Assembly: GCA_035506275.1 (NCBI GenBank)
Contig: DATJPT010000001.1
Coordinates: 1-64,000 of the forward strand
Source of the DNA: Bacteroidota bacterium
GTDB lineage: Bacteria > Bacteroidota > Ignavibacteria > UBA10030 > UBA8401
Length of the DNA stretch: 64,000 bases
Reading direction: 5' to 3'
The notes below the pieces were generated by a model that made no database searches, was not told the origin of the DNA, and saw nothing but the letters and a program-made list of their open reading frames with translations. Each line of letters starts with the position of its first letter. Within the stretch, counting starts at the first letter, position 1. Positions 1-64,000 of this stretch are shown piece by piece. The translations under genes were made by a program, and so were the position numbers.

Positions 1-1096
1 TATTGCTGCTGTCACTATAGCCGCCAACGATCACAGTGTTTCCGTCGCCGGAAATCGAAACGGCTGAACCTTGCAATGCATTGCCCGCCGCACCGATTCC
101 AACCAGCTTGGTGCCTTGCTGCGTCCATGTTGCTCCGCTTCGTGTGAATATCCATGCTGCGCCCTTGTCACTGTTGTCAAAACCTCCTCCAATAATAGCT
201 GTATTCCCATCGCTCGATAAAGAAACGCAATCCCCTTCCTGAGCTGGACTGACAACGCCAGATCCCACGAGCTTGTTCCCTTGCTGTTCCCAAACAGTGT
301 CGCTTCGAGTGAATATCCACGCAGCCCCTACGTTCGCACTGTCACTGTTTCCACCTACAATAATCGTATTTCCGTCTGATGAAATTGCCACCGAAATACC
401 CTGATACGCAAGGCCTGAGGCACCTGTCCCAACGAGTTTTTTCCCTTGTTGCCTCCAAATACTGTCGCTGCGAGTGAAGACCCAAGCTGCTCCTACAGCT
501 GCGTATTGCTGGCCATTGTCTACCGGACCACCGATTACAGCCGTGTTGCCATCACCCGACAGATGGACCGAATAGCCGAAAAACGAACTCCCAATCGCAT
601 CGTTCGCAATAAGCTTTCCCCCTTGCTGCTTCCATACGTTCCCGTTCCTTGTGAATACCCAGGCTGCACCAGCTAATCCATTGTCATAGTATCCGCCGAC
701 AATTGCCGTGTTACCATCCCATGAGAGTGCTACCGACACACCTTGCGTGGAAACACCCGTAGCGCCCGATCCGACGAGCTTCGTTCCCTGCTGACTCCAC
801 ACTCCGTTGACTCGATTGTAGATCCATGCCGCCCCAACGCCTCCGTTGTCTTCATGCCCACCGACAATGGCTGTATTGCCGTCACCAGAAAGGGCAACCG
901 ACGCCCCCTGATATGAAGCGCCCACTGCTCCAGTGCCGACAAGTTTATTTCCAACCTGATAAAATTGAGCCTGGACATTCAGAACAAACAAGAATGTCAA
1001 AATAGAGACCCAAAAAAAATATGAATGCATCATGACGATGATGCTTGGATGATGATTCTGAATTTTTCTTCTTAATGACATAATATCACGTTCCAT
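1..1096 (-). CDS. Secreted FG-GAP-like repeat protein (C-terminus cut by window edge)
   Basis: Reading the minus strand from an ATG at 1096 gives one uninterrupted frame to the window edge, 365 codons with no stop. An AGAGGAGG Shine-Dalgarno lies just upstream. Residues 1-43 form a long signal peptide (hydrophobic stretch SYFFWVSILTFLFVLNVQA, then Gln). From residue 48 there are six tandem units of about 56-60 residues, the last cut off. Each has the pattern KLVGTGA...QG.SVALSGDGNTAIVGG..DN..GAAWIFTR...W. The DGNTAIVGG core resembles FG-GAP/integrin-type beta-propeller blades found in secreted or surface proteins. The unseen C-terminus might carry a sorting domain. Ligand and function are unknown. 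The frame is clear; the family name is recalled from the motif. Confidence 0.85.
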   Translation of the reverse strand, partial: MERDIMSLRRKIQNHHPSIIVMMHSYFFWVSILTFLFVLNVQAQFYQVGNKLVGTGAVGASYQGASVALSGDGNTAIVGGHEDNGGVGAAWIYNRVNGVWSQQGTKLVGSGATGVSTQGVSVALSWDGNTAIVGGYYDNGLAGAAWVFTRNGNVWKQQGGKLIANDAIGSSFFGYSVHLSGDGNTAVIGGPVDNGQQYAAVGAAWVFTRSDSIWRQQGKKLVGTGASGLAYQGISVAISSDGNTIIVGGNSDSANVGAAWIFTRSDTVWEQQGNKLVGSGVVSPAQEGDCVSLSSDGNTAIIGGGFDNSDKGAAWIFTRSGATWTQQGTKLVGIGAAGNALQGSAVSISGDGNTVIVGGYSDSSN

Positions 1097-1552
1097 GTTG
1101 TTCCTCCTCTGTCACAAATTCCGTAGTGTCAATATGCGAATCGGATCAATTATAATTGTCTCCATTACATACGTAAATCGAAAAAATCCAACGCTGTGGA
1201 AGATCGTTTTATGGGGAATCTTTCGCCTGGGTTTGTTGTCCCGACTGGGTCATACTCCGCTGAATCAACCAGGTGACTTCTGGGGGAAGAAATTTATGAA
1301 GAGTAAGGATGTGAAAGAATGCCCCATTTGCCCCATGTGCTGGGGAGTAGTGTATGATTAATTGCAATTAAATGCAAGTATGAGAATTTGACTCCGTTCC
1401 CAATCGGAGAATGGGAGCCAGTACACCCTTCCCCCAAACGGGCCAATCGTGAGGCTAGAACACTCCCCTTCCCCCGCCAACTTTGCAATTGCTTCGAAAA
1501 ATGAATAAATTGGATGGAATTTTTAACGCAAAGATTCGGAAAAACGCTCACC
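1097..1552. other. Intergenic region between divergent genes
   Basis: About 455 bases separate the leftward FG-GAP gene from the rightward sugar dehydrogenase, so promoters for both should lie here; none could be placed with confidence. The only structure seen is the hairpin repeat at 1394-1419, followed by a C-rich stretch to about 1480. An 88-codon open frame at 1095-1361 shows no recognisable protein features. Confidence 0.5.
1394..1419. repeat. Hairpin repeat, GTTCCCA-N9-TGGGA type
   Basis: CCGTTCCCA, a 9-base loop, then TGGGAGCC forms an imperfect hairpin (the outer pairs include a G-T wobble). The loop length and the TTCCCA/TGGGA arms match the two hairpins at 48381-48403 and 48441-48467, so this looks like a degenerate member of the same dispersed family. 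Confidence 0.45.
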
Positions 1553-2560
1553 ATGAAGAAAATCACCTTTGGAATTATCGGTTGCGGCAGGATAGCCCAG
1601 CGGCATGCCGAGCATATCAGCAAAATGGCAGAGTTAAAGGCGGTCTGTGACGTCAAACAAGAAAGAGCCAAGGAACTGGGGACAAAATATTCGTGCCGTC
1701 AATATTTTAAGATCGACGATCTGCTGGCCGCAGAAAAGACGATCGACGTCGTTTCGATCTGCACGCCGAACGCATTCCACGCCGAACACACGATCAAGGC
1801 GCTTAATGCGGGGAAGCATGTCCTCTGCGAAAAGCCGATGGCGCTGACGACCTCGGATTGCCGCAACATGATCACCGCGGCGGAGAAGTCGAAAAAAAAT
1901 CTCTTCATCGTCAAACAGAACCGCTTTAACCCTCCGATCGTGGCGATGAAAAAAGCCGTCGACGATGGGAAACTCGGGAAAATTTACAGCGTCCAATTGA
2001 ATTGCTTCTGGAACAGGAACGACCGCTACTACGAAGAGTCGGATTGGAAAGGGAAAAAAAATCTGGACGGCGGGACGCTGTACACGCAGTTCAGCCATTT
2101 CATCGACTTGCTCTATTGGATGGTCGGGGATGTAGAGAGCGTCCAGGCGATAACGAAAAATTTTGCCCATCCGAAAACCGTTCAGTTCGAGGACACGGGA
2201 GTCGTTCTCGTCCGATTCGCAAACGGAGCGATCGGCACGATCAATTACACGGTGAATAGTTTTAAGCGGAATATGGAAGGGTCGATCACCCTCTTCGGCG
2301 AAAAAGGGACGATCAAGGTCGGCGGGCAGTATTTGAACGTGCTGGAACACCAGGCGATCGACGGCTATGAAATCAAGGACGTCCCGCAGGGGGCTCCGGC
2401 CAACGAATACGGGTTCTACCAGGGCTCCATGTCAAACCACGATAAAGTCTACGCGAACGTCATCGATGTTCTCTCGAACGACGCGCCGATCGCCACCGGC
2501 GGCGGCGAAGGAATGAAAACCGTTGAAATCATCGAAAAAATCTACGCGCAAAACGCTTAG
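1553..2560 (+). CDS. Gfo/Idh/MocA sugar-nucleotide dehydrogenase, WlbA/WbpB-like
   Basis: This NAD(P)-dependent oxidoreductase probably oxidises C3 of UDP-N-acetylglucosaminuronate, the first dedicated step toward UDP-2,3-diacetamido uronic acids. The N-terminal Rossmann motif is [12 protein letters not shown]. The family signature CEKPMAL carries the catalytic Lys, and the substrate-domain motif [18 protein letters not shown] matches the WlbA subgroup. The ATG at 1553 gives [10 protein letters not shown], the normal family start; an upstream in-frame ATG at 1514 would add 13 unconserved residues. It heads an operon with an acyltransferase and an aminotransferase, the same trio that makes GlcNAc3NAcA in Pseudomonas and Bordetella. 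The family is firm; the exact substrate is inferred from context. Confidence 0.88.
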
Positions 2561-3179
2561 AACTACTGCGACCTACAAGGTTCATCCCAACGTCGCTATC
2601 GGCCGGAACGCGGTGATCGAAGACTACGTCATCATCGGCGTCCCTCCGCGGGGGAAGAAATCCGGGGAACTGCCGACGACGATCGGGAACAATGCGGTCA
2701 TCCGCTCTCACACGGTGATCTATGCGGGAAATACCATCGGGGATAATTTCCAGACCGGACATCACGTGCTGCTGCGCGAAGAGAATCGTATCGGGGACAA
2801 TGTCAGCATCGGAACCTCGTCGGTGGTCGAACATCACGTGACGATCGGCTCAAACGTGCGCATCCACACCAGCGCCTTCGTGCCGGAGACATCGATTCTC
2901 GAGGATGGATGCTGGCTTGGACCTCATGTGGTCATCACCAATGCACTCTATCCTCTCTCTCCGAATGTCAAAAAAGAGTTAAAAGGAGCGATCGTCAAGA
3001 AGAACGCAAAGGTCGGGGCAAATGCGACGCTCCTCCCGGGGGTGACGATCGGGGAAAATGCTCTGGTCGGCGCTGGTTCGGTGGTCACAAAAGATATTCC
3101 CCCGAACAGCGTCGTCGCCGGGAACCCCGCCAGGACCATCAATAAAATATCCAATCTCCCGTATAAGAAAGTGCAATGA
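2523..3179 (+). CDS. Left-handed beta-helix acyltransferase, WbpD/WlbB-like
   Basis: Probably acetylates the 3-amino group made by the neighbouring aminotransferase. Hexapeptide repeats run through almost the whole chain ([49 protein letters not shown]), ending in the VVAGNPAR motif usual in WbpD-type N-acetyltransferases. No ATG fits. The TTG at 2523 overlaps the dehydrogenase by 38 bases and is the longest option; a GTG near 2612 would remove the first coils. At 218 residues it is slightly longer than typical members (about 190). It overlaps the next gene by ATGA, so the trio is probably translationally coupled. Confidence 0.82.
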
Positions 3180-4288
3180 ATATTCCTCTCGTAGACTTAA
3201 AGAGCCAGTACCTTTCCATCAAAACCGAAATTGACAATGCCATTCAAGGCGTGCTTAATCAGACCGATTTCATCGGCGGCAGCGCCATCAAGTCATTTGA
3301 AAAGTCGTTTGCAGAATTCTGCGGGATGAAATACGCGGTCGGGGTGGGCAACGGAACGGACGCGATCCACCTGGCGCTCCGGGCCTGCGGCATCGGAAGC
3401 GGCGACGAGGTCATCACGGCGGTGAATATTTTCATCGCCACCTCCGAAGCCATCACGGCAGCCGGCGCGAAGCCGGTCTTTGTCGACAACGATCCGTCGA
3501 CATATACGATCGACGCGACAAGGATCGAGGAGAAGATCACTCCGAAGACTAAAGCGATCATCCCCATCCATCTTTACGGCCAGCCGGCCGACATGGAACC
3601 GATCCAGCAGATCGCAAAAAAGCATAACCTCATCGTCATTGAGGACGCGGCACAGGCGCATGGAGCGACATACAACGGAACGAAGGTTGGAAATTTCGGA
3701 AAGGCGGCCTGTTTTAGTTTCTATCCCGGAAAAAATCTCGGAGCGTACGGCGACGCGGGGGCCGTCGCAACGAACGATGAGAAATTCGCCGAGCATGTCA
3801 GAATGCTGGCCAACCACGGGCGCCTGGAAAAATACGAGCACAAGATAGAGGGGTACAACAGCCGGCTCGACACGCTCCAGGCGGCGATCCTCAACGTCAA
3901 GCTTCGCTATCTCGGTGAATGGGTCAAGCGGCGGCAACTTCACGCTTCACATTTTGATCGATTGCTGCGCGGTCACGATATTGTCTCGATACCGGCGGTC
4001 AGGAAAAACTCGACTCACGCCTACCATCTTTATGTTGTGCGGGTCAATAATCGCGAAAAGGTCCGCGCTCATCTCAAGGAAAAGGGAATCGCCACCGGCA
4101 TCCATTATCCGATTCCTCTTCACCAGCAGCCTGCATACCGTTACCTGAATTATCGAACTGGCGACTTCCCCGTCGCCGAACGCTACGCGCCCCAGATTCT
4201 CAGCATTCCGCTTTACCCCGAGCTTACCGATGCTCAGGTTGAATATGTCGCCGCCGCGCTGATCGAAGCGTGCAAAACCAACCCGTGA
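3176..4288 (+). CDS. DegT/DnrJ/EryC1/StrS PLP-dependent sugar aminotransferase
   Basis: Transfers an amino group to a 3- or 4-keto nucleotide sugar using PLP. The Schiff-base lysine is K186 in [16 protein letters not shown], and the cofactor-binding Asp lies in [10 protein letters not shown] (residues 155-164). The length of 370 is normal. The ATG overlaps the previous stop as ATGA. By operon position it should aminate the product of the upstream dehydrogenase. However, the [16 protein letters not shown] signature is closer, from memory, to FdtB/QdtB/DesV-type 3-aminotransferases than to WbpE, which the gene at 5775 resembles more. Fold is certain; substrate is not. Confidence 0.88.
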
Positions 4289-4304
4289 ACCGTGAGCGCC
4301 GCGT

Positions 4305-5492
4305 ATGAAGAGCGGGTCAAAAGATCTTCTCAAACATAAGGACATTGTCCTCGTCACGCTTTCGGAATGGGATGGACCGCGGCGCATCCGCCATCACCTT
4401 GCAAATGAATTCGCTAAACAGGGGAATCGGGTCCTTTTCGTCGAAGCGTTTTACTCGCTCTCAAAATTCATTAAGAATCCCGACATCTCGAAGTTCTTCC
4501 GGTTTCTTCGCGCCCCCCGGGAAATAAGAAAGAATCTATTTATCCTCTCCGTCATTCCATTTCTGCCGTTAGGCGAATTCAGTTCGATCGTCAGCCGGAT
4601 CAACTGGACTGCCGCGCGATTCTTCATGCGGCGGAAGATGAAGGGTCTCGGGTTCCGAGATCCGCTGCTCATCATCTTCGCCTATAATGCAAGCTCGATC
4701 GTCGGACACATGGACGAACATCTTTCGCTGTACTTTTGCAATGATGCCTTCGACAAATTGTATAATCAAGCATCGCTCCGGCACAAAGTCGTCTCGCTGG
4801 AACGGACGCTCATAAGAAAAGCCGATGCTGTCATCACCGTTTCGGAAAAATTGACGGAAGAAAAATCGCCGTATGCTAAAAGAATCTCCACGGTGCATCA
4901 TGGCGTTGATTACCCCCTTTTCGAGGAAGCGCTCGGCAGCGGAGAAATTCCGGAAGAGTTGTCAACGATCAAAAAACCAATCGTCGGATATTCGGGAGTT
5001 GTACGCCACATCATCGACCTCGACCTGCTCGAGTACGTCGCCTCCTCCCGTCCGGAGTGGTCGATCGTTATCGTCGGCCCGGTGACCGAAAGCGACAGGC
5101 AATACTATGAAAAAGTAGATGCACTGAAAAGAAGGGGGAACGTTCACTTCCTGGGGGCGAAACCTTCTGATAAGGTCCCCAGTTACATCGGTCAATTCGA
5201 TGTCTGCCTCCTTCCGTATACACTGGACGAAGTTTCAACGTACTATGCGGCGCCGCTAAAATTCTATGAATATCTAGCTGCGGGGAAGCCGGTCGTGTCG
5301 ACGGTCGGTCCAAAAGGGAAGGAAGAATCTATCGTCCTTAACGCAACGACCAAAGAGTCGTTCCTCGCCGCGGTCGAGAAGGCATTCTCGTTGACCTCGG
5401 CACAGCATGTTCACGCAAGAAAAGAAGAAGCAAGACGGAACAGCTGGGAAGAACGGGTTCGCGAGATAGAAGAATTTATTGGGACAGTGTGA
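4305..5492 (+). CDS. GT4-type glycosyltransferase
   Basis: A 395-residue GT-B glycosyltransferase. The N-terminal half has VLVTLSEWDGPRRIRHHLAN, and the donor-binding half has PIVGYSGVVRHIIDLDLL, VHFLGAKPSDKVPSYIGQ and PLKFYEYLAAGKPVVST, the usual GT4 pattern with the conserved acidic residue in KFYEYLAAG. It starts 16 bases after the aminotransferase stop, in the same orientation, so probably the same operon. It likely adds a sugar to a lipid-linked glycan at the inner face of the membrane. Donor and acceptor cannot be read from the sequence. Confidence 0.82.
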   Translation: MKSGSKDLLKHKDIVLVTLSEWDGPRRIRHHLANEFAKQGNRVLFVEAFYSLSKFIKNPDISKFFRFLRAPREIRKNLFILSVIPFLPLGEFSSIVSRINWTAARFFMRRKMKGLGFRDPLLIIFAYNASSIVGHMDEHLSLYFCNDAFDKLYNQASLRHKVVSLERTLIRKADAVITVSEKLTEEKSPYAKRISTVHHGVDYPLFEEALGSGEIPEELSTIKKPIVGYSGVVRHIIDLDLLEYVASSRPEWSIVIVGPVTESDRQYYEKVDALKRRGNVHFLGAKPSDKVPSYIGQFDVCLLPYTLDEVSTYYAAPLKFYEYLAAGKPVVSTVGPKGKEESIVLNATTKESFLAAVEKAFSLTSAQHVHARKEEARRNSWEERVREIEEFIGTV

Positions 5493-5647
5493 GGGACAGT
5501 TCATAGAGGGCAAACGAAACAATATCTCCACCATGACATACTGTGCGTCATGCCATGCGGATCTCAGCGAAGCATCCATGACTGTTCTACCGGAACAGCA
5601 GAATCTGCCATCTGAAATACCTGCGAGTGACCTTGCTGTAATGTCGC

Positions 5648-5691
5648 GGATCCTTCGATTTGTACTGAAAAGCGGGCCCGCTCAGGATGAC
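5648..5691 (-). repeat. Dispersed repeat, GTCATCCTGAGC...GAAGGATC type
   Basis: Lies in the 282-base gap between the glycosyltransferase and the next aminotransferase. Read on the minus strand it begins GTCATCCTGAGCGGGC and ends CGAAGGATCC, matching the copy at 29868-29911 base for base at both ends with a variable middle. The two ends are themselves partly complementary, so it can fold. The rest of the gap (5493-5647, 5692-5774) holds no credible gene. Confidence 0.75.
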
Positions 5692-5774
5692 AGAGACGAT
5701 AGTTGAGTCCTTATGGATCTGATGCTACGATCTAACAATTTGAGAAAAACCAAATTCTTTTAGGAAGAGATACC

Positions 5775-6905
5775 ATGTCAAAAGAAATCGGAAAAATCGA
5801 CTTCATCGACCTTAAGGCGCAGCAGCGGCGCATCCGTGCTTCCCTTGAACTCCGCATCAACAAGGTCATGGACCACGGCGCATATATCATGGGACCGGAA
5901 ATTGCCGAGCTCGAGGAAAAACTCGCCCGCTATGTCGGCGTGAAGCATTGTATCGTTTGCGGGAGCGGCACCGATGCTCTTCTTATGCCCCTTATGGCAT
6001 ACGGCATCAAACCGGGAGATGTCATCTTCACTTCTCCGTTCACGTTCATTGCAACTGCCGAAGTCGTGGCCCTCCTCGGCGCCACTCCCGTGTTTGTCGA
6101 TATCGACCCGAAAACATACAACATCGACCCGGTCAAACTGGAAGAAGAAATTCAGAAGTTTGTGAAAACGAACCCCGGAAAAAAAGCACGGGGAATTATT
6201 CCCGTCGACCTCTTCGGGCAGACAGCCGACTACGATCCGATCGGGTCGGTTGCAAAAAAACACGGCCTGTTTGTTCTCCAGGATGCGGCGCAATCCTTCG
6301 GGGCCACGTACAAAAAAAGAAAAGCAGGAAGCATGGGCGATGTTGCGGCTACTTCATTCTTTCCCGCGAAGCCGCTCGGCTGCTACGGCGACGGCGGCGC
6401 GGTCTTCTGCAACGACGACGCAATGGCGGAGAAACTCCGCTCCATTCGCGTTCATGGCCAGGGAAGCGACAAATACAACAATGTGCGCATCGGGATCAAC
6501 GGCCGGCTTGATACAATGCAGGCAGCCGTCCTGCTGGCGAAAATGGAGATCTTTGACGAAGAGATCGGGCTGCGAAACAAAATCGCGGCGCGGTATTCTG
6601 AACAACTCAAAGGACACGCTGTAACGCCGTATGTCCGCGAGGATTGCGTCAGCGTGTGGGCTCAATATTCACTGTTGACCGAACACCGGGACGAGATGCT
6701 GCAGAAGTTGAAATCCAGAGGAGTTCCGACGGCGATCTATTATCCGAAGCCGCTCCACTTGCAGGAAGCGTTCAGCGGCCTTGGATACAAACGGGGACAA
6801 TTTCCGGTGAGCGAGCGGACCGCCGATTCCGTATTCAGCGTACCGATGCATCCGTATCTGACCGAAGAGGTGCAGGATCATATTGTCAAAGCAATCATTG
6901 AATGA
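5775..6905 (+). CDS. WbpE-like DegT-family sugar aminotransferase
   Basis: A second PLP-dependent nucleotide-sugar aminotransferase, 376 residues. The start of the chain (FIDLKAQQRRIR, then GPEIAELEEKLARY) and the active-site segment SFFPAKPLGCYGDGGAVF, with K199 as the PLP lysine, closely match remembered WbpE/WlbC sequences. Those enzymes make the 3-amino group of UDP-GlcNAc3NA uronate. LQDAAQSFGA (168-177) holds the cofactor Asp. A GGAAGAG site precedes the ATG. It may therefore be the true partner of the dehydrogenase/acetyltransferase pair at 1553-3179, with the 3176 enzyme acting on a different keto-sugar. Confidence 0.88.
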   Translation: MSKEIGKIDFIDLKAQQRRIRASLELRINKVMDHGAYIMGPEIAELEEKLARYVGVKHCIVCGSGTDALLMPLMAYGIKPGDVIFTSPFTFIATAEVVALLGATPVFVDIDPKTYNIDPVKLEEEIQKFVKTNPGKKARGIIPVDLFGQTADYDPIGSVAKKHGLFVLQDAAQSFGATYKKRKAGSMGDVAATSFFPAKPLGCYGDGGAVFCNDDAMAEKLRSIRVHGQGSDKYNNVRIGINGRLDTMQAAVLLAKMEIFDEEIGLRNKIAARYSEQLKGHAVTPYVREDCVSVWAQYSLLTEHRDEMLQKLKSRGVPTAIYYPKPLHLQEAFSGLGYKRGQFPVSERTADSVFSVPMHPYLTEEVQDHIVKAIIE

Positions 6906-6927
6906 CAAATTTCACCACAGAGAACCC

Positions 6928-7428
6928 ATGATAAATAAATCGCTTCTCCCCCGCCTCAAAAAGATCAGAATGCTCGCAACCGACGTCGACGGCGTGCTCA
7001 CCGATTCCGGGATGTATTACTCGGAACAGGGGGACGAGCTGAAAAAATTCAGCACGCGTGACGGAATGGGACTGGTGCTCCTCCGCAGCGCGGGATACAA
7101 ACTTGCGATCGTCACGAGCGAAGACACGAAGATCGTGGAACGGCGCGCCGCAAAGCTGAAGATCTCCGACCTTGTGCAGGGCGCCCGCGATAAGGTGGCG
7201 TCGATGGAAATGCTGATGAAGCGTCATTCGCTGACGTGGGATGAGGTCGCATACATCGGGGACGACATCAATGACCTTGAAGTGATGAAGCGCGTGGGGT
7301 TTGCCGCGACGCCGGCCGACGGAACCGACGACAATAAAAAGGTCGCGCACTACATCACGAAGAAAAAAGGGGGGGAAGGGTGTGTCCGGGAGGTCTGCGA
7401 CATGCTGCTGGCGTTGAAGAGGGGGTAA
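6928..7428 (+). CDS. KdsC-like HAD phosphatase
   Basis: A 166-residue HAD-superfamily hydrolase of the KdsC type, which removes phosphate from Kdo 8-phosphate or a related sialic-type sugar phosphate. The nucleophile motif is TDVDGVLTD (D19, D21). Motif III/IV is YIGDDINDLEVM, and the C-terminal tail GGEGCVREVCDMLL is typical of KdsC and completes a neighbour's active site in the tetramer. The ATG at 6928 is preferred to an upstream TTG inside the previous gene. It follows the aminotransferase by 22 bases. It could serve LPS Kdo synthesis (waaA lies at 40.3 kb) or an acidic nonulosonate. Confidence 0.83.
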   Translation: MINKSLLPRLKKIRMLATDVDGVLTDSGMYYSEQGDELKKFSTRDGMGLVLLRSAGYKLAIVTSEDTKIVERRAAKLKISDLVQGARDKVASMEMLMKRHSLTWDEVAYIGDDINDLEVMKRVGFAATPADGTDDNKKVAHYITKKKGGEGCVREVCDMLLALKRG

Positions 7429-7454
7429 TCAGCGGAAAGAGGGCAAATTTCGAC

Positions 7455-7543
7455 TTCGTAGATCAGACATTCTTGTCTGACCGAATCTCAGGACAGGCGG
7501 TATCCGAAGGATGCTTCAAACGGACAAATGCCTGTCCTACGAA
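7455..7543. repeat. Inverted-repeat element, TTCGTAG-GACAG...CTGTCCTACGAA type
   Basis: Ends TTCGTAGATCAGACA (7455 on) and TGCCTGTCCTACGAA (to 7543) are imperfect inverted repeats. Nested inside are two further stems: TCAGACA-TTCT-TGTCTGA at 7463-7480, and GGACAGGC (7491-7498) with GCCTGTCC (7530-7537). It sits between two convergent genes and may double as a transcription stop. It looks like a small dispersed palindromic element. Confidence 0.65.
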
Positions 7544-7571
7544 CATAAATTCCTAATCGCGTTGCTGCTGA

Positions 7572-10367
7572 TCAGCGGGACGATTTGACGACGACCAGCG
7601 TCAGGTCGTCGTGCGGTTCAGCGCCGGCGCGAAACTTCTGGACCGAGGTAAGAATCGATTTCTGCAGATCTGCTGCGGTGAGCGTCCGCCCCGATTGCAC
7701 GACCTTGTGCACGGTCTCTTCGCCGAATTGGTTATTTCTCTCGTCCATGGCTTCAGTCAATCCGTCCGTGTAAAAGACAAAGATCCCGTCTTTGGTGAGG
7801 GGCTTGCGGATCTCCTGCAGTTCCTCCTCAAAAATTTTCCCGCGTTCCAACCCCAGACCGATGCCATGTGCGTCAAGGAATTGCAGCGTGCCGTTCACCC
7901 CGATCAGGGCTTTATTGTGCCCGGCGCGGCAGATGCGCACTTCCTTTTTCTGCAGGTCGAAGACGGCAAGGATCATCGTAATGAATGCTTTCCGCTCCAT
8001 CCCCTCGAAGATCCGGCGGTTGATATGGACAAGCATTTCTTTCGGCGTTTTGTACATGTGGGCGGCGAGCTGCACCATTCCCTGGATCTTCGACATGTAC
8101 AGCGCCGCCGACATTCCCTTTCCCGAAACATCGGCAACGGCGACGAGAACTTTTTTTGCCCCCAGCTGGATGTAATCAAAATAATCCCCTCCGACCGACA
8201 TAGCGGGAATTGAAATTCCGGACATGTCAAGGCCTTTGACCGCCGGAATTTTCTTCGGGAGCAATCCTTCCTGGATCCGGCGGGCGATGTCCAGCTCGTG
8301 CTTGATCCTCTCCCGCTCGGCAAGTTCTTCGTACAAAAACGCATTCTCGATAGCCACTGAAGCCTGCTTCCCGGTCGAAGAAAGGAGCTGCAGATCCTCC
8401 TGCTTGAAGGTCGACTCCGATAATTTTTCTCCGACGAAGACCGCGCCGATCAGCTTCTCCTTCGACCGGATCGGGATGACGTACTGGAATTCTTGCTGAC
8501 GAAAATTCTCTTTGATGTCCACCGGCAGATAATCGACGCTGAATTCCCCCTTGAATTTTTGGATCGCCTCCACCAGTCGTCTGTCGGTGAGGAGGCAGAA
8601 TCTTTTCCACGAAGTGCCGTCAAAACCCTGAGTCTCCGTGCAGCAGCAGGTGTGTTCGTCCCGGAAGAAGACGATGCCGGCGCGCTTCAGCTTCATCAGC
8701 TCGCTCAGTTTTTCCACGATGCCGCGGGCCAGGTCCACCATGCCCAGCCTCGTCCCCATCACCTCGGCGAGTTCATTTGCGGCGCGGCGATAATCGTAGC
8801 GGGCACGGTCATACAGCCGGTCGATGAACTCCTGCCCCTTTCTTCCGACAAGTCCGATCGCGAGCGTGAGCAATCCGGCCACTGCCATCAATACCGCTTT
8901 TTCGAACGGCTCCTGCTGCCCCGGCAGCGACGGCGTGCTGAGAATCTCAATCGACGTCCCCGTGAGCCTGACGTTGGGCAAATTTAATTTAACCTGCGGA
9001 AGGGTGAGGAGGATTTCGATCGCGGCCGCGGCCAACGCCAAGATCCAGGCCCATGAAATAATGGAGTATTGAATATTCCGCCGCACGCGCAGGTCAAGGT
9101 CAAGCAGCCGGTACCGGCCGATGGAGTAAAGGTGCGATAATGGAATGGCGGCCAGGAAGGCTCCCATGTACCCGAAATATGTCTGGCTGCTTGTCGTGTT
9201 GACGAGGTATCCGCACACGATCACAAGCACCATCGCAACGACCGAAACCCAATTGATGATGCGGGATAGTTTTTTGTACTCATGGCCGGCCTGCTTCCAG
9301 AAGAAAATCGAGACGGCGGCGATCGCCAGAACCATAATGCCTATGCACAGCAAGGCGGTATTTCCTTTGAGCAGCATCGTCGCCGTCACCGACAAAGCGG
9401 CAAGCACATACATGACGATCCGCAGCCACGGGCGCGAGAGCAGCTCCGGCCTTTCGATAGGAAAGTAGATCCTGCTGTGAAACGTGAGCGCGATGCCAAA
9501 GAAGAGGGCACAGACCATCGTAAATCCGCGCACCAGAACGAACCAATCGACGTAGACGTCCCTTTGAAGGAGCGTCACGACAACGAAAAATCCGAACACG
9601 AGGAACGAAAGTCCGAGGAGCCGGGCGGCCTTCAGTCCCGGGCGCTTGAGCGACAGGAAGGTTCCGGTGACCATATACAATATTCCCGACAGGAAGACGA
9701 CGAGAAGCGAGATCGGAAACCCGAACGCGGCAAGGGTGACGTTCAGCCGCAATGTCTGATTGCCGCGGAGGATCTCATAGACGATCGACTTTCCGATCTG
9801 TCCCTGCCGCATGATGGAATCAGCTTGAAGAACATTGTTGAACCCATGTCCGTTGATCCTCAGGATCAGGTCGCCTACCTTCATGCCAGCGCGGTCCGAC
9901 GCCCCCCCTTCGGTCACGTCGCAGACGTTCGCTGTCGGAGGAATGACCCGCACCAGAGCGGAAGAAAACCCCCGCTTCCGGACTTTGAGGATCATCCGGG
10001 CTGTTTCGGTCGACCGGTCGACCGTCACGACAAGTGAATCACCCGCATTCTTCGCAACGATGCCGTCAACATCCGAAGGATCCGAGACGCTGTGATCGTT
10101 CACCGAAACAAGAAGGTCTCCAACGCAGATTGAATCGACGTTGCGCGGCGCTACTGTTGCCAGGGCGATATAGGAGGATCTCTTGACGACAGCGCCCGGG
10201 AGACTCCTGACAAAATAGAGGGTCGACGAAGAATTCATGAACAAATTCTCATCGGTCGGCGAGCTGGCGTAGCGATAGAATGCGACTCCACCGAACGCGA
10301 ACAAGTACAGTGCCAGCGCGCCGATCAGAATCCTGACAACACGGGGATGTTCGTCAAAATATTTCAT
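7572..10367 (-). CDS. Membrane PDZ-PDZ-GAF-PP2C (SpoIIE/RsbU-type) phosphatase
   Basis: A 931-residue signalling protein. Order: an N-terminal membrane helix (about 11-31); two periplasmic PDZ-like modules (about 60-125 and 140-212, the second with GASDRAGMKVGDLILRINGH); about eight or more membrane helices (about 215-520); a GAF-like domain (about 550-690); and a PP2C/SpoIIE serine phosphatase domain (about 710-930). The phosphatase metal motifs are VGGDYFDY, VADVSGKGMSAAL, FYTDGLTEAM and HDDLTLVVV. Such enzymes dephosphorylate anti-sigma-factor antagonists in partner-switching pathways. PDZ modules suggest sensing of exported peptides or envelope stress. No anti-sigma partner lies nearby. 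It is divergent from the flippase gene. Confidence 0.88.
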   Translation of the reverse strand: MKYFDEHPRVVRILIGALALYLFAFGGVAFYRYASSPTDENLFMNSSSTLYFVRSLPGAVVKRSSYIALATVAPRNVDSICVGDLLVSVNDHSVSDPSDVDGIVAKNAGDSLVVTVDRSTETARMILKVRKRGFSSALVRVIPPTANVCDVTEGGASDRAGMKVGDLILRINGHGFNNVLQADSIMRQGQIGKSIVYEILRGNQTLRLNVTLAAFGFPISLLVVFLSGILYMVTGTFLSLKRPGLKAARLLGLSFLVFGFFVVVTLLQRDVYVDWFVLVRGFTMVCALFFGIALTFHSRIYFPIERPELLSRPWLRIVMYVLAALSVTATMLLKGNTALLCIGIMVLAIAAVSIFFWKQAGHEYKKLSRIINWVSVVAMVLVIVCGYLVNTTSSQTYFGYMGAFLAAIPLSHLYSIGRYRLLDLDLRVRRNIQYSIISWAWILALAAAAIEILLTLPQVKLNLPNVRLTGTSIEILSTPSLPGQQEPFEKAVLMAVAGLLTLAIGLVGRKGQEFIDRLYDRARYDYRRAANELAEVMGTRLGMVDLARGIVEKLSELMKLKRAGIVFFRDEHTCCCTETQGFDGTSWKRFCLLTDRRLVEAIQKFKGEFSVDYLPVDIKENFRQQEFQYVIPIRSKEKLIGAVFVGEKLSESTFKQEDLQLLSSTGKQASVAIENAFLYEELAERERIKHELDIARRIQEGLLPKKIPAVKGLDMSGISIPAMSVGGDYFDYIQLGAKKVLVAVADVSGKGMSAALYMSKIQGMVQLAAHMYKTPKEMLVHINRRIFEGMERKAFITMILAVFDLQKKEVRICRAGHNKALIGVNGTLQFLDAHGIGLGLERGKIFEEELQEIRKPLTKDGIFVFYTDGLTEAMDERNNQFGEETVHKVVQSGRTLTAADLQKSILTSVQKFRAGAEPHDDLTLVVVKSSR

Positions 10368-10537
10368 GGAAATGGCAGTTTTCGTTTCATGAATATACGA
10401 AAAATTGAAGAAATCGTTGCAAAGATCGTGCTTAGAATGGTTTTTTCTGCTTTTTTTGATATATTATGCATGTTAAGCAGGGTTTTTTATATGGTTTCAC
10501 TTATCGACACCAAGAATCCCCCTATTTCTCACGCTTG

Positions 10538-11890
10538 ATGGGCGTCCTCGGAAAGAATTATCTCCATACCGTAGCCACGAACGTAATTCTTAAACTCGTG
10601 TTCGGCTTAGTGATTGGCATTGTTACCGCACGAGCCCTTGGGCCGGAAGGACGTGGTGAATACAACCTTCTTGTTCTTATAATCACTACACTCACTACGC
10701 TTCTCAATTTCGGGATTCCCGGTTCAAATACTTACTTCCTGGCGAGCAATCGTCTTGGACTGGAAAAACTCATGCGGGGTTCTTTTCTTCTAGCAATCGG
10801 CGCAAGTCTAGTCTCCTTGCTCTTGCTCTATGCAAGCTATCGAACAGGGCTTCTAGCGCATCTATTCCCAATTGAAAAGTTAACACCTACGATTTTAAGC
10901 TCACTAGTTATAATTCCAGTCGCCTTCTTCAATCTATTCGCACAAGGTATAATTATCGGGGAAAATAAAATTTTTCTCAACAATTACCTATATCTTGGTA
11001 GTCAAGGCATGCTTGCATCGACGCTTCTGCTGTCGTATGTCTTCGGGATGCTTACCGTGCCTCTGGCGGTAATTTTATTTTCCGTGAGTAATTTTGTGAC
11101 TTTTACTATGATCATTGTTGCTTATCGGTCGACAATATTTACTCGCTACAAGGTGGGGATGACATGGACCGACTACAAGAATCTACTTCGATTCTCATTA
11201 CCACTTCAAGCCGGAGTGATATTGCAATTCCTGAATTACAGGCTTGACGCATTCCTTGTGAATGCGTTTCTGGGAACCTTTTCCGTCGGGATTTATGTCC
11301 TCGCAGTGAATTTGGTGGAAATCCCATGGCTCCTTTCTGCATCAATGGCATCGGTCCTGTTCCCAACGGTAGCTTCAAACCATCAGCAGTCTAAAAAAAT
11401 TTTGGCGAAAGCAGCAACAGCAACGTTTGCCGTAACGCTGGTTGGAGGAATTCTCGCGTTCTTTCTCGCTCCTTACTTCATTGTCGTATTATTTAGTGAA
11501 AAATTTGCTGCATCTGTGCTGCCTTTTCAAATCCTTCTTCCTGGAATTGTAATCTTTAGCATTACAAATGTTCTCGCCTCTTATATGGCGGGTGTCGGAA
11601 AACCCGGATTCAACACCCTCATTGCTTTGGTCGCATTGGTATTTACTATTGTCCTAGACATTACCCTGATCCCTCGAATTGGAATACCAGGTGCCGCGAT
11701 TGCTTCCTCTTTTTCCTACTGTGTTTCTACTCTGTTTTCTCTCATCTTGTTTGTGAGAATTTCTAAATTGAGCGGACGGGAATTTCTTGATTATATCATA
11801 TCATTTCGTAATGATTTCCGAAGTATAAATGCGCGAATTCGAACTAAAATACTAGCGATTATGCCGCAAAATTTGTCCGGCAAGTCATAA
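10538..11890 (+). CDS. Wzx-like polysaccharide flippase (MATE/MOP superfamily)
   Basis: An integral membrane protein of about 450 residues with roughly 12-14 helices, translocating lipid-linked glycan repeat units across the inner membrane. Early residues ALGPEGRGEYNLLVLI match the RxxGPxGxGxYxLL signature of O-antigen flippases. The ATG at 10538 begins MGVLGKNYLHTV at the usual point. An in-frame ATG at 10466 adds 24 odd residues; neither has a clear Shine-Dalgarno. Base composition drops toward AT here and stays low until about 17.78 kb. It opens the glycan locus. Confidence 0.85.
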   Translation: MGVLGKNYLHTVATNVILKLVFGLVIGIVTARALGPEGRGEYNLLVLIITTLTTLLNFGIPGSNTYFLASNRLGLEKLMRGSFLLAIGASLVSLLLLYASYRTGLLAHLFPIEKLTPTILSSLVIIPVAFFNLFAQGIIIGENKIFLNNYLYLGSQGMLASTLLLSYVFGMLTVPLAVILFSVSNFVTFTMIIVAYRSTIFTRYKVGMTWTDYKNLLRFSLPLQAGVILQFLNYRLDAFLVNAFLGTFSVGIYVLAVNLVEIPWLLSASMASVLFPTVASNHQQSKKILAKAATATFAVTLVGGILAFFLAPYFIVVLFSEKFAASVLPFQILLPGIVIFSITNVLASYMAGVGKPGFNTLIALVALVFTIVLDITLIPRIGIPGAAIASSFSYCVSTLFSLILFVRISKLSGREFLDYIISFRNDFRSINARIRTKILAIMPQNLSGKS

Positions 11891-12401
11891 ACTGCCTAAT
11901 CAAAGAATTCGATGAACATCCTCCTTAGGCCGATTGCGCTAAGATTCGAGCTCACCACTCTCAGCAGTCGGGCAGTGATTTTTTAATGAGCTAATAAAGA
12001 AAAGTTACGGAATATGAAATGACTTTGCCGCTTTTCCCGCGTTCCCAAAGGGGCGTTATGCCATTATTATGGCAGCTTTATATGGCTGCATCTCATCAAA
12101 TGAGAAATCCTTTCGCGCCAATGCTATACCAAAGCTCTAATAGGCTCGGGTATGGCTCTTGTTAAACAACCAAGAGTCGTTGAGAACCTTAACTCGACGA
12201 CGCCTTGATATGTGGCAACTAGTTTTGGAGCAAAGAGCTTCAATTTCCTGCATAGAACGATCACAATTCAATTTCATCTCGATGATTTTGGCAGATTCAT
12301 AGTACGCCAAGTAATGGAAGATAACTCTACCAAGGACCATTCTTAGGCTTAAATTTTCAACCATTGGGGGATTTTGATATCATTACAAGAGAATTAGAAA
12401 A
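11891..12401. other. Gap in glycan locus, no supported gene
   Basis: About 510 AT-rich bases between flippase and glycosyltransferase. All six frames are short. A 75-codon minus-strand frame (12137-12364) has no recognisable motif. The region could be a decayed gene, but no reading frame could be pieced together to name one. Confidence 0.45.
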
Positions 12402-13421
12402 ATGCGTAATAAAATACTAATTATTTGTCACACTGAAAGATCTCCTTTCGTGCCCCTTGATGCCTCGATACTCTCCGCTCACTACTCGGTTGAGATTCTG
12501 GGTATAGAGCGATTGCGAAAACCAAAACTACTTTGGCTTGTGGGCACCCTCTGGACCAAGTTGATCCATGGCGATATTGCTTGTGTTATGATGTGGTTCT
12601 CGGTTCCGCACCTTGCACCGGTCATCGTTGCCTTCTCGAAAATGTTTGGAGCACGTGTCGTTGTCATTACAGGTGGATTTGATGTTGCGTATGTTCCCGG
12701 AATAGCATGGGGCGAAATGGGAACATGGTGGAAGCGATGGTTGCAGCGGCTCACCCTTCAGCGCGCCGACCGCGTCCTGCCATTTTCAAATTTCTCACGC
12801 CGCGACACTTTGCGATTTTCTCCCGAGAACAGGACAGAGACTCTTTATCCGGGTGTTGACATAAAGCGTTACAAGCCATCCGGACAGAAGGAAAATTTGG
12901 TGATCACGGTGTGTAATGGTATCGGACGATTTACAGTTATTCAAAAAGGTCTGGACATTTTTTTGCAATGCGCACGTGCATTGCCGGAATATCAGTTTCT
13001 CATCATAGGTCAATTTAACGTTGGCGACGAAATCGGACAATCCTTTAAGGAGTCCGCCCCCACAAACGTGAATTTTGTGCCCCGTTATGTTTCCGAGGAT
13101 GAATTGGCCGTATTCTATCAGCGCGCTAAGGTTTATGCTCAGTTGTCAGCGCACGAAGGGTTCGGCGTCGCGTGCGCAGAGGCGATGGCATGTGAATGTA
13201 TCGCGGTTGGTACACTTAATACATCATTGCCCGAAGTGATTGGAGAGACAGGCTATCTGGTGCAGTATGGCGACCTCTTAGGGGCTGTTTCGGCAATCAG
13301 ATCAGCAATGACGAGCATGAAGAACGGGAGTGAGGGTCGGAAGAGAGTTGAGACGAATTTTTCAGTCGAGAGGCGATCGTCCCGGTTACTCGAAATCATG
13401 GACCAGGTCATTCGGCAATGA
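12402..13421 (+). CDS. GT4 glycosyltransferase
   Basis: A 339-residue GT-B enzyme. Donor-site motifs are clear: HEGFGVACAEAMACE carries the E-x7-E pair, GVDIKRYKP is the usual linker to the donor domain, and FVPRYVSEDELAVFYQRA is the sugar-binding loop. It belongs to the AT-rich part of the locus and probably adds one sugar of the repeat unit in the cytoplasm. The N-terminal acceptor half is short and its acceptor is unknown. Confidence 0.85.
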   Translation: MRNKILIICHTERSPFVPLDASILSAHYSVEILGIERLRKPKLLWLVGTLWTKLIHGDIACVMMWFSVPHLAPVIVAFSKMFGARVVVITGGFDVAYVPGIAWGEMGTWWKRWLQRLTLQRADRVLPFSNFSRRDTLRFSPENRTETLYPGVDIKRYKPSGQKENLVITVCNGIGRFTVIQKGLDIFLQCARALPEYQFLIIGQFNVGDEIGQSFKESAPTNVNFVPRYVSEDELAVFYQRAKVYAQLSAHEGFGVACAEAMACECIAVGTLNTSLPEVIGETGYLVQYGDLLGAVSAIRSAMTSMKNGSEGRKRVETNFSVERRSSRLLEIMDQVIRQ

Positions 13422-13600
13422 CCGATCAATTTTGCTGTCACTCAGAATTTCCGATAACTTTTGCAAAGTTCGAAATTCCTTTATTTCTGTTTTGAATCAA
13501 GAAATCCAACTCATTTTTTACCTGGATTAAAAGCGCGCGGCAAAATTGAAGACATTCATGTTTGCCGTGGATAGTGCGCTTATCATTTAGTTGAGAATCC

Positions 13601-14551
13601 ATGATAGATCCTTCCTGTATCGTTTGTAAGGCGCAACCAATTAGAAGGTTCAAAAAAAGAATATTTGATTCTGTTGAATCATATATCTATGAATGCCCTT
13701 CGTGCGGTTTAGTGTGGAGGGATCCTATCCCCACCGCTGAGCAACTTGAAAACTATTACTCAAGCAATACATTTCGATACCCGGACAAGGTGCAAAAGGA
13801 AATGGCCGAAAGCCAGCGAGACTTCATATTACGAGCCATGTCAAAATTGCCGCACCCCCCATCATTCAGATTCGTCGAGTATGGTGCGGGAAATGGATGG
13901 CTCGTCAAGATTATGTCTGGATTACCTTGGATTTCTTTTGCGGCGGGAATTGAACCCGATCTGGAATCTGTCATTCAAGCAAGAGAGTTTCTGCGTGTAA
14001 ACATGTACAATGGATTCATGGGTCAATATCCTTTACCTCATGATGATCACTCTGAACCCACACTTGTTGCCCTCTCACATGTGATGGAGCATTTACCCAA
14101 CCCTCTCTACGCCTTGGACTTTTTTATCCAGACATTCCCAAAGCATTTTTTGTTCATAGAGGTCCCAGATGGCAATCTCGAAAAGAAAGCCATTTTCGCG
14201 GACCTTTTTCTACCGACTTCGCTCGACCAGCATTTGTGGGAATTCGATCACGAAAATCTGACTCGGATGCTGCAGAACAAAGGATATACAATGATTTGTA
14301 GCGAGACGATAGGTGCAAAAGGTTTTTGGAAAGTCTCCATGAAATCAAACAGTATCATGCGGATGCATATTGACATTTGTGATGAGTGGAATAGAACGGG
14401 CAGGGGGCCGGGTATCAAAACTCTCAGACGATATGCTCGACTTATGCTAGAGTTGTTCCATTTCCTTATTCTTGCTGCGGTTTCTAACGTACGTGCGTTT
14501 CGCAGGTCGGATTATCCCTCCTTACGGATTATCGCCTCATATCAGAAATAA
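13601..14551 (+). CDS. SAM methyltransferase with N-terminal zinc ribbon
   Basis: A 316-residue class I methyltransferase. Residues 6-9 (CIVC) and 32-35 (CPSC) form a two-knuckle zinc ribbon, followed by GLVWRDPIP, an arrangement common in sugar and small-molecule methyltransferases (Methyltransf_23-like). The SAM motif FVEYGAGNGW is at 91-100, and HVMEHLPNP is the post-motif segment. It probably methylates a sugar or nucleotide sugar of the glycan. About 180 bases without a gene precede it. The next gene starts 16 bases after it. The SAM domain is firm, the target unknown. Confidence 0.8.
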   Translation: MIDPSCIVCKAQPIRRFKKRIFDSVESYIYECPSCGLVWRDPIPTAEQLENYYSSNTFRYPDKVQKEMAESQRDFILRAMSKLPHPPSFRFVEYGAGNGWLVKIMSGLPWISFAAGIEPDLESVIQAREFLRVNMYNGFMGQYPLPHDDHSEPTLVALSHVMEHLPNPLYALDFFIQTFPKHFLFIEVPDGNLEKKAIFADLFLPTSLDQHLWEFDHENLTRMLQNKGYTMICSETIGAKGFWKVSMKSNSIMRMHIDICDEWNRTGRGPGIKTLRRYARLMLELFHFLILAAVSNVRAFRRSDYPSLRIIASYQK

Positions 14552-14567
14552 ACGACTCAATTCATCA

Positions 14568-15722
14568 ATGGCGAATATATTGGTAACGCAATCAGGAATG
14601 AAACATAGCATTGGAATGATGCGGTCGTTAGCTCGTCAAGGACACGCGGTGTATGGCCTCATAAATCCGGGAGAAAAACAACCTCTGTCAAAGTATAGCA
14701 GATATTGTCGGCAAGTATATAATGTGCACCAGGAGGACGAAGAGGCGTTCGTGAAAGATATTTTTCGCCTTTTGGAGAAATATACATTCGATGTGTTAGT
14801 CCCTATCGGATTTCCCGTCACTCATTTCGTTGCAAAGCACCAGATCGAAATCAGCCAATATGCCAAGATTGTCGTGCCTAACATCGAATCAGAAGAGATC
14901 GCTTGCGATAAGTTCAACATTCAAAAGATCGCCATGAATGTGGGGGTGCCAACACCCAAAACGTTTCTTATCAAAAATACTGAAGATATTGCCGATGCTA
15001 TAAAAGAAGTTGGACTTCCAATAATCATAAAAGGAAGGCGGGAAAGCGGGAAAGGAATTGTTGCGACGGCGAATAGCAAAGTAGAGGCTTTTCATCAATT
15101 CTATTCTCTCGTCGAGAAATACGATCTGGCGCAGGACGATTACCCTATTGTGCAGGAATTCATTCACGGCTGGGGGTGCGGATTTTTTGCAATATACGAA
15201 CAGGGAGAGTGCAAGAGGATATTTATGCATCGGCGCATACGCGAATATCCGCCAACAGGAGGGGTGAGTTGTTGCGCATGCTCATTCAACGATCCTCATC
15301 TTGAGCTCTACGGACGAAAACTTCTGGACGCTCTGCATTGGAACGGGGTTGCAATGGCTGAATTTCGATACGATGAGAGCAAACATGATTACTCATTGAT
15401 TGAGGTTAATGCAAAATTTTGGGGTTCACTGGAATTAGCATTAGCAGCCGGCGCCGACTTTCCGGCCGATTATGTAAAAATCGCTACCGGCCAAGAACTT
15501 GATTACACAAGTGAATACAAAATGACGACGTATCAATGGTTACTATCAGGAGATTTTTTGCATGGCCTCAAACGACCATCGGCCATCCCCTTCATAATAA
15601 TGACCGCGTTCAATCCTAGAGTCCATAAGGATTTTTTAGGCATTGATGACCCTTTCGTCCTGATCATTCGGTGTCTCAAATTGTTAAGGGACTCCATACT
15701 TGTAATATTCAGATTACGTTAA
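14568..15722 (+). CDS. ATP-grasp ligase, surface-glycan associated
   Basis: A 384-residue ATP-grasp protein of the carbamoyl-phosphate-synthase-like class. Such enzymes join a carboxylate to an amine through an acyl phosphate. Visible parts are an N-terminal preATP-grasp Rossmann-like segment (1-105), the ATP-binding loop PIIIKGRRESGKGI with K155, and the metal-binding segment LIEVNAKFWGS with E279 and N281. The ATG at 14568, 17 bases after the previous stop, yields MANILVTQSG; a longer frame from 14472 would overlap the methyltransferase. Flanked by a PHP protein and a deacetylase-like protein, it may attach an amino acid or similar group to a glycan sugar. Confidence 0.8.
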   Translation: MANILVTQSGMKHSIGMMRSLARQGHAVYGLINPGEKQPLSKYSRYCRQVYNVHQEDEEAFVKDIFRLLEKYTFDVLVPIGFPVTHFVAKHQIEISQYAKIVVPNIESEEIACDKFNIQKIAMNVGVPTPKTFLIKNTEDIADAIKEVGLPIIIKGRRESGKGIVATANSKVEAFHQFYSLVEKYDLAQDDYPIVQEFIHGWGCGFFAIYEQGECKRIFMHRRIREYPPTGGVSCCACSFNDPHLELYGRKLLDALHWNGVAMAEFRYDESKHDYSLIEVNAKFWGSLELALAAGADFPADYVKIATGQELDYTSEYKMTTYQWLLSGDFLHGLKRPSAIPFIIMTAFNPRVHKDFLGIDDPFVLIIRCLKLLRDSILVIFRLR

Positions 15723-15762
15723 TTTCTCTAATGGCGTATATTCTGGAATGAAGTAATACTCG

Positions 15763-16521
15763 ATGACTAATATGCGTACTCTCGCGTTTCATATACACAC
15801 ATCTGCTTCTTACGACTGTTTTGCTTCTCCGGCTACGGTCCTGCACTATTGTCGGGATCATAAGATTCAATCGATATGTGTCACTGACCACGATACAATC
15901 CAAGGTTCAATCCAGGTGGCAAAACTTGCCAAAGAATATGGAATTCAGGTAATTATTGGTGCCGAGTATCATACCGAAATCGGAGATATCATTGGATTGT
16001 TTTTGCAAGAGGAGATTACATCCAGAAAATCAATAGAGGTCATTCGAATGATCAAGGGACAAGGTGGAATTTCCGTCCTTCCTCATCCTTTTCAAAGTCA
16101 TACATTGAACGACGAGATATTAAACGCAGTGGATGTCATCGAAGTTTTCAACTCCCGGTGCGGGTCAGAGCAAAATGCGCGGTCACTCGAACTAGCCCGG
16201 CGTTTGGACAAACCAATGGTCGCAGGGGCCGATGCTCATTTCACCAGCGACATCATGGATTGTGTCATCTCGTTTTCTATCGATCGCGAGTTGATTCCAA
16301 ATGATTTTTTATCCACTCCTCGATCGTGGGCGGCTGTATCAACCAACCCCCTCCGGATGCGATTATCACAGGTTACTAAATCGGTTAAAACAAACAACCC
16401 GTCGCTAATGGTCAGCTCGGTTCGCAGTTTTATCTACACAACAATCCACGAACTAGTTCTTCCGCCACGGTGGAAAAGGGAAATGGTTCGAAATGAATGG
16501 AAAAGAGGAGCAAATGCCTGA
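15763..16521 (+). CDS. PHP-domain metal-dependent phosphoesterase
   Basis: A 252-residue PHP protein. All metal-binding motifs are present: HIHTSASYD (residues 10-18), TDHDT (41-45), GAEYHTE (66-72), LPHPF, and GADAHFTSDI near 175. This architecture hydrolyses phosphate mono- or diesters in a trinuclear metal site. It lies between the ATP-grasp and deacetylase-like genes and overlaps the latter by 8 bases, so the three are probably made together. Substrate unknown; a phosphorylated glycan or ligand precursor would fit. A second in-frame ATG lies three codons in. Confidence 0.82.
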   Translation: MTNMRTLAFHIHTSASYDCFASPATVLHYCRDHKIQSICVTDHDTIQGSIQVAKLAKEYGIQVIIGAEYHTEIGDIIGLFLQEEITSRKSIEVIRMIKGQGGISVLPHPFQSHTLNDEILNAVDVIEVFNSRCGSEQNARSLELARRLDKPMVAGADAHFTSDIMDCVISFSIDRELIPNDFLSTPRSWAAVSTNPLRMRLSQVTKSVKTNNPSLMVSSVRSFIYTTIHELVLPPRWKREMVRNEWKRGANA

Positions 16522-17782
16522 AACCAAACACAGTACGAGAGATCAGCACTCGTATCGATTCATTCTACGTGTTCTCAACGGCATTGTGCCTATTAATGAA
16601 ATCGATCCCTCGATTTTGTCGGACACTTTCCGTGAGATCGCGCGACTGGAAGAAATTGAAAAACCGATTCGGGACACATGGGGTAATTGGGATTGGCAGT
16701 ATGCGGACGCACAAAGGAATGGGACATTGTATCAGCCAACGCTCGACAAGAAGATTTCTAAGTTACAAAAGCAGTTGAAAAAACAATTGCCTTATCCTCG
16801 ATGGCCTAATGGTAAGAAATTTGCCGTTTGCCTGACTCATGACGTGGACTTTGTCTCTCAAATTGCATTGAGCCGGAAAGCCGCATGGCAAGCTCTCAAC
16901 GGCATGAGGCGTGCGAAAATTACGCCACTCAAGAAATCGACAAATGTGGTCCGGCTTCTTGGCCAATTCATGCTGCAGCCTCTGCTTAGGAGGGGGAAAA
17001 ATGATCCACTATGGAAATTCGAGCAGTGGCTTGAATTAGAAAATTCTTACGGTTTCCATTCGACCTTTTATTTTTTTCCTGCGCCGGGTTCGCACGTTCA
17101 CGAATGGGATTGCTCATACCAGTTATCAGATAGTATTGTTTACGGCCGTAAAAAAATGTCAGTGCAGGAAATGATTCATGAAATTGACAAGGCGGGTTGG
17201 GAAATAGGGTTGCATGGAAGTTATCATTCGGCGTTGAATGAAAAATTACTTTCCGCGCAAAAGGCAGAAATAGAGGACGCTACTGGAAAAGCTATCATCA
17301 GCACACGCCAGCATTATTTGCATTACGATGTTCGCCTGACACCGAACCTTCAAGAACGCGTCGGTTTCAAAACTGATTCAACTCAAGGATTCAACAGATC
17401 AATAGGCTTTCGGGCGGCAACCAGCTTTCCTTACACCTGCTGGAACCACGCAGAAGAACAGCCATTGTCAATACTTGAAATTCCTCAACATATTATGGAC
17501 GGGGGTTTATTTACTAATAATGCTTTAGAATATGACGCTGACCTTGCGATAAAGCACTCGATCCAATTGATGGACGAAGTTGAAGCTGTGGGAGGGTGTT
17601 TAACTTTGAGCTGGCATCCACACAACATTGTAAATGAAATGTGGTGGCAAGTCTACAAAACGCTGATTGAAGAAGCCCATCATCGAAATGCCTGGGGCTG
17701 CTCAGCCGGTGAGATCTACAATTATTGGGAAAAGAATGAAACAGCCATAGTACAATCATCGCACGCTGAAATAGGACAATAA
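16514..17782 (+). CDS. Polysaccharide deacetylase-like (NodB-fold) protein
   Basis: About 422 residues. The motif LTHDVDFV (residues 107-114) is the DD-type metal site seen in the HDVD subgroup of NodB-like proteins, and IGLHGSYHSA supplies the H-x3-H pair. LSWHPHNI near the end resembles the last catalytic motif. An AGAGGAG site 3 bases before the ATG at 16514 favours this start; ATGs at 16493 and 16497 are further in-frame or nearby options. There is no signal peptide, so it should act in the cytoplasm, unlike secreted deacetylases. It abuts asnB directly. Confidence 0.78.
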   Translation: MPETKHSTRDQHSYRFILRVLNGIVPINEIDPSILSDTFREIARLEEIEKPIRDTWGNWDWQYADAQRNGTLYQPTLDKKISKLQKQLKKQLPYPRWPNGKKFAVCLTHDVDFVSQIALSRKAAWQALNGMRRAKITPLKKSTNVVRLLGQFMLQPLLRRGKNDPLWKFEQWLELENSYGFHSTFYFFPAPGSHVHEWDCSYQLSDSIVYGRKKMSVQEMIHEIDKAGWEIGLHGSYHSALNEKLLSAQKAEIEDATGKAIISTRQHYLHYDVRLTPNLQERVGFKTDSTQGFNRSIGFRAATSFPYTCWNHAEEQPLSILEIPQHIMDGGLFTNNALEYDADLAIKHSIQLMDEVEAVGGCLTLSWHPHNIVNEMWWQVYKTLIEEAHHRNAWGCSAGEIYNYWEKNETAIVQSSHAEIGQ

Positions 17783-19768
17783 ATGTGCGGCATTACAGGA
17801 ATACTGTCGCGGCAAGGCGGGCAGATCGACCCCGCAACACTCCTCTCCATGACGAACAGCATCCGCCACCGCGGTCCGGACGATGAGGGGTACCTTCTGG
17901 TTGACATGGCCTCCGGCAAGTGCGAGCAGCGGGCGGGAACCGGCTCCGTTTCTGCCGCCAAGGAACTCCATCACTCTATCTCTGCTTCGTCGCCGGACTC
18001 CTTTTCCCTCGGACTCGGCTGGCGCCGCTTAAGCATCATCGACCCTTCCCCTTCCGGACACCAGCCGATGTCGAATGCTGATGGTACCGTGTGGCTGATC
18101 TTTAACGGAGAGATCTATAATTACATTGAACTCCGGGAACAGCTTGCCGTGAAGGGATATCGGTTCAGGACGAAGACTGATTCAGAAGTCATCATCCATG
18201 CGTATGAGGAATGGGGAACCGAATGCCTCTCCCGCTTCAACGGGATGTGGGGATTCGCGCTGTGGGATAACCGAAAGAAAACCTTGTTCTGCGCACGGGA
18301 CAGATTCGGCGTCAAGCCGTTGTATTATTTCAAAAACGATAACACGTTTGCTTTCGCCTCCGAGATCAAAGCCCTGCTGATTCACCCCGGCGTTGCACGC
18401 AGGACCAACGATCAGATCGTCTATGATTATCTGGCGTACGCCGTCATTGACCATACGGACGAGACATTCTTCTCCGCCATCAAGCAGCTCCCCCCCTCCC
18501 ACTATCTCATCGCCGATGCCTCGGGTCGATTTACGGTCAACCGGTATTATACGTTGGCGTGCAATGACGAGCCCGGCAGTTACGACGAATCGCACAATAA
18601 AAAATTTGCGGAACAATTCAAGGAGCTGCTGTATGATTCAATCAAGCTCCGGCTGCGCACCGATGTGCCGCTGGGAAGCTGCCTGAGCGGTGGGCTCGAT
18701 TCTTCCACTATTGTCTGCATCGCGAACGAACTGATGTTCAAGAACGGTGTTATCGACCGGTCGCTCATCGGCGAACACCAGAAAACGTTCACGGCAGTCT
18801 ACGACAATGCCGCATTGAGCGAGAAGCCGTTTGTCGACCGAGTCATCGCCCGCACAAACGCCGAACCGCATTTCGTCCGGCCGGATGGGAAGCTGCTGTG
18901 GGAAGAACTGCGAAAGGTCGTCTACCATCAGGATGAACCGTTCAATTCGACGTCCGTCTACGCGCAGTGGAACGTGATGCGCCTTGCGTCGGAGCACAAG
19001 GTGACGGTGTTGTTGGACGGCCAGGGGGGGGACGAGCTGCTCGGCGGTTATGCATGGCACACACCGATCTACCACTCACAGCTCCTTCGCCGCGCCCGTC
19101 TCGGCGCTCTTCTAAACGAATTGGCCGGAACTAGGTCCGTCACAAATCTGCCGGTATATCGGCAACTCGTTGCATTGCTTGGGAAGACCGGCAGGGATTT
19201 TCTTCCTTTGTCGGCATATCAACAGATCGTCCCCGGTATCGCCCTGATGGATCCGGAATTCTCATCCATCCACGGAAAGAAATCAACGGTGGTCGAAAAA
19301 CGGAATGACAATCTTCAGGCGCGCCTGCTCCAGGAAGAAACAGCTTTCAACCTCCAGCAGCTCCTTCATTACGAGGACCGGAACTCAATGGCATTTTCGA
19401 TCGAAGCGCGCGTCCCCTTCGTCGACTACCGCGTTGTCGAATACGGGATGAGCATTCCCGTTTCGTACAAAATTCACAACGGCTGGTCGAAGTATCCGCT
19501 GAGATCCGCCGGGGAAGGGATATTGCCGAAAGAAATTCAGTGGCGCAAAGATAAAATGGGCTTCGTGACCCCGCAAAACGAATGGATGGTGGGCCTGCTC
19601 CCCGCAATTCGCTCCTTCCTTAGGGACGAGCCCCTTCGCTCACGGCGATTCTTCGATCAGCCCGGACTCCAGAAACGGCTTCACAGCGATCCGCCGTCGA
19701 TTGCCTACCCCGTATTGTGGCAGATCCTCAACCTCGAAATGTGGATGAGAGTTTTCGATGTCGAATAG
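17783..19768 (+). CDS. asnB: Asparagine synthetase B-type glutamine amidotransferase
   Basis: A 661-residue class II amidotransferase. MCGITGIL gives the N-terminal nucleophile Cys2 after Met removal. RHRGPDD and NGEIYN are glutaminase-site motifs, and LSGGLDSSTIVC is the PP-loop that adenylates the carboxylate. The ATG follows the previous stop with no gap. In surface-glycan loci such proteins often amidate uronic acids rather than make asparagine (for example WbmE in Bordetella, from memory). With the diacetamido-uronate pathway at 1.5-7 kb, that role is attractive here. GC content rises again from this gene. The symbol denotes the family only. Confidence 0.85.
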   Translation: MCGITGILSRQGGQIDPATLLSMTNSIRHRGPDDEGYLLVDMASGKCEQRAGTGSVSAAKELHHSISASSPDSFSLGLGWRRLSIIDPSPSGHQPMSNADGTVWLIFNGEIYNYIELREQLAVKGYRFRTKTDSEVIIHAYEEWGTECLSRFNGMWGFALWDNRKKTLFCARDRFGVKPLYYFKNDNTFAFASEIKALLIHPGVARRTNDQIVYDYLAYAVIDHTDETFFSAIKQLPPSHYLIADASGRFTVNRYYTLACNDEPGSYDESHNKKFAEQFKELLYDSIKLRLRTDVPLGSCLSGGLDSSTIVCIANELMFKNGVIDRSLIGEHQKTFTAVYDNAALSEKPFVDRVIARTNAEPHFVRPDGKLLWEELRKVVYHQDEPFNSTSVYAQWNVMRLASEHKVTVLLDGQGGDELLGGYAWHTPIYHSQLLRRARLGALLNELAGTRSVTNLPVYRQLVALLGKTGRDFLPLSAYQQIVPGIALMDPEFSSIHGKKSTVVEKRNDNLQARLLQEETAFNLQQLLHYEDRNSMAFSIEARVPFVDYRVVEYGMSIPVSYKIHNGWSKYPLRSAGEGILPKEIQWRKDKMGFVTPQNEWMVGLLPAIRSFLRDEPLRSRRFFDQPGLQKRLHSDPPSIAYPVLWQILNLEMWMRVFDVE

Positions 19769-21269
19769 CCTTCTTGCGACGCTCAAAGCGAATGCGGCGG
19801 AACACAGATCGTTTCTCCTCCTTATGGTGTTCTATGTTCTGCTCTCGACATTCATGCTGGATAACTATCCGCGCGTATGGGTCGATGAGCCGTGGGAATC
19901 GATCACCGCATCGACGCTTATCCATGAGGGAAAGATGTACAATCCGGTCCTTGAGAACTACATCGCGTTCGACAAGATTTTGCTTCAGCCGCGCCTCTTC
20001 TTGAGCCTTGCCCTGGCCCCCTCCTACGCTCTCTTCGGCGTTGGACCGGCGCAGGGGAGAGTCGTGTCCGTTGCCTGCGGGGCATTGTTGATCGCCGGGG
20101 TATATCTCTTCACGAAAAAATTCTTTTCACAACGGGCGGCGCTAGTGGCGGTGTGGTTCACGCTGATCGAAACGATGATGTTCTTCGTGTATCGAACCAT
20201 CCGTCCCGAAATCTATCTTGCCACCCTCGAACTGTTTTCGCTCCTCTTCTTTTTTTCCGGCATTGAAACCGGACGATCGAGGAATTTCTTCTGGTCGGGG
20301 TTGCTCTCCGGCATCGCTCTCTGGACCCACCCTAACGCGCTCCTTCATTTGATCGCACTCTCCGTCGTTCTGCTTCTGACGTACAGAGCGCGCACGTTCA
20401 CCTCGCGAGGCGCCTGGTTTGTTGCCGCAGGCGTTGCTGCCGGCGTTTTTCCTTATCTTGCGTACGTGGCCGTCAACGATGCACAAAATTCATTTGCAAC
20501 ATTTTACCTTCAGCTCGACAACCGAACCGGAGCGCTTGGACAATCCCATTGGCTATCCAACAGCCTTGCCGGCGAATGGGGACGCGTCCTCGAATATATG
20601 CGATTTCCGTACAGAGCTCCGATCGTCCTGGCCTTCGCCGCCGGATGGGGGTATGCTATGTTGTCCAGAAAAAAACCGTTACGTACTCTTGCCATCGTTC
20701 TCGGCGTTGAAGCGTTGTGCTCTTTCTTTTTCATCTCAAGCAAAACGGTGCTTTATTCAACCTCGGTTCTGCCCCTGCTGTGTATCATCGCGGCAGGAGG
20801 CATCGATGAGAACCTTGGGGAACTGCAAGCGCTTCCGGGAAGATTCCGACGGGTTTTCCGTTCGCGGTATTGGAAGGAATCGCTCGCAGGGGCGCTTTTC
20901 ATCATTCTCTCTCTGAACCAGCTCGCCGGCGACGCAAGCTTGTTGTGGCAGCATAGATCTTGCTCATATTCCGAAACGATCGGACGTCTTCAATCCGCGA
21001 TCCCGCAGAATGCGCGCGTGTGGGGGTCAATCACCTTCTGGTTCGGGTTCCAGCACCAGCCGTTCCGCTGCCAGTATACCTATTTGCGGGAGGTCGAAAG
21101 ATTCAAGCCGGAGTATATGATTACTGGAGACGCGGAAACGTGGGGAAAGGATTTTTGGAGATCCGTCCGCGACCAGGCAGAAGAGATCGTCAAGCAGCGC
21201 GGAACGCTGGTCGCAGAGCTTCCCGAAAATTGCTACGGAAAATTGCGCGTCTATCATCTGCATTGGTAG
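19758..21269 (+). CDS. GT-C (GT39/ArnT-like) membrane glycosyltransferase
   Basis: A 503-residue membrane protein with about 10-12 helices. The first extracytoplasmic loop carries WVDEPWES (D43, E44), the acidic pair typical of GT-C enzymes that use polyprenyl-phosphate sugars. The helical part runs to about residue 390 and ends in a soluble tail. It overlaps asnB by 11 bases. It probably transfers a sugar to a glycan or protein on the periplasmic side, using a donor made by the GT2 protein encoded next. Confidence 0.8.
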   Translation: MSNSLLATLKANAAEHRSFLLLMVFYVLLSTFMLDNYPRVWVDEPWESITASTLIHEGKMYNPVLENYIAFDKILLQPRLFLSLALAPSYALFGVGPAQGRVVSVACGALLIAGVYLFTKKFFSQRAALVAVWFTLIETMMFFVYRTIRPEIYLATLELFSLLFFFSGIETGRSRNFFWSGLLSGIALWTHPNALLHLIALSVVLLLTYRARTFTSRGAWFVAAGVAAGVFPYLAYVAVNDAQNSFATFYLQLDNRTGALGQSHWLSNSLAGEWGRVLEYMRFPYRAPIVLAFAAGWGYAMLSRKKPLRTLAIVLGVEALCSFFFISSKTVLYSTSVLPLLCIIAAGGIDENLGELQALPGRFRRVFRSRYWKESLAGALFIILSLNQLAGDASLLWQHRSCSYSETIGRLQSAIPQNARVWGSITFWFGFQHQPFRCQYTYLREVERFKPEYMITGDAETWGKDFWRSVRDQAEEIVKQRGTLVAELPENCYGKLRVYHLHW

Positions 21270-21343
21270 GAGGCCCTCCAGTTGAATCACACATGCATCT
21301 TCGCTATCTTGGTACCGTTCCTTATCTTTATTCCTTTCCCAGA

Positions 21344-22288
21344 ATGCTCATGACTACGTTTGTCATCCCTGTCTACAACGGCGCCCTCATGGTTGAGCGT
21401 CTGTATCAACGGCTGCTTCCCGTTGCATCGTCGCTCGGCCATTATGAAATAATCTTTGTCGATGATGGAAGCACGGACAACAGTTTCTCCGTCCTCACCA
21501 AACTTCAGACGCGGGATCGGAACATCTGCGCCGTCCAGCTCAGCCGGAACTTCGGCCAGCACAATGCAACGCTGGCGGGACTTTCGTGCGCCCATGGCGA
21601 CATTGTGGTTACCCTGGACCAGGATCTGCAGAATCCTCCAGAAGAGATCCCCGGCATGATCAAGAAACTTGACGAAGGTTTCGACGTTGTCTACGGGCTC
21701 CCGGAAGAGCGCGCACACAACCTATTCCGGAACATGACCTCGGACTTCAGCAAATGGATTTCCCGAAAGATCCTCACGACGGCGCTGAACGGCAATTTCA
21801 GCAGTTTCCGCGTGATGAAGAAATGGGTTGCGGATGAAATAGTCAAATACAATTCGTCGTATACCTACATCGACGGACTCATCAGCTGGACGACGACGAA
21901 CATCGGCGGGGTGACCGTCAGAAACGACCGGTCCGACTTTCAATCGCACTATACGGTCCTTCGGTTGATCAATCACGGCCTCAACCTTCTCGTCAATTTT
22001 TCGATCAAGCCCCTTCAGATCGCCTCCATGCTCGGGCTAGTCAGCGCTCTTGCCGGTTTGATAGGAGCAGCGATCGTCGTAGCTCAAAAGATCATGTACA
22101 ATATTCCTGTGCAAGGATGGACATCGCTCATGGTCGTGGTACTGGTGATCGGCGGAATGCAGATCGTTTTTCTCGGGCTCATCGGCGAATACACCGGGAG
22201 AATCCTGATGAACTCCAACAGTTCCCCCAAATTTATTATTCGCGAAACCAAAAAAGGGACCACTCGCGGTGCCGCCAAAAAGAAATAA
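21344..22288 (+). CDS. GT2 polyprenyl-phosphate glycosyltransferase (DPM1/ArnC-like)
   Basis: About 314 residues. FVIPVYNGA opens a GT-A domain with VDDGSTDNS and LDQDLQNPPEE (DxD-like), and VQLSRNFGQHNATLAG is the signature of dolichyl/undecaprenyl-phosphate sugar synthases. Two C-terminal membrane helices (about 225-290) end in LIGEYTGRI. It makes a polyprenyl-phosphate sugar, presumably the donor for the GT-C enzyme just upstream. Start is uncertain: ATG 21344, 21350 or 21293 (19 bases after AGGAGG). The longer open frame from 20960 overlaps the GT-C gene and is rejected. Confidence 0.83.
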   Translation: MLMTTFVIPVYNGALMVERLYQRLLPVASSLGHYEIIFVDDGSTDNSFSVLTKLQTRDRNICAVQLSRNFGQHNATLAGLSCAHGDIVVTLDQDLQNPPEEIPGMIKKLDEGFDVVYGLPEERAHNLFRNMTSDFSKWISRKILTTALNGNFSSFRVMKKWVADEIVKYNSSYTYIDGLISWTTTNIGGVTVRNDRSDFQSHYTVLRLINHGLNLLVNFSIKPLQIASMLGLVSALAGLIGAAIVVAQKIMYNIPVQGWTSLMVVVLVIGGMQIVFLGLIGEYTGRILMNSNSSPKFIIRETKKGTTRGAAKKK

Positions 22289-23213
22289 TATTGCCCTGGT
22301 CCTGGGGGGTTGCGGCTTCCTCGGATCCGTCGTTACGCGACGGCTGGTCGAAGAAGGAATGGATGTCCGAGTCTTCGATAAAGAGGGACAGGACACCTAC
22401 CGCATCAGGTCCGTCATCGATAAGATCGACCTGCAATTCGGCGATTTTTCCAACCTCGGCGATTTGAAGCAGGCGCTCGAAGGAGCTACGACAGTCCTTC
22501 ATTTCATCGGTACCACGATTCCGCAAACATCGATGAACGACATCAAGTACGATGTCGAGACAAACGTCCTCCCGACCGTCCGTTTGCTCGAATTGCTTAA
22601 AGAGAATAAGTCGACTAGGATCATTTTCGCGTCGTCCGGGGGAACGGTGTACGGCGCTTCCGCAGCGCATCGACCGATTTCTGAAGACGCTCCAACGGAG
22701 CCGATCTCGGCGTACGGAATCTCAAAATTGACCGTCGAAAAATTTATCAAATTGTTCTCGTTCAACTACGCCCTTCCCTACGTGATCCTCCGGTTCGCTA
22801 ACCCGTACGGACCGAGCCAGCATCCGCTCCGTCCCCAAGGAGCCGTCGGCGTTTTTTTGAACAAAGCGTTAAAAGGAGAAGAGATCACTATTTGGGGAAA
22901 CGGATCAGCTGTCAGGGATTATTTGTATGAAGAGGACCTGGCCGCCGCGGTTGCAGCCGCGGTGAAAAAAACCTCGATGCGGGGAGTGTTCAACGTCGGA
23001 ACAGGCACCGGAACTTCTTTGAACGAAATTGTCAATTTGATTCAAACAACGTTTGCGGTCTCCTGCCGGGTTGCGTATGACAATGAGCGGACGTTCGACG
23101 TCCCGTATAATGTCCTTGACATCGGAAAGATCCGTTCAGAGACCGGCTGGACACCGGCCCGCTCTCTGACCGACGGCCTGACCACGATGAAGAAATTGAT
23201 GCTGCGGTCATAA
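22269..23213 (+). CDS. NAD-dependent sugar epimerase/dehydratase (SDR)
   Basis: A 314-residue extended short-chain dehydrogenase. Motifs: LVLGGCGFLGS (10-20) for NAD binding, ASSGGTVYG (121-129) with the catalytic Ser, and YGISK with Y149 and K153. GalE-like epimerases and dehydratases acting on UDP- or dTDP-sugars share these. The GTG at 22269 overlaps the GT2 gene by 20 bases. Product unknown; it supplies an activated sugar for the locus. Confidence 0.85.
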   Translation: MPPKRNNIALVLGGCGFLGSVVTRRLVEEGMDVRVFDKEGQDTYRIRSVIDKIDLQFGDFSNLGDLKQALEGATTVLHFIGTTIPQTSMNDIKYDVETNVLPTVRLLELLKENKSTRIIFASSGGTVYGASAAHRPISEDAPTEPISAYGISKLTVEKFIKLFSFNYALPYVILRFANPYGPSQHPLRPQGAVGVFLNKALKGEEITIWGNGSAVRDYLYEEDLAAAVAAAVKKTSMRGVFNVGTGTGTSLNEIVNLIQTTFAVSCRVAYDNERTFDVPYNVLDIGKIRSETGWTPARSLTDGLTTMKKLMLRS

Positions 23214-23273
23214 CCCTCCCATGCGGGCTATGGCGGACAAACTTTTTCCCAATCCTCCCTGCGCGATATTGCG

Positions 23274-25223
23274 GTGAATATCATAAAATTCTGCACTCTT
23301 GGAATTCGAACGGCTGGGCCTGTTCGATTCCTCTCCATCGTTGCATTGAAGGCATATCGGGCGGCTGCGGAACGACACCGCAACAAAACGCTGCGCCTCG
23401 GCTGCAAACAATCCCTCGCTTCAATTTCATTCAACGGAACGCTTCCTCTGGAACAAGAAGCCGGAGCCCGGTTCAGGTCGGCCTTTCCAGGCGCGTTTGC
23501 GTCTCTCCTTGCCGCGGCTCAATCCTATCGGGCCCGCCAATTCGAGTTCCTGGGACGGTCAATCCGGTTTGACCGAAATGTGAATTGGCACCGGGACCCG
23601 GATTCGATGAAAGAGTGGGAGAAAAGAGTTTACAGAGAGATCTCGATATACTCTGAGGGGGCTCCGGGAGACGTTAAGCTTGTGTGGGAATTGAGCCGCC
23701 ATCAATATTTTGTTACGTTGGGGCAGGCGTTCTATCTTTCAGGCGACCGGGCATATCTGGACGAGTTGGTTGCCCAGTGGCTGAACTGGATCGAGGAAAA
23801 CCCCTGTACCATCGGCATCAATTGGGCGAGTCCGCTTGAAATCGGCGTTCGATTGATCTCGTGGACGTTGGCTTTCCAATTTATTGAAGATCATCTGCCG
23901 AAAACTGTCCGAACGACAATACTCAATAGTGTCTGGGAGCAATTGACATTCCTCTCGTACCATTTGTCGCTGGACAAAATAGTCCCCACGAATCATCTGA
24001 TCGGAGAAGCCGCCGGGCTGTTTATTGCCGCATGCTCGTTTCGTTTCGACGAGTCCGACCGATGGGGGCATAGAGCACAAAGGATCCTTGAAGAAGAAAT
24101 TCTCCGTCAGGTCTTTGATGACGGAATATCAAAAGAAGAATCGTCATCATACCACCGCTTCAATGTCGACTTCTTTTTGCTGTCGTTCATTCGAGCTGTA
24201 AGATCGGGCCATCCCTTTTCGGAAGACTATAAGGGGCGGCTCGAAAAAATGATCGGCTATCTTTTCGCGATACGTACACCCGATTCCCTTCTCCCCCGAT
24301 ACGGCGACTTCGACAACGGAAGGGGATTCTCCCTTTCACCCTCAGTAAATTTTTGGGACGTACGCGGATTGATCGCTGCTGGTGGCGCGCTCTTCAAAAA
24401 CGAAGCATTTTCCGACGAATCCTTTTTCAACGAAGAAGCCTATTGGCTGCTTTCCTCCTCCGAATGGGAGGGAAAAGGAAAGAATCGTTCGGTCGTACCG
24501 TCGGAATCGGGAACGATATTCCCTCGGAGCGGTCACGTCGTCATCAAAAATCAACATTACGGAGAGTATTGTTTCTTCCGTGCGGGTGAATTTGGAATGG
24601 GGGGGAATGGCTTTTCATCACACAGCCATAATGATTTATTTTCTCCGGTCATTTATTTGAATGGATGTTCTATAATAGCAGAAACAGGAACCTCCATTTA
24701 CGTTGGAAACGATCAGGAGCGTGATTACCTCCGGTCGGCGAGAGCCCACAATGTCACAATCTCGCCGGCCTCGGATTTTTTCGAGTCAAAGCGCTGGTTT
24801 GGGTGGAAAAGAAGTCTGAACGGCAGGATTATAGGATCCATGCAAACCCGGAAAGAGATTCGGGTCGAATGCGGCTTCGATGGACCGTTTGCCGACCTCT
24901 ATAAGCGTAGTATCCGGTATGAGCCGGACCATCATCTTTTTGCCGTCGAAGAAAGCTTTACAAAGAATGTTCCTGAAGTTCATTCATATTTTCATCTTGA
25001 GCACGGAATAACAGTATCAGCAAAAGAGGGGAACGCTGACATCGTTTTGAATAATCGGACGATCGCTCACTGCCTCTTCCCACCCAGCGTACACTTGACA
25101 ACCGAACAAGGATGGATATCACGGTCATACGGCATCAAAGAATCATCGGTGATCATCCACTTCACATGGCACGCTGAGGCAGGAAAGCCAGTGATCTTCT
25201 CATTCATCGCACTTCCGGCGTAG
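23274..25223 (+). CDS. Heparinase II/III-family protein
   Basis: A 649-residue protein. A helical toroid domain spans about 100-370 (FVTLGQAFYLSGDRAYLDELVAQW is split over its helices), followed by a C-terminal beta-sandwich (about 400-640) containing the HSHNDLFSPVIYLNG and ETGTSIYVG segments typical of Hepar_II_III proteins. Family members cleave uronate-containing polysaccharides by elimination. Homologues are common inside capsule and exopolysaccharide loci, where they may trim the polymer. No signal peptide was recognised. The GTG start at 23274 has no clear Shine-Dalgarno site. It fits a uronic-acid-containing product. Confidence 0.8.
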   Translation: MNIIKFCTLGIRTAGPVRFLSIVALKAYRAAAERHRNKTLRLGCKQSLASISFNGTLPLEQEAGARFRSAFPGAFASLLAAAQSYRARQFEFLGRSIRFDRNVNWHRDPDSMKEWEKRVYREISIYSEGAPGDVKLVWELSRHQYFVTLGQAFYLSGDRAYLDELVAQWLNWIEENPCTIGINWASPLEIGVRLISWTLAFQFIEDHLPKTVRTTILNSVWEQLTFLSYHLSLDKIVPTNHLIGEAAGLFIAACSFRFDESDRWGHRAQRILEEEILRQVFDDGISKEESSSYHRFNVDFFLLSFIRAVRSGHPFSEDYKGRLEKMIGYLFAIRTPDSLLPRYGDFDNGRGFSLSPSVNFWDVRGLIAAGGALFKNEAFSDESFFNEEAYWLLSSSEWEGKGKNRSVVPSESGTIFPRSGHVVIKNQHYGEYCFFRAGEFGMGGNGFSSHSHNDLFSPVIYLNGCSIIAETGTSIYVGNDQERDYLRSARAHNVTISPASDFFESKRWFGWKRSLNGRIIGSMQTRKEIRVECGFDGPFADLYKRSIRYEPDHHLFAVEESFTKNVPEVHSYFHLEHGITVSAKEGNADIVLNNRTIAHCLFPPSVHLTTEQGWISRSYGIKESSVIIHFTWHAEAGKPVIFSFIALPA

Positions 25224-25243
25224 CAGATTGAAGGTACTTATCG

Positions 25244-25978
25244 ATGGAAGATCAACTCTATAAAAAATTCTTTGAAGTTGAGACAACGCACTGGTGGTTT
25301 ACAGCCCGTCAGAGTATTGTCTCCGACATTGTCCGGCGCAATGTGCCTCTTTCTTCACATTCAAGAGTGCTCGATGTCGGCTGTGGTACGGGAGCGATCC
25401 TCGCGATGTTCCAAGCACAATGCGATGCTTACGGAACCGACATGTCCCCCCTCGCAATCGACTTCTGCCATAAGCGGGGGCTTGCAAACGCCTTCTGCTG
25501 CACGCTCGACACTTTTCCCCGCCGCGACCTCCGGTTCGACCTGGTCACACTCCTGGATGTCATCGAACATATCGACGATGATAAAGGGGTGTTGAAGCAG
25601 GCACATGAGCTGATCAAACCAGAGGGGAACATCCTAGTGACCGTTCCTGCCTACCAATTTCTTTGGAGCAGCCATGACGATCTGAATCACCACAAACGCC
25701 GTTATGTCAAATCGCAGCTGCGAAATGTCTTGGAAGGAAGCGGTTTCACGATCAAACGCATTTCATACTATAATACGCTTTTGTTCCCCACAGCGCTTGT
25801 CGGCCGAGGAGCAGAAAGGTTCTTCAAGGCTAAGAACGATGTTACCCTCGACATCCCTCCTGGCCCGATCAACTTCCTCCTGAAGGAAATCTTCGGCTTC
25901 GAGCGATTCCTCTTGCGAACAGCGACCTTGCCTTTCGGACTATCAATTATCGCCCTTGCAACGAAAAAGCCAATCTAA
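25244..25978 (+). CDS. Class I SAM-dependent methyltransferase
   Basis: A 244-residue methyltransferase. RVLDVGCGTGAIL (41-53) binds SAM, VTLLDVIEHIDDD is motif II, and ILVTVPAYQFLWSSHDDLNHHKRRY matches the UbiG/Methyltransf_11-like subgroup often seen next to glycosyltransferases. It begins 20 bases after the heparinase-like gene and is the last gene of the glycan locus. Acceptor unknown; a sugar hydroxyl or polyprenyl-linked intermediate is plausible. Confidence 0.83.
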   Translation: MEDQLYKKFFEVETTHWWFTARQSIVSDIVRRNVPLSSHSRVLDVGCGTGAILAMFQAQCDAYGTDMSPLAIDFCHKRGLANAFCCTLDTFPRRDLRFDLVTLLDVIEHIDDDKGVLKQAHELIKPEGNILVTVPAYQFLWSSHDDLNHHKRRYVKSQLRNVLEGSGFTIKRISYYNTLLFPTALVGRGAERFFKAKNDVTLDIPPGPINFLLKEIFGFERFLLRTATLPFGLSIIALATKKPI

Positions 25979-26110
25979 CGATTCGCCTTTTGCTCCCCTG
26001 CAGACCGGGAGCACACGCTGCGATCGGTTTGACTCTCACTTCATTCTTATTTATATTTCCCCCACTTTGCTAGGCAATCAACAGTTCAACTACAATAGCA
26101 GGAGACGTAC

Positions 26111-26407
26111 ATGTCAGACAATTCACTCGATGCCCTCGGAATGGTTGAAACAAAAGGACTTGTCGGATCGATTGAAGCGGCGGATGCAATGGTGAAAGCA
26201 GCCAAGGTTACACTGATCGGCAAGGAGCAAATCGGCGGAGGATATGTTACCGTCATGGTCCGGGGCGATGTGGGAGCAGTGAAAGCCGCAACCGATGCCG
26301 GAGCAGCGGCAGCGCAGAGGGTCGGCGAGCTGGTTTCGGTACATGTCATTCCGCGGCCGCACAGCGATGTTGAAATGATCCTTCCTAAACGACCGGCAGT
26401 AAAATAG
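26111..26407 (+). CDS. BMC-H bacterial microcompartment shell protein
   Basis: A 98-residue single-BMC-domain protein, expected to form flat hexamers that tile a microcompartment shell. It has the canonical beginning [20 protein letters not shown] (8-27), pore segment [13 protein letters not shown] (38-50), [14 protein letters not shown] and [11 protein letters not shown] (78-88), all diagnostic of PduA/EutM/CcmK-type shells. The Gly-rich pore loop resembles metabolite-conducting pores. An AGGAGAC site precedes the ATG. It is followed 32 bases later by a paralogue. No cargo enzyme (aldehyde dehydrogenase, glycyl-radical enzyme, RuBisCO) is present in the window. Confidence 0.95.
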
Positions 26408-26439
26408 CGGTTCTTTTCCGATTAGAGTCGAGTACGCAG

Positions 26440-26997
26440 ATGATGGACTTTGCTTTCGGCATGGTGGAAACGAAAGGCCTTGTGGCGGCGATCGAAGCGG
26501 CGGACGCAATGGTTAAGACTTCGAATGTACGCCTGCTGGGAAAGGAACGAACCGACCCTGCCATGATCACAATTAAAATTATCGGCGACACCGCGGCAGT
26601 CCGGTCTGCGGTAGAGGCGGGGGCAGAGGCTGCAAAGCGCGTCGGACAGCTGATCTCTTCTCATGTAATTCCCCGTCCTGCCGACGGGGTGGAATCATTG
26701 GTGTTCGCTAAATCCATTCTCACCGAAGAAGAAATCGCCCTTTTGCTCCACGGCGAGGCTCCCCCTTCTGTGCCTTCAGAACAACCGCTTGTTGAGGAGG
26801 ATGAGGACGTTGCCTTTTCTCCCCCTCAGTCGACCGAACGGGAAGCCTATCTCGCCGAGCTCAAAGCCATGACCGTCCACGAGCTTCGCTCCTATGCCCG
26901 AAGCTTCAAGGGTTTGCCGATCTACGGAAGAGAGATCTCCATGGCAAACAAAGAACAGCTACTTGACCATTTGATGAAGGCGAAGTTTCGTGATTAA
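26440..26997 (+). CDS. BMC-H shell protein with C-terminal Rho-N/SAP-like extension
   Basis: 185 residues. Positions 1-90 are a BMC domain paralogous to the preceding gene ([29 protein letters not shown]). The pore segment reads KERTDPAMITI instead of the Gly-rich loop, so pore properties should differ. Residues 92-132 are an acidic, Pro-rich linker. Residues 134-183 (ELKAMTVHELRSYAR, then ANKEQLLDHLMKA) resemble the helical Rho-N/SAP fold that often binds nucleic acid. EutK has a comparable shell-plus-nucleic-acid-binding layout. The extension assignment rests on pattern only. A second ATG lies one codon in. The gene is closed by the terminator at 27025. Confidence 0.92.
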   Translation: MMDFAFGMVETKGLVAAIEAADAMVKTSNVRLLGKERTDPAMITIKIIGDTAAVRSAVEAGAEAAKRVGQLISSHVIPRPADGVESLVFAKSILTEEEIALLLHGEAPPSVPSEQPLVEEDEDVAFSPPQSTEREAYLAELKAMTVHELRSYARSFKGLPIYGREISMANKEQLLDHLMKAKFRD

Positions 26998-27024
26998 TAA
27001 CGCCGTATAAGGTGCCGATCTTGC

Positions 27025-27063
27025 TCCATCTTCATGCTGCCGCTCGTCGAAGATGGATTTTTT
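27025..27063 (+). terminator. Intrinsic terminator after the BMC genes
   Basis: TCCATCTTC (27025-27033) pairs perfectly with GAAGATGGA (27049-27057), followed at once by six T. It separates the two shell genes from the YbbR gene and shows that the longer YbbR frame from 27034, whose start would lie inside the loop, is not used. Confidence 0.85.
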
Positions 27064-27081
27064 ATTTCTGCTGCCTCCTTA

Positions 27082-27999
27082 ATGAAGAACAAGAACTTTC
27101 ATATTGCATTTTTTTCCACACTGTTTGCGGCAGCGCTCTGGCTTTCGGTGAATATGGGGTATGAATACCAGACCGTCGTTTCCGTCCCCCTCATTCTGGA
27201 AAATATCAAGCCGAACAAAGCGCTCGCAAAACCGGTCCCCTCTTTTGTCAGCGTCAAGGTTCGCGCCACGGGCTGGCAGCTCGCCGGAATGTACTTTGTC
27301 CCGGACGTACGTTATGTGCTCGACGTCTCCGACATCTCGAATAAATACAACTTTGTGACGAATAAGGATCTGATCGTCCGGCTGAAAATGCCTCAGAGAG
27401 TGCGCACGCTTGAAGTCAAGCCCGATACCATCGCCGTGCTGCTTGACGAAAAGATCAAAAAGGTTGTCCCCGTCGAGCCGGTCGTGGCAATGAGTTTTCA
27501 TGAAGGATATGGAATCGTTGGGGAAATTAAATCCAGCCCCGACAGCGTCTCCCTCTCTGGCGCCAAAGGCCTTCTCGATAAGATCGACCGGTGGCGAACC
27601 GACCAATTGACGTTCGCGGACCTGAAGAACGGTGTCAACGCCCGGGTCGGAGTTTCGGACACGCTGGCATTCAGCATCGTCCCCTCCCCCTCCACCGTCA
27701 ATATTCAGATCGACGTGCAGCCGATCGCCGAGAAGAGCTTTAAGGGAATCCCCGTCGAAGTGAACGACGTCCCCGGCAACCGCGTGGTCGTCCTCATCCC
27801 TCCGAAGATCGACATCATCGTGCGGGGGGGAATTGAAGAGATCGCAGCGGTGGAGCAAAAGGATTTTTCATCGTACATCGACTACAAATCCATTCTGCTG
27901 GATACGACCGGCTCGCTTCGTCCCACTGTTACCACACCGAAAAACATCAAGATCGTTCAACAGGATCCGGAGCTCCTGCAATACGTCGTGAGAAAATAA
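27082..27999 (+). CDS. YbbR-domain protein (CdaR-like)
   Basis: About 305 residues. An N-terminal membrane anchor (residues 4-22, FHIAFFSTLFAAALWLSVN) is followed by YbbR-like beta repeats, including VPLILENIKPNKALAKPVPSFVSVKVRATG (in two parts) and a second region around VEVNDVPGNRVVVLIPPKIDIIVRG. YbbR proteins are extracytoplasmic and regulate diadenylate cyclase CdaA in Firmicutes; in Bacteroidetes-like genomes their role is less clear. No cdaA is adjacent. The start at 27082 follows from the terminator just upstream. A strong terminator lies right after its stop. Confidence 0.8.
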   Translation: MKNKNFHIAFFSTLFAAALWLSVNMGYEYQTVVSVPLILENIKPNKALAKPVPSFVSVKVRATGWQLAGMYFVPDVRYVLDVSDISNKYNFVTNKDLIVRLKMPQRVRTLEVKPDTIAVLLDEKIKKVVPVEPVVAMSFHEGYGIVGEIKSSPDSVSLSGAKGLLDKIDRWRTDQLTFADLKNGVNARVGVSDTLAFSIVPSPSTVNIQIDVQPIAEKSFKGIPVEVNDVPGNRVVVLIPPKIDIIVRGGIEEIAAVEQKDFSSYIDYKSILLDTTGSLRPTVTTPKNIKIVQQDPELLQYVVRK

Positions 28000-28003
28000 A
28001 AAA

Positions 28004-28029
28004 CTCAGCCGGCGGGGCTGAGTTTTTTT
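28004..28029 (+). terminator. Intrinsic terminator after the YbbR gene, probably bidirectional
   Basis: CTCAGCC (28004-28010), loop GGCGG, GGCTGAG (28016-28022), then seven T. An A-run immediately before the stem lets the same hairpin work for the convergent minus-strand gene ending at 28053. Confidence 0.92.
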
Positions 28030-28052
28030 GTCCGACCAACTGCCGCTGCTTC

Positions 28053-29714
28053 TCAGAATGGGCTGTTCAGGCGGAGAAAAACGCTGACAGGAGCTTTGAC
28101 GTCGGTGCGCCATGCAAACCCCAGCCGCCAGCTCTCGTCGTGCCAGCCTAACCCGAACCCAAGGTCAGATTTGATCGTCGTTTCATTGATGGTAGAAAAA
28201 CCGTCGGCGATTGACTTCGTTGTCGGGACCAGCGAGGCTGCTCCTGCATCGGCAAAAGCGATGATGTTCAGGCTCGCCGGCCAGAAGAATTCATCCTCCA
28301 TCAGCCTGCCGCTCAACACGTATTCGAAGTTCCCCAGCAGCATTCTGTTGCCGGCAAATTCCTTGAAGCTGTATGCCGGAAGCGTGTTCGCTCCTCCGAT
28401 CTCAAACGACTTTTGAGGAAGGTAATCTCCTTCCAGCGAACCGGCGCGGACCCGCACGTTGATCTTGTCGTACTCCGAAAGGGGCTGAAAACGGCGGACG
28501 TCGACGACCGCTTCCGTGAACATAAAGTCGCCGCCGAACTGATCGCCGGCGCGTTCCAGGCTTGCAAAAATATTCCAGCCGGACATCCTGCGGCCATGCC
28601 CCTCAAGCGTACTTAGTCCTGCAGTGCCGAGAATACTGTGCATTGTTCCCTCGGCAACCGCCGGATTGTCGCGAAAACTATGACTCGGTCTGAAGACGGA
28701 CCAGTCCGTTTCTTTCGAAAGCGAAGAATAGTCGTCAACACGGTACTCGACGCGGAGCTGCGAGGAGATGTCCTCGGTCTTGGTATACCGCGCCGCGTTT
28801 ACCGAGAATCCTTCGCGCGTAAAATAATCGCGGTAGTCTTCATGCCAGAGAATGGAAGTGATGTTGTTCTCCCAAAGTTTCATGATCCATTCATCTTTTG
28901 TGTCGGTGATGCTGTGCCCTTCGGCGCCGACTTCATAGAGTGCATTCTCTGCCGCAAACTGCCTGTCCAGTCCTAAATTAAGACGCCACCGGTGAATTTT
29001 GAAGGCATAACCGGCAGAACCAAATCCGGAAATGACTTTGCTGCCATCCCAATAAAATTTCTTCTCGCTTCCCAGTCCGAGGAACAACCCATCCACCCTG
29101 TCATAACGAAAAAGAAAATGATCGGGGAATTGATTTTCGTCGAGCCAGAGCTGATTGAATTTGTGCGAGCGGCTCGGTTCATATCCCGGCCGCATGTACA
29201 CAGCGTCGCGCGCCGACGAGGTCTCTTCGCTGTAACCTTCCACGACTCCTTTTCCTTCTTTCGTTACTGTGCCGTTGATCGAGCGGACGTTCCCCGTGAT
29301 CCTGCCGCCGTCCTTGACGATAACATCGCCGTTGATGGCCAGCGCGTCGCCGTGAATAAGTCCGTAGACGGTAAGCGTCCCTCCTTTCACCACCACGTTT
29401 CCGTCGATCGTATCGCTCGGATCGATGCTCGTGTTGCCGGAGAAGGTCACTGCGCTCTCCATTGAACGATAGCGGCGGTAGACCGCCGCAGAATCATTCC
29501 CGTCATCGCGCTCCCTGTCCCGGTCGCGGACCATGGCCTGAACGTCGGATTCAATTTTCTGGAGCAGGTCGTCGACAAACGAGCCGATGCGGTCGTCATT
29601 GGACAGACTGTCCATGGCGTCTTTCGCAAAGAGATAGGACCGGTGGTCCGTTTGGGCGATCGATAAAGCAGGGGATAACAGGAAGATGGCAAGAAACGGT
29701 AAGAGTCTTTTCAT
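28053..29714 (-). CDS. Bactofilin-like domain fused to outer-membrane beta-barrel
   Basis: 553 residues from the ATG at 29714, which has a GAGGTG site; a longer frame to 29804 lacks one. A signal peptide (MKRLLPFLAIFLLSPALSIAQ) comes first. A short charged helical stretch (about 35-85) follows. Next is a beta-helix segment (about 90-155, IDGNVVVKGGTLTVYGLIHG, then GRITGNVRSINGTV) like polymer-forming bactofilin domains. The rest is a barrel rich in alternating strands with the BamA/surface-antigen-like motifs KSFEIGGANTLPAYSFKEF and LNIIAFADAGA, ending in Phe. It should be an outer-membrane protein. Function unknown; the domain combination is unusual. Confidence 0.75.
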   Translation of the reverse strand: MKRLLPFLAIFLLSPALSIAQTDHRSYLFAKDAMDSLSNDDRIGSFVDDLLQKIESDVQAMVRDRDRERDDGNDSAAVYRRYRSMESAVTFSGNTSIDPSDTIDGNVVVKGGTLTVYGLIHGDALAINGDVIVKDGGRITGNVRSINGTVTKEGKGVVEGYSEETSSARDAVYMRPGYEPSRSHKFNQLWLDENQFPDHFLFRYDRVDGLFLGLGSEKKFYWDGSKVISGFGSAGYAFKIHRWRLNLGLDRQFAAENALYEVGAEGHSITDTKDEWIMKLWENNITSILWHEDYRDYFTREGFSVNAARYTKTEDISSQLRVEYRVDDYSSLSKETDWSVFRPSHSFRDNPAVAEGTMHSILGTAGLSTLEGHGRRMSGWNIFASLERAGDQFGGDFMFTEAVVDVRRFQPLSEYDKINVRVRAGSLEGDYLPQKSFEIGGANTLPAYSFKEFAGNRMLLGNFEYVLSGRLMEDEFFWPASLNIIAFADAGAASLVPTTKSIADGFSTINETTIKSDLGFGLGWHDESWRLGFAWRTDVKAPVSVFLRLNSPF

Positions 29715-29867
29715 GGGCACCTCATCAGGAATATGCCGGAATGCTTCGCTATGGGATACGGAATGCCTCTCAAAAAGTTGCGATTCGGCGGGGAGTGTCC
29801 TCATGTGCCAGCGAGAGTTCTTAACGACCTCGGCGGTCAGGGGGACAAGAACGGAAGCCGAGTCCGT

Positions 29868-29911
29868 GTCATCCTGAGCGAATCCGCTTCTCAGGACGAG
29901 TCGAAGGATCT
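29868..29911 (+). repeat. Dispersed repeat, GTCATCCTGAGC...GAAGGATCT type
   Basis: Begins GTCATCCTGAGCGAAT and ends GTCGAAGGATCT. It matches the copy at 5648-5691 in opposite orientation. This consensus is, from memory, widespread between genes of many Bacteroidetes-like and other bacterial genomes. Confidence 0.8.
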
Positions 29912-29982
29912 ATGACACTGCACTATCGTTATGGCAGAAAGTGCTTTCAGAAGAAGCTGCGGGTTACCGGGCCGTAGCGTCA

Positions 29983-30018
29983 TAGATTCTTCGTCGCTTC
30001 GCTCCTCAGAATGACAGG
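29983..30018 (-). repeat. Second, inverted copy of the GTCATCCTGAGC repeat
   Basis: Plus-strand text AGATTCTTCGTCGCTTCGC followed by TCCTCAGAATGACAGGG is the reverse complement form of the copy at 29868, slightly shorter. The two copies flank about 70 bases and could pair as one long stem. Confidence 0.7.
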
Positions 30019-30215
30019 GACTGAAAGTGAGTCAGTGCCATCCAGAAGAAGCGTTCCTTGCGACCACGAATGACATTTATGAGGGAATCTTATGTGCCCC
30101 TTCAAACCAGCACATGCCGGTTCAAAGTATCCCTTTCATCTGCACCCTCATCCCTTGTGATTCGTCAGTGAATTTCGTTTATTTTCTTAGTAACTTCAAT
30201 CAACTAAAAGGGACA

Positions 30216-30932
30216 ATGAAGCTTTCGATCAATATCGACCATATCGCAACCGTCCGTGAAGCGCGCGGCGGGAAGGAACCGGACCCCGTCGACGCGGCGG
30301 CCGTGTGCGAGCTTGCCGGCGCGGACGGCATCGTCTGCCATTTGCGCGAAGACCGGCGCCATATCAACGACGGCGACGTCGTTCGGCTGCGAAAGTCACT
30401 CAGGACAAAATTAGACCTGGAGATGGCCGCAACGGAAGAGATCATTGCCATCGCCCTCAAAATTGTTCCCGACCTTGTGACCCTTGTCCCCGAAAAGCGG
30501 CAGGAGCTGACCACCGAAGGGGGGCTGGATGTTGTCCGCCATAAGGCGAAGATAGGCAAGACGATCCGGAGGATGCACGAAAAGAAGATCCTCGTCAGCC
30601 TGTTCGTCGACCCGGTCAAAAAACAGGTCGATGCGTCGAAGGAACTCGGCGCTGACATGATCGAGATCCATACCGGGGAATACGCCGAAGCCCGCTCGGC
30701 GGCGGTTCAGGACAAACTTTTGCAAAAAGTGAGAGAGATCGCCGAGTACGGGAAGACATTGGATTTAGGCGTCAACGCCGGCCACGGCTTGAATTACGTG
30801 AACGTGCAGCCGGTCGCCGCCATTCCCTCCATCGATGAAATGAGCATCGGACACGCGATCATTTCGCGCTCGATGTTTGTCGGATTGGAACGTGCGGTAA
30901 GGGAAATGAGGGAACTTGTCGTCGGTCGATGA
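30216..30932 (+). CDS. pdxJ: Pyridoxine 5'-phosphate synthase
   Basis: A 238-residue TIM-barrel enzyme that joins 1-deoxyxylulose 5-phosphate with 3-amino-2-oxopropyl phosphate to give pyridoxine 5'-phosphate, the last ring-forming step of the DXP-dependent vitamin B6 route. Signatures: LSINIDHIATVREARGG at the start, HLREDRRHI, and LGVNAGHGLNYVN near the end. The ATG at 30216 follows AAAGGGAC and gives the standard length. The window holds several PLP enzymes (two aminotransferases, HisC, GcvP). It converges with the DUF151 gene, 10 bases apart. Confidence 0.96.
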   Translation: MKLSINIDHIATVREARGGKEPDPVDAAAVCELAGADGIVCHLREDRRHINDGDVVRLRKSLRTKLDLEMAATEEIIAIALKIVPDLVTLVPEKRQELTTEGGLDVVRHKAKIGKTIRRMHEKKILVSLFVDPVKKQVDASKELGADMIEIHTGEYAEARSAAVQDKLLQKVREIAEYGKTLDLGVNAGHGLNYVNVQPVAAIPSIDEMSIGHAIISRSMFVGLERAVREMRELVVGR

Positions 30933-30942
30933 AAGCCGGGGG

Positions 30943-31527
30943 TCAATCTCCCATCGTCAGCTTCCGGATATCGTCCCGAAGCTTGGCCGCTTTTTCGTAC
31001 TCTTCTTTCTCGATCGCTTCATGGAGCGAGGTCTGGAGTTGCTCCAGTTTTGAGGTGTGTTTCTTGATGGCCGCGGGGGGCTCGGCCTTCGGTTCGGCGC
31101 CCGCCTCCTCTTCTTCCCCTTCGGCAACAATGCCCGCCTCGTTCAGCACTTCTTCAGCGACAAAGATCGGCACACCGTACCGCACGGCGAGAGCAATGGC
31201 ATCACTCGGGCGGGAATCGACCTCCTGGCTGTCGCTGACCCCTTCGATGGTGATCTTTGCGTAGAACGTTCCGTCCCGCAATTCATTGATCGTGACATCC
31301 TGCAGCGACACCCCGAACGTATCGATGATGTTCTTCATCAGGTCGTGCGTCAGCGGCCGCGGCGGCTTGATCCCTTCCATCTCCAGCGCAATCGATTGCG
31401 CTTCGAACGCCCCGATGATGATCGGCAAACGCCTGTTGCCGTTCATCTCTTTCAGGATCAACGCATATGCTCCGCCGCTGGACGGGCTCGTCGATAATCC
31501 CAGAATGTCAACCTGAACTTTCTCCAC
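30943..31527 (-). CDS. Bifunctional-nuclease-family (DUF151) protein with UvrB/UvrC motif
   Basis: 194 residues from a GTG at 31527 that has an AGAGGA site; a longer frame to 31608 adds 27 unconserved residues. The DUF151 domain covers about 1-130, with LGLSTSPSSGGAYALILKE, LPIIIGAFEAQSIALEMEG and DSRPSDAIALAVRYGVPIFV. An acidic Ala/Pro linker follows, then a UVR motif (about 160-190, LHEAIEKEEYEKAAKLRDDI). This two-domain form is common in Bacteroidetes/Chlorobi. DUF151 members have reported nuclease activity in plants and archaea; the role here is unproven. Confidence 0.9.
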   Translation of the reverse strand: MEKVQVDILGLSTSPSSGGAYALILKEMNGNRRLPIIIGAFEAQSIALEMEGIKPPRPLTHDLMKNIIDTFGVSLQDVTINELRDGTFYAKITIEGVSDSQEVDSRPSDAIALAVRYGVPIFVAEEVLNEAGIVAEGEEEEAGAEPKAEPPAAIKKHTSKLEQLQTSLHEAIEKEEYEKAAKLRDDIRKLTMGD

Positions 31528-31617
31528 GGTACATCCTCTGCTGAAAAAATTTCTCTTCCTAAAGCGAGTATATAAAAAAACCTTTTGAATAGCAACTCGC
31601 TGCGTCACATTTGCCTC

Positions 31618-32592
31618 TTATTTTTCTTTCCCTTTTTTCAGTTCTGTGATAAGTGCTGGAACAATTTCGAAGGCATCGCCGACAATGCCGTAGTCCGCGA
31701 TCGAAAAGATCGGCGCGTCTTTGTCCTTGTTGATCGCAACGATATACTTCGACGACGACATTCCCGCGAGATGCTGCACGGCTCCCGAAATTCCGACCGC
31801 GACATAGAGCGAGGGAGCCACCGTCTTGCCGGTCTGGCCGACCTGTTCGTCATGCGGACGCCATCCCGCATCGACAACGGCGCGGGAAGCGCCAACCGCC
31901 GCGTTCAGCGTCGACGCAAGTTCTTCGATCATGGAAAAATTCTCCGGACCCTTCAAGCCGCGTCCCCCCGACACGATGATGTCGGCTTCCGCGACATCTT
32001 TTTTTCCGCTTACCGTTTTGACCTCTTTGACGACGGCACCAAAGTCATCGTCCGAAAGAGGGACGGTCCTCTTCTCGACGACAGCGGACGCCCCCGACGG
32101 GGTTCCGGCAGAAAAGACGTTCGGCCGGAGCGAGAATAATTTGACCGGTGATTTCACGCGGACCTCGACCATGCCCTTGCCGGCATAGACGGGACGGGTG
32201 GCGACGAGATCGCCGCCCTCAACGCGGAGCGCCGTGCATTCCGACGCCAGTCCTGCATCCAATTTTACCGAGACACGGGGAGCGAGATCCTTGCCAAGGG
32301 CGCTTGCCGGAAAAAAAACTATCTCCGCCGATTCCTGGCGGACGATTTCGGCAGCGATCTTTGCGTACGCCGTAACGGAATAATTCTCAAGGCGGCGATC
32401 TTCAACGACGATCGCTTTCGCCGCGCCGTAACTTCCGACTTCGCCCGCGATCGGGGCCACGTTTCCGCCGACAACGAGGGCTACGACCTCTGCCGAAAGC
32501 CGGTCCGCGGCAGTTCTGGCGGCGCCAACGACTTCAAACGCTGTCTTCTTGAAACGGTTGCCCCGCTGTTCTGCAAATGCTATGATCTTCAT
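31618..32592 (-). CDS. etfA: Electron transfer flavoprotein, alpha subunit
   Basis: 324 residues. The C-terminal FAD-binding domain has the signature [20 protein letters not shown], then [12 protein letters not shown] and [11 protein letters not shown]. The N-terminal half pairs with the beta subunit. It carries electrons from acyl-CoA and related dehydrogenases to the quinone pool or to a partner oxidoreductase. An AAGGG site precedes the ATG. It lies 20 bases downstream of etfB in one transcription unit. No dehydrogenase partner is in the window. Confidence 0.96.
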
Positions 32593-32612
32593 TTTTTTCC
32601 CTTGTCAATCCG

Positions 32613-33359
32613 TCAAATGACCTTTGCTTCTTCGTGCAGGAGCCTTACCAGCTCCGGAACTGCCGATGCGTCCGTCCCAACGATTTTCCCCGGGGCTTTT
32701 GCCGCCGGCTTTTTCATTCCGAGAACCTCGACCTTCGGATCGACGGGGCTGACCGTTCGCTCCTCGATCTGCTTCCGCTTCGCCTCCATAATACCTTTCA
32801 ATGAAGGATAGCGGGGCTGGTTCAATCCTTTTTGGGCAGTCACAACGAGCGGGAGTTTCGCCTGGACGACTTCGAGTCCTCCTTCGATCTCCCGTTCAAC
32901 CGTTACAATATTCCCTGCGATCTCCAACTTCACCACGACCGAAACCGACGGCATCCCGAGCATCTCGGCGACAATACCCCCGACCTGCGCATCGTCGTAA
33001 TCGATCGATTGCTTTCCGCACACGATAAGATCCGGCGAATATTCTTTCGCATAATCAGCAAGAGCGCGCGCTACGCCGAACGAATCGCGCACCGACACAT
33101 CCTTCAACAGGACCGCCTTATCGCAGCCCATCGCGAGCGATTTGCGGAGCGCCTCTTTGTGCGCGTCGCCGCCGACAGAAACGACGACAACTTCCCCCGT
33201 GAATTTTTCACGCAGCTTCAACGCTTCCTCCACCGCATATTCGTCGTACGGATTGAGCATGAAGTTCACCCCGGCGTGATCGATGCTCTTTCCATCGCCG
33301 GCGATGTTGACTTTCGTCTCGGTATCGGGGACGTGGTTAACGAAGGCTAAAATTTTCAT
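32613..33359 (-). CDS. etfB: Electron transfer flavoprotein, beta subunit
   Basis: 248 residues. The beginning MKILAFVNHVPDTETKV, the stretch LNPYDEYAVEEALKLRE, and CGKQSIDYDDAQVGGIVAEMLG are conserved EtfB segments for AMP binding and subunit contact. The C-terminal tail (VEVLGMKKPAAK) forms the arm that holds EtfA. It lies upstream of etfA and 15 bases after hisC, so the his and etf genes may be co-transcribed. Confidence 0.96.
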   Translation of the reverse strand: MKILAFVNHVPDTETKVNIAGDGKSIDHAGVNFMLNPYDEYAVEEALKLREKFTGEVVVVSVGGDAHKEALRKSLAMGCDKAVLLKDVSVRDSFGVARALADYAKEYSPDLIVCGKQSIDYDDAQVGGIVAEMLGMPSVSVVVKLEIAGNIVTVEREIEGGLEVVQAKLPLVVTAQKGLNQPRYPSLKGIMEAKRKQIEERTVSPVDPKVEVLGMKKPAAKAPGKIVGTDASAVPELVRLLHEEAKVI

Positions 33360-33374
33360 GGCTATGAGAAGTAG

Positions 33375-34448
33375 TTACAGAAGTTCATTGAGAACGGAAA
33401 GAAACGACCTGTTTTCACTTTCTGTACCGGCATTGACACGAAGAGTCCGTTCCAACATCGGATACGAACTGACATCGCGGACAAGAATGTTGCGCTGAAG
33501 GAGCTGTTGGAACAGTGTGCCGGCATCGTGCGGTGTCCTAAAGATAAGAAAATTCGTGTCCGACGGAAACGCCTCGACCCCTTTTAACGACCGAAGCGCA
33601 TCGAATAAAATCCGCTTCTGATTCTTGATGAAAGCGATCCGCTCATCGATCACGCATTTTCTCCCCATGAGCCTGATCGCAACCGACGCCGAAAAAGCAT
33701 TGACGGTAAACGGAATTTTTGGCTTGAGCAATTCGGCACAAAGAGGCGGCTGCGCAAGAAGGTAGCCGATGCGAAGCCCCGCCATGCTGAACGCTTTTGA
33801 GAACGTCCTGAGGACGATCAGCCGGTCGTATTTGTTGATCAGCGATTGAACGCTCCCCTTGTCCGAAAATTCTATGTACGCTTCGTCGACGAGGACGAGA
33901 GAAGCGGTGCCGGCCAAGATTTTTTCCACGTCATCGATCGGGACAGACTGGCCGGTCGGGCTGTTCGGCGACACGAGGACGATGACCGCCGGTTGTTCTT
34001 TCTTCGCAACGTGTAGAATTTTTTCGGCGTTGAACGACAAGTCGCCGTTCATCATCACAGGAATGACCTCGCCGTCAAACACCTTGACCGCCTTTTCATA
34101 TAGAAAGAACGAAGGGGATGGGATCAGCACTTTGGTGCCCCGCGTGACGGTCGCCATCAGGACGGTATACATCAGCTCGTTCGACCCGTTGCCGGCAATA
34201 ATTCCTTCCATCGGATGTCCAGCGTGGGACGACAATGCCTGCAGCAGCTCGCCGGGAAAAACCTCGGGATAGCGGTTCCACGGATTTTTCAGGAACTCAT
34301 CGACAAGCTCGCGCTTGATGTCAACGGGAACGTCGAACGGATTTTCATTCTGATTGAGCTTGATCAGCCCGGGCTGCGGCGCCTTTCCCTTCACCGTATA
34401 TGTCTCGAGCGCTCGGACGCTTCGTTTAATGTTGTCGATAAAACTCAT
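33375..34448 (-). CDS. hisC: Histidinol-phosphate aminotransferase
   Basis: 357 residues, PLP fold type I. It converts imidazole-acetol phosphate to histidinol phosphate. LNQNENPFDVP at the N-terminus, VDEAYIEFSDKGS, and RTFSKAFSMAGLRIGYLLAQP with the PLP lysine are HisC hallmarks. It overlaps hisD by ATGA, supporting translational coupling and the histidine assignment over other class II aminotransferases. Confidence 0.95.
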   Translation of the reverse strand: MSFIDNIKRSVRALETYTVKGKAPQPGLIKLNQNENPFDVPVDIKRELVDEFLKNPWNRYPEVFPGELLQALSSHAGHPMEGIIAGNGSNELMYTVLMATVTRGTKVLIPSPSFFLYEKAVKVFDGEVIPVMMNGDLSFNAEKILHVAKKEQPAVIVLVSPNSPTGQSVPIDDVEKILAGTASLVLVDEAYIEFSDKGSVQSLINKYDRLIVLRTFSKAFSMAGLRIGYLLAQPPLCAELLKPKIPFTVNAFSASVAIRLMGRKCVIDERIAFIKNQKRILFDALRSLKGVEAFPSDTNFLIFRTPHDAGTLFQQLLQRNILVRDVSSYPMLERTLRVNAGTESENRSFLSVLNELL

Positions 34449-35737
34449 CGTCCTTTGCTCCTTGCACGCAGACGGACCGACAGGGCATGCGCCGTCAATC
34501 CCTCATGCTCGGCGAAGCGCGCTATTTTTTCGCTGGCAGATTCCATTGCGCGGCGGGAGTACTTGATGACGCTCGATCTCTTCATAAATGTATCGACCGA
34601 AAGAGGGGAAAAGAAACGAGCCGTGCCGCTTGTCGGAAGGACATGATTCGGCCCTGCAAAATAATCGCCGAGAGCGACGGGAGAATAATTTCCAAGGAAG
34701 ATGGAGCCGGCATTCCGTATTTGTTTCAGGACCGCCTCGTTGCTTTTCGTAATGATCTCCAGGTGTTCGGGGGCGAGCCGGTTGACGACTTCTGCCCCCT
34801 GCCGCAGATCCCGGACAAGGAAAATCGCTCCATGGTCGTTCAACGACGGGGCAATGACCCCTTTTCTCGGGAGGATGAGCAAAAGGTCCTTCAACGCCTT
34901 TTGTACCTCTCCGGCGAGGCGGGGGCTTGTTGTCACAAGAATTGAAGAAGCAGATTCGTCGTGTTCCGCCTGGGCTGCCATATCCGCGGCGACGAATTCG
35001 CCGGATGCGCCGTCGTCAGCAAGAACGACAATTTCGCTGGGACCGGCGATGCTGTCGATGCCCACCTGTCCAAAGAGCATTTTTTTTGCCGTCGCGACAA
35101 AAATATTCCCGGGGCCGACAATGACGTCAACGGCCGGGATAGTCTCGGTGCCGTACGCAAGAGCGGCGATCGCCTGTGCGCCGCCGACGCGGAAGATCTT
35201 TTTGACGCCGAGAATAGCGGCTGCTGTCAGGACATCGGCATTGACGTTCCCGCTGCCGTCCGGAGGGGAGACGAGGATGATATCTTCCACGCCAGCGACC
35301 TGCGCCGGGATCACGTTCATCAGCACCGTGGAAGGATACGCGGCCTTCCCTCCGGGGACATACACGCCGACCCGGTCAACGGGAAGGTAGCGCTGCCGAA
35401 GGTCGGATCCGAACTTCTCATCGATTTTCCACGATGCACGGCGCTGGCGAAGATGGAATTTACGGATCTTCTCTTCGGCCTCGGCAAGAAGCCGAACAAA
35501 TTTGGGATCGGCGTTTTTGCGGGCTTTAAGAATTTCCCTTTCGGAGACAGAGAATGAGCGCAACTCTGCACCCTCGAATTTCTTCGAATAAAAACGGAGC
35601 GCAGCATCTCCCCGACGCTGCACCCGGCGAATGATGGCGTTTACCGTTGTCTCAACATTTGCCGAGGAATCGCGGGAAGCTGTGCGCTGAAACCGGACAT
35701 TTTTGCGTGATGAACGAAGATCGACCAGCCGTACCAT
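34445..35737 (-). CDS. hisD: Histidinol dehydrogenase
   Basis: 430 residues, zinc-dependent; oxidises histidinol to histidine in two NAD-linked steps. Motifs: YVPGGKAAYPSTVLMNVIPA, GPGNIFVATAKK, AEHDESASSILVT with the zinc/catalytic His, and GPNHVLPTSGTARFFSPLSV. The ATG at 35737 gives MVRLVDLRSS, the normal start; 17 more residues upstream are not conserved. First gene of a hisD-hisC-etfB-etfA run. Other his genes are not in the window. Confidence 0.96.
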   Translation of the reverse strand: MVRLVDLRSSRKNVRFQRTASRDSSANVETTVNAIIRRVQRRGDAALRFYSKKFEGAELRSFSVSEREILKARKNADPKFVRLLAEAEEKIRKFHLRQRRASWKIDEKFGSDLRQRYLPVDRVGVYVPGGKAAYPSTVLMNVIPAQVAGVEDIILVSPPDGSGNVNADVLTAAAILGVKKIFRVGGAQAIAALAYGTETIPAVDVIVGPGNIFVATAKKMLFGQVGIDSIAGPSEIVVLADDGASGEFVAADMAAQAEHDESASSILVTTSPRLAGEVQKALKDLLLILPRKGVIAPSLNDHGAIFLVRDLRQGAEVVNRLAPEHLEIITKSNEAVLKQIRNAGSIFLGNYSPVALGDYFAGPNHVLPTSGTARFFSPLSVDTFMKRSSVIKYSRRAMESASEKIARFAEHEGLTAHALSVRLRARSKGR

Positions 35738-35888
35738 ATTTTTCAAAAATAAATTTCTGAAAAAATATAGCGATAAATGGAACGACAATCAACGAAACGG
35801 ACGAGGGTTTGAGATGGCTTCCGGATTCACGGCAAATGAGATTAGGATGTTGGCAACGGACTGCGGCATCGGCGGGGTTTGATCGTGA

Positions 35889-35921
35889 GACCCGCCGGAG
35901 CCCTTCCGGCTCCGGCGGGTC
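35889..35921 (-). terminator. Strong hairpin after the glutathione peroxidase gene
   Basis: A perfect 14-base-pair GC-rich stem (arms GACCCGCCGGAGCC and its complement) with a 5-base loop, beginning 7 bases after the peroxidase stop. The minus strand has no T-run after it, so it may protect the 3' end or end transcription less efficiently. Confidence 0.65.
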
Positions 35922-35928
35922 CTGCAAT

Positions 35929-36513
35929 TTATTTTTGAGCGATCAATTCCTTGATCATCGAAACGACGTCGTCGTCGGTGGGGATCTTCTTCGGGGCGTA
36001 ACGGGCTACCACTTTGCCATGGCGGTCGACGAGGAATTTCGCAAAGTTCCATCCGATATCCCCTTTGAAGTCGGTGCCCGTCGTCAGATAATGGTATAAC
36101 GGATGCTGGTCGTCTCCCTTTACGCTGATCTTTGAGAAGAGGTCGAACGTCACATGATAGGTATTGTCGCAGAAGGTCTTGATTTCGTCGTTCGTTCCGG
36201 GTTCCTGAGCGCCGAAGTTGTTGGCAGGAAAAGCAAGAATTTTGAATCCCTTGTCTTTGTAGGACTCGTAAAGGCTTTCAAGGTTCTTGTACTGAGGGGT
36301 ATTCCCGCAGAAGGAGGCGACATTGACGATCAACAGAACATCCCCTTTGTAATCGGAAAGAGATTTATCCTTCCCGTCGATCGTCTTCATCCTAAAATTG
36401 TAGACGCTTGTGTCGCTTTTCATAGTGTTCGCCTCCGTCGGAGCCTCTTGTGAAAAACAAAAACTCGCCGCAGCCAAGATCATCACGACCGGCAACAGAA
36501 ATTTCTTCTTCAT
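35929..36513 (-). CDS. Exported glutathione-peroxidase-like thiol peroxidase
   Basis: 194 residues. A signal peptide (MKKKFLLPVVMILAAASFCFSQ) directs it to the periplasm. The peroxidase domain has the peroxidatic Cys69 in NVASFCGNTPQY, the Gln in FGAQEPGTNDEI, and the Trp in IGWNFAKFLVDRHGKV, completing the Cys-Gln-Trp site; Cys replaces selenocysteine. A second Cys in IKTFCDNTYHVTF lies where thioredoxin-dependent forms have a resolving Cys. It probably reduces hydroperoxides with a thioredoxin-like donor. Secretion is uncommon for this family in bacteria. Confidence 0.9.
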   Translation of the reverse strand: MKKKFLLPVVMILAAASFCFSQEAPTEANTMKSDTSVYNFRMKTIDGKDKSLSDYKGDVLLIVNVASFCGNTPQYKNLESLYESYKDKGFKILAFPANNFGAQEPGTNDEIKTFCDNTYHVTFDLFSKISVKGDDQHPLYHYLTTGTDFKGDIGWNFAKFLVDRHGKVVARYAPKKIPTDDDVVSMIKELIAQK

Positions 36514-36586
36514 GGATCAGCATTCCTTTCTTGTTGTGAGGGGGCAATAGAATAACGAAGAAGGGGAAGAGTACGTTCCATAAAAC

Positions 36587-36622
36587 GAACAGGGTTTCAC
36601 CAATCCTGATGAAACCCTGTTC
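36587..36622 (-). terminator. Intrinsic terminator after ahcY
   Basis: On the minus strand a 13-base-pair stem (GAACAGGGTTTCA and its complement, loop of 10) is followed by GTTTTATGG. It ends the metK-ahcY unit before the peroxidase gene. Confidence 0.85.
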
Positions 36623-36641
36623 TTGAGAACGATCGATCGGC

Positions 36642-37919
36642 TTACGTTCCGGCGCTGTAGTCGTCCATATAACGTTTCTGGTCCGGCGTCAGTGCGTCGA
36701 TTTTGATCCCCTGGGTTGACAGCTTCACCCCGGCGATTTCCTGATCCTGTTCAACGGAGATGTCGTAGACCTTGTTCTCGTATTTCTTTCCTTTCTTGAA
36801 AACCTCGGCGAGCCTGAGCTGCGACATGAACTGATTGGCAAAGGACATATCCATCACTTCGGAAGGATGTCCTTCGGCTGCCGCCAGGTTCACGAGCCGG
36901 CCTTGGGCGAGCACATAAATGCGGCGGCCGTCCTTGGTGACATACTCTTCATTGTTCGGCCGGATCTCACGGACGCTCTTCGTCTGCTTTTTCAGATCGA
37001 CCAGATTGATCTCGCAGTCATAATGTCCGGTGTTGCAGATGATCGCGCCGTCCTTGAGCAGTTTGAAATGACGGTCAACGATGATGTCCTTCACTCCGGT
37101 CGCGGTAATGAACACATCGCCGATCTTCGCCGCCTGGTCCATCGTCATGACGCGGAATCCTTCGAGCGTTGCCTTGAGGGCTGCGGTCGCCTTCACCTCG
37201 GTGACGATCACGTTCGCTCCCAGCCCCTTCGCGCGCATCGCAACACCCCGCCCGCAGTGTCCGTACCCGGCAATGACGACGTTCTTCCCGGCGATGAGCA
37301 CACTCGTTGCCCGGATGACGCCGTCGATCGTCGACTGACCGGTTCCGTAGACGTTGTCGAAGTCCCATTTTGTTTCGGCGTCGTTCACCGCGATCACCGG
37401 ATATTTGAGCGCCCCGTCTTTCGCCATCGCCCGCAGCCGGTGAACGCCGGTCGTCGTTTCTTCCGTCCCGCCGATAATGTCGGGAATCAATTCCTGATGC
37501 TTGTTGTGGACAGTAAAGATCAGATCGGCGCCGTCGTCGAGCGTCAGGTTCGGCCTGAATTTCAACGTCTCGTCGATGCACCAATAAAATTCCTTTACGT
37601 TCATTCCGTGCCAGGCAAAGATCGAGACGCCGTCATCCGCGAGTGCGGCGGCAACGGCATCGTTGGTCGAAAGCGGGTTGCAGCCGCTCCAGCTCACGCG
37701 AGCGCCGGCTTCGACAAATGTTTTCACGAGCACTGCCGTCTCTTTGGTGACATGGAGGCATCCCGCAATGCGGAATCCTTTCAGCGGCTTCGACGCTTTG
37801 TATTTTTCGCGCAGCGCCATCAGCACCGGCATGCGTGATTCGGCCCATTCGATGAGCTTGTGCCCTTCTGCCGCAAGTTTCAGATCCCTGACTTTATACT
37901 GTCCTTTTTTCTCGTTCAT
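36642..37919 (-). CDS. ahcY: S-adenosylhomocysteine hydrolase
   Basis: 425 residues. It splits S-adenosylhomocysteine to adenosine and homocysteine with bound NAD, relieving product inhibition of methyltransferases. Motifs: ETTTGVHRL, NDAETKWDFDNVYGTGQS, the NAD loop VIAGYGHCGRGVAMRAKGLG, and CNTGHYDCEIN. A GGAGAACGA site precedes the ATG. It lacks the roughly 40-residue insert of some bacterial forms. It is encoded directly after metK, so SAM synthesis and recycling are paired. Confidence 0.97.
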   Translation of the reverse strand: MNEKKGQYKVRDLKLAAEGHKLIEWAESRMPVLMALREKYKASKPLKGFRIAGCLHVTKETAVLVKTFVEAGARVSWSGCNPLSTNDAVAAALADDGVSIFAWHGMNVKEFYWCIDETLKFRPNLTLDDGADLIFTVHNKHQELIPDIIGGTEETTTGVHRLRAMAKDGALKYPVIAVNDAETKWDFDNVYGTGQSTIDGVIRATSVLIAGKNVVIAGYGHCGRGVAMRAKGLGANVIVTEVKATAALKATLEGFRVMTMDQAAKIGDVFITATGVKDIIVDRHFKLLKDGAIICNTGHYDCEINLVDLKKQTKSVREIRPNNEEYVTKDGRRIYVLAQGRLVNLAAAEGHPSEVMDMSFANQFMSQLRLAEVFKKGKKYENKVYDISVEQDQEIAGVKLSTQGIKIDALTPDQKRYMDDYSAGT

Positions 37920-37965
37920 TCGTTCTCCAAAATCCTGGAATGTAGTTGATCGTTCAATTGACTGA

Positions 37966-39108
37966 TTATTTTACGGAGCGTTTCAGCATGGGGACGAGGT
38001 CGGTCGCTTCCCAGCTGAATTCCTTTTCGCTGCGCCCGAAATGACCGTATGAGGCGGTCTTTCTGTAGATCGGGCGGAGAAGATTAAGCCGGTCGATGAT
38101 CCCTCTGGGGGTCATGTCGATTTCATTTTTCAGGATGCGCGAGATTTCGGTGTCAGGGATCTTCCCCGTGCCGAACGTGTTCACGTAGATCGACACCGGT
38201 TCCGCGACGCCGATGGCGTACGCAACCTGGATCTGGCATTCGGACGCCAGCCCTGCGGCAACGATATTCTTTGCGAGATGCCGCGCCGCATAGGCAGCGC
38301 TTCTGTCGACCTTGGATGGATCCTTTCCGGAGAACGCTCCGCCGCCGTGAGGTGCGCGTCCGCCGTACGTGTCGACGATGATTTTTCTCCCCGTCAGTCC
38401 GCTGTCGCCGTGCGGTCCGCCGATCTCAAACCGCCCGGTCGGGTTGACGTAGTATTTCGTTTTCTTGTCAAGGAGATGCTCGGGGATCACTTTTTCGACG
38501 ACGTGATGGATGACGTCTTCGCGGATCCGTTTCTGCGAAGCGTCGGCATCGTGCTGGGTCGAGATGACCACGGTGTCGACGCGAACCGGGGTACCGCCGT
38601 TGTATTCTATCGTCACCTGCGACTTTGCGTCGGGGCGGAGGTACGGCATCAGGCGGAGATTTTTCTTTCGGATTTCGGCAAGACGGTGGACGAGCTTGTG
38701 GGCGAACATGATCGGCATCGGCATGAACTCGGGGGTCTCATTGTTGGCGTAGCCGAACATCATTCCCTGGTCGCCGGCGCCGCCGGTGTTCACGCCGCGT
38801 GCGATGTCCGCCGACTGCGAATGAATGCTCGAGATGACGGAGCAGGAGTCCGCATCGAATTTATACTCCGCCTTCGTGTAGCCGATCTCGCGCACGGTTT
38901 CGCGCGCCACGGTCTGGAAATCAACATACGCGTTCGTCGTTATCTCGCCTCCGATCATCACAAGGCCGGTCGTCACAAAACATTCGCACGCCACACGCGA
39001 ATATTTGTCCTGTCTCAATAACGCATCCAGGACGGCATCGGAGATCGCGTCACAGACCTTATCCGGATGTCCTTCGGAAACGGATTCGGACGTAAAAAGG
39101 TACCTCAT
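37966..39108 (-). CDS. metK: S-adenosylmethionine synthetase
   Basis: 380 residues. It makes SAM from methionine and ATP. Signatures: [17 protein letters not shown] at the N-terminus, [13 protein letters not shown], and [18 protein letters not shown]. An AAGGAGC site is 9 bases before the ATG. First gene of metK-ahcY. Only 45 bases separate it from the upstream nucleotidyltransferase stop, so no SAM riboswitch can fit there. Confidence 0.97.
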
Positions 39109-39153
39109 CGATTTTTTGCTCCTTACAATGGGTGGCAGATAAATGGATGGCTT

Positions 39154-40128
39154 TTAATAGAACTCGAGTTCGGATGAATCCCCGATATTGATCTTCTTGT
39201 ACCCTCCCTTGACGATCGCATTGCTGCCGATGATCGACTCCTCGAGCAGCGCGCTTTGAACATTCGCATCCTCGCTGATGATGGAATTCCTCACCACGGA
39301 ATTTTCAACCGTCGCCCCGGCGGCGATCGTCGTGTTCGGACCGATGACAGAATTTTTCACCGTCGATCTCGGCGAAATAAAGACCGGGGGGATCACAACG
39401 ACGTCCCGCGGGATCGTCTTGGTCGAATTTTGATGCAATAAATGTCTGTTGGTTTCGAGGAGCGTTTCCGGTTTTCCGCAATCATACCACCCGTCGATCG
39501 TGAAGGTTTTGATCTTTTCGCCGCGTTCGATCATGAGCTGGAGCCCGTCGGTGAGCTGGTACTCCCCTTTCGTCCGGATATCCCCTTTGATCATCTTCTT
39601 GAGGCAGTCGAGCAAAACGTCGGGATGCCGGATGAAGTAGAGACCGACGATGGCAAGATTGCTCGTCGGGTGCTCGGGTTTTTCAATGAGCTTGGTAATA
39701 AATCCGTTTGCCGTTTCGGCGACGCCGAACCTCCGGGGGTCCTGGACCTCCTTCACACCGATGGTCGAATATTCTCCTTTGGTCATCGCCAAAAGATTGA
39801 CATCGAACACCGTATCACCGAGAATGATCAGGATCGGGTCTTTTGAGATCGTGTGGCGGGAAAGATAGATCGCATGCCCCAATCCTAACCGTTCTTCCTG
39901 TTCGACAAAATCGACGCTGATCGAATAGTTTTCGGTGATGTACTCTTTGACCTTGTCACCAAGATACCCGACGATCACCGTCGCGGAATCGAACCCGCCG
40001 GCAATGATCTTGTCCATGATGTGGCCGATGATCGGCTTTCCCGCCACATTGAGCAGGACCTTCGGTATCGTGTATGTATGGGGCCGCAGCCGGCTTCCGA
40101 CGCCTGCGACAGGTATAATAGCGCGCAT
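39154..40128 (-). CDS. Sugar-phosphate nucleotidyltransferase with beta-helix tail
   Basis: 324 residues from the ATG at 40128 (MRAIIPVAGVGSRLRPHTYT); a longer frame to 40185 adds 19 unconserved residues. The nucleotidyltransferase core includes GVGSRLRPHTYTIPKVLLNV, LIILGDTVF and GWYDCGKPETLLETN. The C-terminal third (about 245-320) is a left-handed beta-helix (NSVIGPNTTIAAGATVENSV). It resembles archaeal-type glucose-1-phosphate thymidylyl- or uridylyltransferases. It supplies an NDP-sugar, likely for surface glycans. It is divergent from waaA. Confidence 0.88.
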   Translation of the reverse strand: MRAIIPVAGVGSRLRPHTYTIPKVLLNVAGKPIIGHIMDKIIAGGFDSATVIVGYLGDKVKEYITENYSISVDFVEQEERLGLGHAIYLSRHTISKDPILIILGDTVFDVNLLAMTKGEYSTIGVKEVQDPRRFGVAETANGFITKLIEKPEHPTSNLAIVGLYFIRHPDVLLDCLKKMIKGDIRTKGEYQLTDGLQLMIERGEKIKTFTIDGWYDCGKPETLLETNRHLLHQNSTKTIPRDVVVIPPVFISPRSTVKNSVIGPNTTIAAGATVENSVVRNSIISEDANVQSALLEESIIGSNAIVKGGYKKINIGDSSELEFY

Positions 40129-40268
40129 TCCAGTGTATTCATTAGGAAATATAATATACCGAACTCCCCTGCGAGAATCAACCAACGGCCGCCAAAATTA
40201 TTCCGCCGGTTTTTCGTTGCACTAGTAAGACCACCTAACTATATTTGACCTGCAATTCTTCAGTGTCC

Positions 40269-41558
40269 ATGATGAGTATGGCTTGGAAATTATTCTATAA
40301 TGCGTTCATCGTCCCGTTGATGTGGTGCTTCTTCCAGGCCGCCGGATTCTTCAACAAAAAGATCCGCAGAGGGATTGAAGGACGACAAGGGCTCGTCGGC
40401 AAAGTACGGGAAAGAATTGACAGTGCTCCCGCGCGCCATCGGCTGTGGTTCCATTCGTCTTCGCTCGGAGAGTTCGAGCAGGCCAAGCCTATCATTGCGG
40501 CGATCAAGCGATTGCGCCCCGACATCAGCATCGTCGCGACCTTTTTTTCCCCTTCCGGCTACGAGCATTCTCAATCCTACAAACTCGCAGATATCATTTC
40601 GTATCTCCCCTTCGATTCGGAGCGGCAGGTCAACGACTTCGTCGACGTCATCCGGCCGGCAGCGGTGATCATGGTCCGCTACGACGTCTGGCCGAACCTC
40701 ACCTGGGCCCTGCGCGAGCGAAAAATCCCGATCATGATCGCCAATGCGACAATGAAAAAGGATTCGCCGCGCAAGATCCTTTTTCTGCGGCAGTTTCACA
40801 GAGCCTTATACGACTCCTTTTCATCCATCCTCACCGTTTCCGATTCCGACAAAGCTTCGTTCGCCGACTTCCATCTGACGAAACCGGTGATCGAGACGAT
40901 CGGGGATACCCGTTTTGACCAGGTGAAGATCCGGAGAGACGACGCAGCCAAAAAACAAATCCTGCCCAATAAGATAACCAGGGGAAAACGGATATTCATC
41001 GTCGGTCAAAGCTGGGAAGCCGACGACAGCGTGGTCATTCCCGTTCTTTTCAAAATCCAAAAGAGGATGCCAAATCTCCTCACGATCATCGTCCCTCACG
41101 AACCGACGGTGGAACACCTCGAGCAGGTCGAATACCATCTGGAAGGTAAGACATCCTTCATCCGGTTTTCGGCGATGAATCAATACGCGGGGGAAAAGGT
41201 CATTCTGGTCGACAGCGTGGGGATCCTCGTTCCTCTCTATAAATACGGCCATGTGGCGTATGTCGGCGGAAGCTTCCGCCAGGGCGTGCACAACGTGCTC
41301 GAGCCGGCGGCATTCTCACTCCCGGTTATTTACGGGCCGAGGCATACCAATTCGCAGGAAGCCGTTGCGCTTGCCGAACAAGGAGGAGGATTTGTTGTCG
41401 GAGATGAAAAAGACCTGTACCGCACTCTCCGAACCCTGCTGGACAATGAAGCGGATAGAAAAGAAAGCGGGAAAAAAGCGCGGCAATTGGTCGAGGAAAA
41501 TCTCGGCGCGACCGATCGGTTTCTGAAGTACCTTCTCCCTCTGCTCCCTCCAAGGTAG
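40269..41558 (+). CDS. waaA: 3-deoxy-D-manno-octulosonic acid (Kdo) transferase
   Basis: About 429 residues, a GT30 enzyme that adds Kdo to lipid A precursor at the inner membrane. An N-terminal membrane segment (about 5-20, LFYNAFIVPLMWCFFQA) is followed by RLWFHSSSLGEFEQAKPI with the catalytic acidic residue, RYDVWPNLTWALRERKIP, and VAYVGGSFRQGVHNVLEPAAF in the donor site. The ATG cluster at 40269-40278 replaces a TTG at 40245. It shows that the organism makes LPS or lipooligosaccharide. Confidence 0.93.
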   Translation: MMSMAWKLFYNAFIVPLMWCFFQAAGFFNKKIRRGIEGRQGLVGKVRERIDSAPARHRLWFHSSSLGEFEQAKPIIAAIKRLRPDISIVATFFSPSGYEHSQSYKLADIISYLPFDSERQVNDFVDVIRPAAVIMVRYDVWPNLTWALRERKIPIMIANATMKKDSPRKILFLRQFHRALYDSFSSILTVSDSDKASFADFHLTKPVIETIGDTRFDQVKIRRDDAAKKQILPNKITRGKRIFIVGQSWEADDSVVIPVLFKIQKRMPNLLTIIVPHEPTVEHLEQVEYHLEGKTSFIRFSAMNQYAGEKVILVDSVGILVPLYKYGHVAYVGGSFRQGVHNVLEPAAFSLPVIYGPRHTNSQEAVALAEQGGGFVVGDEKDLYRTLRTLLDNEADRKESGKKARQLVEENLGATDRFLKYLLPLLPPR

Positions 41559-41652
41559 ATAACAAAGAATCGGGCGCTTCCCCCGCCGGCAGTTCGCCTT
41601 CATCAAAAAAATTATTATATTAATTGAAAGCATCGAACACTTCGGCGAGTCC

Positions 41653-42897
41653 ATGAACATCGCTTACTTTGATATTATTGGCGGCATCAGCGGAGATATG
41701 ACGCTCGGCGCCTTCATCCACGCAGGATTCCCGCTCGACATTCTACGTAAGGAATTGCTGAAGCTCCCGGTCGACGGATATTCGCTCGGACAAGAGACGA
41801 TGCAGCGAAATGCGATCACCGCGGTAAAACTGAATGTCCTTCTTCAGGGGGAGGATGCCGAGCCCGAAGCTCACGCGCATCATCACCATCACGCCGGCGA
41901 TGCGCATTCTCATCATCGCGAGGAGCATGCGCACACGCACCATTCACGGAGCTTAAAGGACATTCTCTCGCTCATCGAAAAATCAGCCCTGGCTCCGAGG
42001 ATCAAAGAACGGGCGTCAAGGATTTTTACCATCATCGGGGAAGCCGAAGCCAGGATCCACGGCACGACGGTCGAGAAAATACATTTTCATGAGGTCGGGG
42101 CGGTCGATTCCATCGTCGATATCGTGGGCGCCGCGATCTGCCTCGAATATTTCGGTATTGACGCGGTCTATTCTTCTCCGGTCAAGCTCGGGAGCGGCGG
42201 ATTCGTCGATACCCAGCATGGGAAAATGCCCAACCCGACCCCGGCGACGATCGAGATCCTCAAAGACTATCCGACGGTCTTGACCGATGTTCCTTTCGAG
42301 CTGACAACTCCCACGGGAGCTGGCATCATCAAAGCGCTGTCGAGCGGGGTGCTGTCGATGGAACAATTCAACGTCCGATCCATCGGCTACGGGACCGGAA
42401 CGCGCGACATTCCCCAAATTCCCAACTTGCTCCGCGTCTTTGTCGGCGAACTTGCCGGTGGGCACGACCATGATGAACTGGTAACGGTCGAAACGAACAT
42501 CGACAATATGAACCCCGAAATTTTCCCGTTCGTTCTTGAGCGGCTCCTTGCCGACGGGGCACACGATGCGTACTTGATCCCGGTTGTGATGAAAAAAGGG
42601 AGGCCCGGAATTCTTCTCTCCGCCCTGGTCAACAGGGGGAAACTCGACGCCGTCTTAAAAGTGATCTTCGCAGAAACGACCACCCTCGGCGTCCGGATCC
42701 AGCCGGTCGAGCGGCGCAAGCTTCAGCGTTCCGCCAAGAGCGTGAAGACCTCCTTCGGAGAGGTGAGCGTGAAGGTCATCCGCGTCGACGGTTCAGAACG
42801 GCTCTCCCCTGAATTCGAGGAATGCAAACGGATCGCGCTCGAGAAAAAGATCCCTCTGCTCGAGGTCTATAAACAAATCGAAGCTGAGCTTTCGTAG
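41653..42897 (+). CDS. larC: Nickel pincer cofactor biosynthesis protein LarC (DUF111)
   Basis: 414 residues. It inserts nickel into the pincer pyridinium cofactor of lactate racemase-like enzymes, using CTP. The beginning MNIAYFDIIGGISGDMTLGA, HFHEVGAVDSIVDIVGAA, and the C-terminal ETNIDNMNPEIFPFVLERLL are family marks. A His-rich loop at 74-97 (13 His in 24 residues) is a likely nickel store. Unlike Lactobacillus larC, which needs a frameshift, this is one continuous frame. No larA, larB or larE is in the window. Confidence 0.94.
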   Translation: MNIAYFDIIGGISGDMTLGAFIHAGFPLDILRKELLKLPVDGYSLGQETMQRNAITAVKLNVLLQGEDAEPEAHAHHHHHAGDAHSHHREEHAHTHHSRSLKDILSLIEKSALAPRIKERASRIFTIIGEAEARIHGTTVEKIHFHEVGAVDSIVDIVGAAICLEYFGIDAVYSSPVKLGSGGFVDTQHGKMPNPTPATIEILKDYPTVLTDVPFELTTPTGAGIIKALSSGVLSMEQFNVRSIGYGTGTRDIPQIPNLLRVFVGELAGGHDHDELVTVETNIDNMNPEIFPFVLERLLADGAHDAYLIPVVMKKGRPGILLSALVNRGKLDAVLKVIFAETTTLGVRIQPVERRKLQRSAKSVKTSFGEVSVKVIRVDGSERLSPEFEECKRIALEKKIPLLEVYKQIEAELS

Positions 42898-42925
42898 GCG
42901 TCGATCTTCCTTCCATTGTGGCGCC

Positions 42926-45439
42926 ATGAAACAAATTCTTGCCGACGTTGCCCTTCCCGTTCCGCTCTATCAGACGTTCACGTATCTCGTACCGCGCGAA
43001 TTTGCGCCGCACGTCGGTGCGGGGAGCCGGGTGCTTGTACCGTTCGGCTCGAAGACAATCTCCGGGATCGTTGTAGGATTCCCGCCGACGACAACTGTCG
43101 CCCCTCTCAAACCGATCCACGACCTCCTCGATGGAAGCCCTGCACTTTCTCCCGAATTATTAGACCTCGGGCGATGGATCGCCGACTATTATGCCGCCCC
43201 GATCGGAGAAGTGTTCAAAGCATTCCTTCCTCAGGGAATTGCTGTAGAAAACCGGAGGCTGGTCTCGTTGAAGCGCCCGCTCGCTTCCGAGGAACTCGCC
43301 CGGCTGGAGAAAGCCGCGCCGCAGCAGGCGAAGGTCGCCGGCGCCCTCGCGGCAGGAACACCGCTTTCCATCGCTCAGCTTCAAAAAAGGACCAAGATCA
43401 AGGGCATTTACTCCGCGGTGTCGGGGTTGTCCGAAGCCGGCATCATCGAGATCATCGACGAGATCCCTGAGCCGAGGGCAAAAGCCAAAATCGAAAAGTT
43501 TGTTCTCAAAAAAAATATTCCTGAAGGCTTCCTGCCGCACGGCACACTGCAGCAGAAACTTCTGTCGCGAATTGGCCGTTTGACAAGCGAACCGTTTCCG
43601 CTCCGATCGCTCCTCAAAGAAACGGGGGCCTCGCTGTCTTCAGTAAAAGGACTGGTGAAGAAGAATATCGTCGATATCGTTCCGCGTGAAGTTGAGCGGT
43701 TCGTAGAGTATCTTCCCGATGAGACTATTTCTCCCGTCAGGACCGAGCAGCTCACCCCTTATCAATCACGGGCTCTTCACGAGATCGGCGCCTCGATGAA
43801 GGAAGGAACCGCAAAGACCTTCTTACTTCACGGCATCACCGGAAGCGGGAAAACGCAGGTATACATCGAGGCGATACGCGAGGCGATGGCGAGGGGGAAG
43901 ACCGCTATCGTTCTCGTTCCCGAAATTTCGTTGACGCCCCAGATGGTCAGAAGATTCAGACTGCACTTCGGGAACTCCGTTGCGGTGATGCACAGCCGCA
44001 TGTCGGACGGCGAGCGGTACGATGCCTGGCGGTTTTGCAAGAGCGGAAAATACAGCATTGTCATCGGTCCGCGTTCGGCGATCTTCGCCCCGCTCGCAAA
44101 CCTCGGCCTTATCGTCGTCGATGAAGAACATGAAGCGTCGTACAAACAATTCGACTCAACCCCCCGGTACAATGCACGCGACGTCGCCGTCATACGGGGG
44201 AGTCAGATCGGCGCGGCCGTCGTGCTCGGCTCGGCGACGCCTTCCGTGGAGTCGTTTTACAATGCGCAGACAAAAAAATATACGCTCCTCGAACTCCCCG
44301 AGCGGATCGACGATGCCGTGCTTCCTTCCATCACCCTGGTCAATATGGCGGAGGACAGGAAACTCCGGTATGCAGAGATGAAGAACGAGGCAAAGCATCT
44401 CGGCAAAAAAGCGTTCGAAAAGGGATTCCACTCAATCTCCTCCCTGCTGGAAGAGAAGATCCGGGACAGGCTACGCAAAGGTGAAGGGATGATCCTGCTT
44501 CAGAACCGCCGCGGATTCGCTCCGTTCATGGAATGCCTCGACTGCGGACACGTGGAGCGGTGCGACCGGTGCGACGTGACGCTCACCTACCACCTTGCCA
44601 AGAAGCATCTCCGCTGCCACTATTGCGGTTCCGTAAGACCGATGCCGGCCGACTGTCCGGAGTGCCGAGGAACTCAATTGAAACTCCAGGGCTTCGGAAC
44701 GCAAAGAGTCGAACAGGATCTGGCAGCATTATTTCCGCAGGCAAAAGTGCTGCGGATGGACCTGGATACGACGACGCGGAGAGGGGCGCACGACAAAATT
44801 CTCCAGGAATTCGGACGGGGGGAGGCAGATATTCTTTTGGGAACACAGATGGTCGCGAAGGGGCTGGACTTCCCGCGGGTCACGCTCGTCGGCGTTATTT
44901 CTGCGGACACGCAAATGATGCTCCCCGATTTTCGCTCAGCGGAACGAACATTCCAGTTGCTCACCCAAGTTGCAGGCAGAGCCGGGCGGAGTTCGTTGAA
45001 GGGTGAGGTCGTCATCCAAAGTTATCAGACGGGCCATTACGGCCTGAAATATGTGCTCGACCATAACTATGACGGATTTTATAGAGAGGAACTGCACTAC
45101 CGCCAGTCGGCGGTGTACCCGCCGTTTGCCCGGCTGATCCTTATCGAATGCAAAGGAACCGACGAAAGGAATGTTCAGCGTGCCGCCGAAACATTTTCGA
45201 GACGCTTGAGCCAGCGTTCCCGCAACGGGATCATTTTAGGTCCGGCAGCTGCGGTCATCTCAAAAATAAAGAACAACTACCGCTGGCAGATCCTTGCAAA
45301 GGCCGTCAAAGCAAACGACCCGGGAGGGGCCTCCATCAGGAATGCCGTCACCCGGGTCGTTCAGGAAATCTCATCGTCGGCGGAAATCCGACGGACGGTT
45401 CAATTTACCGTCGACGTCGATCCGCAGGGAATCATGTAA
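42926..45439 (+). CDS. priA: Primosomal protein N', replication-restart helicase
   Basis: 837 residues. It restarts stalled forks as a 3'-5' helicase. Order: N-terminal 3'-DNA-binding domain (1-105), winged helix (about 110-230), helicase lobe 1 with Walker A GITGSGKTQVY and VVDEEHEASYKQ, a zinc insert with eight Cys (CLDCGHVERCDRC, then CHYCGS and CPECRG), and lobe 2 with LGTQMVAKGLDFPRVTLVGV and QVAGRAGR. Slightly longer than the E. coli protein (about 730). It ends 4 bases from the convergent Yip1-family gene. Confidence 0.97.
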   Translation: MKQILADVALPVPLYQTFTYLVPREFAPHVGAGSRVLVPFGSKTISGIVVGFPPTTTVAPLKPIHDLLDGSPALSPELLDLGRWIADYYAAPIGEVFKAFLPQGIAVENRRLVSLKRPLASEELARLEKAAPQQAKVAGALAAGTPLSIAQLQKRTKIKGIYSAVSGLSEAGIIEIIDEIPEPRAKAKIEKFVLKKNIPEGFLPHGTLQQKLLSRIGRLTSEPFPLRSLLKETGASLSSVKGLVKKNIVDIVPREVERFVEYLPDETISPVRTEQLTPYQSRALHEIGASMKEGTAKTFLLHGITGSGKTQVYIEAIREAMARGKTAIVLVPEISLTPQMVRRFRLHFGNSVAVMHSRMSDGERYDAWRFCKSGKYSIVIGPRSAIFAPLANLGLIVVDEEHEASYKQFDSTPRYNARDVAVIRGSQIGAAVVLGSATPSVESFYNAQTKKYTLLELPERIDDAVLPSITLVNMAEDRKLRYAEMKNEAKHLGKKAFEKGFHSISSLLEEKIRDRLRKGEGMILLQNRRGFAPFMECLDCGHVERCDRCDVTLTYHLAKKHLRCHYCGSVRPMPADCPECRGTQLKLQGFGTQRVEQDLAALFPQAKVLRMDLDTTTRRGAHDKILQEFGRGEADILLGTQMVAKGLDFPRVTLVGVISADTQMMLPDFRSAERTFQLLTQVAGRAGRSSLKGEVVIQSYQTGHYGLKYVLDHNYDGFYREELHYRQSAVYPPFARLILIECKGTDERNVQRAAETFSRRLSQRSRNGIILGPAAAVISKIKNNYRWQILAKAVKANDPGGASIRNAVTRVVQEISSSAEIRRTVQFTVDVDPQGIM

Positions 45440-45443
45440 TTGC

Positions 45444-46208
45444 TCATCCTCCGAAATTGACCAGCACGGTCGCCGCCGTCCAGATCCCCCACAGCACTCC
45501 CACCGCCCCAAGAGCCTTCCCCGTCGACACGGAGAACAATTTCCCCAGCCCGACCGCTACGACAAACAGGAACCAAAAATTGAACACACTGATCGCGCTC
45601 AACAGCTTATGGACGGTATTCGACGGATCGTATTGAGAAACTGCCAGCGCCAGGCTCGGCGTGGCATAGAGCGATCCCATTGCGACCGCGAGGAGCAATG
45701 TTATAATCGACCCGAGCACAAAAATATACATCGAGAGACCGGTGACCTCGAGAGTTTTTGCGTACGTCGCCGATGATTTGAACACCCATTTTCCCGTCAA
45801 CCAAAAGACCAGAGATAAACCGAACAACATGAACGCCATGATGAATGCTGCACCGACCGAGCCGGTGATCATAAATAACGGCGACCCGGGTTTCGGGACC
45901 ATCGTCATGGCCTGATCAACCTGCTCCTGCGTCATCTTGCCGCTCTCGACCCGTTTCTGAAACGCCTTGTCCTGCTGATCGCGCATCTGATCTTGGATCG
46001 GCGCTTGGGAGAACGCCACCAAGACAAAGATAATACTGACGATGACCGTAAAAATGAAAGGGAGCGACCAGTTCGATGTTTGTTTCTCGCTTTTTGCAAC
46101 ATAGTCGAACAATTCGCCGGGGGCGGAAAAAACATTCATCACTTTATCGGAATGTGACATCTCCGAACTCTCTTTTTGTGCAGCGGGCGTCGTATTCATT
46201 TCATCCAT
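45444..46208 (-). CDS. Yip1-family integral membrane protein
   Basis: 254 residues. A cytoplasmic N-terminus (1-45) precedes a helix at about 47-67. A charged extracellular or cytoplasmic loop (about 70-105) follows, then four more helices to residue 250. The helix layout and the beginning VMNVFSAPGELFDYVA match the YIP1 family (Pfam PF04893) in Bacteroidetes-like genomes. Function in bacteria is unknown. It converges with priA and diverges from tmk. Confidence 0.75.
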   Translation of the reverse strand: MDEMNTTPAAQKESSEMSHSDKVMNVFSAPGELFDYVAKSEKQTSNWSLPFIFTVIVSIIFVLVAFSQAPIQDQMRDQQDKAFQKRVESGKMTQEQVDQAMTMVPKPGSPLFMITGSVGAAFIMAFMLFGLSLVFWLTGKWVFKSSATYAKTLEVTGLSMYIFVLGSIITLLLAVAMGSLYATPSLALAVSQYDPSNTVHKLLSAISVFNFWFLFVVAVGLGKLFSVSTGKALGAVGVLWGIWTAATVLVNFGG

Positions 46209-46389
46209 ACTTCCTCCGATTCGTAGGATTCAAAACTAGGTAATTAAACCTTGGCTGGGGATTCCTTGGGGACAAGTATACTAAATATGCATCGCAGTGT
46301 CAACGCCGGGCCGGCTAGACGCATGCTTTCCTTCCTTGCAAAATCGGCCTAAATTAAGTACCATGGTTCAGCCAACGCAAGGTCATTGA

Positions 46390-47016
46390 ATGTTCATCTC
46401 GTTTGAAGGATTAGACGGTTCGGGGAAAACGACGCAGGCGGCGCTTCTTGTTGACAAGCTGCGGAGCCAGAGCTATATCGTCGAATTTTTCCGGGAGCCC
46501 GGGGGGACCGAGATCTCGGAGCGCATCCGGGAAATCCTATTAGATAAGAAAAATCTCGGCATGAGCCAGATCACCGAACTCTTCCTCTTTTCGGCGGCCC
46601 GCGCGCAGCTTGTCAACCAGGTGATCAAGCCCGCTCTTCTCGACGGAAAGATCGTGATCTGCGACCGCTACGTGGATTCGACGACGGCGTATCAGGGGTA
46701 CGGAAGAGGTCTGAGACTCGGAGCGGTCAAAACGATCAACGCGGTGGCGACCTTCGGACTGCTCCCGGAGATCACCTTCCTGATCGACGTTCCGATCGAC
46801 GAAATCATCGAACGGCGGCACAAGAGCGGGGTTGCGATCGACAGGATGGAAAGCAGCGGGAGGGAATTTTATGAAAAGATCCGCCAGGGGTATCTCGAGC
46901 TTGCAAAAGAAGAGCCGAAGCGCATCCAGCTGATCGACGGCTCGCTCCCCGCAGAGATCGTTCAGGATGAGATCTGGAAAACTCTTTCCGTTCGTCTCCC
47001 CCGGAAAATTTCCTGA
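46390..47016 (+). CDS. tmk: Thymidylate kinase
   Basis: 208 residues. It phosphorylates dTMP to dTDP. P-loop FEGLDGSGKTTQA (4-16), FREPGGTEISERIREILLD, ICDRYVDSTTAYQGYGRG and the LID segment RRHKSGVAIDRME are all present. The ATG at 46390 gives the standard length. It converges with the M14 peptidase gene. Confidence 0.96.
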   Translation: MFISFEGLDGSGKTTQAALLVDKLRSQSYIVEFFREPGGTEISERIREILLDKKNLGMSQITELFLFSAARAQLVNQVIKPALLDGKIVICDRYVDSTTAYQGYGRGLRLGAVKTINAVATFGLLPEITFLIDVPIDEIIERRHKSGVAIDRMESSGREFYEKIRQGYLELAKEEPKRIQLIDGSLPAEIVQDEIWKTLSVRLPRKIS

Positions 47017-47059
47017 ACAACCATCATCCCCATTGTGACCTTTCGCCTGCGCGGCGACA

Positions 47060-48247
47060 TCAGTACACGCGGTCAAATTCTCTGAGCAGTTTTTCCAGAT
47101 CCACTTCCCTGTCCATAGCGACTTCACTCCCCTTGATCGACCTCCCTTTGGCATCGATCAGCCGAAACGACGAATAGTTGCTCAGGTCGCCGATGTCGAC
47201 GACCTTGTGCTTCTGACGTACGACGCCGTCCTGTCCCGCAGATTCTTCCGTGTTCACGCCGATGTCGACGATAACGGAGGCGATACCCTCTCCGAATGTC
47301 AGTGTAATTCCGCTGATGATCGTGTCGCAAAGACTTTTCGTGTTCTCGGGGAGTTCTTCGTAATGAGCAACGTCGGCCTGCTCGTACTCACCGCTTGCGA
47401 TGGAATAACATATCGCGAGAAGGGCGACGCAGTTCAATTTTCTGATGGACATTTTTTCAGGGTCTCCCTTTGCCCCTCCCGATTCGATCAGCACGGTGCT
47501 CGTCCCCCATTTTTGGATATTATCGCCGAACGCGCGCGGCTCGAATGAATCATCGTAGCGCGATACGTGCCCGTCGATAAAACGGGAAAAAATATCCGTC
47601 AGACGCGCCGCGACCTTTTTCGCCCGGATCCGTACTGCATTCTCGCTTTTGGCATGATCGTATGTCGGAGCGAGAAGGGCGATGGTGGCGACTTTTCCGG
47701 TCGAGCCGACGGTATAGCGCGGTTCCTGGTCGTGAAGATTGAACCCGAATTCGGGGGAATATTTATCGCGCATCTGTTTTAAAAGCCTCGCCTCAGCCGT
47801 CTGCAGCTGCAGCGCATCCCGGTTGATGTCGATGCCGTGGACGCTCCGTCGCTGGAAACGCTCGGCCCCGTCGGGGTTCAGCATCGGAATAATAAGGAGC
47901 GTCGTCTCTTCCAGTATCTTTTTGACTTCCGCGGAGTTTTTATTCCTGCCTATGTACGACAGCATATCGAGAATCCCCACCGTCGCCGTCGGCTCATCGC
48001 CATGCATTTGCGACCACATGAAAATTTTCTTTTTGCCGGAACCGATGGTCAGCAGGTTGATCGATCTCCCTTCGGAAGATTTTCCGATCTGATCGATCGC
48101 AAGAATCCCTTGCATCGGCGCCCGGAGCGAATTGAGAAGGGGGATCAGTGCACCATGCTTCAGCCGTTTCGACGTAATTTCGTTGACGCTGTAGCTTTCA
48201 TAGGAATCAAAAAGGGCCTGTGCGAATCTGCTTACTTCCGGGTTCAT
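47060..48247 (-). CDS. M14-family zinc carboxypeptidase
   Basis: 395 residues. The zinc ligands sit in WSQMHGDEPTAT (H-x2-E) and GFNLHDQEPRYT (His); the catalytic Glu is in STVLIESGGAKGDPE. The arginine site for the substrate carboxylate is in GIDINRDALQLQT. No signal peptide was found, so it appears cytoplasmic, unlike most carboxypeptidases. A C-terminal domain (about 300-395) of uncertain fold follows. Substrates may be cell-wall peptides or amino-acid conjugates. Confidence 0.88.
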   Translation of the reverse strand: MNPEVSRFAQALFDSYESYSVNEITSKRLKHGALIPLLNSLRAPMQGILAIDQIGKSSEGRSINLLTIGSGKKKIFMWSQMHGDEPTATVGILDMLSYIGRNKNSAEVKKILEETTLLIIPMLNPDGAERFQRRSVHGIDINRDALQLQTAEARLLKQMRDKYSPEFGFNLHDQEPRYTVGSTGKVATIALLAPTYDHAKSENAVRIRAKKVAARLTDIFSRFIDGHVSRYDDSFEPRAFGDNIQKWGTSTVLIESGGAKGDPEKMSIRKLNCVALLAICYSIASGEYEQADVAHYEELPENTKSLCDTIISGITLTFGEGIASVIVDIGVNTEESAGQDGVVRQKHKVVDIGDLSNYSSFRLIDAKGRSIKGSEVAMDREVDLEKLLREFDRVY

Positions 48248-48621
48248 CTCTATCCTGATGTGGTCGATAGTGCTGTTAAACCGATGAGGCTTTTTGAGTG
48301 ATTAATGTAAGAACATTTTTTGAAATTTCATAAATATGAGTCGCAATCGGCGGTGATGCGGTTCGAGAATCTCCCCTCTCGCTCCCATCCTGAGTTTGGG
48401 AGCGGCACCGGCGCCATGTCTTTCGGCTGGTGGTTTCACCCCGTTCCCAGTGGGAGATTGGGAACGGAAGAACCCTTGCCAAACGCTCCTACCGTGGAAC
48501 TGCAACACTGCCCCCCAATCCTTTTATTGATTTTCCGGGCAATGTTTCGTATTTTAAGTAAAATTATCGCGAATTATCGGGAACGGAGAAGTTCGATTCC
48601 CTACAGCAAAGGAGTATTTGA
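48248..48621. other. Intergenic region upstream of tig
   Basis: A 374-base divergent region. It holds the two-hairpin repeat at 48381-48467. The AT-rich stretch 48515-48590 before the trigger factor gene is the likely promoter region, but boxes could not be assigned with confidence. Confidence 0.5.
48381..48467. repeat. Double-hairpin intergenic repeat
   Basis: Two hairpins of the same design. GCTCCCA-N9-TGGGAGC spans 48381-48403, and CCGTTCCCA-N9-TGGGAACGG spans 48441-48467 with a perfect 9-base-pair stem. Both loops are exactly 9 bases. A degenerate relative lies at 1394-1419. Probably a dispersed palindromic element rather than a terminator, since no T-run follows. Confidence 0.7.
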
Positions 48622-49905
48622 GTGGAAGTATCATTAAAAACAGTGACAGAATGCGACCAGGAAATCGCCATCAGCCTTTCGCCGGAAGAACTTGCCCCTC
48701 ATTTCGAGGCGGCATATAAAAAAGCGGCGCCGTCGATCGAGATCAAGGGGTTCCGCAAAGGGAAGGTCCCAATTTCCCTCATCAAAAAATACTACGGAGA
48801 AAGCGTCGAGGCCGATGCGCTGGACGATATCGCAAACGAATCGTTCAAAAAGACGATCGAGGAGAAGAAGATCCAGCCGATCGGCACGCCGACGATAGTC
48901 GACATGAAATACAAGCGGGGAGAGCCCTTTTCATTTACAATAAAATACGAGGTTAAACCGTCTATTACTCTAAAGGATTATAAGAGCATTCCTGTCGAGA
49001 AGTACGTCCATCCGGTCAAGGACGAGGAAGTAGAGTCGGAAATAAAACGGCTGCAGCACATCAACGCGACCTTTGAAGAAGCGAAAAAGGTGGACGGCCC
49101 GGAATACGTCGTGACCGCGGACCTTCAGGACACGGATGAAACCGGAACGCCGCTCATCGGACAAAAGCGGGACGGGATGCGGATCTACCTGAACGAGCCT
49201 TCGACCGAGCAGGAGATAAAGGACGCCCTGAGATCGGCGGAGGTCGGCGGCGTGTATAAGGTGAGCTTCGAACATAAGCATGATGACCACACGCACAAAG
49301 TGCACATGCAGATGACCGTGAAAAAGGTCGAGAAGGTGATCCATCCCGACTTCAACGACGAGCTCGTCAAAAAGATTACGAAAGAAAAATATTCGAACGC
49401 TGCGGAATTCCGCAAGGAACTGAGGGCGGACCTTGAGCGGTATTGGAACGACCGGACGGACAAACGGATGGTCGACGACCTGACGAACGAGATCGTCCGC
49501 AGACACGAATTTGCGGTCCCCGAGGCGCTGGTCAAGAGCTTCACCGATTCCTACATCGACGAATTGAAGAACCAGCAGAAGAGCAAACAGCTGCCGCGCG
49601 GGTTCGACGAACAGAAATACCGCGAAGCGGCGCGGCCGACGGCGGTCTGGCAGGCAAAGTGGGCGCTGATCCGCGAGCAGATCCTCGCGAAGGAGAATAT
49701 CAAGGTCGAAGACGCCGATGTCGAGACCCTTGCCGAAGAAGAATCGAAAAAGCTGAACATCGACAAAGAGCGACTCATGAATTTTTACAAGACGTCTGAA
49801 ACGGCCGGCGACCGTATCCTCAACGATAAGCTGATCGCCTTCCTGAAGCAGAACTCTGCGGTCAAGGAAACTGTTACAGACGACACAACAAAGCTATTGT
49901 CATAA
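48622..49905 (+). CDS. tig: Trigger factor
   Basis: 427 residues. It is a ribosome-bound chaperone and peptidyl-prolyl isomerase. The ribosome-docking loop is [19 protein letters not shown] in the N-domain (about 1-115). A PPIase-like domain follows (about 155-240), then a helical C-domain. The GTG at 48622 has an AAAGGAG site 7 bases upstream. First of tig-clpP-clpX, a conserved order. Confidence 0.95.
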
Positions 49906-49940
49906 CTCCGCTCATTTATCCAGAAAGGATTTTTTGCGAA

Positions 49941-50579
49941 ATGCTCTATTCTCAAGGACCGCATGATGTCTATAACCAGCTCGTTCCGATGGTCGTCGAA
50001 CAGACCAGCCGCGGCGAGCGCGCGTTCGATATTTTCTCCCGACTGCTCAAGGAACGGATCATCTTCGTCGGAAGCGCCATTGACGACGCTGTGGCAAGTT
50101 TGATCGTTGCCCAGATGATCTTCCTGGAAGCCGAGGATCCGGAAAAGGACATTCACCTCTACATCAACAGCCCCGGAGGGAGCGTTACCGCCGGACTTGC
50201 AATTTACGATACGATGCAGTATGTTCGTCCGGATGTCTCGACGATGTGCGTCGGCATGGCCGCAAGCATGGGGGCCGTGCTTCTGCTCGCCGGCACGAAG
50301 GGGAAACGGAAGGCCCTTCCCAACTCGCGGATCATGATCCATCAGCCGTGGGGAGGCGTGCAGGGAACGGCGTCGGACATCAGCATTCAGGTGGACGAAA
50401 TTCTTGCGACGAAGATCCGGTTGAACGAGATCATCTCTCATCATTCGGGAAAGTCGATCGAAGACGTGAACCGCGACACCGACCGGGACAAGTACCTCTC
50501 GGCCGAAGAAGCAAAGGCCTACGGCATCATCGACGCCGTGCTGACGAAGCGGACGGCCGAGCCGAAGAAAGAAAAATAA
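49941..50579 (+). CDS. clpP: ATP-dependent Clp protease proteolytic subunit
   Basis: 212 residues. The catalytic triad is S109 (GMAASMGA), H134 (MIHQPWGG) and D183 ([13 protein letters not shown]), with spacing identical to E. coli ClpP. It forms the double-heptamer peptidase chamber with ClpX, encoded 30 bases downstream. The short N-terminus suggests little or no propeptide. Confidence 0.97.
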
Positions 50580-50609
50580 TTCTCACAGCGTCATTTTCGG
50601 GATAGTTCG

Positions 50610-51869
50610 ATGAGTCAAAAACCAAAAGGAGACGAAAAGATCCGCTGTTCGTTCTGCGGACGCGGGCCTGAGGAAGTTTCCAGCATCATCGCCGGTCCGG
50701 ATGTCTATATCTGCGACCATTGCGTTTCGAGCTCGGTGGACATCATCCGGAACAACATGGCCGCTTTCCCGAAGAAGAAGGGAAAAGGAAAGTCCGGGCT
50801 GACCCCCGAGCAGCTGAAAGAGGCGCTCGACCAATACGTCATCGGCCAGGACCAGGCGAAGAAAACTCTTTCGGTCGCCGTGTACAACCATTACAAGCGG
50901 ATCGATTCACAAGACCACCTTCAGGCCCTCGACGATGTCGAAATTGAGAAGAGCAACATTCTCCTGATCGGTCCGACAGGAACCGGTAAGACGCTTCTGG
51001 CGCAGACGTTAGCACGAATTCTCGATGTTCCGTTTGCCATCGCCGATGCGACGACCTTGACCGAAGCGGGATATGTCGGCGACGACGTCGAGACCATTCT
51101 TGTCTATCTTTTGCAAAATGCCGAATACAATGTCGAGCGCGCCGAACGGGGCATCGTCTACATCGACGAGATCGACAAGATCTCGCGGAAGAGCGACAGC
51201 GCGTCGATCACCCGGGATGTTTCGGGCGAGGGAGTGCAGCAGGCGCTGCTGAAGATCCTCGAGGGAACCATTGCCGGCGTACCGCCGAAAGGGGGACGCA
51301 AGCATCCCGAACAGAGCCTCATCAACGTCAACACGAAGAATATTCTCTTCATCTGCGGCGGCGCGTTTGAAGGACTCGATAAGATCATCGCGAAACGCGT
51401 CAGCCAGAATCCGATGGGTTTCGACGCCGACCTGAGGGGGAAAAAAGATTACAGCACCGACGAATATTTGAAGCAAGTCGAGCCGGACGACCTGCTGAAG
51501 TACGGTCTCATTCCCGAGTTCATCGGCAGGCTTCCGGTGATCTCGTCCCTCCATTCTCTCTCGGAAGATGCGTTGATGAACATCCTCGTCGAGCCGAAGA
51601 ACGCGCTGGTGAAGCAGTTCCAGAAGCTGTTCAAGTATGAAGGAGTAGAGCTGGAATTCGAGGAAGGGGCGCTGAGAGCGATCGTTCAGAAAGCAATGGC
51701 GCGCGGAACCGGCGCCCGGGCGTTGAGGGCGGTGATCGAAGAGATGATGGTCGATATCATGTACTACCTCCCTTCGCGGCCGGAAATCACAAAGTGCATC
51801 ATCACAAAAGATACGATCGCGAAGAAGAAAGATCCTGAGTATCTTTTCGAGGAACGGAAATCCGCCTAA
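50610..51869 (+). CDS. clpX: ATP-dependent Clp protease ATP-binding subunit
   Basis: 419 residues. The N-terminal C4 zinc-binding domain ([20 protein letters not shown]) precedes an AAA+ module. That module has Walker [15 protein letters not shown], Walker [11 protein letters not shown] and the pore loop GYVGDD. The IGF-type loop for docking ClpP is not obvious by eye but lies around 260-275. It unfolds tagged proteins and feeds ClpP. Followed by a clear terminator. Confidence 0.97.
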
Positions 51870-51895
51870 GCGATAATTCTGCCGCATAACAAGAG

Positions 51896-51930
51896 GCCGA
51901 TCTCGACAACGAGATCGGCTTTGTTGTCTT
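51896..51930 (+). terminator. Intrinsic terminator after clpX
   Basis: GCCGATCTCG (51896-51905), loop ACAA, CGAGATCGGC (51910-51919), then TTTGTTGTCTT. A perfect 10-base-pair stem with a T-rich tail ends the tig-clpP-clpX unit. Confidence 0.92.
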
Positions 51931-52073
51931 GTCCCCCTTTTTCATTTCTCTCCGCGGTCATCCTGTTCGGACGACGCCTCATCCATCGCCGCATATCGGT
52001 GGCAAGAAATCGTTTGCTTCCCGACGAATTTTCTGTTAGGTTTTGCTCCCCAAGAATGCAGAGGAGTTCGTCG

Positions 52074-53210
52074 ATGACTATCAGAGAACATTCTCTTTCC
52101 ATTGTTGCAGTCGCCTGCGCGCTCACGGTTATTGGCTGCGGAGAAAGCCAGGTTCTCCTCGACCCGGATTATTCCAGACAAGAGCTGGTATCGAACAAGA
52201 TCATCGGCTCGGACGTGAAGGTCACCTCCGTCGTCGACCGCCGGGCTGTCGACCCCTACACCATCGGTAGCGCGGAGACAGGCCTCTTTAACACGACGGT
52301 GCCCTACCGCGTCACTATTCCAGTGGCTGAATTCGTCAAAGCGGCGCTCGATTCCCTCCTTCCGGCGTCCCCTTCGAATGCCAACGTTCCGGTCGAGGTG
52401 TTCATCGACTCCATGGAAGTAAGAGAGGATAATTCTCAATATTTTGACGTCGGCATTTTTGATGCAAAGATCATTTTCAAGGGGAGGTTCATCAGAGAAT
52501 CCGCCGAATCCGTCACTGTAAGGGTTTATGAAACAGTCAGGACCGGGGATGATGTGACGAAGTTCCTTGAACTGCTGATCTACAAAGGAATTGTCGATTG
52601 CAGCCGCGATCTTTCGGCTGGGGCTAAAATCTTGGATTACCCGTGGAGCGCCGTTCCTCGTGATTCAGCGAACGCTGCTACAAAGAGTGCCCTTCAACGT
52701 CCGAATGCTGGAGAGAACGTCATCGGAGAGGATAACAAATCGAAGACGGAGGTTTGTCAGGACATTGATTTCATGTATTTCCGCGGCGGGAAAATTCAAG
52801 CGGGGTACCGCTTCGCATACAATTCGTTCGGTCTGAAAGAGAGCTCGGCGGTCATGCTCGGCTATGGCGCCCATTTCGAAGTGCTTCGCATCAACAATAC
52901 CGACAACAACATCAACGGGACCATGGTCACCTTTGGAGGCCATATCGGGTTCAGGTGGCTTACTAGCGACCGGCCGGTATCTCCGTTCGTCGGCGGGACC
53001 GCAGCCTTGACAGGCGGCGACGAAACGGTCCACAACGCCAATGGAATGGAAACCTCGTTCTTCTTCGGGCCGATTCTACGCGAGACCGTCGGTTTTTCAT
53101 TCGATAAGCAGGGGTATCTGGAAATCGGGTTCTTTGAAATGAAATTATTCAGGTCGACGATGTTGCCGTATGATACCGGCATTACGGCAGGGGTGGCCAT
53201 GGGGTTTTGA
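52074..53210 (+). CDS. Predicted lipoprotein with C-terminal barrel-like region
   Basis: 378 residues from the ATG at 52074, which has AGAGGAG 7 bases upstream; a longer frame from 51921 runs back into the terminator. The N-terminus ends in a lipobox LTVIGCGES, so Cys near residue 20 is lipidated. Residues 40-200 look like a compact alpha/beta domain seen in periplasmic lipoproteins (VPYRVTIPVAEFVKAALDSL). From about 235 alternating Gly/aromatic strands (GGKIQAGYRFAYNSFG, LGYGAHFEVL) to the terminal GVAMGF suggest a small beta-barrel. Not assigned to a known family. Confidence 0.7.
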   Translation: MTIREHSLSIVAVACALTVIGCGESQVLLDPDYSRQELVSNKIIGSDVKVTSVVDRRAVDPYTIGSAETGLFNTTVPYRVTIPVAEFVKAALDSLLPASPSNANVPVEVFIDSMEVREDNSQYFDVGIFDAKIIFKGRFIRESAESVTVRVYETVRTGDDVTKFLELLIYKGIVDCSRDLSAGAKILDYPWSAVPRDSANAATKSALQRPNAGENVIGEDNKSKTEVCQDIDFMYFRGGKIQAGYRFAYNSFGLKESSAVMLGYGAHFEVLRINNTDNNINGTMVTFGGHIGFRWLTSDRPVSPFVGGTAALTGGDETVHNANGMETSFFFGPILRETVGFSFDKQGYLEIGFFEMKLFRSTMLPYDTGITAGVAMGF

Positions 53211-53242
53211 GGGACCCGGTTGCACCCTCGGGCAGGTACGCC

Positions 53243-53965
53243 TCAATAGTTCCCGATCACCCACGTCGCCGCAGCAATGGCGGCGGTCTCTGTCCGCAGC
53301 CGGCGCTTGCCGAGCGAGACCTGGACGAAACCCGCATGTTCTGCCAAGTGAATCTCTTCCTCCGTAAAGCCTCCTTCGGGACCGATCACGATCAGGGCCG
53401 ACGTCGGCTTCGGCCTGTGGCGAAGAGCTTCCGTAATAAAGAGAACCTCGTCGGTCTGCTCGTACGGAATGATCTTCAGATCGAACACGCTTGCATGACG
53501 AAGGACGGATTCCATATCCGTGAGGGGGTACATTTGCGGAAGGTAACTGCGCCCCGATTGCTTCATGGCCGCCAGCGCGATCTTCTTCCACCGATCTTCC
53601 CTGGAAGAATGGGCGACGGTGCGCGAGGTCGAGACCGGAATGAACCTGCGGATGCCGAGTTCGGTCCCCTTTTCAACCAGCCATTCCATCCGCGAAGGAT
53701 TTTTAAGAACGGCAACGGCCAGCGTCACCTCGATTCCCGGTTCGTTGAGCCGTTCATGGACCGAGAGGATCTCGCACTCGATCGAAAGCTGATGAATGGA
53801 ACGAATGACAGCCTCATAGGCCCGGTCGACGCCGTCCACAACCCACAGCAATTCGCCCTCGGACTTTCTCAGCACTCTGACGATGTGCTTCGATTCTTCT
53901 CCTTCGATCGTGAGGTAGTGTTCCCCTATGTTTGCCGGCTCCGTATAAAAAAATTCTTTGGCCAC
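53243..53965 (-). CDS. rsmE: 16S rRNA (uracil-1498-N3)-methyltransferase
   Basis: 240 residues. An N-terminal PUA-like domain (1-70, HYLTIEGEESKHIVRVLRKS) leads into a SPOUT domain with LVEKGTELGIRRFIPVSTSR and the SAM knot LIVIGPEGGFTEEEIHLAE. It methylates N3 of U1498 in the 30S decoding centre. The start is GTG at 53965. A 505-codon open frame on the opposite strand is a shadow. Confidence 0.95.
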   Translation of the reverse strand: MAKEFFYTEPANIGEHYLTIEGEESKHIVRVLRKSEGELLWVVDGVDRAYEAVIRSIHQLSIECEILSVHERLNEPGIEVTLAVAVLKNPSRMEWLVEKGTELGIRRFIPVSTSRTVAHSSREDRWKKIALAAMKQSGRSYLPQMYPLTDMESVLRHASVFDLKIIPYEQTDEVLFITEALRHRPKPTSALIVIGPEGGFTEEEIHLAEHAGFVQVSLGKRRLRTETAAIAAATWVIGNY

Positions 53966-54022
53966 GACGAGCTGTCCCTTTTTAGTGCGACAATAGTTTC
54001 AATAACGAGTATTCCGGCTGTT

Positions 54023-55357
54023 TCACAAAGAGGCGCCGAGATCGAGAATGACTTGTCCGTTGTGAAAACCCGGACCGCCGAAGGCGTATTCGACGCGCCC
54101 GACAAAACTGTACGAGAAGAGCAAATTCAATCCCGCGCCGAAGCCCGAGAGGAAATTGTCCACCGCCACCGGTTGATTCCTGTACCACACCGTTCCTGCA
54201 TCTCCGAAGATTGTGAAGTAAAGAGCATACCGAATATCCCGGAACTGCTCGATCGGAATTTCGTCCACGCGCAGATAGGCGGGAGAAACAACCGGGATAC
54301 GGAGTTCCGCCTTCGCGCCCAGAATGTCGTCTCCTTCAACAATCGTCTGAAATCTTCCGCGGATCCTCTCGCCGTACCCGAAAAACACATGTCCGTAATT
54401 CGGGTCGTCCCCTCCCTGCACCATGCTGCCGAAAAGGCGGAAGGCGAACGACGAATTATAATAGACCGGTATGTACCGCCGAACATCAGCGGTGTATCGC
54501 TGGTAGTCGACGTATTGATTGCCGACGCCGTATTTCGAAATATCGAATGTCGCCAGGGTGCCGAGCCGCGAGTACTCGCCCAGGTCCCGGGTATCGTAAA
54601 CGTAGTCGGCATGCAAGGAAAAAAAATTGTCCGTGCCTGTTGGAGAGAGTGTCCGCCCGGCCCGATTGTCGGAGACGCTCAGGTTGGTATATTCGATCGT
54701 GATCGTAGCCGTTGTATAAAGTGAAAATCGCTTGCCGAACGCCACCTGTCCGTCGATCAATTTTTCATCGAAGTTCGGCCCCGAATCGAGAGACACGAGG
54801 CTGAGGTTCTTTTGGATCGAGTACGAGGCCTTGGTCGAGAGGTAGAGATTATCGTCGGGGTCGAATGAGTGGTCGACATACTGCAGGGAAACATACGGGT
54901 CGTAGCCGAGCGCAAACTGGGTATTCACAAGCTCGTTCCGCCCGCGGAAATTCGTATGGACGACCCCCGCGCCGTAGTAAAAATGCGTCCACTCATGATC
55001 CTTGAACCCGGCGATCGGAAACGGATAAAAATACCATCGTTCGCTGACGTACACGATCAGCGTTGCCGTCGTGGAATCCGGGACGACGTGAATGTCGACT
55101 TTATTGAAGAGTTCGAGGCTGTAGATGCGGTTGATGTCGTAGGCCACCGCTTCGTGCGTCACGAGGGAACCGACCTTGAGGGACATTTCGCGCTCGATGA
55201 TGAAATCCTTCGTGAGTTCGTTCCCTCCGATGACCACGCTCGAGACGCGAAGAGCCGAATCGGGAAAATCTTCCTGCGCCGTTAGCGTCGAATCCTGCGC
55301 GAGGCCGATGAACGGTAACCAGGCAATGACGGTAAGAAGCAAAACGGGGAATTTCAT
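54023..55357 (-). CDS. BamA/TamA-family surface antigen with one POTRA domain
   Basis: 444 residues. A signal peptide (about 1-20, LLLTVIAWLPFIGLAQ) comes first, then one POTRA module (about 35-110, SSVVIGGNELTKDFIIEREM). The rest is a surface-antigen barrel with IRGRF, GAKAELRIPVVSPAY and FGAGLNLLFSYSFVGRVEYA. It lies in the outer membrane. A single POTRA means it is not the core BamA, which has five; it may help insert or export specific proteins. The IRGRF motif matches the conserved RGF tip of this superfamily. Confidence 0.88.
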   Translation of the reverse strand: MKFPVLLLTVIAWLPFIGLAQDSTLTAQEDFPDSALRVSSVVIGGNELTKDFIIEREMSLKVGSLVTHEAVAYDINRIYSLELFNKVDIHVVPDSTTATLIVYVSERWYFYPFPIAGFKDHEWTHFYYGAGVVHTNFRGRNELVNTQFALGYDPYVSLQYVDHSFDPDDNLYLSTKASYSIQKNLSLVSLDSGPNFDEKLIDGQVAFGKRFSLYTTATITIEYTNLSVSDNRAGRTLSPTGTDNFFSLHADYVYDTRDLGEYSRLGTLATFDISKYGVGNQYVDYQRYTADVRRYIPVYYNSSFAFRLFGSMVQGGDDPNYGHVFFGYGERIRGRFQTIVEGDDILGAKAELRIPVVSPAYLRVDEIPIEQFRDIRYALYFTIFGDAGTVWYRNQPVAVDNFLSGFGAGLNLLFSYSFVGRVEYAFGGPGFHNGQVILDLGASL

Positions 55358-55379
55358 TCAGGTACCGGCGATAAAAAAA

Positions 55380-55410
55380 TAGACTTGAAACAGCGGCGTT
55401 CTCAAGTCTA
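55380..55410 (-). terminator. Intrinsic terminator after the CoA-binding gene
   Basis: On the minus strand TAGACTTGA pairs with TCAAGTCTA (9 base pairs, 13-base loop) and is followed by seven T (55373-55379 as A on the plus strand). It ends the gcvP-CoA-binding unit. Confidence 0.9.
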
Positions 55411-55432
55411 CTTTCAACATACGACAAAAAAA

Positions 55433-55840
55433 TCAGCGCATCAAGGCGCGATATTCGATCGCGATGCAGCGGTCCATGATCACCGTGATCCCCGCCGATT
55501 CCGCCTTCGCTGCCGCCCGTTCGTTAACGACGCCAAGCTGCATCCACACGCATTTTGCGCCGACAAGAATCGCCTCGTCAACAACCAGCTCGACCTCGCT
55601 GGAAGCGCGAAAGATATCGACGATGTCGATCTTCTCCGGCAGCGCCGTGAGGTCCGGGTAACATTTCATGCCGAGCACCTCTTGGTACTTCGGGTTCACC
55701 GGATAGACGGTGTAATGCTTCTCCGAGAGAAACTGCGCGATCGACCCGCTGTCGCGCCACGGTTTCGGGGAGGCGCCGACGACGGCGATGGTCTTTGCCG
55801 ATGTCAAGATCGATTTGATCCCTGTGTCATCCGTGATCAT
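55433..55840 (-). CDS. CoA-binding domain protein (YccU-like)
   Basis: 135 residues from the ATG at 55840, which overlaps the gcvP stop as ATGA; a longer frame to 55885 lies inside gcvP. A single Rossmann-type CoA-binding domain has VVGASPKPWRDSGSIAQFL and PVNPKYQEVLGMKCYPDL, with WMQLGVVNERAAAKAESAG near the end. It resembles the N-terminal part of succinyl-CoA synthetase alpha but lacks catalytic parts. The role is not established; it is translationally coupled to gcvP. Confidence 0.9.
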   Translation of the reverse strand: MITDDTGIKSILTSAKTIAVVGASPKPWRDSGSIAQFLSEKHYTVYPVNPKYQEVLGMKCYPDLTALPEKIDIVDIFRASSEVELVVDEAILVGAKCVWMQLGVVNERAAAKAESAGITVIMDRCIAIEYRALMR

Positions 55841-58740
55841 TGCGCCTGCTCTTCTGCGTACGATTCGATCGGCGGACAAGTGCAAACGATATTCTTGTCG
55901 CCGTAGGTGTTGTTAATTCTCCCGACGCTCGGCCAGAACTTATGGTGACGGAGTTCTGCGGCAGGATAGACTGCCTTCTCACGTGAGTATGGATGACGCC
56001 ACTCGGTCTTCGTGGCCTCCAGCGCCGTGTGCGGAGCGTTCTTCAGGACATTGTCTCCCTGGTCCGCGGTGCCGGCGGCGACCTCCTCGATCTCCTTCTT
56101 GATGGCGATAAGCGCATCGGCAAACCTGTCAAGCTCCGCCTTCGACTCGCTCTCGGTCGGTTCGACCATCAGCGTATCGTGGACGGGAAAGGAAACGGTC
56201 GGAGCGTGGAAGCCGTAATCCATCAGCCTCTTTGAAATATCTTCCACGTCGATGCGGCATTTCTCCTTGAACTCTTTCATGTCGATGATGAACTCGTGAG
56301 CGACTCTCCCGCGGCTCCCCTGGTAGAGAATGCGGAAGTGCGGCTCAAGCTTGGCTTTCAGATAATTTGCGTTGAGGATCGCGTACCGTGTTGCTTCCCG
56401 TACTCCTTCGGCTCCGAGCATTTTGATATAGGCGTACGAAATGAGCAGGATGCTTGCACTCGACCATGGCGCCGACGACACTGCATGAAGCGCTTTCTCT
56501 CCGCCAGTCCTTACCACGGGATGCCCCGGCAGGAACGGAGCGAGATGCTTTGCAACGCAAATCGGTCCCATTCCCGGCCCGCCGCCGCCGTGCGGAATGC
56601 TGAAGGTCTTATGGAGGTTGATGTGGCACACGTCCGCTCCGATCGCCGCCGGACTCGTCACGCCGACTTGTGCATTGAGGTTAGCGCCGTCCATGTACAC
56701 CTGACCGCCGTTCTCATGGACGATGCTGCAAATTTCCTTCACCCGTTCCTCAAAGACACCATGCGTTGACGGATAGGTCAGCATCAGCGCGGCAAGCGTC
56801 TCTTTGTATTGGACTGCCTTGGCGCGCAGGTCGGCGACTTCAACGTTCCCGGCATCATCGCATCCTACAACAACGACTTTCAGTCCCGCCATAGCGGCGC
56901 TGGCAGGATTCGTGCCGTGGGCCGACGAGGGAATCAGTGCGATGTTCCTGCCTCCTTCTCCCCGCTCGGCATGGTATGCACGAATGACGAGGAGCCCGGT
57001 AAACTCTCCCTGCGCTCCGGAATTCGGCTGGAGCGAAGCCGACGACAATCCCGTGATCGTGCACAGGGCCGATTCAAGTTCTTTGAAAATCTGCTGATAT
57101 CCCTCCGCTTGATTGAGCGGGGCAAACGGATGAAGCCCTGCGAACTCCGGCCAGCTCACCGGCATGAGCTCCGTCGCCGCGTTGAGTTTCATCGTGCACG
57201 AGCCGAGGGGAATCATCGAATGTGTAAGCGAGAGATCCTTGTTCTCGAGACCCTTGATGTACCGCATCATCTCCGACTCGGAGTGGTGCATTGAAAAAAT
57301 CGGATGCAGGAGATACGGAGTTGTCCGGGCAAAAGGTTCAGGATACTCGATTTCCAGTGAAGAATACTTTTTGCCGATATCGCCATGCGAATGAGGCGCA
57401 TGATTGGCGTGGGCAAACAGTTCTTTTACCGCCGCAACGTCTTCGAGCAGTGTGGTCTCGTCCAACGAGATGCCGATATGCGTTGCATCGATGCGGCGGA
57501 AATTGTAACCGGCGGCGACTCCCGCGCTCATGATCGCGTCGGTGTGTTTCCCCGCCCCGATCGCCAGCGTGTCAAACCAGACGCGGTTCAGCTGCCTGTA
57601 GCCGAGGTCCGTCAATTCTTTGTTCAGGATCTCCGAGAGAAGGTGGATCCGGGACGCGATATTCCTTATGCCCCCCGGACCGTGATAGGCCGCATACATC
57701 CCAGCCATGATCGCAAGAAGCGCCTGGGCGGTGCAAATATTCGACGTCGCCTTTTCACGGCGAATATGCTGCTCGCGGGTTTGCAGCGTCATGCGGTATG
57801 CTTTATTGCTCTGCGCATCGACGGAAACCCCGATGATCCTACCGGGCATATGGCGAATGAACTCGCTCTTCGTCGCAAAATACGCTGCGTGCGGCCCGCC
57901 ATAGCCCATGGGGACTCCGAACCGCTGGGTCGATCCGACGACGACATCGGCGCCAAATTCACCCGGCGGCGTCAGCAATGCCAGGCTCAGCAGATCGGCT
58001 GCAACAAGGGCTAAGCCCCCCTGTTCATGCACGCCGGCGATGAACTGCCGATAATCGACCACCGCCCCTTGCTCGTCAGGATATTGGACGATCGCGCCAA
58101 AATACGAACCGTCAAATTTCGTCTTCTCATGATCGCCAACGACAAGTTCGATACCGATACATCGCGCCCGGGTCTTAATGACATCGATAGTTTGGGCAAA
58201 ACATTTTTCCGAGACAAAAAAACGATTCCGCGGCACGCCGTTCAGGTTCTTATTGACGATGCCGTAGACCATCGCCATTGCTTCGGCCGCAGCCGTCCCC
58301 TCGTCGAGCAGGGAGGCGTTCGCCACCTGCATCCCCGTCATATCGATCACCATGGTCTGGAAATTGAGGAGGGCTTCCAATCTCCCCTGAGAAATCTCGG
58401 GCTGGTACGGCGTATACTGGGTGTACCAGCCGGGATTTTCAAAGATATTTCTTTGAATCACTGCCGGCGTTATGCAATTATAGTAGCCTTGCCCGAGCAT
58501 CGATTTAAGGACCTTGTTCCTGGCGGCGGTCTTCCTCATTTCCCCGATGAAAGCATATTCGCTGACAGGCGGGGGAAGGTTCAGCGGCTCCTGCATTTTT
58601 ATGCTGGAAGGAATCGTTTCATCGACCAGCGTATCGAGGGAATCGGTCCCGATCGTTTGAAGCATCGCTCCGAGGTCTTCGCTCGCGGGGCCGAGATGGC
58701 GGGATTGGAATTTATCTTCTTGCAAGATCGGATTGTTCAT
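55837..58740 (-). CDS. gcvP: Glycine dehydrogenase (decarboxylating), P-protein
   Basis: 967 residues, the fused single-chain P-protein of the glycine cleavage system. It decarboxylates glycine with PLP and passes the aminomethyl group to H-protein. The N-half carries FQSRHLGPASEDLGAML, and the C-half has the PLP lysine in INLHKTFSIPHGGGGPGMGP. Both halves share the same fold, the first being inactive. H- and T-protein genes are not in the window. It precedes the CoA-binding gene in one unit. Confidence 0.97.
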   Translation of the reverse strand: MNNPILQEDKFQSRHLGPASEDLGAMLQTIGTDSLDTLVDETIPSSIKMQEPLNLPPPVSEYAFIGEMRKTAARNKVLKSMLGQGYYNCITPAVIQRNIFENPGWYTQYTPYQPEISQGRLEALLNFQTMVIDMTGMQVANASLLDEGTAAAEAMAMVYGIVNKNLNGVPRNRFFVSEKCFAQTIDVIKTRARCIGIELVVGDHEKTKFDGSYFGAIVQYPDEQGAVVDYRQFIAGVHEQGGLALVAADLLSLALLTPPGEFGADVVVGSTQRFGVPMGYGGPHAAYFATKSEFIRHMPGRIIGVSVDAQSNKAYRMTLQTREQHIRREKATSNICTAQALLAIMAGMYAAYHGPGGIRNIASRIHLLSEILNKELTDLGYRQLNRVWFDTLAIGAGKHTDAIMSAGVAAGYNFRRIDATHIGISLDETTLLEDVAAVKELFAHANHAPHSHGDIGKKYSSLEIEYPEPFARTTPYLLHPIFSMHHSESEMMRYIKGLENKDLSLTHSMIPLGSCTMKLNAATELMPVSWPEFAGLHPFAPLNQAEGYQQIFKELESALCTITGLSSASLQPNSGAQGEFTGLLVIRAYHAERGEGGRNIALIPSSAHGTNPASAAMAGLKVVVVGCDDAGNVEVADLRAKAVQYKETLAALMLTYPSTHGVFEERVKEICSIVHENGGQVYMDGANLNAQVGVTSPAAIGADVCHINLHKTFSIPHGGGGPGMGPICVAKHLAPFLPGHPVVRTGGEKALHAVSSAPWSSASILLISYAYIKMLGAEGVREATRYAILNANYLKAKLEPHFRILYQGSRGRVAHEFIIDMKEFKEKCRIDVEDISKRLMDYGFHAPTVSFPVHDTLMVEPTESESKAELDRFADALIAIKKEIEEVAAGTADQGDNVLKNAPHTALEATKTEWRHPYSREKAVYPAAELRHHKFWPSVGRINNTYGDKNIVCTCPPIESYAEEQAQ

Positions 58741-58770
58741 TTCAATACTGTTAAGATCATCGGTTGGTCT

Positions 58771-59574
58771 TCAGGAGGGTAAAGGCTCCTTCACCTCCGG
58801 GTGCTGCGCCAACAGCGAAAGCACATTGTGCGCCGCAGCTTGTTCAGCTTCTTTTTTATTTTTTCCCACCCCGACCCCCGTTTTCCCTTCACCGGCCGAA
58901 ACCTCAACGGTGAATGTCCGGTCATGGTCGGGCCCCTCTTCTTTTGTGATCGTGTAATGCGGAAGGGGGAGGCCGTTTGCCTGCGCGTATTCAAGCAGCG
59001 CGCTTTTATAGTTCTCGTTCGCTTCCTGGAGGCTCCCTTCGGCCAGCATCTTCTTCAACTGCCGCTCGACGAATCGTTTTGCTTCTTCTAGCCCGCCGTC
59101 AAGGTAGACGGCGCCGATCACCGCTTCGTACGCATCGGCAAGAATCGTCTCTGCCCCTTTTTCGACCGTCTGAGCTGCGCTGTTGCTGAGAAGGAGAAAA
59201 TCGCGCAGGTGAATTTCCTTTGCATAGTGCACCAGCGCTTTCCGGTTCACCAGCCTGGCCCTCATGATGGTCAGGTCCCCTTCTTCCGATTCGGGATAAA
59301 GCCGGAACAGGCGCTCGGCGACCACCATATTCAGTATTGAATCGCCGAGAAATTCGAGTCGTTCGTTCGAATGGATTTCCGACACTTCGGCAAACTGCAG
59401 GTACGACCTGTGGAGAACTGCCTGAAGAAAAATGCGCTTCGACCGGATGCGGTACTGGAGAGCGTGCTCGAATCGCTTGAAGTCAACCTTGGAATTGAGT
59501 TCGGAAAAAGAGTGCGCTGATGGTGAAGGCGCGGTGCGGAATAGATTTCGGACCCATTGACGTAAACTGCTCAC
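58771..59574 (-). CDS. rnc: Ribonuclease III
   Basis: 267 residues. It cleaves double-stranded RNA, including rRNA precursors. The RNase III domain (about 30-175) has the signature NERLEFLGDSILNMVVAE and LADAYEAVIGAVYLDGG. A dsRNA-binding domain (about 198-263) follows. About 30 extra N-terminal residues and a GTG start, preceded by AGAGGA, were chosen as no later start fits. It follows fabF by 16 bases, a conserved linkage (fab-acpP-rnc). Confidence 0.95.
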   Translation of the reverse strand: MSSLRQWVRNLFRTAPSPSAHSFSELNSKVDFKRFEHALQYRIRSKRIFLQAVLHRSYLQFAEVSEIHSNERLEFLGDSILNMVVAERLFRLYPESEEGDLTIMRARLVNRKALVHYAKEIHLRDFLLLSNSAAQTVEKGAETILADAYEAVIGAVYLDGGLEEAKRFVERQLKKMLAEGSLQEANENYKSALLEYAQANGLPLPHYTITKEEGPDHDRTFTVEVSAGEGKTGVGVGKNKKEAEQAAAHNVLSLLAQHPEVKEPLPS

Positions 59575-59590
59575 ACCGGTACTTGTCCTC

Positions 59591-60853
59591 TTAGTTCTCC
59601 TGATATTTTCTGAAGAGCAGCGTAGCGTTGTGACCGCCGAACCCGAACGTGTTGCAGAGTGCGATGTTCACTTCCTTCTCGATGGAAGCATTTGGGACGT
59701 AGAACAGATCGCAATCCGGATCGGGCGTCTCATAATTGATGGTGGGGTGGATCTTGTTCTCCACAATGGACATGACGGTGGCGATCGAGCCGACCGCCCC
59801 CGAAGCGCCGAGCAAGTGTCCGACCAGCGATTTGGTCGAATTCACGGCAAGCTTCTTCGCATGCTCGCCGAAGACCGTCTTCATCGCGGCGGTTTCGTTC
59901 TTGTCGTTCGCCGGCGTCGACGTGCCGTGGGCATTCACGTAATCAACGTCGTCCGGCGAAACTCCCGCATCCCGGATTGCGGCTTTCATCGAACGGACCG
60001 CCCCTTCGCCGCCGGGAGCAGGGTCGGTGATGTGATGAGCGTCTGCCGTAAACCCGACGCCTGAGATCTCGGCATAAATTTTCGCCCCGCGGCGTTTCGC
60101 ATGTTCAAGTTCTTCGAGGATGAGGACGCCTCCTCCTTCCCCCATGACGAACCCGTCGCGGTCCTTATCAAAGGGACGGCTGGCCTTCTGCGGCGCATCG
60201 TTGCGCGTGGAAAGGGCCCGCAAGGCGTTGAACCCGCCGATCCCCATCGGGCATATCCCCGCCTCCGAACCTCCGCTCAGCATCAGGTCAGCGTCGCCGC
60301 GCTGGATCAGAATAAAAGCATCACCGATCGCGTGGGAGGCCGTCGCGCACGCAGAGGTCGTCGCGTAGTTCGGTCCTTTGAGGCCGTACTTCATCGAAAT
60401 TCTTCCGGCGGCAATATCCGCGATCATCATCGGGATGAAGAACGGGCTGATACGGTGCGGTCCCTTGGTTTCGACGAGCGTTTCGTGCTGCCGCTGGAAG
60501 GTGAGCATCCCGCCGATGCCCGAACCGAAGATGATGCCGGCACGGTCGCCGGAAATTTTGGAAAAGTCGACCGCCGCGTCTTTCACCGCCTCGTCGGCTG
60601 CGGCAAAAGCGTACTGGGTGAACGGGTCGACGCGCTGCACCGTTTTCCGGTCCATATAATTCAGCGGGTCGAAGGCCTTCAGCTCCGCGGCAAACTTCGT
60701 GTCGTACTGCGTTGTATCGAAATAGGTGATCGGGGCTGCGCCGCTGATGCCGGCAAGGGCGTTCTTCCAGAAATCCGAGACCGTCAGGCCGATCGGCGTA
60801 ACGGCGCCCATTCCGGTGACGACAACACGACGCGCTTTCCCGTTAAACGACAT
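59591..60853 (-). CDS. fabF: 3-oxoacyl-[ACP] synthase II
   Basis: 420 residues. It condenses malonyl-ACP with acyl-ACP in fatty-acid elongation. The active-site Cys is in TTSACATASHAIGDAF; the two His are in NAHGTSTPANDKNE and STKSLVGHLLGASG, giving the C-H-H triad. An AAGGA site is 7 bases upstream. It is next to acpP, the usual pairing. Confidence 0.97.
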   Translation of the reverse strand: MSFNGKARRVVVTGMGAVTPIGLTVSDFWKNALAGISGAAPITYFDTTQYDTKFAAELKAFDPLNYMDRKTVQRVDPFTQYAFAAADEAVKDAAVDFSKISGDRAGIIFGSGIGGMLTFQRQHETLVETKGPHRISPFFIPMMIADIAAGRISMKYGLKGPNYATTSACATASHAIGDAFILIQRGDADLMLSGGSEAGICPMGIGGFNALRALSTRNDAPQKASRPFDKDRDGFVMGEGGGVLILEELEHAKRRGAKIYAEISGVGFTADAHHITDPAPGGEGAVRSMKAAIRDAGVSPDDVDYVNAHGTSTPANDKNETAAMKTVFGEHAKKLAVNSTKSLVGHLLGASGAVGSIATVMSIVENKIHPTINYETPDPDCDLFYVPNASIEKEVNIALCNTFGFGGHNATLLFRKYQEN

Positions 60854-60891
60854 AGCTTGTTCCTTTGCTGCTTGTCAATCCGTTGTAAGAA

Positions 60892-60920
60892 CGTGATGCC
60901 GGACATTCGCCGGCATCACG
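60892..60920 (-). terminator. Hairpin between acpP and fabF, possible attenuator
   Basis: CGTGATGCCGG and CCGGCATCACG form a perfect 11-base-pair stem with a 7-base loop. On the minus strand a short TTCTT follows, so it would be a weak terminator. Partial stopping would give more acpP than fabF transcript; this effect is inferred. Confidence 0.6.
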
Positions 60921-60953
60921 CTTGAACTTCATCGAGCATTCCCCGTATAGATG

Positions 60954-61190
60954 TCAGGAAACTTTTCCCGACAAGTATTTGATCGCATCTCCAACCGTCG
61001 CAATCTTCTCCGCATCCTCATCGGGAATTTGAAGGTTGAATGCTTTTTCAAATTCCATCACCAGCTCGACGGTGTCTAATGAATCAGCGCCGAGATCATT
61101 CGTAAACGATGCTTCCGGGGTAATCTGTGCCTCGTCAACGCCAAGTTTGTTCACAATGATCTCTTTTACTTTTGCGGATACATCAGCCAT
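60954..61190 (-). CDS. acpP: Acyl carrier protein
   Basis: 78 residues, acidic four-helix protein. The phosphopantetheine Ser is in [15 protein letters not shown]. It carries growing acyl chains for FabD, FabH, FabG and FabF, all encoded alongside. A strong AGAAGGAG site 7 bases before the ATG suits its high abundance. Confidence 0.98.
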
Positions 61191-61240
61191 ACGGGTATCT
61201 CCTTCTGTTAAGTGATTATACTGCTTTAGAACATTGACAA

Positions 61241-61984
61241 TTACATGACCATGCCGCCATCAACACAGAGGACCTGACCGGTGATATAGTCCGCGTCCGG
61301 TGATGCAAGGAAACGAACCACCCCAGCAACTTCTTCCGGTTTTGCGATCCGTTTTAACGGAATCATGGCTAAGATAGCTTCTTTTTGTTTCTCATTCAAC
61401 TTCCCGGTCATATCCGTTTCGATGAATCCGGGAGCGACCACATTCGCCTGAATATTGCGGGATGCAAGCTCTTTTGCGATGGATTTGGTGAACCCGATAA
61501 CCCCCGCTTTCGACGATGCATAATTGGCCTGCCCGGCGTTGCCGGTGATGCCGACAATGGAGGAGATGTTAATGATCTTTCCCGCCTGTTGGCTCATCAT
61601 TTGGCGGCACGCCGCCTTTGTGAAGCTGAAAACGCTTTTCAGATTGGTCGTGATCACCGCATCCCAGTCACTCTCCGACATCCGCATCAGCAATCCGTCC
61701 TTCGTAATGCCGGCGTTGTTGACGAGAATATCGATCCTTCCGAATTCCTGGATCACCTTCTGTACGATCTCATTCGCCTGGTTAAAATCAGAGGCGTCCG
61801 ATTGATAGCCGACCGCCCGTTTTCCCTTCGCCTGGAGATCGGCCGCAATGGCATCGGCCGATTCTTTTGAGCTGCGGTAGGTGAACGCAACGTTCGCTCC
61901 GGCTTCGGCAAGAGCAACGACGATCGCTTTGCCGATCCCCCTTGTCCCTCCCGTCACGAGCGCGATCTTATTCTGTAATTGCAT
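61241..61984 (-). CDS. fabG: 3-oxoacyl-[ACP] reductase
   Basis: 247 residues, a classical short-chain dehydrogenase using NADPH. Motifs: [12 protein letters not shown] for the cofactor, NNAGIT, and the catalytic YASSKAG with Ser in INISSIVG. The C-terminus [15 protein letters not shown] is typical of FabG. Located in the fab cluster upstream of acpP. Confidence 0.96.
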
Positions 61985-62007
61985 GATGGTCGTTTGAGTT
62001 CAGTTGG

Positions 62008-62583
62008 TCATTGTTGTTGAGCGGCACCATACGCTTTTTGTAGTGCCGTCAGTTCTGTATAGCCGTCCTTTCCAAGGACAAACTCCAGTTCTTCCCTGCA
62101 CGCTTCGACCAGGGTCGTTTCCCGGTTGTCGATGAACGAACAGCATGTTGTCTTTTCGTGCAAAAAATCGTCGAACGTCACTACTCCGTCATCGACGGAG
62201 ATCGGGAACGCCACACAGTAAAACGGCTTCAGGGCCCATCGGCCAAGCTTCTCCTCCGTCCCGGCTATTTGCAGACTGCACATTCCTCTTTTATTGAGGA
62301 AGACGCATTTATCATTCACCACTTCGGTTCCCAAAGTTTTGCCGGAGGGAAAATCTCCGTCATCCAGCACCTCGTTGTCGAACCACCGGGAGTCGTCGGT
62401 CGTTTGCGTCTCGTCCATGTATTTCTTGACCGTCTCTTTATGGGAAAGGATCAATTCTTTCTCCTTGAGGTCGATGTACACTCCTGCTTCGCAGCAGGTC
62501 GATTCGCACGCAAACGGTCCGCACCCTTTTGAAAATCCCTTTTCAAAAAGGATCGGGTCGACCTCGTACTTCCCAACGCGCAT
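62008..62583 (-). CDS. DUF3109 family protein
   Basis: 191 residues from the ATG at 62583, which has GGAG 5 bases upstream; an ATG at 62604 overlapping the fabD stop is an alternative. Cysteines in GCGPFACESTCCEAGVYID, DKCVFLNKRGMCSLQ, FYCVAFP and TTCCSF form a metal-binding pattern typical of DUF3109 (YkgJ-like Cys-rich proteins). Known from Bacteroidetes and Chlorobi. It sits between fabD and fabG. Function unknown. Confidence 0.88.
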   Translation of the reverse strand: MRVGKYEVDPILFEKGFSKGCGPFACESTCCEAGVYIDLKEKELILSHKETVKKYMDETQTTDDSRWFDNEVLDDGDFPSGKTLGTEVVNDKCVFLNKRGMCSLQIAGTEEKLGRWALKPFYCVAFPISVDDGVVTFDDFLHEKTTCCSFIDNRETTLVEACREELEFVLGKDGYTELTALQKAYGAAQQQ

Positions 62584-62603
62584 CGCCTCTCCGTTCCGTC
62601 CCA

Positions 62604-63521
62604 TTAATTTTTCGCCGCTGCAACAGTTGCTGCGGTGTCAAAGCCGGCGATCGCAGCTTCCGGCGCGATTCTCTTGACGAGTCCCTGAAGAACTTTTCCG
62701 GGGCCGGTCTCGACGAAGGTCGAAGCCCCATCCGTAGACATATTCCTGATCGTTTCTTCCCACCTGACCGGGCTGGTCACTTGCTCGAACAAAAGGGTTC
62801 GGATCTCGCCAGCCTTCCGCACCGGTTTCGCCGACACGTTTGCATAGACCGGGATCTGTGCATCCCGAATGGCCGTTCTGTCCAGAGCCGATTTCAATCC
62901 ATCCTTCGCCGATCGCATCAACGGGGAATGAAAGGCGCCGCTGACGACGAGTTCCTTCACCAATTTTGCGCCGCGCTGTTTAGCCAATTCCATCGCCTTG
63001 CGAACTCCGGCGACCGATCCCGAGATGACGATCTGTCCCGGAGAATTAAAATTAGCGGCCTGCACAATTCCGTCGCTCGATGCCGCGCGGCAAACTTCCT
63101 CGATCGTTTGTGCTTCAAGTCCGACGACCGCCGCCATCGTCCCAGGATTCTCTTCTCCCGCCTTCTGCATCAGCTCTCCGCGCAGACGAACGAGCTTCAA
63201 CGCTTCCTCAAAGGCGATCGCCCCGGCGGCGACAAGTGCCGAATATTCTCCGAGGGAGTGGCCGGCGGTCATCGCGGGGTCGCCGGGTTTGAGAATATTC
63301 CAGACGGCAATGCTGTGGAGAAAAATCGCCGGCTGGGTATTTCTGGTCTGTTTGAGCTCTTCTTCGGGCCCGTCAAAACAGATCTTCGACAGGGAAAAAC
63401 CGAGGACCTTGTCGGCTTTCGCGAACAGAGCTTTGGCCGCATCAAATTCGGCGCACAGATCCTTTCCCATCCCGACGTATTGCGAGCCTTGTCCCGGAAA
63501 AATATATGCCGTTGTACCCAT
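62604..63521 (-). CDS. fabD: Malonyl-CoA:ACP transacylase
   Basis: 305 residues. It loads malonyl units onto ACP. IFPGQGSQYVGMG at the start, the nucleophile in AGHSLGEYSALVAAG, and SGAFHSPLM with the catalytic His match FabD. It is encoded 20 bases after fabH and is followed by DUF3109 with a one-base overlap of start/stop regions. Confidence 0.97.
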   Translation of the reverse strand: MGTTAYIFPGQGSQYVGMGKDLCAEFDAAKALFAKADKVLGFSLSKICFDGPEEELKQTRNTQPAIFLHSIAVWNILKPGDPAMTAGHSLGEYSALVAAGAIAFEEALKLVRLRGELMQKAGEENPGTMAAVVGLEAQTIEEVCRAASSDGIVQAANFNSPGQIVISGSVAGVRKAMELAKQRGAKLVKELVVSGAFHSPLMRSAKDGLKSALDRTAIRDAQIPVYANVSAKPVRKAGEIRTLLFEQVTSPVRWEETIRNMSTDGASTFVETGPGKVLQGLVKRIAPEAAIAGFDTAATVAAAKN

Positions 63522-63541
63522 GTTCCGCTGCGATCCGATCC

Positions 63542-64000
63542 TTAAACCGACTTCGGCCCGTCAATTCCCCACTTCACCAGCACTGCTCCCCAGGTATACC
63601 CTGCGCCGAAACTCGAAAGTACCAGGTTGTGCCCTTTCTTGATTTTTCCCGCTTCCCACCATTCGGACAGGCAGAGGGGAATGGTCGCAGCGGTGGTGTT
63701 TCCGTAGCGGTCGATGTTGATCATCACCTTGGATTTGTCGATCTCCATCCGCTCCGCACATGCGTCGATGATGCGCAGGTTCGCCTGGTGCGGCACCAGC
63801 CAATCGACATCTTTGCCGGTGAGGTTGTTCCGCTTCATGATCTCGGCGGAAACCTCCGCCATGCCGATCACCGCCACCTTGAAGACCGCCTTTCCGTCCT
63901 GATAAATATAGTGCATCTTCTTATCGACGGTTTCATGGGTGGATGGACGAAGACTTCCGCCTGCTGACATGTGAAGCGCGAACCCGCCGGAACCGTCCGT
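63542..64000 (-). CDS. fabH: 3-oxoacyl-[ACP] synthase III (N-terminus beyond window)
   Basis: Only the C-terminal 153 or so residues are present; the frame continues off the window ([15 protein letters not shown] at the edge). [16 protein letters not shown] holds the catalytic His and [15 protein letters not shown] the catalytic Asn. FabH starts fatty-acid synthesis with acyl-CoA and malonyl-ACP. It is upstream of fabD in the fab operon. Confidence 0.96.

Follow-up and report, generated by a model that had tools for sequence, protein, structure and literature searches.

Three adjacent genes in the 64,000-nucleotide stretch of DNA analysed here (the window), which encode an ATP-grasp ligase, a PHP-family metallo-phosphoesterase and a VimE-like NodB deacetylase, co-occur in bacteria and archaea far beyond chance. 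Because unrelated phosphatases can replace the PHP protein, the partner in this position very probably acts by dephosphorylation. We tentatively propose, at somewhat less than even confidence, that the three proteins form a module making an amide-linked substituent on a surface-glycan amino-sugar. In its general form the proposal is likely to hold, namely that a phosphorylated building block is ligated by an amide bond to a surface sugar and subsequently dephosphorylated.

Organization of the locus

The three genes lie head to tail on one strand in the order ATP-grasp, PHP, NodB (Table 1). The NodB and PHP open reading frames overlap by 29 bp, and the first base of asnB (17783) directly follows the NodB stop codon, thus the tight packing and the direct run into asnB described in the initial annotation are both borne out. 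So are its family assignments (ligase, phosphoesterase, HDVD-type NodB protein without signal peptide), which agree with the profile matches and with the hydrophilic N-terminus of the NodB protein. The ATP-grasp reading frame extends upstream to a TTG at 14472, within the preceding methyltransferase gene; translation probably starts at the ATG at 14568. Two UDP-sugar 6-dehydrogenases are encoded in the genome.

Table 1. Genes of the window discussed in the text, with predicted functions
Gene product	Position	Strand	Supporting match or comment
Gfo/Idh dehydrogenase, WbpB/WlbA-like (UDP-GlcNAcA 3-dehydrogenase)	1514..2560	+	phmmer to 3q2i / 3q2k (which we take to be WlbA), E 3.6e-74
Hexapeptide N-acetyltransferase, WbpD/QdtC-like	2523..3179	+	QdtC 167 bits; LPS acetyltransferase 3mqg 86 bits
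DegT aminotransferase, WbpE-like	3176..4288	+	WbpE entries 324-327 bits; best matches 7b0d, 3frk
Methyltransferase directly upstream of the three genes, context only	13601..14551	+	Methyltransf_23
ATP-grasp ligase, predicted amide-forming	14568..15722	+	carbamoyl-phosphate-synthase-like / PRK06849-like
PHP-family metallo-phosphoesterase, predicted phosphatase for the ligation product	15763..16521	+	Pfam PHP + PHP_C
VimE-like CE4 (NodB-fold) deacetylase, cytoplasmic, with DUF7033 at the N-terminus, predicted to free a sugar amine	16493..17782	+	
AsnB-type glutamine amidotransferase; companion, not core	17783..19768	+	TIGR01536 450.9 bits, above cut-off

Conservation of the three-gene set

A scan of GTDB yielded 80 loci with relatives of the ATP-grasp ligase, in which neighbours were counted up to a distance of 4 kb. 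The PHP family was present within this distance in 57 loci, in 47 of them overlapping the ligase gene or separated from it by no more than 4 bp, and a VimE-like NodB in 55/80. The initial annotation had suggested such a survey and held that lack of conserved co-occurrence would point to chance neighbours; both partners stood beside the ligase in 41 of the 80 loci, and the set is kept together across phyla and in both prokaryotic domains. Gene order varied: NodB-ATPgrasp-PHP and ATPgrasp-PHP-NodB were both found, and a Natribaculum plasmid carries deacetylase-PHP-ATPgrasp. The ligase/PHP pair was also present in the haloarchaeon Haloferax marinum (L131). The 649 kb lying within 4 kb of the ligase genes contained 57 PHP and 59 NodB matches, the other 625 kb of the same loci none of either. 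The three genes are also co-inherited, as judged from the correlation of their trees in 30 dereplicated triads (r 0.79 for ligase-PHP, 0.70 for PHP-NodB and 0.53 for ligase-NodB, permutation p ~5e-4 in each case). In the class to which the organism belongs PHP adjoined 5/7 high-scoring but 0/23 low-scoring ATP-grasp genes (Fisher p 1.5e-4). At the thresholds used, 18 of 247 genomes of its phylum had ATP-grasp relatives and 6 had the PHP protein. No VimE-like neighbour was found within 4 kb in 25/80 loci, some of which end at a contig edge (L090, L093, L101 and L122 among them). No published description of the trio was found in the literature searched, which covered few of the subscription papers.

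In a number of loci the place of PHP is taken by another phosphatase: a HAD protein (L053, L054, L142, L180), a dual-specificity phosphatase (DSP; fused in L083 and L123, adjacent in L149), a fused LMW-PTP (L168-L171) or PgpA (L181, L150). Loose calling of open reading frames had missed the PgpA of L150, as well as PHP in L095 and L101, all three of which were recovered by six-frame searches. In the tree, the entries with HAD and fused DSP nest inside larger PHP clades. A recognised phosphatase was absent from the vicinity in 18/80 loci, at least two of which (L124 and L129) end at a contig edge, and in three loci of Acidobacteria a P-loop kinase-like domain stands in place of a phosphatase. 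Amine-producing partners likewise recur beside the ligase/phosphatase pair: other CE4 deacetylases occur in L144, L161, L163 and L165, and a DegT aminotransferase adjoins the pair in L135 and L146, the enrichment of DegT among loci lacking NodB being weak (p 0.09).

Properties of the encoded proteins

The AlphaFold model of the ATP-grasp protein (pLDDT 92.8) has the PurK / biotin carboxylase / L-amino-acid-ligase fold, with PurK, BacD, RizA and BL00235 among its fold matches. Residues K155, E265, E279 and N281, which we take to be nucleotide and Mg-site residues, are invariant; fold and residues together fit a carboxylate-amine ligase. The PRK12767 profile matched all 65 ligases scanned and PRK06849 64 of the 65; these are carbamoyl-phosphate-synthase-like ATP-grasp families without an assigned reaction, and the window protein scores far below both cut-offs.

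Among 44 PHP homologues H10, H12, D18, D42, H43, E68, H108, E127, N130, R132, D157 and H159 are invariant. Eight of these (H10, H12, D18, H43, E68, H108, D157 and H159) make up the metal-binding pattern of the family (HxH, D/H, E, H, DxH), and N130 occupies a position that is often His in related phosphoesterases. Among solved structures, the closest are phosphoesterases or nucleases of the PHP family. The phosphoesterases 3e0f, 7ug9 (an exoribonuclease), 2yb1 and TM0559 belong to the same fold family and have most metal-binding positions in common with the window protein, but the latter is shorter and has an invariant E127-x-x-N130-x-R132 where the aligned phosphoesterases have EVWH or EVA. 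No equivalog profile scored above its cut-off. The top NCBIfam profile was CehA/McbA metallohydrolase (53 bits, cut-off 80), which matched 44/44 members, as did the nucleoside-bisphosphate phosphatase profile. A role in anti-phage defence was rejected: the sole PADLOC match, to the PHP protein, was marginal.

In the NodB protein, profiles recognise DUF7033 and a VimE-like NodB domain with an HDVD motif. Its AlphaFold model (pLDDT 86.2) contains the CE4 barrel (Foldseek; best match 3rxz, E 2.1e-11, TM 0.70 by target; also HP0310, PuuE and ArnD), whereas a direct phmmer search of the sequence against the PDB gave no useful match. The canonical CE4 motifs are altered. HDVD stands in place of motif 1 (TFDDG), and of the two His residues of motif 2 (HxxxH), both present in the window protein (H241, H245), the second is not conserved among 41 sequences, in which H116, D117, D119, H241, R272, H274 and H375 are invariant. 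The VimE equivalog NF053580 matched all 41 triad NodB proteins scanned (best E 2.8e-55). Since the window protein reached 93.8 bits over residues 40-393, below the cut-off of 440 bits, we class it by sequence as VimE-like and not as VimE.

The asnB gene was rejected as a core part of the set because just 8/49 long loci have it within 10 kb. The AsnB protein, a generic member of its family, possibly amidates a uronate, a role like that of WbpS.

Discussion

The initial annotation proposed that the three proteins activate, trim and attach a substituent. This outline stands, with a ligase, a phosphatase and an N-deacetylase, and can now be sharpened: the displacement pattern marks the trimming partner as very probably a phosphatase, and the deacetylase belongs to the VimE family. 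In the sequence of reactions that we propose, the VimE-like deacetylase would strip an N-acetyl group and expose a sugar amine, the substrate plausibly being a UDP-2,3-diacetamido-uronic acid supplied through the Wbp-type genes (1.5-4.3 kb). The ATP-grasp protein would then activate a small phosphorylated acid at its carboxylate, O-phosphoserine and 3-phosphoglycerate being candidates, and couple it to the free amine. Finally PHP, whose role is supported by its displacement, would take off the phosphate and unmask the group. A further amidation, of the C6 carboxylate, may be the task of AsnB. The trio most likely acts at the nucleotide-sugar stage; the exact order and direction of the reactions are put forward at somewhat less than even confidence, well below that in the general form.

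It is useful to compare the trio with two known systems. In Campylobacter jejuni, capsule amidation uses a TupA-like ATP-grasp amidoligase (Cj1438C) followed by a phosphatase (Cj1435), and a phosphorylated amine (serinol-P or ethanolamine-P) is joined to a uronate carboxylate (PMC13276843, PMC12409886, PMC11800379). The parallel with the trio as proposed is one of fold and pairing: an ATP-grasp-fold ligase and a phosphatase acting after amide formation on a sugar of a surface polysaccharide. Unlike in the window, the C. jejuni ligase forms one protein with a GT2 transferase, to which its TupA-like domain is fused, and a deacetylase is not part of that system. The pairing of an ATP-grasp ligase with a dedicated phosphatase is found in our loci with PHP, HAD, DSP, LMW-PTP or PgpA as partner. 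A possible archaeal lead is a threonine ligase of Methanococcus.

The second system is the linking-sugar pathway of Porphyromonas gingivalis, with WbpA/B/E/D, VimE, VimA and WbpS (PMC7468200). The window also has WbpB/D/E-like genes (the WbpD-like one being closer to QdtC), a VimE-family deacetylase and an AsnB-type amidotransferase, and the proposed logic is shared, an amine being exposed and then acylated by an amino acid (PMC7468200). The window differs in having an ATP-grasp protein and a phosphatase where VimA (N-acetyltransferase/FemAB-like) would be expected, in a deacetylase scoring far under the VimE cut-off, and in PHP, for which the pathway as published offers no equivalent. No VimA-like gene was noticed among those genes of the window that were inspected. 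The Wbp-like genes of the window sit 10 kb upstream of the trio. A complete Wbp-like set was found in 7-11 of the 49 long loci, depending on the threshold. The link between these genes and the triads is only suggestive, because the strictest, single-sequence test gave 0/49 and relaxed thresholds 7/49 for WbpB/D/E as against 0/14 control loci. The case of P. intermedia shows that linking sugars and the pathways to them vary; according to the same work, it is not known how alanine is placed on the linking sugar of Prevotella, and there may be several pathways (PMC11969387).

Several other explanations must be weighed. The reactions could run in the Campylobacter direction, the ATP-grasp protein activating a uronic acid at its C6 carboxylate and linking this to a phospho-amine (O-phosphoserine, ethanolamine phosphate or serinol phosphate), with PHP then removing the phosphate and the deacetylase acting elsewhere on the same or another sugar. 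This logic is proven biochemically for C. jejuni HS:2 and HS:19, the two UDP-sugar 6-dehydrogenases could provide the uronate, and in locus L066 a PHP gene at some distance is flanked by those for an AMP-forming ligase and a class I/II aminotransferase. However, it leaves unexplained why a VimE-like deacetylase is the commonest third partner, and why DegT or other CE4 proteins substitute for it, and next to the window's trio no enzyme for phospho-amine synthesis was noticed; we regard it as less likely than the main proposal but as a serious competitor. It is less probable again that PHP hydrolyses an amide, ester or cyclic ester and in this way trims or proofreads what the ligase has made. 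CehA/McbA is its best, if sub-threshold, profile, but phosphatases of four other families take the same position, the nucleoside-bisphosphate phosphatase profile matches equally widely, and the nearest structures are those of PHP-family phosphoesterases or nucleases.

The trio might also make the sugar that attaches type IX secretion (T9SS) cargo to the surface glycan, as an alternative to VimA-based aminoacylation. The genome has about 109 T9SS C-terminal domains (TIGR04183 matches), and the Wbp/Vim-like components and the variability of linking sugars that P. intermedia illustrates would fit. T9SS is widespread in the phylum of the organism, where the trio is rare, and the trio is also present in archaea and Xenorhabdus, in which T9SS is not expected; a universal linking-sugar module is therefore unlikely, and we consider this reading improbable in general. 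Chance neighbourhood without joint function has a negligible probability. Glycan loci are gene-rich and shuffle fast, and within the phylum the trio is uncommon, but co-occurrence across domains in several gene orders, gene overlaps and correlated trees refute it.

Amide-linked amino acids and related groups are widespread on surface glycans, and the enzymes adding them are mostly unknown. The module proposed here puts names to three proteins that look soluble and gives them a reaction order open to test, and swapping among five phosphatase families makes the dephosphorylation step very likely ahead of bench work. It also connects two separate literatures, one dealing with VimE as the deacetylase for T9SS linking sugars, the other with ATP-grasp/phosphatase amidation of the Campylobacter capsule. 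It is possible, though we hold this wider view with more reserve than the proposal for the window itself, that the trio represents a general, undescribed pathway of bacteria and archaea, in which an ATP-grasp ligase takes a phosphorylated precursor and transfers its acyl or aminoacyl group to surface amino-sugars, an interchangeable phosphatase (PHP, HAD, DSP, LMW-PTP or PgpA) unmasks it, and a VimE-family deacetylase supplies the amine. If true, aminoacyl linking sugars would have a second route of synthesis, one that does not depend on VimA.

Results

The trio in the window

The initial annotation described three tightly packed genes (ATP-grasp ligase, PHP phosphoesterase and NodB-type deacetylase), followed by asnB. 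The ORF coordinates bear this out: all three genes are on the plus strand, the PHP and NodB genes overlap by 29 bp, and asnB starts at the base directly after the NodB stop. The NodB protein was also said to have no signal peptide, and this holds, because its N-terminus is hydrophilic. Its score against the NCBIfam VimE profile, 93.8 bits, is below the cut-off of 440. Around the trio there are genes for a flippase, glycosyltransferases, methyltransferases, a PMT-like membrane protein, an epimerase and a heparinase II/III protein.

Features of the window in and around the glycan locus
Feature	Position	Strand	Remarks
Repetitive sequence	1-1050		apparently the end of a repeat protein encoded on the minus strand and truncated at the window edge
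WbpB-, WbpD-, WbpE-like genes	1514-4288		~10 kb upstream of trio
PDZ-GAF-SpoIIE phosphatase signalling protein, 931 aa	7572-10367	-	opposite strand, between Wbp-like genes and remainder of glycan locus
ATP-grasp, carbamoyl-phosphate-synthase-like type	14568-15722	+	Pfam, NCBIfam
PHP protein with PHP_C	15763-16521	+	Pfam, NCBIfam
DUF7033 protein (NodB) matching VimE deacetylase profile	16493-17782	+	Pfam, NCBIfam
Generic AsnB (asnB)	start 17783		Pfam, NCBIfam
Heparinase II/III-like protein	23274-25223		within biosynthetic locus, soon after asnB and glycosyltransferases

Conservation of the trio

The neighbourhood survey that had been proposed as a check showed that the trio is conserved. A GTDB-wide scan, seeded by the ligase profile and ranked by similarity, yielded 80 loci (L-numbers) from Bacteroidota, Acidobacteriota, Pseudomonadota, Chloroflexota, Planctomycetota, Zixibacteria and Cloacimonadota, among others, and also from archaea (Methanomicrobiales, Halobacteria, Asgard archaea). 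Six-frame profile searches placed PHP within 4 kb of the ligase in 57 loci and NodB in 55; 41 loci had both. This zone (649 kb in total) contained 57 PHP and 59 NodB matches, and the 625 kb outside it contained none of either. PHP was on the ligase strand and less than 200 bp away in 55 loci, and overlapped the ligase or lay within 4 bp of it in 47. The order was NodB-ligase-PHP in 29 loci and ligase-PHP-NodB in 14, two loci with NodB on both sides of the ligase being counted under both; a Natribaculum plasmid has the order deacetylase-PHP-ligase.

In a survey of 247 genomes of the same phylum the best relatives of the ligase adjoin the other two genes, and the order of the window recurs in another genus of the family (genome G240) and in another family of the class (G232). 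When 391 genomes of the class were surveyed separately, the ligases split cleanly: seven scored more than 340 bits, and many less than 225. All seven high-scoring ligases have a CE4 neighbour, and five are accompanied by PHP, one by HAD and one by PgpA; among the low-scoring ligases PHP was found with 0/23 and HAD with 1/23. The seven include the window itself and the already known G240 and G232, leaving four as new evidence, of which at least one (L177, identical to L117) was already among the 80 loci.

The trees of the three proteins correlate across 30 dereplicated triads (r 0.79, 0.70 and 0.53; permutation p about 5e-4), to which shared organism ancestry also contributes. Two pairs of near-identical ligases carry different MAG labels (L144/L145, Chloroflexi and Rokuibacteriota; L117/L118, Kapabacteria and Ignavibacterium), and misbinning or mislabelling is likely.

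The probable phosphatase partner

Loci without PHP often have another phosphatase beside the ligase. HAD (PF12710) replaces PHP in L053, L054, L142 and L180, the ligases of the last two being identical on the 98-row ligase tree. A dual-specificity phosphatase is fused to the ligase C-terminus in L083 and L123 (56.7 and 66.6 bits), and in L149 one lies next to the ligase on the opposite strand; a low-molecular-weight phosphatase (LMW-PTP) is fused to the ligase in L168-L171 (52-69 bits), and PgpA is immediately upstream in L181 (105.6 bits) and L150. On the ligase tree the HAD rows group in a single clade that adjoins PHP rows within a 100/99 clade, the fused dual-specificity rows are nested in a mostly PHP clade of 36 rows, and the LMW-PTP fusions form a separate clade. 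A recognised phosphatase was present in 62/80 loci and absent from 18, in at least two because of a contig end. The HAD comparison taken alone is not significant (p 0.07). Because several unrelated phosphatase families occupy one place, we argue that the partner of the ligase is a phosphatase.

PHP phosphoesterases are the nearest solved relatives of the window's PHP protein. Residues H10, H12, D18, H43, E68, H108, D157 and H159 are kept in 44/44 aligned sequences, and E127-x-x-N130-x-R132 is likewise invariant.

Some loci have other arrangements. The second ligase of G232 is in two frames through an apparent frameshift (L053:12315-13473), and the HAD gene comes after it. Acidobacteria relatives have a P-loop kinase-like domain (GVDGTGKSS) and no phosphatase; the domain follows the ligase in L076:11109-12506 and L077:11243-12490, where the separate genes match no Pfam family, and is fused to it in L078:9998-11785. 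In L066:8353-11557 and L068:52-2172 PHP directly follows an AMP-forming ligase-like gene, assigned by Pfam AMP-binding in L066 and by equal length in L068; the PHP gene of L066 is itself followed by a class I/II aminotransferase. These pairs may represent a second system of ligase plus phosphatase, built on a different ligase.

Discussion

The model of the window's ligase (pLDDT 92.8) resembles PurK, biotin carboxylase and L-amino-acid ligases. All 41 triad NodB proteins scanned matched the VimE profile. The NodB model has the CE4 fold, with motifs altered from the canonical ones (HDVD; a single conserved His in motif 2), therefore catalytic details are not transferable to it. Some loci in which no VimE-like gene was found have canonical or XrtA-type CE4 deacetylases (L144, L149, L161, L163, L165) or a DegT aminotransferase (L135, L146; a statistically weak link, p 0.09). 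Because other amine sources recur in this way, a sugar amine is our preferred acceptor. The gene after the ligase/LMW-PTP fusion in L168:3301-3975 and L171:3225-3995 resembles a divergent NodB-type protein (IVIHTEEEFDW) and has no Pfam match.

The window's genome has two UDP-sugar 6-dehydrogenases, and in L113 (Xenorhabdus), L121, L123, L093 and L102 the ligase is immediately preceded by Wbp-like genes. With single-sequence thresholds a complete Wbp-like set was found in 7/49 long loci versus 0/14 controls, and at a stricter threshold in none of the 49. On this basis, a diamino-uronic acid would be a plausible sugar of the trio.

In the pathway proposed for Porphyromonas gingivalis, VimE takes the C2 acetyl off a 2,3-diacetamido-uronic acid, VimA adds serine or glycine, and the AsnB-like WbpS makes the uronamide (PMC7468200). 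In Campylobacter jejuni, serinol-P or ethanolamine-P is coupled to uronate by an ATP-grasp-fold ligase, the phosphate is then removed by a phosphatase, and the next glycosyltransferase requires the dephosphorylated form (PMC13276843, PMC12409886, PMC11800379). For the trio's ligase we favour, tentatively, transfer of a phospho-acid to the sugar amine; transfer of a phospho-amine to a sugar carboxylate seems to us somewhat less likely.

The full-text literature searched, in which subscription papers were mostly absent, contained no description of this gene set, although the neighbourhood may have been noticed before. The trio appears to combine the P. gingivalis Wbp/Vim pathway, with which it would share amine exposure, and the amidation logic of C. 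jejuni, with which it would share ATP-grasp ligation of a phosphorylated partner paired with a phosphatase: the VimE-like deacetylase would expose an amine, the ligase would join it to the phosphorylated partner, and the phosphatase would then dephosphorylate the product.
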